Shown here piece after piece: positions 1 to 22,337 of a stretch of DNA of 22,337 nucleotides. The stretch lies in the IMG/VR virus record IMGVR_UViG_3300032294_001430, positions 1-22,337 of that record, one strand, 5' to 3'. The DNA comes from a virus. Positions within the stretch are counted from its first letter, which is position 1; every line of letters starts with the position of its first letter. Made by a program: the position numbers and the translations under genes. The notes beneath the pieces are model-generated. The model saw only the letters and a list, made by a program, of their open reading frames with translations, did not search any database and was not told where the DNA came from.

Positions 1-2540
1 GATTCTTTTACTAAGAATGCACTAACTCTACTACCAGTTGTTTCTAAGTTTCCAAATATATCATCAAATCTTCTATAAATAGAATTTCCTCTCTTAGCAT
101 ATAAACCATATCCTAAGTTTGCCAATGAATTTCTATCCATACCAATTTGAGTAGATGAAAACGAATCAACCTCACCATATAAACTTGCACCAGTAGGACA
201 CTCAATATTTACAGAACCTTGAGATGGGTATGTAGGATATTCAGTATCTAATATATCTACAAAATTATTTTCTATTTCAGATTCATACGTTGGATTTGTA
301 CTTTCTAATGAAATTGCACTATCCGCATCAACAACACCATCGAAGTTGTTTAAATTACTTTCCAATGTTGCTATTTCTTGTGCATTCAACTCACCTTCAT
401 TATAATTGAAAGTAGAATCTATTGCTACATCATCAAATGTTGATATAGTTGTATCAAAATCATTTCTAAGTGATTCAGGTTTTGTCCATTTAATTTTACT
501 TCTTTCCAAATAGTGAGGTTCAATTAATAAACCTTTTGATACCTTTGCTCTAGCAGGTGCCAAATCATCTAATACATCAAACAAAGATTTATCAATATAT
601 CTTACTAACTGAATGTATTCGTAAATGTTTCTATCAAGTCTTTCAAAGTAATAGTTTCTAAGAACACTTAATTGTTTGTAATTATCTTTATATTCATCCG
701 ATGGGTCTCCAATATAGTTATCAATATTAAAATCTCCAAATGCTTTTAAGATATCCATATTCAACTCCTTAATTGGAGAGAAGAATAATCCTAAACGATT
801 TGAATCTATTGGAGCTCTATCAAATGATTTTTTAGTTGCTCTAACTTTATGTGATAAATTTGTTACTAAAGTTTGTTCTTCAAAACGAATTTTATTAGAA
901 ACATTAAATCCTAAAGATGGAACAGTAGCTGTTACAGTTCTATCGTATGGTGTGTATTGATATGGATATACAGATGCCGAATACATATTATTTGCAAATC
1001 CAAATGGTTCTGTATAACTTTCATTTATTGCTACATTTTTAATAAAAGAGTCAGCTGTTCTATCTTTTGGATATTCAAAATCTAAACGGAATAATAAATC
1101 GGCAGTTGATGCTGTATATGAATTACCATTAATAGCATCAGGAAATAAAGTATGATTTTCAAATTTACTTCTTTGTAAAGTAACAGTCCATAGACGAACC
1201 TCATCAACATTACCCTCAAACCCATTACCACCTATTTGTAAAGTAGAACCAGTTTCCCATTGATTATCAGATGTCAGTAATGACATACTAACAAATGTAT
1301 TTATTCTAATACCATCGGATGTTGCGAACCAAACTTCATATTGTGATTGAGAACCACCATAGTTGTATCTATTTATAGAAATATTTGTATAGTTCTCTAA
1401 TGATACTGGAATATTAATACTTCCTGTTTTAAATTCAGGACCATATACATATTCAACATTATTATCTATATAATAAGTCGATACGGATGCACTAATAAAA
1501 GGTTCATCAAAATATGTTGCTTCACCAACATCACCACCAAAGTTTAATTCTAATGAAGCAAACGAACCAGTAGTTCTAACCAAATCTACCTTCCACTCAC
1601 TTCCAGAAATTATAGTATAAGATGTTTCAGGTAGTTTTGCAGGCTTTATTCTAAATTCAACACAAGCTGGATAATTACCTGTTGTTGGTGCTACTTTCCA
1701 AGGAACTTTAATATTCGAACTACCATTTTGATTTAAACTACCTGTCAAATAAATTGCAGCTGTTCTATCATCGAATGTAAATTTAGTAGTTGCATCTTTT
1801 GTTGGGTCTTGCGGGCCACCAAATTCCATTATTGTCAATAAAGATTGTGGTACACCATAACAAGCCATAATAGCTTTCATTGCTCTACCCGTTCCTTTAT
1901 GTTTTAATAGATATGGTAAGTTATTTAATATTCTTCTCCAAACTTGATTGTTTGCTTCATCAAGAGGCATTGAATATATTTGATTACCTTCTTTGTTAGT
2001 ACCATATACATGCTCCCAAAGGAAATTGGAATTAAAAGCTCTCTTAGTATCCCAACCAAAAGATTCCAAGACAGGACCAACAATTGTATTTATTATATTT
2101 TTGGATTGAAGTTCTCCTAATTTTTTACTATCTCTAAGAGAATTTATATAGGCCCATATTATGTCAAAATGCTGACCTATCATATCCAAAAATACAATGA
2201 AATCATTATTATCATAATCTTCTTGTATAAAAAGAGGAAGATTATTTACTAAATAATTTGAATTGTATCTATCATAATACTCCGCAGATGCAACTATATT
2301 GTTATACCATAATTTAGCTTGGTCTGATGTTGATAAATAATTTACTTTTCTAACTATACCATTTTCGCTAGCATTATCAAATTTAGGATATGCTAATTCA
2401 TTGGTTGATGTATATAAATATTTTTCAAAACCATCAAAGTTTTGTATTATGTTATTGATTTTATTTAATAAAGTGCCAGACTCATCAATTGAATATTGCC
2501 CATATTTTATTGCAATTTCCGTTGTTATATCTAATGAGCT
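1..2540 (-). CDS. Giant tail/baseplate-associated structural protein with LamG-like domain, C-terminus off the window (partial)
   Basis: An uninterrupted minus-strand frame runs from just after the TAA at 2541-2543 to the left edge, about 846 codons. It starts SSLDITTEIAIKYGQYSID and has no ATG, GTG or TTG for about 117 codons; the first candidates are TTG at 2189 and ATG at 2183. It lies in exactly the same frame as the 786-residue protein before it. Visible parts are a helical region (LFLDMIGQHFDIIWAYI-like residues near 2150-2200), a stretch including VWRRILNNLPYLLKHKGTG around 1890-1960, then a beta-rich LamG/concanavalin-like domain at about 1150-1790 ending in GNVDEVRLWTV, then a helical region (NYYFERLDRNIYEYI). 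From memory, proteins of this kind in T4-like phages of Bacteroidota are single polypeptides that include the preceding ORF. I infer a virion tail protein, possibly glycan-binding through LamG. The start is unresolved. Confidence 0.75.
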
Positions 2541-2543
2541 TTA
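2541..2543 (-). other. In-frame TAA between two ORFs of one probable polypeptide
   Basis: On the coding strand the context is AAT ACT TAA AGC TCA TTA. The frame is open on both sides: 786 codons before and at least 846 after. No start codon or ribosome-binding-like sequence suits the second ORF. The nearest ATG (in AAATATGGGC) is in another frame and stops after 12 codons. Every other gene pair in this block has a clear start overlapping or just after the preceding stop. The stop could be a readthrough site, a nonsense mutation or assembly error, or a gene split with a non-canonical start. Confidence 0.75.
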
Positions 2544-4901
2544 AGTATTGAGTACTTCATTACCTTCTATTTCAGGTGTGAAAATTCCCATAGAATCTTC
2601 TGTAAGAATATAACCTGTATCAAATGTTTGTCCTATAAGCGCTTGATATTCTATAATATATTTTTCAAGTATACCAATTTTATAAATAAAATTATTTACC
2701 CTTTCTTCGGCAGACCCAAAATTTACATAATTACCCCAAGCATAATCAGAACCACTTACATATTGAATATTTAATTTAGAAGTATCAATTCCTTTCGATG
2801 ATACATAATTGTTATATAATAGGTTAGATGAATAAGAACCACTTGCTACTAATTCATCAAACACTTGATATCCAATTCCATTATCAACATCTAAAGAAAA
2901 ATTAGGCCCTCTTAATGGCGGACAGTTTTGAGTGGTATCTCCAATCAAACGTACAGTATCAATTATTGGATTTGCTAAAATTTTAGAAACCCAAACTTGT
3001 TGATTTGTTTGTACTGAAGTTGGTAGTGGCTCGTATAATTTTAATATTAAAGAATTTTGACTACCCGTCCATGTTGTAATTAATTTGTTATCACCATCAC
3101 CAAAGTGTAAAAGGTGAGTTAAGTATTTAGAGTTTTTTTCTCTTAATATACTTCTATCAAATTGATTTATAAAGCCTTCCGCTATTCTATTAATAGCAAC
3201 GTTTCTTGGTATAGTAAAATTACTCTTTACAAATTTAATAGTAATAAATTCCTCTTTACCAACAACAGTTTCAATACCGCTAATATTATATGGTACTAAT
3301 TTTAAATTTAATACAATATTATTTTGGTCTTCTGCTATATTATTACCACCAAGTTCTATTAACTTCTTTATGTTTAATCTAACCTTTCCGTTTGGTGATA
3401 CCTGTGTATAATTAGTGCCATTGAATATTCTAACATAATCGGTATTTACTGATTCGTATGATATTTCAAAATTAACATCAGTTCCAACAAAATCAGGTCC
3501 GATTAGTTCAGATGGATATGATATATTTCTAATATCAGGTACACCAACAAAAACTTCGTTTACAACATTTAAAGTAAATTCAATCGGAGTTCCATCAAAA
3601 TTTCCATTAGTTGATAAAACACCTAAGCCTGTTTTTTTAGTTGTAGATGGTACTAATACCACTCTATAATTTCCTATATTTTCAATAGCGGATGCTGGAA
3701 TTGTTACAAATATTCCAGGTTGTAAATTTGGCTCTTGGTTTAACTTTGTGTATTTATATACTTTATCACCTATATAAATAGCTACATCGGATACTACACC
3801 ATTCTTAATTATACCAATAGGTATATCCGATTTTTCGTTTATATTATATTTTCTATTACTTTCTTTATTTGAAAATTCAATAGATGGTAACAATCTAGTA
3901 GTTGGTGCAGCTACTGTTGTTATTGATATTTTTGTGTTACCGGCAACTTCAAATTGTAAAAATACACTTGAATTTGTAATTGTGTTATTTAAAAGACCGG
4001 AAGCCGCAGTAGCAGCATCTGGAAGTACTTCTTCTACCTGTCCATTTGCATTTGTAACTATAATTTTTGATATTATATGACTTTGTAAATCGGAAGATGA
4101 TATAGATATTTCACTTCCAATTTTTTCAGTATATGTATATACTCTACCGGTAGTTAAAGTATCGGCAACCATACCATTTGAATATAAAACAGAATCAGTA
4201 ATACCTTCTATATCAATTGTAATAGTTGCATTTAAATCTACGGGATTTGCCTCTATTGGTACTTGTCCTTTTTCTAAATTAAAATTTATATCAATTATTT
4301 GGCTAGCAGTATCGTATTGAAATATTTGTATTTCTTCGTTTTTATAATACTCTACTATTATTTGAAACGGAGGTGTATTGGTATATATAGGTTGATTTGT
4401 AGGTCCTAATGGTTCGTTATAATTTGGTAATAATCTATTTTGATATCCAATTAAACTATCTCCTAAATTTATATTAAAATCTAAATTACTAAAATTAAAA
4501 TTAAGATTAGGTACTGCTTTAAATACATATTTTTCATTTGATTTAAATCCAGATTTTTCTACAGTAATTGTTTTACTACCTACCTTTAACAAATCATGTA
4601 CAGATATATCTAATTTATCTGTTGTTCTTTTAAATGTATTTTCAGAATTTACAAGTATTTGTGATTCTTGATTTGATTTTACATTTACTATTACATTACT
4701 ATTTGCATTTATAGTACCGTATGCATTTGGATTTGTTGTGATAGGAATTATCACATTAGTTGGAGTTGATGTGGCTACTCCACCACCACCACCCCCACCA
4801 AAAGACACAGATGTATCACTAATACTACTAAGTACACTTGCAGGGTTTGTTCCCTCTAACGAAAAATCATCCCCGAATATTCCATAATTTGCTTCTGCCA
4901 T
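2541..4901 (-). CDS. Large beta-rich tail structural protein, N-terminal part of a probable longer protein
   Basis: A 786-residue protein starting MAEANYGIFGDDF, with ATG at 4901 lying 15 nt after the previous stop. Residues 35-41 are a run of seven glycines, followed by a Thr/Pro/Asn-rich stretch and a long series of beta-strand-rich segments that look like repeated Ig-like domains (residues about 50-560). A segment around 600-660 contains LYEPLP and QQVWVSKI, resembling the KVWISEISPSRTELRL segment of the neighbouring 433-residue protein. The last about 60 residues (SAEERVNNFIYKIGILEKYI) look helical. No enzyme motif was seen. Its place at the end of the baseplate operon suggests a tail or fibre-attachment role. 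It ends at a TAA after which the same frame stays open for at least another 846 codons, so this may be only the N-terminal part of the functional product. Confidence 0.7.
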   Translation of the reverse strand: MAEANYGIFGDDFSLEGTNPASVLSSISDTSVSFGGGGGGGVATSTPTNVIIPITTNPNAYGTINANSNVIVNVKSNQESQILVNSENTFKRTTDKLDISVHDLLKVGSKTITVEKSGFKSNEKYVFKAVPNLNFNFSNLDFNINLGDSLIGYQNRLLPNYNEPLGPTNQPIYTNTPPFQIIVEYYKNEEIQIFQYDTASQIIDINFNLEKGQVPIEANPVDLNATITIDIEGITDSVLYSNGMVADTLTTGRVYTYTEKIGSEISISSSDLQSHIISKIIVTNANGQVEEVLPDAATAASGLLNNTITNSSVFLQFEVAGNTKISITTVAAPTTRLLPSIEFSNKESNRKYNINEKSDIPIGIIKNGVVSDVAIYIGDKVYKYTKLNQEPNLQPGIFVTIPASAIENIGNYRVVLVPSTTKKTGLGVLSTNGNFDGTPIEFTLNVVNEVFVGVPDIRNISYPSELIGPDFVGTDVNFEISYESVNTDYVRIFNGTNYTQVSPNGKVRLNIKKLIELGGNNIAEDQNNIVLNLKLVPYNISGIETVVGKEEFITIKFVKSNFTIPRNVAINRIAEGFINQFDRSILREKNSKYLTHLLHFGDGDNKLITTWTGSQNSLILKLYEPLPTSVQTNQQVWVSKILANPIIDTVRLIGDTTQNCPPLRGPNFSLDVDNGIGYQVFDELVASGSYSSNLLYNNYVSSKGIDTSKLNIQYVSGSDYAWGNYVNFGSAEERVNNFIYKIGILEKYIIEYQALIGQTFDTGYILTEDSMGIFTPEIEGNEVLNT

Positions 4902-4916
4902 TACTTAATAAATATT

Positions 4917-6218
4917 TTATTGTATATTTTCTCTACCACCTTCGTAAATTCTATCTCTACCAATTCTACCATCACCACGATCAACTTCCGTAAAACCACC
5001 ACCAGTGAAACCACCACCACCTCCACCAGTAGATGGACCAGGTGTTTCTATTATAATTGGTAATACATCGATATCATTATCCGGTGGTACTTCTATTGTT
5101 TTAATTTCCCCAGTTTTTGGATTTTCTACTTCAACAGGTTGTACAATCACTTTAGGTGGAGTATCTGTTGGAAACTCTACTGCTATCTTTTTCTTAAATT
5201 GTAATTTCTTTTCGCTTTGTGTTGGCTTCTCTATTATAACTGTTTTAAGTTCAGGTACTTTAGTATCAATTTGTATATCAGATGATTTTGATTGTAATAT
5301 AGATGTCGCATCATCCATACTAGCAATATTAGCATTTATAGATGTAGCGGATAATTGTTCGTCTTTTTGAGATAAATAAAAATTAATAGAATTAACAATA
5401 AGTTCCGATAATCGTTTTACTATTGTATTTTCTGCTAATTGTAATCTTGGTTTTGTTTTTCTTGGTTTACCATAATTTAAATCTTTAACATCGGATATTC
5501 TATTTGTAAATTCATAATATGCAGATTCTACAAATTTTTTATGTACGTTAGCACTAAATGAATCGAAATTAAAAATTTTATACTCCGTTTTTAATTTTTC
5601 ATACCATCCCTGTCCGTATGTATTTTTTATAAAATCATCAATTACAGAAGGATTTATAGATTCAACCAATCTTAATGCATTATAAATTATGTCATTTCTA
5701 AAATCACCATTATTATAGAATATATCAAATCTTTCTTTTATATCATCTATATTTGGACTTTTTTCTAATGGGAATAATCTAAGTTCTGTTCTGGATGGTG
5801 ATATCTCACTAATCCAAACTTTATCATCTAATTTATAAGACCCAAGTCTTTTATTTATAAGAGAAATTTGTGTTTTAAATAATCCATTTTCATATCCAGC
5901 TTCTTTTATCAATCTTTCAACATCAATAAAATATTCAGATGGTAAATTGTTTTTGGTTAAAACAGTACCTTCAGCTAATAAAAAATAATCACTTATATTT
6001 TCAGTTGTAAGAGATATATATCTAACTAAACCATTATTTTTTTGCGGTAATTGATTTTCAGAAAAATCATACATAATAAATTCAATAACATCATCTTCGC
6101 TTAATCCAAAAAAAGACTGTAAATCGCCTTGCTCAAATATTTTTCTATCATTTGGGTTAATTCGATAAGCTTTGTTTTGAATTATTTCTTTAAAATTTCT
6201 TAATCCCGATGCTGCCAT
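4917..6218 (-). CDS. Virion structural protein with Gly-rich C-terminal tail (function unknown)
   Basis: A 433-residue protein starting MAASGLRNFKEIIQ; the ATG lies 19 nt after the stop of the 340-residue gene. The N-terminal half (about 1-260) is a mixed alpha/beta region with KVWISEISPSRTELRL near residue 135, a motif I associate with tail proteins of Bacteroidota T4-like phages. Residues about 290-390 are Lys/Pro/Val-rich and probably extended. The C-terminus from 398 is a glycine block (six Gly, FT, three Gly) followed by a charged Arg/Asp/Gly tail. There is no signal peptide, membrane segment or catalytic motif. It sits between the coiled-coil protein and the giant tail protein, so a baseplate-periphery or fibre-attachment role is inferred. 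Part of the Gly-rich region is antisense to a spurious plus-strand frame. Confidence 0.65.
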   Translation of the reverse strand: MAASGLRNFKEIIQNKAYRINPNDRKIFEQGDLQSFFGLSEDDVIEFIMYDFSENQLPQKNNGLVRYISLTTENISDYFLLAEGTVLTKNNLPSEYFIDVERLIKEAGYENGLFKTQISLINKRLGSYKLDDKVWISEISPSRTELRLFPLEKSPNIDDIKERFDIFYNNGDFRNDIIYNALRLVESINPSVIDDFIKNTYGQGWYEKLKTEYKIFNFDSFSANVHKKFVESAYYEFTNRISDVKDLNYGKPRKTKPRLQLAENTIVKRLSELIVNSINFYLSQKDEQLSATSINANIASMDDATSILQSKSSDIQIDTKVPELKTVIIEKPTQSEKKLQFKKKIAVEFPTDTPPKVIVQPVEVENPKTGEIKTIEVPPDNDIDVLPIIIETPGPSTGGGGGGFTGGGFTEVDRGDGRIGRDRIYEGGRENIQ

Positions 6219-6237
6219 ATTTTATTTTTTATTAATA

Positions 6238-7260
6238 TTACCCACTCCAACTAGTTCCAACTTGTTTTTGAATTGAAACAGATACATTTACATTTGATTT
6301 TTGAGATTTAACAATTAAGCTACCTTTATATTCAGTATCACCCAATAAAGTAACACCAGCTGAAGGTCTGAAACTATCTATTTTTGATGGGATTGTTTTT
6401 ACAGTGAAAAACTTCGTTTGCTTTGGTTGTAGTGTGAATGATGCAATTTTTTCAAAAGAACCTATAGTCTGTCCACTTTCTTCAAACGTAAGTGTTATTG
6501 GTTCTCTTGAGAAATTATAAACTTCAACATCAGGCCCATTTATCCATTGTCCATTACCATCATCTTTTGCTCTAGCTCTATAAGTTAAATCTCCAAATTG
6601 AGGTGAGCCTTTTTGTACACTCTTAACAGAGAAATCCATACCAACTTTTGCACCTTCTGCAATTTTAGCTTGCTTACCTTCTAATATTTCTCTATATTGG
6701 TCGTTTTGTTCTTTTAATGATTGATTACGAGCAGTAAGAGAAACTCTTTGTATAGCTTCAGCAGTACCTCTTTGTATAGAATTTTGTAAATCAACAACGG
6801 TAGATGATATTTTTATATTAGATTGGTTTAATTGGTTTTCAAATGATGCTACTAATATTTTTTGAGCATCAACATCAACTCTTAAACTTTCAGAAACAAT
6901 TTCAAGTTCACTAACTTTAGCCGTTAAATCAACTACTATTGTATTTAATCTAATTACTTCTTCAGTCAAATCGATTACCGATTGTGTTACTTCATTATAA
7001 ACAGGCCTAGGAACATCATCATCCAATGGTGGTGGTTCAGCTGGTATCAATTCAAATATACGAGTATCTACTGATTTTATTAAATCATTTTCATTATATT
7101 TGGGATTTGATAACTTTCCAAAAATTACACCATCTAATTCATTTTCTTCGTTAAATTGATACGAATTTTCGCTGGTTTTAGGCACAACCAAAGACCCACT
7201 TTTACTTATATCATCAAGTAAACTTAAGTTTCGTAATCCTGAGTTTTGTATTCTTCTCAT
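6238..7260 (-). CDS. Coiled-coil virion structural protein (function unknown)
   Basis: A 340-residue protein starting MRRIQNSGLRNLSLLDD. The ATG at 7260 is 1 nt after the stop of the 362-residue gene, so translation is probably coupled. Residues about 1-85 are extended and end in a Pro/Asp-rich hinge (EPPPLDDDVPRP). Residues about 90-200 have a long heptad pattern (VIDLTEEVIRLNTIVVDL and onward), a likely trimeric or dimeric coiled coil. Residues about 205-340 are beta-rich and look like an Ig-like or jelly-roll head, ending GTSWSG. A rod plus C-terminal beta head suggests a short fibre or baseplate spike-like component. I do not recognise the family by name. Confidence 0.65.
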   Translation of the reverse strand: MRRIQNSGLRNLSLLDDISKSGSLVVPKTSENSYQFNEENELDGVIFGKLSNPKYNENDLIKSVDTRIFELIPAEPPPLDDDVPRPVYNEVTQSVIDLTEEVIRLNTIVVDLTAKVSELEIVSESLRVDVDAQKILVASFENQLNQSNIKISSTVVDLQNSIQRGTAEAIQRVSLTARNQSLKEQNDQYREILEGKQAKIAEGAKVGMDFSVKSVQKGSPQFGDLTYRARAKDDGNGQWINGPDVEVYNFSREPITLTFEESGQTIGSFEKIASFTLQPKQTKFFTVKTIPSKIDSFRPSAGVTLLGDTEYKGSLIVKSQKSNVNVSVSIQKQVGTSWSG

Positions 7261-7261
7261 T

Positions 7262-8350
7262 TTAACTATTTGTAATGCTAAATGTTATTTTATTATCGTA
7301 ATATTTTACATCACCATCCATATCAACTTTAAATTCTATTTTATAAACTCTACCAGTTTCCCAATTCGATAAATTTAATTTGATGTAATTTCCTTCCAAA
7401 TCACAACTAATTTTTGAATATTCACTAAAAGGAATTATAACATCATCCGATGCAAAGTCTTTAATTTGATAATACGTTGTTAGTGGAAGATATTTTATAT
7501 CATTATATGCAAATTGATTTGCAAATGTTTTTAAAGGATATAGTTCTCTACCAAATATTCTTATTTTTGGATTAGTACCTTTTTTATATTCATTTTTAAA
7601 GTTCCTAACATCAACTTTTATATCAGAAGCTGTCAATGGTAATAATGAACCTGTTATATATGATTGGTCATCCCAACCTACTCTAATTTTTGGTTGGTAT
7701 ATTGTAAAAGTTTCTTTACTAAATAATCTTAATATTCCATAGTCTTGCGTATCACTTTCTATGTTTTCAGGAAACAAAGTTGAATTAGCAAATTTTAGCA
7801 TTAATCCATCGTTTGGAATAGAACCAGTCATCCACACTTTTAAAAAAGGTTTAATATCCATATTGATATCACCTCTTTCATAATTAAAATTTTGAGATGC
7901 ACTATATCTTGTCCACCAAGTACCACCACTTCCATCGTTTATACTTGCGGTTGTGAATGAGTTAAAATCATTATCTAACCAATTTACTTTTGTATCACCC
8001 TCTCTATAATTCCAAGTAACACCCTTAGTGGTTATGGCATCAAATCTAGTACCAATTCCCATTTCCCAACTGCCAGATATTGGATTTGCATGTATAGTAT
8101 ATTCTAATGGTATTTCTTCAGTTTGAGATTCTTTCAACATTAATGTTGCTTCACTCATACCAATACTTCCATTTACCAATGAAGCAGATAGGTAACCTAA
8201 ATCAAATTTTAGTAAAGCATGAGATACATCTTTTACATTACCAAAGTAAACTTTACTAACTTCCAATATTTCATCCAAACCAGTGTTTTGATTTGGTTGT
8301 TGTAAATATACCGTTGCATCTTTTGATGCTGTTAAAAAATAGTATGCCAT
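7262..8350 (-). CDS. Virion protein with DNRLRE-like (carbohydrate-binding type) domain
   Basis: A 362-residue protein starting MAYYFLTASKDATVYLQQP. The ATG overlaps the stop of the gp6-like gene by 1 nt (TAATG). The N-terminal about 200 residues follow a DNRLRE-domain pattern: an early D-A-T-V-Y strand, N-x-G-L-D-E, HALLKFDLGYL, a SEATLML strand, SGSWEMGIGTRFD, then GVTWNYRE, and later IPNDGLMLKFA. In bacteria that domain family occurs in secreted cell-surface proteins and has been linked to polysaccharide binding. The C-terminal about 140 residues are beta-rich. Placement directly after gp6 in the baseplate operon implies a structural baseplate component. Glycan binding is inference. Confidence 0.65.
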   Translation of the reverse strand: MAYYFLTASKDATVYLQQPNQNTGLDEILEVSKVYFGNVKDVSHALLKFDLGYLSASLVNGSIGMSEATLMLKESQTEEIPLEYTIHANPISGSWEMGIGTRFDAITTKGVTWNYREGDTKVNWLDNDFNSFTTASINDGSGGTWWTRYSASQNFNYERGDINMDIKPFLKVWMTGSIPNDGLMLKFANSTLFPENIESDTQDYGILRLFSKETFTIYQPKIRVGWDDQSYITGSLLPLTASDIKVDVRNFKNEYKKGTNPKIRIFGRELYPLKTFANQFAYNDIKYLPLTTYYQIKDFASDDVIIPFSEYSKISCDLEGNYIKLNLSNWETGRVYKIEFKVDMDGDVKYYDNKITFSITNS

Positions 8351-10380
8351 TATCTTGCCCTCCCTTTTATATCTGAATTTGGAAACTTGAGTTCAAAAAT
8401 AGAAGGGTCTAACGATGGATACACCACTTTATTTTTTGTTGCAGCTTCTATATTGTATGAATTTGGTGAATACTGACCTCCACACTTATTTACTATTTGA
8501 AGTTTTGTAACAGAAGATACTCCTTCAATGTTTGCAAGCAATACTTCTATTTCACTTAAATTAATTGTTTGATTGAAAGACCAATTATCTATGTTAAAAT
8601 AGTTTTGTAATTCTAATATACATTTAGTAACCACTTCCGATTTGTTGTCATTTCTATTACAAATTATTTCAAAATCCACACCAATGTTTATAATAAATCC
8701 ATCGGAAAAATTAACACCATCCGTTAATATTTTATATTCATTTAGATATGTCTTTAAATTTTCTTTAACCGCTCTATTAATTGGTGTTAATTTTCCAAAA
8801 GTATCCATTCCTAGCATATATAAATTTATAGCAAATGGATTGTTTTTCTCATTTTCATTAGATGTTTTTCCAATTAAAAATCTTTGAATTTCGTTATTAA
8901 CAGTAGCTCTAGTTGGTTCATCGGAATCGGGTCTTTCTATGAATCCCATTACCAAATCAGTAAATTCTTGCAAAGCATTTGGTGATGCTAAAATAGATGA
9001 TGGTGAATTGTTATCCAGCTTACCATCGGCCGTTGCGTAACATTTTGAAATAGCACCATATTTGGGTGGCATTGATAATGCTCTAATCTGATAATCTTTT
9101 GATGTAACTGCTCTGTTTTGAGCCCCAAAATTACCTAATGCATTTTGTCTGATTTCCTCAATTGTTTCAGCTCCTCTACCGCCATTTGCTGGTATTCTAT
9201 TACTAATTGCTACTGTATTTTTTAAACTATTGTATGTTCCTATTTGTGCTTGGTTTAAATCAGCATAATCATTATCATACTCAATAGATGTTATTTTTGT
9301 AATCTCATTAGCTTCTACATTAGATGCAACACCACCACCAATATAATATTTAACAGTTATAGTTGTATTCGATGGAGATATACCGTATGCTTTTGTTTTT
9401 AAGAAATTAGTTGGGTCAAATGATTCTTCCAATCTACTGATTGAATTAGGTAATCCTAATCCTACATTTTTAAGATTTGGAATTAATTGTTCATCATTTG
9501 CATTTGGGTCACCAGCTCCAAATTGTATAGTTGTTGTAAAATCTGCATTAACTTTAGAAACAAATCTTCTAGGTGTTTTTAAAGTTTTCAAAATATAAGG
9601 AACGCTATCTTTAAATTGAACAAGGTCAGGATCGTTTGATTCTGTATTTGGGTAATCTAAAAATACCATTTCTTGAGCTAAGTAAGGAACTTCATAATAT
9701 TTGTTACCATTGGAATCTCTAACATCATATATTTCTATAATATTAGTATTTTCTAAAGTTATATTTGCAAATGGTTCGTATGAACCAAAATCAAAAGTAG
9801 CTACTTGTGGAATAGCAGATATCGCTTGTATATATTTTTTAACAAGATATAAAGTTGGGTCTCCAGTGTTTACATCTCTTTTATATATTGTAATCTCTCT
9901 ATTATTAGCATCTCTAAAATCTATTACATCAGTAGTTATGAATTTAATAGCATCGGTTTTTGATTCAATTACCATACCTTGCTTTATTCTCAACAAATAT
10001 TTACCATCGATGGTGTTTGCTGCCCCACTTCCAATAGCAGGTACAAGTTGATACACTTCCAATGTTGTTGTTGATGGTGATGTTACTTTTGGTTTATATC
10101 CTAAAAATTGAGCTAATGCTATTACATTTTCTTGGTCTTCGGCTGTTGTTAATAATGATTCTTTAAATGTGTCATCTACATAATATGATAAAACATCTCC
10201 TATATAAGATGCCATCTCTATAAACATCATACCCGGAGATGCTTCCGTAAAATCCGTATTTGTTTTTGGAAAATATGTTTTTGCAAATTCTATTAAATTA
10301 TCTCTAAACGCAGAAAAATCTTTATTAAGATATTTTATATCCTTTCCGCTATACATTTTATTATTAGGTTTTGGATTCAT
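8350..10380 (-). CDS. gp6: Baseplate wedge protein, T4 gp6-like / baseplate J-like
   Basis: A 676-residue protein starting MNPKPNNKMYSGKDIKYLNKD, close in length to T4 gp6 (about 660). Residues about 20-90 carry the typical gp6 N-terminal signature: DFTEASPGMMFIEMASYIGD followed by VLSYYVDD, where the wedge packs around the hub. A J-like core follows, including a segment near residues 395-435 with GGRGAETIEEIRQNA and AQNRAVTSKDY, the conserved region of baseplate J/gp6 proteins. In T4, gp6 dimers form the inner iris of the baseplate with gp25 and gp53. Here the gene starts 1 nt after the gp25-like stop and overlaps the next start (TAATG), so the wedge proteins are translationally linked. The family call is confident. 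Confidence 0.9.
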   Translation of the reverse strand: MNPKPNNKMYSGKDIKYLNKDFSAFRDNLIEFAKTYFPKTNTDFTEASPGMMFIEMASYIGDVLSYYVDDTFKESLLTTAEDQENVIALAQFLGYKPKVTSPSTTTLEVYQLVPAIGSGAANTIDGKYLLRIKQGMVIESKTDAIKFITTDVIDFRDANNREITIYKRDVNTGDPTLYLVKKYIQAISAIPQVATFDFGSYEPFANITLENTNIIEIYDVRDSNGNKYYEVPYLAQEMVFLDYPNTESNDPDLVQFKDSVPYILKTLKTPRRFVSKVNADFTTTIQFGAGDPNANDEQLIPNLKNVGLGLPNSISRLEESFDPTNFLKTKAYGISPSNTTITVKYYIGGGVASNVEANEITKITSIEYDNDYADLNQAQIGTYNSLKNTVAISNRIPANGGRGAETIEEIRQNALGNFGAQNRAVTSKDYQIRALSMPPKYGAISKCYATADGKLDNNSPSSILASPNALQEFTDLVMGFIERPDSDEPTRATVNNEIQRFLIGKTSNENEKNNPFAINLYMLGMDTFGKLTPINRAVKENLKTYLNEYKILTDGVNFSDGFIINIGVDFEIICNRNDNKSEVVTKCILELQNYFNIDNWSFNQTINLSEIEVLLANIEGVSSVTKLQIVNKCGGQYSPNSYNIEAATKNKVVYPSLDPSIFELKFPNSDIKGRAR

Positions 10381-10381
10381 A

Positions 10382-10819
10382 TTATGGTGCTGTTTGTTGA
10401 ATTGTCATTGATACTTCACCAGAATTTCCAGTATTTCTACTTCTAAACTTCAATGATATATTCACTAAATTTTTATCTTTATTTTCATTACTCATATCAA
10501 CAATTATCTCATCGATATTAACATTTGGTATATATCTTTCAACCGAATTTGTTATTATTTCCTGAACTCTATCTTCAAAATCATCTGTTATTTGTTCAAA
10601 TAATAGAGTTTCAACACCTGTTCCAAAGAATGGATTCATTAATCGTTCTCCTCTTTTTGTTAATAACAAATTTTTTATGTTAGATTTAAGTTGTTCTATT
10701 TCGGTGTAATTTTGCCTAAACGCAACATTACTTATTTGGATTGGCAAGGCTAAACCAACTGCATAGTCTTCATAATCTTTAGTTTCTATAATTGGTTTTC
10801 TACCTAATATAATTGCCAT
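10382..10819 (-). CDS. gp25: Baseplate wedge protein, T4 gp25 / GpW-like
   Basis: A 145-residue protein, a typical gp25-family length (T4 gp25 is 132). It starts MAIILGRKPIIETKD. The defining motif is at residues about 45-75: a helix (LKSNIKNLLLT), then KRGERLMNPFFGTGVETLLFE, matching the conserved R-G-E-R-x-x-x-P-x-F-G-T pattern of gp25 and type VI TssE proteins. The C-terminal half has the usual two-strand/helix pattern. gp25 is the part of the wedge that contacts the first ring of the contractile sheath and primes sheath assembly. The ATG overlaps the preceding stop by 1 nt, and gp6 follows immediately, as is common in T4-like phages. Confidence 0.92.
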   Translation of the reverse strand: MAIILGRKPIIETKDYEDYAVGLALPIQISNVAFRQNYTEIEQLKSNIKNLLLTKRGERLMNPFFGTGVETLLFEQITDDFEDRVQEIITNSVERYIPNVNIDEIIVDMSNENKDKNLVNISLKFRSRNTGNSGEVSMTIQQTAP

Positions 10820-11316
10820 TACTTCTTAAATCTTTTTACTAATTCAGAATAATCTCTGTTAAAAGCTTTATCCAATTCAGCTACTCCGGTATTTACACCC
10901 AATCCAGTTGGAGAAGGTCCTTTCGCTAAATCACCATAACCCATTTTTTCGGCGATTGCCGTTCTACCTACTATTGAACTCATATCACCCTGTCCAAAAT
11001 TCATTGTTCTAAATCCACCATCTCCTTGTGGAATCCCACCACGTGTTTCATTAAGGATTTGGTTAATCATTGGGTTTTTACTAAATTGCTTTTGAGGAGC
11101 TGCATTTGTTGATACAGATTCTTCAATGATATCATCATCTAACATAGCCTTAGCCATTGATAATCCAGTAGTTTTTGGTTTAGCAGGTTGTTTACCCTCC
11201 GCTAACATCTTTTTCATTTCAGCCTTCACACCTTCCTTAATTAAAGCAGGTAATTGTTCTTTAAGTTCTTCTTTAATAAGAATTTGGATGGCTTTTAATA
11301 GTTTGTCCGTATTCAT
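10819..11316 (-). CDS. Small virion-associated protein, function unknown
   Basis: A 165-residue protein starting MNTDKLLKAIQILIKEELKE, first gene of the wedge operon and preceded by a putative promoter at 11331-11345. Residues 1-40 form a strongly amphipathic helix rich in Lys/Glu and probably oligomerise. A Pro/Lys hinge follows (about 42-50), then a polar, Gly-rich, largely unstructured region. The C-terminus (GVAELDKAFNRDYSELVKRF) is again helical. No catalytic, membrane or signal motif is visible. From its position it may be a baseplate assembly factor or minor wedge protein. It has the same order and coupling (TAATG into gp25) as structural neighbours. Confidence 0.6.
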   Translation of the reverse strand: MNTDKLLKAIQILIKEELKEQLPALIKEGVKAEMKKMLAEGKQPAKPKTTGLSMAKAMLDDDIIEESVSTNAAPQKQFSKNPMINQILNETRGGIPQGDGGFRTMNFGQGDMSSIVGRTAIAEKMGYGDLAKGPSPTGLGVNTGVAELDKAFNRDYSELVKRFKK

Positions 11317-11330
11317 ACTTTATTATTTGT

Positions 11331-11345
11331 TATGTTTATAAATAT
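11331..11345 (-). promoter_or_regulatory. Putative phage (late) promoter for the wedge operon
   Basis: The coding strand reads ATATTTATAAACATA, ending 14 nt before the ATG at 11316; the core ATATTTATA is 20 nt from the ATG. The same word heads three other gene blocks (15948-15962, 18410-18424 and, less fully, 20738-20752). The gap at 11317-11366 is one of few non-coding stretches here. The element is inferred from recurrence and position only. Confidence 0.5.
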
Positions 11346-11366
11346 TTAAATTGTTATTTTTGAAAA

Positions 11367-12338
11367 TTATGAACTGAATAGGGTTGCTTCCTCTTTTCTT
11401 CTTCTAACTAGACCTTCATATAATTTACCAGTAGATGCTCCTCTAGTCGGACCATTTAGTAAACCATTTGCTGCGGCTGCATAATCTTTAGCTCTAATTG
11501 CGGCAGGAATGTTTGGATAATTTGCGAAACTTCCACAATTATAAACAAAGCTTAAACACGCTGCTTTTTGTTTATTATTAAGAGCATCAAACTCAGCTTG
11601 AGATATTTTTGATTTTCCAGTACCTACGAATCTTGCTTTATATGATACAGATACCTCATATTGCAATACTTTTAATGCTGCATCAACTGTTGTTGTATCT
11701 CCATATTTAACATCTCGTATTGTACCAGTTGATGGGTCTAATATTTTATCCGAACCGAATCCTAATCTTGGAGTACCTTCATCATTTAATGCCGCTTTTG
11801 CAAAACCTTCATTTTTAGCAATAAATTTAGCTGCTAGTGTAATCCAATCAGCACTTAAATCTAATGCACCCAAATCTACGTTTATAATACCACCACCACC
11901 AGAAGCAAATCCACCACCACCGCCGCCTGCTCTAAATCCTTGAACAAATGGTTTACCTTGATTCCATTTGAATGCTTCATTTTGTCCAGCGCTTATTCTT
12001 TCAACCGTAGGTCCTGCTAAAAATGCTTCTAATTCTGCATCTATTTCTTCTTCACTAGTTCCATTTTGAATACTTTCTTCTTTAGTTGCCAATACCGATT
12101 CTTGTGGTTCAACATCTTCTTTTGGCTTAAACTCATCTTCGGTTACTATTGTAGTTCTAGTTGCAGGTGAAACGGAATATCCAGTCCAATTTAGTACACC
12201 AATATTTGGAGTTCCTAATGGTGGATATACTGATACAGTATATATCGTACCTTTAACACTATTTAAGTGATTGGTTGCATAAGATATAAACTCATCTACT
12301 ATTAATCCCGTATTATCTGTTGGTTGTATTGCTGACAC
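11367..12338 (-). CDS. Virion-associated muramidase: C-terminal GH24 (T4-type lysozyme) domain
   Basis: A 323-residue protein with a GTG start (GTG TCA GCA, at 12338), 11 nt after the CHAP gene. Residues 1-60 contain a beta-rich segment (TIYTVSVYPPLG, NIGVLNWTGYSV). Residues about 70-100 are acidic. Residues 100-139 are a module almost identical to one in the neighbouring CHAP protein, followed by a Gly hinge (138-150). Residues about 163-323 are a GH24 lysozyme domain: catalytic Glu177 in AKNEGF, Asp186 nine residues later as in T4 lysozyme (E11/D20), RLGFGSD in place of the usual TIGYGH, helix LNNKQKAACLSFVYNCGS, and C-terminal GLVRRRKEEATLF. It probably cuts peptidoglycan glycan strands during tail penetration. 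The position of the catalytic Thr appears to be Arg191, which I believe also occurs in some phage GH24 proteins. Confidence 0.85.
   Translation of the reverse strand: MSAIQPTDNTGLIVDEFISYATNHLNSVKGTIYTVSVYPPLGTPNIGVLNWTGYSVSPATRTTIVTEDEFKPKEDVEPQESVLATKEESIQNGTSEEEIDAELEAFLAGPTVERISAGQNEAFKWNQGKPFVQGFRAGGGGGGFASGGGGIINVDLGALDLSADWITLAAKFIAKNEGFAKAALNDEGTPRLGFGSDKILDPSTGTIRDVKYGDTTTVDAALKVLQYEVSVSYKARFVGTGKSKISQAEFDALNNKQKAACLSFVYNCGSFANYPNIPAAIRAKDYAAAANGLLNGPTRGASTGKLYEGLVRRRKEEATLFSS
11926..12041 (-). repeat. 116-bp direct repeat, copy in the GH24 gene
   Basis: Matches 12906-13021 with 4 mismatches in 116 bp by eye and no gaps; the offset is 980 bp. It encodes DAELEAFLAGPTVERISAGQ and onward to FVQGFRAGG, in the same reading frame in both genes. 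Similarity falls away on both sides: into different Gly codons on one side and Glu/Thr-rich codons on the other. Confidence 0.9.
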
Positions 12339-12349
12339 TTAAATTAATT

Positions 12350-13753
12350 TTATCCTATTATTATATAACCTCTAATTGTTTTTGGATTAGCTACATGTGT
12401 AGTTACTGCTGCTGAATAGTTACCATCGATACCATATACCTTTCCACCATCTACTTTTAAAACCAATCCAATATGGTCCATTCCACCATGGTCATTATTC
12501 ATACTTCCCCATCCATATACAATTGCATCACCAACATTTGGTACATAATTTGGATTTGCTCCATCTACTTTACTAACCCATCTACTATTATCAATAGCCC
12601 ATTTAACCCAAGTTGGAACGTATGCTTTATTCGGATGACCTGATATAACTGCTCCAGCTTCTTGCCACCAAGTAGTAACCGCACATGCACACCAAGCAAA
12701 TCCGGTCCCACCACCTGCTCCGTTTTTTTGCATTTGAACAATTCTAGCATGCCCAGTATCACTTTCTTTGGGAATTTCTCTTACCCCATTAGCTTCATCG
12801 TTTTGTGCAATTAATACTGCTTTTAAACCAAGTGATGCATTTGGCGGAAATGTTGGTGGTGGATATGTTTGATTAAAGCTACCACCAAAACCACCAGGAC
12901 CACCACCTGCTCTAAATCCTTGAACAAATGGTTTACCTTGATTCCATTTAAACCCTTCATTTTGTCCAGCGCTTATTCTTTCAACCGTAGGTCCTGCTAA
13001 AAATGCTTCTAATTCCGCATCCGTTTCTTCTGGAGTTTGTGTTTCTTCTTGAGTTTGTGTTTGAGCTGATGTAGTTGGTTCAGTTGGCGTTTGCGGTGCT
13101 GGTGCAGGTATTGGTGCTGTATTTTGTGGTATATTATCTAATGTACCTAACTTAACTGCATCAGGTGGTATTGTTATTCTATATTCCTCATTTTCAATTA
13201 ATATAGATTCACATTTATTTATTTCATCTTCAAAAGTAGATGCCTCAACAAGTCTATTCTCTACTAATGCTTTAGTATGATTGGTTGTAGCTCTTTCTAA
13301 TTGTTCTTGTACTTCCGCTCTTCTTTCATTACTCAATTCAAAATTTGGTTCTGTATTTACTGATGATTGTGGTTTTTGCCAAACTCCAACATCAGTAATA
13401 AGATTTTGTGTAACTTGTATATTGGCTGTACTACCCGGAGCTGGTTGTAATGGTATTGGTGCAGTTGCCATAACAGCTCCAGCCCAATATGCTTTAACAC
13501 CCTCACCCATTTCACCTACCAAATCATAAGGTTGAGATGCGCTTAGACCTTTTTGTAATGCAGATTTAAAAAATGTTTTCATCATTTCAACATTTCCAGA
13601 AATCAAAGGAAGTGAATGAGCTCTATCAAAACCACGTTTAACTGCAGCATCATACTCCTTTGCATACAATTCAGCAACAACATCGATATCCGAAATTCCT
13701 TCTGGATTATTTGCTACTCTTAGTATATTTTGTTTGAAAGTTTCCCAAGACAT
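12350..13753 (-). CDS. Virion-associated peptidoglycan hydrolase with C-terminal CHAP-like domain
   Basis: A 467-residue protein starting MSWETFKQNILRVANNPEGI, overlapping the preceding stop as TAATG. Residues 1-125 form a helical domain (SDIDVVAELYAKEYDAAVKRG, SGNVEMMKTFF, AYWAGAVMA) that I associate with structural proteins near gp5 in marine T4-like phages. Residues about 140-190 are helical, and 212-243 form a Pro/Thr/Gln linker. Residues 245-283 are the module shared with the GH24 protein, followed by Gly and Pro spacers. Residues about 305-467 are a CHAP/NlpC-P60-type amidase: GVREIPKES, then FAWCACAVTTWWQEAG with probable nucleophile Cys355, PNVGDAIVYGW, MDHIGLVL with His427, and GIDGNYS with Asn445. 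It probably cleaves peptide or amide bonds of the wall, complementing the glycosidase next door. Confidence 0.85.
   Translation of the reverse strand: MSWETFKQNILRVANNPEGISDIDVVAELYAKEYDAAVKRGFDRAHSLPLISGNVEMMKTFFKSALQKGLSASQPYDLVGEMGEGVKAYWAGAVMATAPIPLQPAPGSTANIQVTQNLITDVGVWQKPQSSVNTEPNFELSNERRAEVQEQLERATTNHTKALVENRLVEASTFEDEINKCESILIENEEYRITIPPDAVKLGTLDNIPQNTAPIPAPAPQTPTEPTTSAQTQTQEETQTPEETDAELEAFLAGPTVERISAGQNEGFKWNQGKPFVQGFRAGGGPGGFGGSFNQTYPPPTFPPNASLGLKAVLIAQNDEANGVREIPKESDTGHARIVQMQKNGAGGGTGFAWCACAVTTWWQEAGAVISGHPNKAYVPTWVKWAIDNSRWVSKVDGANPNYVPNVGDAIVYGWGSMNNDHGGMDHIGLVLKVDGGKVYGIDGNYSAAVTTHVANPKTIRGYIIIG
12906..13021 (-). repeat. 116-bp direct repeat, copy in the CHAP gene
   Basis: Partner of 11926-12041. 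Differences are mainly in the codons for NEGFKW (here) versus NEAFKW, plus silent changes. In-frame duplication of a 39-residue linker or docking module. Confidence 0.9.
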
Positions 13754-14292
13754 TATTTAGTTATTTTTTGCATTCCCCAGCTTTCTAAATTTCTATTTTC
13801 TGCTTTATAATTCTGGATAAATAATTCTACAGCTCTTTCTTCTGTAACTTTACCTTTGAATGAAAGTGAACCAACCGCATCAACATATCTCTCACCTTCA
13901 TAAAACATAACAGATATCCGTTTACCATCCCATTCATATCTATAAGATAAATTTCCTTTTGGTGGAGCAGGTTTAGGTGCTGGTGTTGCTATTGGCGATG
14001 CCTGTCCAAACTCAAATTTCTTTTCCTCTTTTTGAAATGCTTTTGGTTCGGGTGGTGTTTTTGGTTTAAACTTTTTAAGTTCTTTAAATGCAGGCTTCTT
14101 TGGAAATTTTGGTAAATCGGGTATACCCAATGAATCTTTAAGTCCTTTTAGTAATACACTAACATCACCTTTCAAATCAGAAAATGCATTTTGAACTTTA
14201 CTTTTTGCAGCATCGGCTGCACCTGCGGCTGCTCCTTTTGCTTCGGTTACTTTGCCATCTGCCGATTGTCTGACTTTATTTTTATCTACCAT
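13753..14292 (-). CDS. Pro/Lys/Ala-rich hub-region protein, function unknown
   Basis: A 179-residue protein starting MVDKNKVRQSADGKVTEAKG, with the ATG overlapping the gp5-like stop (TAATG). Residues 1-50 are Ala/Lys-rich and probably helical. Residues 57-115 are a low-complexity Lys/Pro/Phe stretch (PKFPKKPAFKELKKFKPK) followed by alternating Ala/Pro. Residues about 118-179 form a compact domain (SYRYEWDGKRISVMFYEG, then SFKGKVTEERAVELFIQNY). There is no signal peptide or PAAR motif. Position between the gp5-like hub and the two lytic enzymes suggests a baseplate hub accessory or linker. The family is not recognised. Confidence 0.6.
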   Translation of the reverse strand: MVDKNKVRQSADGKVTEAKGAAAGAADAAKSKVQNAFSDLKGDVSVLLKGLKDSLGIPDLPKFPKKPAFKELKKFKPKTPPEPKAFQKEEKKFEFGQASPIATPAPKPAPPKGNLSYRYEWDGKRISVMFYEGERYVDAVGSLSFKGKVTEERAVELFIQNYKAENRNLESWGMQKITK

Positions 14293-15533
14293 TATGCTGT
14301 TTGATTTAATTTACTAAGTATATCATTTAATTTTGAATGTATTTTTCCAAAATCAGGTTTATTTTTAGGTCCTATTGCCGTTGGTCCTGATGGTGTTAAG
14401 AATTGCATATCACCAATAGCTTGTATTAATTCACTTAGAATATCCACTAATTTCTGTCCCTTAACCATAGGTTCTAAATCTTTACTACCTAAGAAAACAG
14501 AACCATTTCCAGCAAATACTTGAAAATCTCTATTATTTGTAACAAAACTTATGTTATCATTTACACTAACATTCATACCAAGTCTAGTATCAATTGAAAA
14601 CTGTCCATCGGATATAAACCCAACATTACCTTTTGCATAGAACATCATTTCCGCATTTTTTGCGGATAGGATTATTCTACCGGAGTTTATTAAAGCTTGG
14701 TCACCTTTGAGTATTTCAGGATATGGTTTGAATGATTTTGGTTGAGTTTGAAAATCAGTAGTACCTTTTTCATTTATTGTGCCAGGAATAAAAGGTAACA
14801 CATATTCACCAGAACTTAATACTATTGCTGAACCATCTCTATTAATATCTTCAACTATACTCCCAGATGATGCTGGAGTTATTTGTGTTAGTGGTGATTC
14901 GTTATTTCTAATAATTGTAGTTGGTGCAAATGATTTATTGGAATTGTTATATGCAGAAAATCTTATACTTTGTCCGAATCTAGATTCTATTAAAGTATCT
15001 CCTTCATTTAGAGATAATCTATGTACATTTGAAGCTCTAAAATAAGAACCATATCCATTATATTTTATTGCAGTATTTCCAGTTGTATCACCTCTTGCTA
15101 TTTGCGTGTCTTCTGCTCTTTGATATACATCAACTTTATTTCCCTCTGTATATTCATCATCATTACTTGTACTACCTCCAAACTTTTTTGATATAGTATC
15201 ATACGCACCACTTATATTTTTATTACCAGCTACATCTGTTGATATTCGTTTATACAAATATCTACCATTATTAATTATAATAGAAACAAATTCATTTCTA
15301 AGTGGTAAATCTATAAAACTTTTATCAAACGGATGTGCTATTGGTAATTCTGTATCTTTTGCAATTGCTGATGGGTCATCAGCTGATAACATTCTAAAAG
15401 TTATCCCACCAATATCACTAGCATCTTTATATTTAGGATGTGATGAATCCAAAATGATACTATAAACAACACCTGTATTAGATACGTTTTGTTGTGTTCC
15501 TTCTTGTGCGGTTGAACGGAATCTTCTACTCAT
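14292..15533 (-). CDS. Baseplate hub/spike protein, gp5-like OB-fold without lysozyme domain
   Basis: A 413-residue protein starting MSRRFRSTAQEGTQQNVSN. Residues about 20-110 fit the gp5/VgrG N-terminal OB fold as seen in these phages (VVYSIILDSSHPKYKD, IGGITFRM, DLPLRNEFVSIIIN). The middle (about 140-270) is beta-rich with short repeated strands. Residues about 290-360 carry regularly spaced strands (SGRIILSAKNAEMMFYAKGN, FSIDTRLGMNVSVNDN, FQVFAGNGSVFLGSK) resembling the beta-helical spike stem of gp5/VgrG. The C-terminus is a helical tail. T4 gp5 holds a lysozyme domain between OB fold and needle; none is seen here, and lytic domains sit in two separate downstream genes. It starts 1 nt after the 130-residue gene's stop. 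OB-hub is the best reading, though not certain. Confidence 0.7.
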   Translation of the reverse strand: MSRRFRSTAQEGTQQNVSNTGVVYSIILDSSHPKYKDASDIGGITFRMLSADDPSAIAKDTELPIAHPFDKSFIDLPLRNEFVSIIINNGRYLYKRISTDVAGNKNISGAYDTISKKFGGSTSNDDEYTEGNKVDVYQRAEDTQIARGDTTGNTAIKYNGYGSYFRASNVHRLSLNEGDTLIESRFGQSIRFSAYNNSNKSFAPTTIIRNNESPLTQITPASSGSIVEDINRDGSAIVLSSGEYVLPFIPGTINEKGTTDFQTQPKSFKPYPEILKGDQALINSGRIILSAKNAEMMFYAKGNVGFISDGQFSIDTRLGMNVSVNDNISFVTNNRDFQVFAGNGSVFLGSKDLEPMVKGQKLVDILSELIQAIGDMQFLTPSGPTAIGPKNKPDFGKIHSKLNDILSKLNQTA

Positions 15534-15534
15534 A

Positions 15535-15927
15535 TTACTTCATTTTCTTTTTTAAATCTTCCAATTCAAATTCCAAATCATCCACTCTCTCAACTTCTTG
15601 TTTAGTTTCTTCCAATTCTTTAAGTAATTGATTCTTTTCAAATTCAGTTAAGAACCCATCCTGTCCTTCGGTTTTCTTTTCCGATGCTATAATTTTAGTT
15701 GCTATTGTTGCAAGTTTAACTAATTGGTCATCGTTCTTTACGGAACTATCAATTAGTGAAGATAGGATAGGTCCTACGCTTGCCACATCTCCAGCATGCT
15801 TAATCATCTTTTTAAGTTCTTCTATTAAACTACTTATCTTTGCTTTCTTTGAAGTTTGGTTGTTATAGATATCTTCGAAAAGAGAACTTAGATTCTTTCC
15901 TTTAAATAATTCGAATTCTGTTGACAT
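15535..15927 (-). CDS. Small coiled-coil protein heading the hub operon, function unknown
   Basis: A 130-residue protein starting MSTEFELFKGKNLSSLFEDIY. It is nearly all helical: residues about 25-90 include ISSLIEELKKMIKHAGDVA and a helix with VKLATIATKIIASEKK; residues 95-130 are a Glu/Lys/Leu heptad region (LLKELEETKQEVERV, LEFELEDLKKKMK). There is no signal or membrane segment. It is preceded by a putative promoter at 15948-15962 and followed after 1 nt by the gp5-like gene. A tail-assembly chaperone or minor virion protein are possibilities; nothing in the sequence decides. Confidence 0.65.
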   Translation of the reverse strand: MSTEFELFKGKNLSSLFEDIYNNQTSKKAKISSLIEELKKMIKHAGDVASVGPILSSLIDSSVKNDDQLVKLATIATKIIASEKKTEGQDGFLTEFEKNQLLKELEETKQEVERVDDLEFELEDLKKKMK

Positions 15928-15947
15928 ATTAATATATTTACATTTTG

Positions 15948-15962
15948 TATGTATATAAATAT
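15948..15962 (-). promoter_or_regulatory. Putative phage (late) promoter for the hub/lysis operon
   Basis: The coding strand reads ATATTTATATACATA in the 56-nt gap between the Ntn-hydrolase stop and the ATG at 15927. The core ends 26 nt before the ATG. It shares 14 of 15 bases with the elements at 11331-11345 and 18410-18424. Assigned by recurrence and position. Confidence 0.5.
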
Positions 15963-15983
15963 GATTCTATTAAAATGTTGAAA

Positions 15984-16799
15984 TTAAACTGGGATTACTT
16001 CTATTGTAATCTTAGGTTGATATCCATCAGGTAGTTGTCTATTAATACCTTTGAATTCATTTACTTTGTTCTTAAAGTATGTTATTTGTAATACCTTATC
16101 AGTTAGGTTCATTACAGTTTGAGATGAAGTAGACATCTCTTTTGTATCTCTTTTCATATTCAATTGAGGTTTTTTTGGAAAGTATTCTTTTCTCATAGCT
16201 TGTGCTATTCCTTTCCAATCTTCTACTTTATCAACTGATTTTTCTGCTGATATTTTTCTCAATTTTGAACTTAGATATTTTTCACCATGTGTATATCCCG
16301 CATCGGTAAACATGTGTCCGTGATTTGTACGAACAACGGATGATTCCGAATTTTGAAGTTTAACATCGGGCTTATGCTTTGATGTAGTTTCAATACTAAC
16401 CATGTGTTTTGGAGATGACACAAATGTATGACCTTTTAAAGATAATCCACTCTTACCCTTATATTGTAATGCTGCTCTTACCGCTTTCATTAAGGTAGGT
16501 TGCTTAATGATATTTCTCATCTTATCCCCATCAGGTCCCGGCTTTCCACCTTTCTTTACAATCTTATGTTCGGCTTCATCATGTCCAACTAATAGCGCAG
16601 AATTTACAACACCAATGCCGTTTTCGTTTAATCCTTCACTCCAATCGGTTACTAAATCATGTAGATATGCAACTTCCACACCATCAATGATAGTATGCAC
16701 AATTTCCAAAGATGGATTATAAGCTCTGTCTCTATTTTTGGCTAGGATGAACTTATCATTTATTTCCTTAGATACAATAATGCACTCTGAAAGTTTCAT
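15984..16799 (-). CDS. Ntn-hydrolase, linear amide C-N hydrolase (acyltransferase/choloylglycine hydrolase) type
   Basis: A 271-residue protein. The N-terminus MKLSE-Cys6-IIVSKEINDKFILAKNRDRAY fits the pattern of C45/C59-type Ntn-hydrolases: a Cys that becomes the N-terminal nucleophile after self-cleavage, a short strand pair, then an (A/G)-x-N-x-D motif (Asn22-Arg23-Asp24). Further matches are WSEGLNENGIGVVNSAL (residues 53-69), a strand with HTFVSSPKHMVSIET, and VRTNHGHMF (Thr158-Asn159-His160), where these enzymes usually have a conserved T/N-N. If so, maturation would remove residues 1-5. Such enzymes hydrolyse amides, for example N-acyl amino compounds or beta-lactam side chains; the substrate here is unknown. 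The gene sits 3 nt after a small phage gene and just before the hub operon, so it belongs to the phage's late set. Confidence 0.7.
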   Translation of the reverse strand: MKLSECIIVSKEINDKFILAKNRDRAYNPSLEIVHTIIDGVEVAYLHDLVTDWSEGLNENGIGVVNSALLVGHDEAEHKIVKKGGKPGPDGDKMRNIIKQPTLMKAVRAALQYKGKSGLSLKGHTFVSSPKHMVSIETTSKHKPDVKLQNSESSVVRTNHGHMFTDAGYTHGEKYLSSKLRKISAEKSVDKVEDWKGIAQAMRKEYFPKKPQLNMKRDTKEMSTSSQTVMNLTDKVLQITYFKNKVNEFKGINRQLPDGYQPKITIEVIPV

Positions 16800-16802
16800 T
16801 TA

Positions 16803-17423
16803 TTATCCGATATACGCGTTTAGCTCATAAGAATTTTTCATACCATATACTTGGATATGAAGTTGCTTTCTTTGTAACTTACCATCTTTAGATAGTTGTA
16901 TGCTAAAACTATTAGTCTTGCCCTCCGATGGTTTACGAGGTCCCATTCCTATTTTTCTAAAAGAATCATCATTATCTATTTCAAATCCTTTTTTCTCCGC
17001 ATATTCTCTAGCTGCTTCGATTGCTGATGTATATGATTTATGATATACTTCGTAAGGTGCTTTTGCTTCGTTTACCGATTCTCTTACAAACTTTCCATCT
17101 TTATCGGCTACATAGTAAGCAACCATATTATATGAACCACCTCTTTCCTTTTCAAGTTTTTCTACTGCTTTCTTAGCATCTTTATATGATGAATAAGAAT
17201 CTTTAAAAACTCCCGTACCCTGTCCTCTACCTTTATTGTATCCTACATGATACAATCCTTCACTTACTGATTCTTCTTTATTTATTTCTTTACCAGCTTT
17301 AACTGCATCTTTATGTGCATCGGAATTACCATGTGCAGGTTTTTCACCTCTAGCTCTTTTAGCTCTAATGTTTGCCCACAAACCTGGCTTTTCTTCGTTT
17401 AGTAAATCTTTTAGCTTTATCAT
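16803..17423 (-). CDS. Modular small phage protein with LLNE/SVSE/SVNE junctions, possibly capsid-packaged
   Basis: A 206-residue protein starting MIKLKDLLNEEKPGLWANIR. Three modules can be seen: residues 1-50 (basic, RAKRARGEKPAH then HKDAVKAGKEI), residues about 56-112 (GLYHVGYNKGRGQGTGVF, then AYYVADKDGKFV, an alpha/beta fold) and residues about 121-206 (APYEVYHKSYTSAIEAAREY, FRKIGMGPRKP, LHIQVYGMKNSYELNAYI). The modules are separated by near-identical spacers, ESVSEG (51-56) and ESVNEA (115-120). The amphipathic N-terminus ending LLNE resembles the capsid-targeting peptides of T4 internal proteins, which end in the (L/I)xE site of the prohead protease; that link is inference. It is 1 nt after the 104-residue gene and 3 nt before the Ntn-hydrolase. 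Confidence 0.65.
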   Translation of the reverse strand: MIKLKDLLNEEKPGLWANIRAKRARGEKPAHGNSDAHKDAVKAGKEINKEESVSEGLYHVGYNKGRGQGTGVFKDSYSSYKDAKKAVEKLEKERGGSYNMVAYYVADKDGKFVRESVNEAKAPYEVYHKSYTSAIEAAREYAEKKGFEIDNDDSFRKIGMGPRKPSEGKTNSFSIQLSKDGKLQRKQLHIQVYGMKNSYELNAYIG

Positions 17424-17424
17424 A

Positions 17425-17739
17425 TTAAAACGCTTTATTTAATTCTTTGGCTGCATCATCTCCGTATTTTGATTTGAATTTATCTGTCAAATCTTTTAAA
17501 ATACTACTTCTATATTTAGAAACTTCGGATGGCATAGAACCTTCAATATCATGTATTGTTTCAATTGCTTGTAATAATTTAAGAGCCTTTGTATTATTTA
17601 AAAATGTTGCCAATTCGACTACAGCACCAGTATGGTCGTTTCTATCAGTCAATTTAGCTATCTTCTCTATAATTTGCGTAGTATCCCTTACTTCGTTTAC
17701 TTTAGGTTTTCCGGTTACAATACCCATTAATTTTATCAT
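17425..17739 (-). CDS. Small helical phage protein starting MIKL, function unknown
   Basis: A 104-residue protein starting MIKLMGIVTGKPKVNEVRD, sharing the MIKL start and an early V-N-E tripeptide (residues 14-16) with the following 206-residue protein. From about residue 20 it is all-helical (TTQIIEKIAKL, AVVELATFLNNTKALKLLQA, YRSSILKDLTDKF). There is no signal peptide or catalytic motif. It lies 1 nt after the membrane-anchored gene and 1 nt before the 206-residue gene. It could be a prohead-core or internal protein; the sequence alone does not show this. Confidence 0.6.
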   Translation of the reverse strand: MIKLMGIVTGKPKVNEVRDTTQIIEKIAKLTDRNDHTGAVVELATFLNNTKALKLLQAIETIHDIEGSMPSEVSKYRSSILKDLTDKFKSKYGDDAAKELNKAF

Positions 17740-17740
17740 C

Positions 17741-18397
17741 TTATTTCTTTACTTTAATTTTCCAATAAGTACCAAAACCAACATAAGGTGAGAATGAACC
17801 ATTAGTACCATCAATTGTTCTATTATTTACACCCAATCCGATTTGATAGATTTTATCTTTTTTAGTTTTTAAGATTAAACCAGCTCCAATCGCAGATACA
17901 TAATCTTCTTTGTTAAATCCAGCATTCAAACCATAATATAATTGATTTCTTGCAGGCTCTTTAACAATCATTTCTTCTTTGATGATTCTTTCTTTTACAT
18001 TTGCGGTAAATGTTCTACCATTGATTCTATTTTTATGAATAGTATCGGTTACGGCTACAAATCCTAAACCATCATCTAATTTTAATGTATCTTTATAAAT
18101 TACTTTTGCTAAGTAATCTTTGAGTAATGCAGCAGTATCTACATTTACTAATTCTCTAAGAACTAATGTATCCACATCAATTACTTCATGTATAATATCT
18201 TCACCTTTTTTAGTTACTGTTTTAATCTTTTCAACTTCAACAGTATCGATTGTATGTTTTAATACTTCATATTTTTTGCCATCAATTCTGATAGTTCTTC
18301 CACCCGGCATAACCCCACCTGGGTTAAACCATTGTAAAAGGATGTAAATTACCAAAGCTGCTATGGCAATATTTTTAAAATTAACAAATTTTTTCAT
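17741..18397 (-). CDS. Membrane-anchored protein with beta-barrel-like C-terminus (possible envelope-bridging protein)
   Basis: A 218-residue protein starting MKKFVNFKNIAIAALVIYIL. Residues 8-24 form one hydrophobic segment without a signal-peptidase site, so probably an inner-membrane anchor. Residues about 35-150 are charged and extended or helical, with repeated Val/Asp/Lys patterns (HTIDTVEVEKIKTVTKKGED, VDTLVLRELVNVDTAALLKD). Residues about 152-218 show alternating strands ending in aromatics (LYYGLNAGF, AIGAGLILK, IYQIGLGVNN, FSPYVGFGTYWKIKV), like part of an outer-membrane beta structure. An inner-membrane anchor, long periplasmic segment and outer-membrane-like end could form a one-piece spanin, but this is inference. 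First gene of its block, with a putative promoter at 18410-18424. Confidence 0.65.
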   Translation of the reverse strand: MKKFVNFKNIAIAALVIYILLQWFNPGGVMPGGRTIRIDGKKYEVLKHTIDTVEVEKIKTVTKKGEDIIHEVIDVDTLVLRELVNVDTAALLKDYLAKVIYKDTLKLDDGLGFVAVTDTIHKNRINGRTFTANVKERIIKEEMIVKEPARNQLYYGLNAGFNKEDYVSAIGAGLILKTKKDKIYQIGLGVNNRTIDGTNGSFSPYVGFGTYWKIKVKK

Positions 18398-18409
18398 AAG
18401 ACTAGTTTT

Positions 18410-18424
18410 TATGTGTATAAATAT
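18410..18424 (-). promoter_or_regulatory. Putative phage (late) promoter for the block 18397-15984
   Basis: The coding strand reads ATATTTATACACATA; the core ends 18 nt before the ATG at 18397 and lies about 10 nt past the TAG of the upstream gene. It matches 14 of 15 bases of the elements at 11331-11345 and 15948-15962. Confidence 0.5.
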
Positions 18425-18433
18425 TGATTTATT

Positions 18434-19891
18434 CTAAAATAACATCTTTGAACCAATTTGGAAGTTATGCATCAAATTAAACTTAGGTTCAAAGGTCATT
18501 GCTCCTCTATATGCGGTTGATAATGCAAATCTTTTACTTATTTTATAATCATATCCCAAACCAACGATTGCACCGGGTGTTCTACTTACTGAACTATTTC
18601 CAGTCATTGTATTCCAAGCTATTGGGGATTGCATTACGAATAATTGTGGAGTTAGAGTAACCTTTCTACTATACTGAAATGGTTTCATCCAAAATCCAAC
18701 TGCGGATGCACTTAGGGATACATCATATCCTCTTTCACCCATTCTAGGCATCATTAAGGTTATGATACCAACATTGTATCCAAATGTTCCGTACTTAGGG
18801 TGTGGCTTAATATAGGTGTACCCATTAAGGTTCATAAGAGTTCCTCTAAGGTACGCAAATGTAGTTCCGTATGAATGTATCGCATTTAATTTACCTTCCT
18901 CAAAATCCATCTTAGTGATACCACCTGATAGTGCGAATTGATTCATAGTACTCCAAATAAGTGCGGTAGCTGAATATGATTTATCACCCATAAGAGATGA
19001 TTTAGAAACACCCACACTCATCATTACTGCATACCTACCTTCCATATCCTCCGTTCCAGCCAAATCAGATGCTAACATCATTGGGTTTGCTACGGATTTC
19101 TTTTTTTCTTCTTTTTTCTTTTCTTCCTTCTTCTCCTCTTTCTTTTCTTCTTTGGTTTCTTCCTTCTTTTCTTCCTGCTTATCTTCCGATTTAGATTCCT
19201 CTTTCTTTTCTTCCGATTTACTTTCAGATTTAGATTCTTCTTTTGATTCGGACTTACTTTCAGATTTAGATTCCGATTTAGTTTCAGATTTTGTTTCTGA
19301 TTTGGTCTCCGTTTTAGTTTCTGTTTTAGATGAAGATGATGAAGATGAACTACTACCAGAACTACTTCCAGAACCTCCAGAAGCACTGCTTCCTGATGAT
19401 GCAGGTGGAGGTGGTGGTGTAGAACCAGCTGATGATGCTGCTGCCCCAGAAGCGGCTCCACTTGCAGCTCCACTAGCGGCTGAACTAGCAGCTCCACTTG
19501 CTGCAGAACTTGCCGCAGATGAAGCGGCTGAACTAGCAGCTGATGCTGCTGCCGAAGCTGCTGCTGATGCAGCCTGTGATGTTGCTTGTGCTACTGCGTT
19601 TGTTACCGTTTGTTGAACAACCTGATTAGTTGGACATCCCATTGTTGACCAAGCGGTATAGGTTGCAGTTATCCAAAGTTGAACTGCTCCCGTCATTACT
19701 TCTTGCGGAGAAAATACTCTTACCTGATTATAAAATGATACCGTTGCAAACCCATTTGCCATTGTGGTTGTTGCAACTTTAATTTCACCGGTACATTTAT
19801 CCCTATATGTTTGGGTATAAGTTTGCCCTATCGCTTCCGTAGCGAATAAAGACATAACAATTATCGTTAAAACCAATACCCATTTTTTCAT
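18434..19891 (-). CDS. Exported protein with Ala/Ser and Lys/Glu low-complexity stalk and outer-membrane-like C-terminal domain
   Basis: The likely start is the ATG at 19891 (485 residues), 1 nt after the preceding stop and giving the signal peptide MKKWVLVLTIIVMSLFATEA. An upstream ATG at 19915 would put MVWVSISK ahead of the signal and overlap the previous gene, so it is less likely. Residues 23-102 form a small domain with two cysteines (Cys33, Cys86). Residues 103-157 are almost only Ala and Ser; a five-proline run follows, then Gly/Ser (about 164-188), then K-x-E/S-x repeats grading into a Lys/Glu-rich block to about 265. Residues 266-485 are strand-rich with aromatic ends (YAVMMSVGVSKSSL, FGYNVGIITLMM, FALSTAYRGAMTF) and end KMLF, like an outer-membrane beta-barrel. 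Ends in TAG. Function unknown; envelope location inferred. Confidence 0.7.
   Translation of the reverse strand: MKKWVLVLTIIVMSLFATEAIGQTYTQTYRDKCTGEIKVATTTMANGFATVSFYNQVRVFSPQEVMTGAVQLWITATYTAWSTMGCPTNQVVQQTVTNAVAQATSQAASAAASAAASAASSAASSAASSAASGAASSAASGAASGAASGAAASSAGSTPPPPPASSGSSASGGSGSSSGSSSSSSSSSKTETKTETKSETKSETKSESKSESKSESKEESKSESKSEEKKEESKSEDKQEEKKEETKEEKKEEKKEEKKKEEKKKSVANPMMLASDLAGTEDMEGRYAVMMSVGVSKSSLMGDKSYSATALIWSTMNQFALSGGITKMDFEEGKLNAIHSYGTTFAYLRGTLMNLNGYTYIKPHPKYGTFGYNVGIITLMMPRMGERGYDVSLSASAVGFWMKPFQYSRKVTLTPQLFVMQSPIAWNTMTGNSSVSRTPGAIVGLGYDYKISKRFALSTAYRGAMTFEPKFNLMHNFQIGSKMLF
19097..19585 (-). repeat. Low-complexity coding repeat region (Ala/Ser, Ser/Gly, Lys/Ser/Glu, Lys/Glu)
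   Basis: About 490 bp of short-period repeats inside the 485-residue exported protein. On the plus strand they are GCAGCT-type tracts near 19430-19580 and CTT/TTC-rich tracts at 19097-19330. They create long spurious open frames on both strands. They encode, in order, an Ala/Ser helix, Pro run, Ser/Gly linker, Lys/Ser/Glu repeats and a Lys/Glu block that could form a single alpha helix. Confidence 0.85.
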
Positions 19892-19892
19892 T

Positions 19893-20723
19893 TTAGAAAT
19901 TGATACCCAAACCAAAAGTGCTATTTTTGACTATTGGGTCATAATCGTACTTTATCGTTAAATTTTTGAAATCATGTAACGCTCCAACTTTAACAGTTGT
20001 AAATCTATCTTTATATTTTGGGAAAGTAATGTATCCAATATCATCCTTACCTCTCCACTTAACATCTTCAGTCACACTACCAACCATAAGGTGAATACCT
20101 GTTCTTTTGATTCTCTTACCAACACCCACATAGAAATTTCTCCTTTCAACCAAATCACTTACCATTGGAAAATCTACTTGTGTTATATTACCATAAGGAA
20201 AGAATGTTGAATTATCTCTTTCGAATGTTGAATTGTATTCAGCTATAAAATATGCTTTGTTTCCCATTGTAAAGAATCCACCAATCTGATTACCGCCTGT
20301 TTTTTGAATACCAAAACTGATAATTGGTTTCTTACCTCTAATAGTATCCATTCTACCATTATCATAAACATACACTCTTGCAGGTTGACGGTATCCCCAA
20401 TCGTTTAAATAAAAGCCAGGGTTCCAAAAGTTCCAACCAAACGCAGGTGCTCCCCACATATCCCAACGATTCCATCCCCAACCCCAATTGTTCCAACCCC
20501 ATGGGTCTCTAACAATTATATTTGAACCCGGTCTTGTTCTCGGAGGTCTATTAAACTCTCTCGGTGATTCGTTTCTCCATCTGCTAACATCGTTTCTTTG
20601 TGAAATAGATGGTGACATTGATGGTGTAGACCTTTGAGGTGTAGGTGGGTTACTTCTCCAACTACTAACTTGTGAGAAAGCTAATGTTGGTATAAACGCT
20701 AGTAAAAATAATAGATTTTTCAT
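19893..20723 (-). CDS. Exported Trp/Pro-rich protein with beta-barrel-like C-terminus
   Basis: A 276-residue protein with signal peptide MKNLLFLLAFIPTLAFSQ, probably cut after Ser17. Residues about 20-70 are Ser/Pro/Arg-rich and unstructured. Residues about 70-110 are extraordinarily Trp/Gly/Asn-rich (DPWGWNNWGWGWNRWDMWG, then FGWNFWNPGF). Residues about 128-276 are beta-rich (ISFGIQKTGGNQIGGFF, NFYVGVGKRIKRTGIHLMVG, NSTFGLGINF) and end in Phe, as outer-membrane proteins usually do. It is the first gene after the terminator at 20753-20779, with a putative promoter at 20738-20752, and the next exported gene follows 1 nt later. Probably an outer-membrane or surface protein made by the phage in the infected cell. 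Family not recognised. Confidence 0.65.
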   Translation of the reverse strand: MKNLLFLLAFIPTLAFSQVSSWRSNPPTPQRSTPSMSPSISQRNDVSRWRNESPREFNRPPRTRPGSNIIVRDPWGWNNWGWGWNRWDMWGAPAFGWNFWNPGFYLNDWGYRQPARVYVYDNGRMDTIRGKKPIISFGIQKTGGNQIGGFFTMGNKAYFIAEYNSTFERDNSTFFPYGNITQVDFPMVSDLVERRNFYVGVGKRIKRTGIHLMVGSVTEDVKWRGKDDIGYITFPKYKDRFTTVKVGALHDFKNLTIKYDYDPIVKNSTFGLGINF

Positions 20724-20737
20724 AGGTATATTATTTA

Positions 20738-20752
20738 GTTACCTATAAATAT
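20738..20752 (-). promoter_or_regulatory. Putative phage promoter for the exported-protein pair
   Basis: The coding strand reads ATATTTATAGGTAAC. The 9-base core is identical to three other block-head elements; the ACATA extension is not kept. The core ends 20 nt before the ATG at 20723 and directly abuts the terminator's T-tract. Confidence 0.4.
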
Positions 20753-20779
20753 AAAAAAAGGGAGAATAAATCTCCCTTT
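20753..20779 (-). terminator. Intrinsic (Rho-independent) terminator after the lipoprotein gene
   Basis: The coding strand has AAAGGGAGA (20779-20771), a 5-nt TTTAT loop, the perfect complement TCTCCCTTT (20765-20757), then continuing T's to 20753: a 9-bp stem and a run of 7 T's counting those in the stem. It starts 4 nt past the lipoprotein stop and closes the TonB-receptor/lipoprotein cassette. Confidence 0.85.
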
Positions 20780-20783
20780 CATT

Positions 20784-21980
20784 TTAATTTCCTTTTGATG
20801 GGAATCTAGTCCATCCATTTACCCATATTGGTTTATCTAATTCGGGTATTACCACATCTATCTCTTTATTACCTTTACCTAACGCTAAAGTTTTAAGTTG
20901 GTCATTTGTTAAGATTGTAGTTGCTCTACTGATAAAGTTCAATGTAGGATTAAATGTTCCTACTGAATTGTTTTCAAATACCGAAACTCCATCTTTTACG
21001 AATTGTGCAGTTTCATTACTTTCCAAACTCAATCCACCTTTCATCCATCCCCAAATTACACTATTCTTCATTGTGAATTGTGTTGCTCTCCTAAATCTTA
21101 AACCTAAATTGTGGTTTGCCAATGCAGTTGATACATTAGGTCCAACTAAAATCATATTCAATAATTTAGGATGTGTATATGGTTGTGCCGGTGAACCTGT
21201 TCCATCGTTATCACACTCAACACCATTTCCAGCATCTCCGTTATCTACGAATTGTGGGTCTCTCTTTGATACACCATTTGTAATAGTTCCGGTATATCCA
21301 AAATCAAAATCAAAATCATCATCTGCGGTTGCGAATGCATATAAGTTTTTAGCATTTACAGTTCCACCAAAGAATTCAAATGCATCATCGTTAGCGTAGA
21401 TAGTTTGAACATTCTCAATGATTGTTCCACTGCCAACACCACCCAATGTTAATGCGTTGATTTCCGAATTTGGCATTGCTGCAATTCCAGCGTATTCAAT
21501 CCTTACATATTTTAGAACACCACTATTATCTAAATCGTTTGTTCCACCATAAGGTCTACCAATACCACCTTCAATAGTTGGTTCTGATGTTCTATTGGTT
21601 TTTGCTCTACCCAATATTACAATACCACCCCAATCACCTGGAGTTCTTTCTCCTGCTGGTCTGCCTGAAGTGAATATGATTGGTTTTGTTGCAGTTCCTT
21701 CGGCAATTATTTGTGCACCTCTTTCGATACACAATGCACCTTTCTCACTAATATCAGATTTGATAATAGTTCCAGGTTGAATGATAAGTTTAGCACCATC
21801 GGTTACATAAACATATCCTTTCAATGTCCACACCTTATCTGATGTAAGAGTTGTGGTTGTGTTGATGTTTCCAGTTAATGTTGTTGTTAATGGAATGTTT
21901 ATAGGTGCATCATTTCCACCTAATTCTTTTTGGCAACTGAATAGTCCCAAAATTAAAATAAGTCCTAATAGTTTTCTCAT
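20784..21980 (-). CDS. Beta-helix surface lipoprotein of the type paired with TonB-dependent receptors in Bacteroidota
   Basis: A 398-residue lipoprotein: signal MRKLLGLILILGLFS with lipobox Cys16 (L-F-S-C), then QKELGGND. The Q-K-E after the Cys resembles the Bacteroidota lipoprotein surface-export signal (QKDDE-like, described in Capnocytophaga), so exposure on the cell surface is likely. Residues about 50-320 show right-handed beta-helix repeats (GAKLIIQPGTIIKSD, GAQIIAEGTATKPIIFTS, GDWGGIVILGRA, ALTLGGVGSGTIIENVQTIY) with an acidic ADDDFDFDFGY loop at 219-229 that could bind Ca2+. The C-terminus ends PIWVNGWTRFPSKGN with no T9SS sorting domain. Homologues are common chromosomal proteins of Bacteroidota, often annotated as hypothetical or multidrug-transporter-like. 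The start overlaps the receptor stop (ATGA), so the two are translationally coupled. Function unknown; probably nutrient capture with the receptor. Confidence 0.75.
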   Translation of the reverse strand: MRKLLGLILILGLFSCQKELGGNDAPINIPLTTTLTGNINTTTTLTSDKVWTLKGYVYVTDGAKLIIQPGTIIKSDISEKGALCIERGAQIIAEGTATKPIIFTSGRPAGERTPGDWGGIVILGRAKTNRTSEPTIEGGIGRPYGGTNDLDNSGVLKYVRIEYAGIAAMPNSEINALTLGGVGSGTIIENVQTIYANDDAFEFFGGTVNAKNLYAFATADDDFDFDFGYTGTITNGVSKRDPQFVDNGDAGNGVECDNDGTGSPAQPYTHPKLLNMILVGPNVSTALANHNLGLRFRRATQFTMKNSVIWGWMKGGLSLESNETAQFVKDGVSVFENNSVGTFNPTLNFISRATTILTNDQLKTLALGKGNKEIDVVIPELDKPIWVNGWTRFPSKGN

Positions 21981-22337
21981 AATGTTAAATTTAATGTTAG
22001 TGAAATTGTTTGTTCGTTGTTTATTCTTATTAGATTTCGGTTTTGTAACTTTTGATAATAGATTGATGATTGGCCAAATACATCACCTATTGCCAATTTT
22101 ATTTCCCCATTTTTGAGTTTATGTAAATAGGTTATATCCAATACATCTCTGCTGTTTTCAAAGATGTCTGGGTAACCTTGAAATCCTACTGCTGAGATTC
22201 TATCTCCTACTCTATTGTAAGTTATATTAAGTGTTTCATTTTTATTATGTATGTTTACACCACCATTCAATACATAATTTGATTGTCCCTGCAATTTTCT
22301 TTTTATTCCGTTTACATTTACTTCGGAATTAATTACC
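21977..22337 (-). CDS. TonB-dependent outer-membrane receptor, C-terminal barrel strands (partial)
   Basis: The frame is open to the right edge (about 119 codons), so the 5' part is missing; a TTG at 22294 is internal. The visible segment matches the last beta-strands of Bacteroidota TonB-dependent receptors: KLQGQSNYVLNGGVNIHNKN, NITYNRVGDRISAVGFQGYP, DIFENSRDVLDITYLHKL, GEIKLAIGDVFGQSSIYYQ, ending ISLTLNLTL. The pattern of GQS-x-Y-x-x-N-x-G, NRVGxRI and a P-D-I-x-E turn is characteristic. Such receptors are 22-strand barrels that import metal chelates, glycans or other nutrients using TonB energy, and many phages use them as entry receptors. The gene ends in TGA inside the ATGA shared with the lipoprotein start. 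Confidence 0.85.
   Translation of the reverse strand, partial: VINSEVNVNGIKRKLQGQSNYVLNGGVNIHNKNETLNITYNRVGDRISAVGFQGYPDIFENSRDVLDITYLHKLKNGEIKLAIGDVFGQSSIYYQKLQNRNLIRINNEQTISLTLNLTL

Follow-up and report, generated by a model that had tools for sequence, protein, structure and literature searches.

A mobile phage cassette of a TonB-dependent receptor and a surface lipoprotein with a putative role in phosphorus acquisition

What does a gene pair of bacterial nutrient-uptake type do at the end of a phage contig, and does it belong to the phage at all? The question is raised by a virus record from IMG/VR, 22,337 bases long, which in its full length is called the window here. The sequence-only reading had described a TonB-dependent receptor (TBDR) gene and a surface lipoprotein gene, coupled by an ATGA overlap and followed by their own terminator, and all of these elements are present. 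The lipoprotein gene (20784-21980, minus strand) begins with ATG and encodes 398 amino acids, and its N-terminus, MRKLLGLILILGLFSC, contains the lipobox LFSC with Cys16. Of the receptor, the C-terminal 119 amino acids are encoded by an open reading frame that is cut by the contig end (21977-22336, minus strand). The TGA stop of the receptor and the ATG start of the lipoprotein share four nucleotides (21977-21980, minus strand), and the identical overlap occurs in every viral locus kept for analysis (80 of 137 relatives) in which both genes are visible. The cassette is closed by an intrinsic terminator (20780-20756, minus strand), a hairpin with a T run (GAAAGGGAGATTTATTCTCCCTTTT, then TTTATATTTA); this terminator-like hairpin was recovered in two separate scans. 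The distance to the exported genes on the same strand was correctly given as 60 nt: the gap (20724-20783) has exactly this length and is followed by the gene at 19893-20723.

The position of the pair at the contig end, together with the bacterial nature of its homologues, could indicate a chimeric assembly or DNA of the host. However, when viral contigs were searched with the lipoprotein, 137 IMG/VR stretches that encode relatives were retrieved, of which 80 were kept (approximately 74-98% identical), on contigs of up to 326 kb. Relatives lie in the interior of phage contigs of 133-326 kb, which carry terminases of two unrelated lineages. The gene order of the window, i.e., receptor, lipoprotein, two exported proteins, then the cluster-25 gene and tail genes, is repeated in, among others, L003, L004, L025, and L026; it is also present, interrupted by one insertion, in L049. 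In the latter, a 133-kb contig, the pair has PhoH on one side and the terminase on the other, so that in this and similar relatives the DNA to the right of the pair is phage DNA rather than a continuing bacterial chromosome, which the sequence-only reading had named as an outcome that would speak against it. A chimeric join near position 20750, the other such outcome, is contradicted by the recurrence of this junction in the independent contigs L002, L004, and L026 with 85-92% DNA identity. Moreover, the lipoproteins from viral contigs form one clade apart from the bacterial sequences (SH-aLRT 99). A chimera or host junction was therefore rejected and is considered extremely improbable; judging from the shared neighbourhoods, the pair is phage-borne, with no host junction. 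Among annotated phage records, the pair was found in no isolate; the only matches were an uncultured phage of 635 kb and faecal fragments without annotation, and a plasmid search returned only distant relatives of the lipoprotein.

The surroundings of the pair point to mobility. In L005 and L016, it is located inside the tail block, where it separates two genes that are adjacent to each other in the window, a tail gene of the lysozyme type and a gene of the baseplate region. Compared to these two phages, the pair of the window has 86-90% DNA identity, whereas the shared tail genes mostly have 71-79%, and the identity stops just beyond the terminator, at about position 20751 of the window. Another phage group, whose terminases are only 24-35% identical to those of the others, carries the pair in different surroundings, and still its lipoproteins are 77-89% identical to that of the window. 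Insertion sites thus differ even among related phages, and the pair is, as far as these comparisons go, a mobile cassette that travels as a unit. A terminator follows the lipoprotein gene in 40 of 80 viral loci, compared to 60 of 946 other genes; the cassette has its own promoter and terminator and varies in position, with some phages lacking the promoter box described below or the terminator. Estimates of dN/dS (0.06-0.11 for the lipoprotein, 0.09-0.13 for the receptor) indicate strong purifying selection on both.

TonB-dependent receptors often serve phages as receptors. A spread among unrelated phages would also suit a gene for superinfection exclusion or receptor remodelling, in which the receptor and lipoprotein of the phage replace or mask a host surface protein that is used by this phage or its rivals. 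For such a role, a nutrient-type promoter would be unnecessary, and the unit keeps the partner, the order, and the promoter logic of a bacterial uptake pair, with strong purifying selection acting on both genes. Receptor masking had been among the options of the sequence-only reading; no positive evidence for it emerged from this analysis, and we regard exclusion as quite improbable.

The bacterial counterparts are likewise receptor-lipoprotein pairs, which favours the earlier option of a captured host operon. The closest counterpart is found in Aquirufa (72%/62% identity), and the family occurs in 259 of 396 sampled genomes of Bacteroidota. From this kinship, Bacteroidota are the presumable hosts of the phages. 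In a tree of 93 lipoproteins, Aquirufa antheringensis (Bacteroidota) is the sister of the clade from viral contigs. The comparison of the receptor phylogeny with candidate hosts, which had been proposed as a check, gave a mixed picture: Aquirufa is sister to the phages in the lipoprotein tree but is placed among them in the receptor tree, so that the last transfer could have run in either direction. A distant receptor-lipoprotein pair is present in an uncultured phage of 634,780 bp (L196, LR745206.1; lipoprotein reading frame 19755-21050). Its lipoprotein does not belong to the main phage clade; the branch is long and its placement uncertain, and this position suggests a second, possibly independent acquisition.

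The receptor fragment of the window, with 119 amino acids, is too short for a Pfam match and has a weak TBDR match in NCBIfam (E=0.029). Its full-length relatives comprise 750-828 amino acids with a PF07715 Plug domain and a PF14905 barrel, and occur in two forms, one of about 825 amino acids with PF13715, PF07715, and PF14905, and one of about 750 amino acids without PF13715. Plug, CarboxypepD-reg-like, and OMP_b-brl_3 domains are present in the receptors of L004, L005, and Aquirufa, while the window covers the C-terminus only. For the lipoprotein, searches of Pfam (E <= 0.1), PHROG, and NCBIfam assigned no family, and a PDB sequence search gave no match. An AlphaFold2 model (pLDDT 89.8) is a right-handed parallel beta-helix, with weak fold matches (none at E <= 0.001) to pectate lyases, epimerases, and tailspikes, and we consider the lipoprotein to be a surface protein of a predicted beta-helix fold of the pectin-lyase type. 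The adjacent genes for a TonB-dependent receptor and a surface lipoprotein resemble SusCD, the glycan uptake system of Bacteroidota, but the predicted beta-helix lipoprotein contains no SusD-family domain (PF07980/PF14322) at E <= 0.1. The description as a "classic" nutrient-uptake pair therefore has to be refined with regard to the lipoprotein, which has neither a Pfam match nor SusD character.

Which nutrient might be taken up is indicated by the bacterial loci, which keep the order receptor, then lipoprotein. In Aquirufa, these two genes are followed by a metallophosphatase and PHO4. Within 10 kb of the pair, PHO4 is found in 15 of the 48 bacterial loci of at least 20 kb, although the genomes checked hold only 1-2 PHO4 genes, and any of PHO4, PhoU_div, PhoB-like, or PhoR-like genes in 22 of 48; more than half of these larger loci have no phosphate gene within this distance. 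The best NCBIfam model for a neighbouring response regulator is PhoB; for the neighbouring kinase, PnpS, WalK, and PhoR score best, though none of them reaches the cut-off. Further neighbours include PHO4 transporters, PhoU_div, and a weak match to Porin_O_P. The bacterial counterpart family thus often appears to be genomically linked to phosphate genes.

Characterized systems with a similar organization point in the same direction. In Flavobacterium johnsoniae, the TBDT Fjoh_0545 and the lipoprotein Fjoh_0546 (FII) belong to PUSIV; their genes are part of the phoBR operon, and Pi depletion induces them strongly (PMC8115612). As in the phage cassette, a receptor with PF07715, PF13715, and PF14905 is followed by a lipoprotein of the pectin-lyase-type fold, and the bacterial counterparts of the phage pair are also located near PhoB/PhoR-like genes; in contrast, the F. 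johnsoniae pair is chromosomal, and the phage receptor has an additional short form without PF13715. In Caulobacter crescentus, the lipoprotein ElpS (Cc0170) is made under phosphate starvation and is encoded beside the TBDR Cc0171 (PMC2996285). Overproduction of ElpS raises extracellular phosphatase activity, while ElpS itself apparently is no phosphatase (PMC2996285). Here, too, a surface lipoprotein gene adjoins a TonB-dependent receptor gene, but ElpS is alphaproteobacterial and released via a route that depends on type II secretion. The likeness to Fjoh_0546 and ElpS is one of domain, fold class, gene order, and neighbourhood, not of alignment.

Since the window holds only the last 119 amino acids of the receptor, the promoter of its own phage lies outside it, and the promoter data come from relatives. 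Upstream of phage receptors, repeats such as TTAACAATTTCTTAACA occur with a period of 11 bp. The pattern TAAY-N7-TAAY is present in 29 of 39 non-redundant phage receptor upstream regions, compared to 14 of 321 controls, i.e., other phage genes with an upstream gap of at least 60 nt (Fisher 7e-24, although p-values overstate independence here, because the phage promoters share ancestry); in shuffled sequences, it was found in 65 of 975. A matrix trained only on bacterial receptor promoters separates the phage receptor promoters from controls. In the bacterial promoters, the repeat spacing peaks at 11, 22, 33, and 44 bp, and a -7-like element (TAnnTTTG in bacteria, TAnTTAT in phages) is located 3 mod 11 bp from the last repeat in 26 of 26 bacterial and 22 of 25 phage promoters. 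Bacterial promoters have 3, 14, or 25 bp between the last repeat and this element, phage promoters mostly 25 or 36 bp. Most of the relatives' cassettes are preceded by a host-type promoter, while about a quarter of the phage promoters lack the box. In five loci without the repeat box (L043, L044, L057, L058, and L062), the receptor gene starts 27-28 nt after another gene, so that the pair is apparently transcribed as part of a phage operon. As for promoters of other kinds, the T4-type late promoter TATAAATA occurs in 11 copies compared to 6.4 expected, with the copy in the 60-nt gap on the wrong strand, and was therefore set aside, and a sigma-70 scan gave no excess over shuffles.

PhoB-family regulators bind direct repeats of one helical turn. 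In bacteria, the box precedes 15 of 21 PhoB-like regulator genes and 12 of 15 Porin_O_P genes, compared to a background of 79 of 470; it is not enriched upstream of pstS (1/16), PhoU_div (2/21), or phoA (2/24) against the same background, nor upstream of phoX. The box therefore marks a regulon of the host to which a phoB-like gene belongs. Its rarity upstream of pstS, PhoU_div, and phoA, however, counts against a general Pho-box identity, for which it is no more than a candidate. Its presence in bacterial loci at Porin_O_P-like and PhoB-like genes, and not at pstS or most phoA genes, hints that these bacteria use more than a single box or regulator for phosphate control. The same distribution could be explained if the cassette served another nutrient, such as a metal complex, a vitamin, or a glycan, under a different regulator of the OmpR/PhoB family; the substrate is so far assigned indirectly, and the fold of the lipoprotein resembles carbohydrate-active enzymes. 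However, the bacterial pair repeatedly has phosphate genes as neighbours, with Aquirufa as the clearest case, the box is likewise present upstream of the PhoB-like regulator, and relatives with the same domains respond to limitation of Pi, not of N or Fe, in F. johnsoniae (PMC8115612). Another nutrient is, in our view, unlikely.

The best explanation is that the cassette is a phage moron, i.e., an auxiliary metabolic cassette, for phosphorus acquisition under host PhoB-type control, to which we assign a probability of roughly 0.7. The sequences show a phage-borne, mobile unit that is under purifying selection, is preceded by a host-type promoter in most relatives, and is homologous to a bacterial pair with phosphate genes as frequent neighbours; from these features, we infer that PhoB is the regulator, that the substrate class is phosphorus, and that the phage benefits. 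The suggestion that the pair could reshape host nutrient uptake is thereby supported and narrowed to phosphorus. When a phage infects a phosphate-starved host of the Bacteroidota, the host's PhoB-family regulator would bind the 11-bp direct repeats upstream of the phage copy and turn on the TonB-dependent outer-membrane transporter together with its surface lipoprotein partner. The lipoprotein might capture a phosphorus-containing substrate at the cell surface, or help to release it, and the transporter would import this substrate with energy provided by TonB. The imported phosphorus could then supply the synthesis of viral DNA at a time of declining host transcripts.

In cyanophages, genes for phosphorus acquisition that are controlled by the host have been well studied. 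There, control of the phage gene pstS by the host PhoBR has been demonstrated experimentally (PMC10976474 and works cited there). The Pho box of cyanobacteria, PyTTAAPyPyT/A, resembles the phage box, although predicted Pho boxes in phages are not reliable unless binding is assayed (PMC10976474). Both cases combine a phage-borne phosphorus gene with a host-type box of TTAA-like repeats; they differ in that pstS encodes a periplasmic binding protein and the host belongs to another phylum, and in that PhoB control of the present cassette is only inferred. If correct, the moron reading would extend the phosphorus strategy of cyanophages to Bacteroidota phages, which would rely on machinery of a very different kind, a TonB-dependent transporter of the outer membrane with a surface lipoprotein. 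In the open-access literature on phages, TBDRs, and auxiliary genes, no description of such a cassette was found. Slightly favoured over its negation is the broader proposal that a mobile outer-membrane cassette for phosphorus import, controlled by host PhoB, is widely shared by unrelated large phages of Bacteroidota, with the exact helical phasing of the host kept and the distance varied by whole repeats; active transport across the outer membrane would then serve phages as an auxiliary metabolic unit. As the cassette is conserved and its promoter readable, both the substrate of the pair and the hijacking of PhoB-type control by phages in Bacteroidota become testable.

Of the genes near the pair in L049, the ten upstream gave one clear match in PHROGs, an esterase/lipase. 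The two exported proteins next to the cassette in the window (18434-19915 and 19893-20723, minus strand), the first of which has a long Ala/Ser-rich and then a Lys/Glu-rich stretch, gave no useful family match; in many of the viral loci, they are again found next to the pair (clusters 2 and 14). A 271-amino-acid protein (15984-16799, minus strand) without a match in Pfam, PHROG, or NCBIfam is conserved in sequence and position among phages of the window type (cluster 28). Finally, adjacent genes at 11367-12338 and 12350-13753 (minus strand) encode proteins with a lysozyme and a CHAP domain, respectively. Ahead of the catalytic domain, both contain a nearly identical stretch, DAELEAFLAGPTVERISAGQNE.FKWNQGKPFVQGFRAGGG, as though the same attachment module were present in two different lysins.
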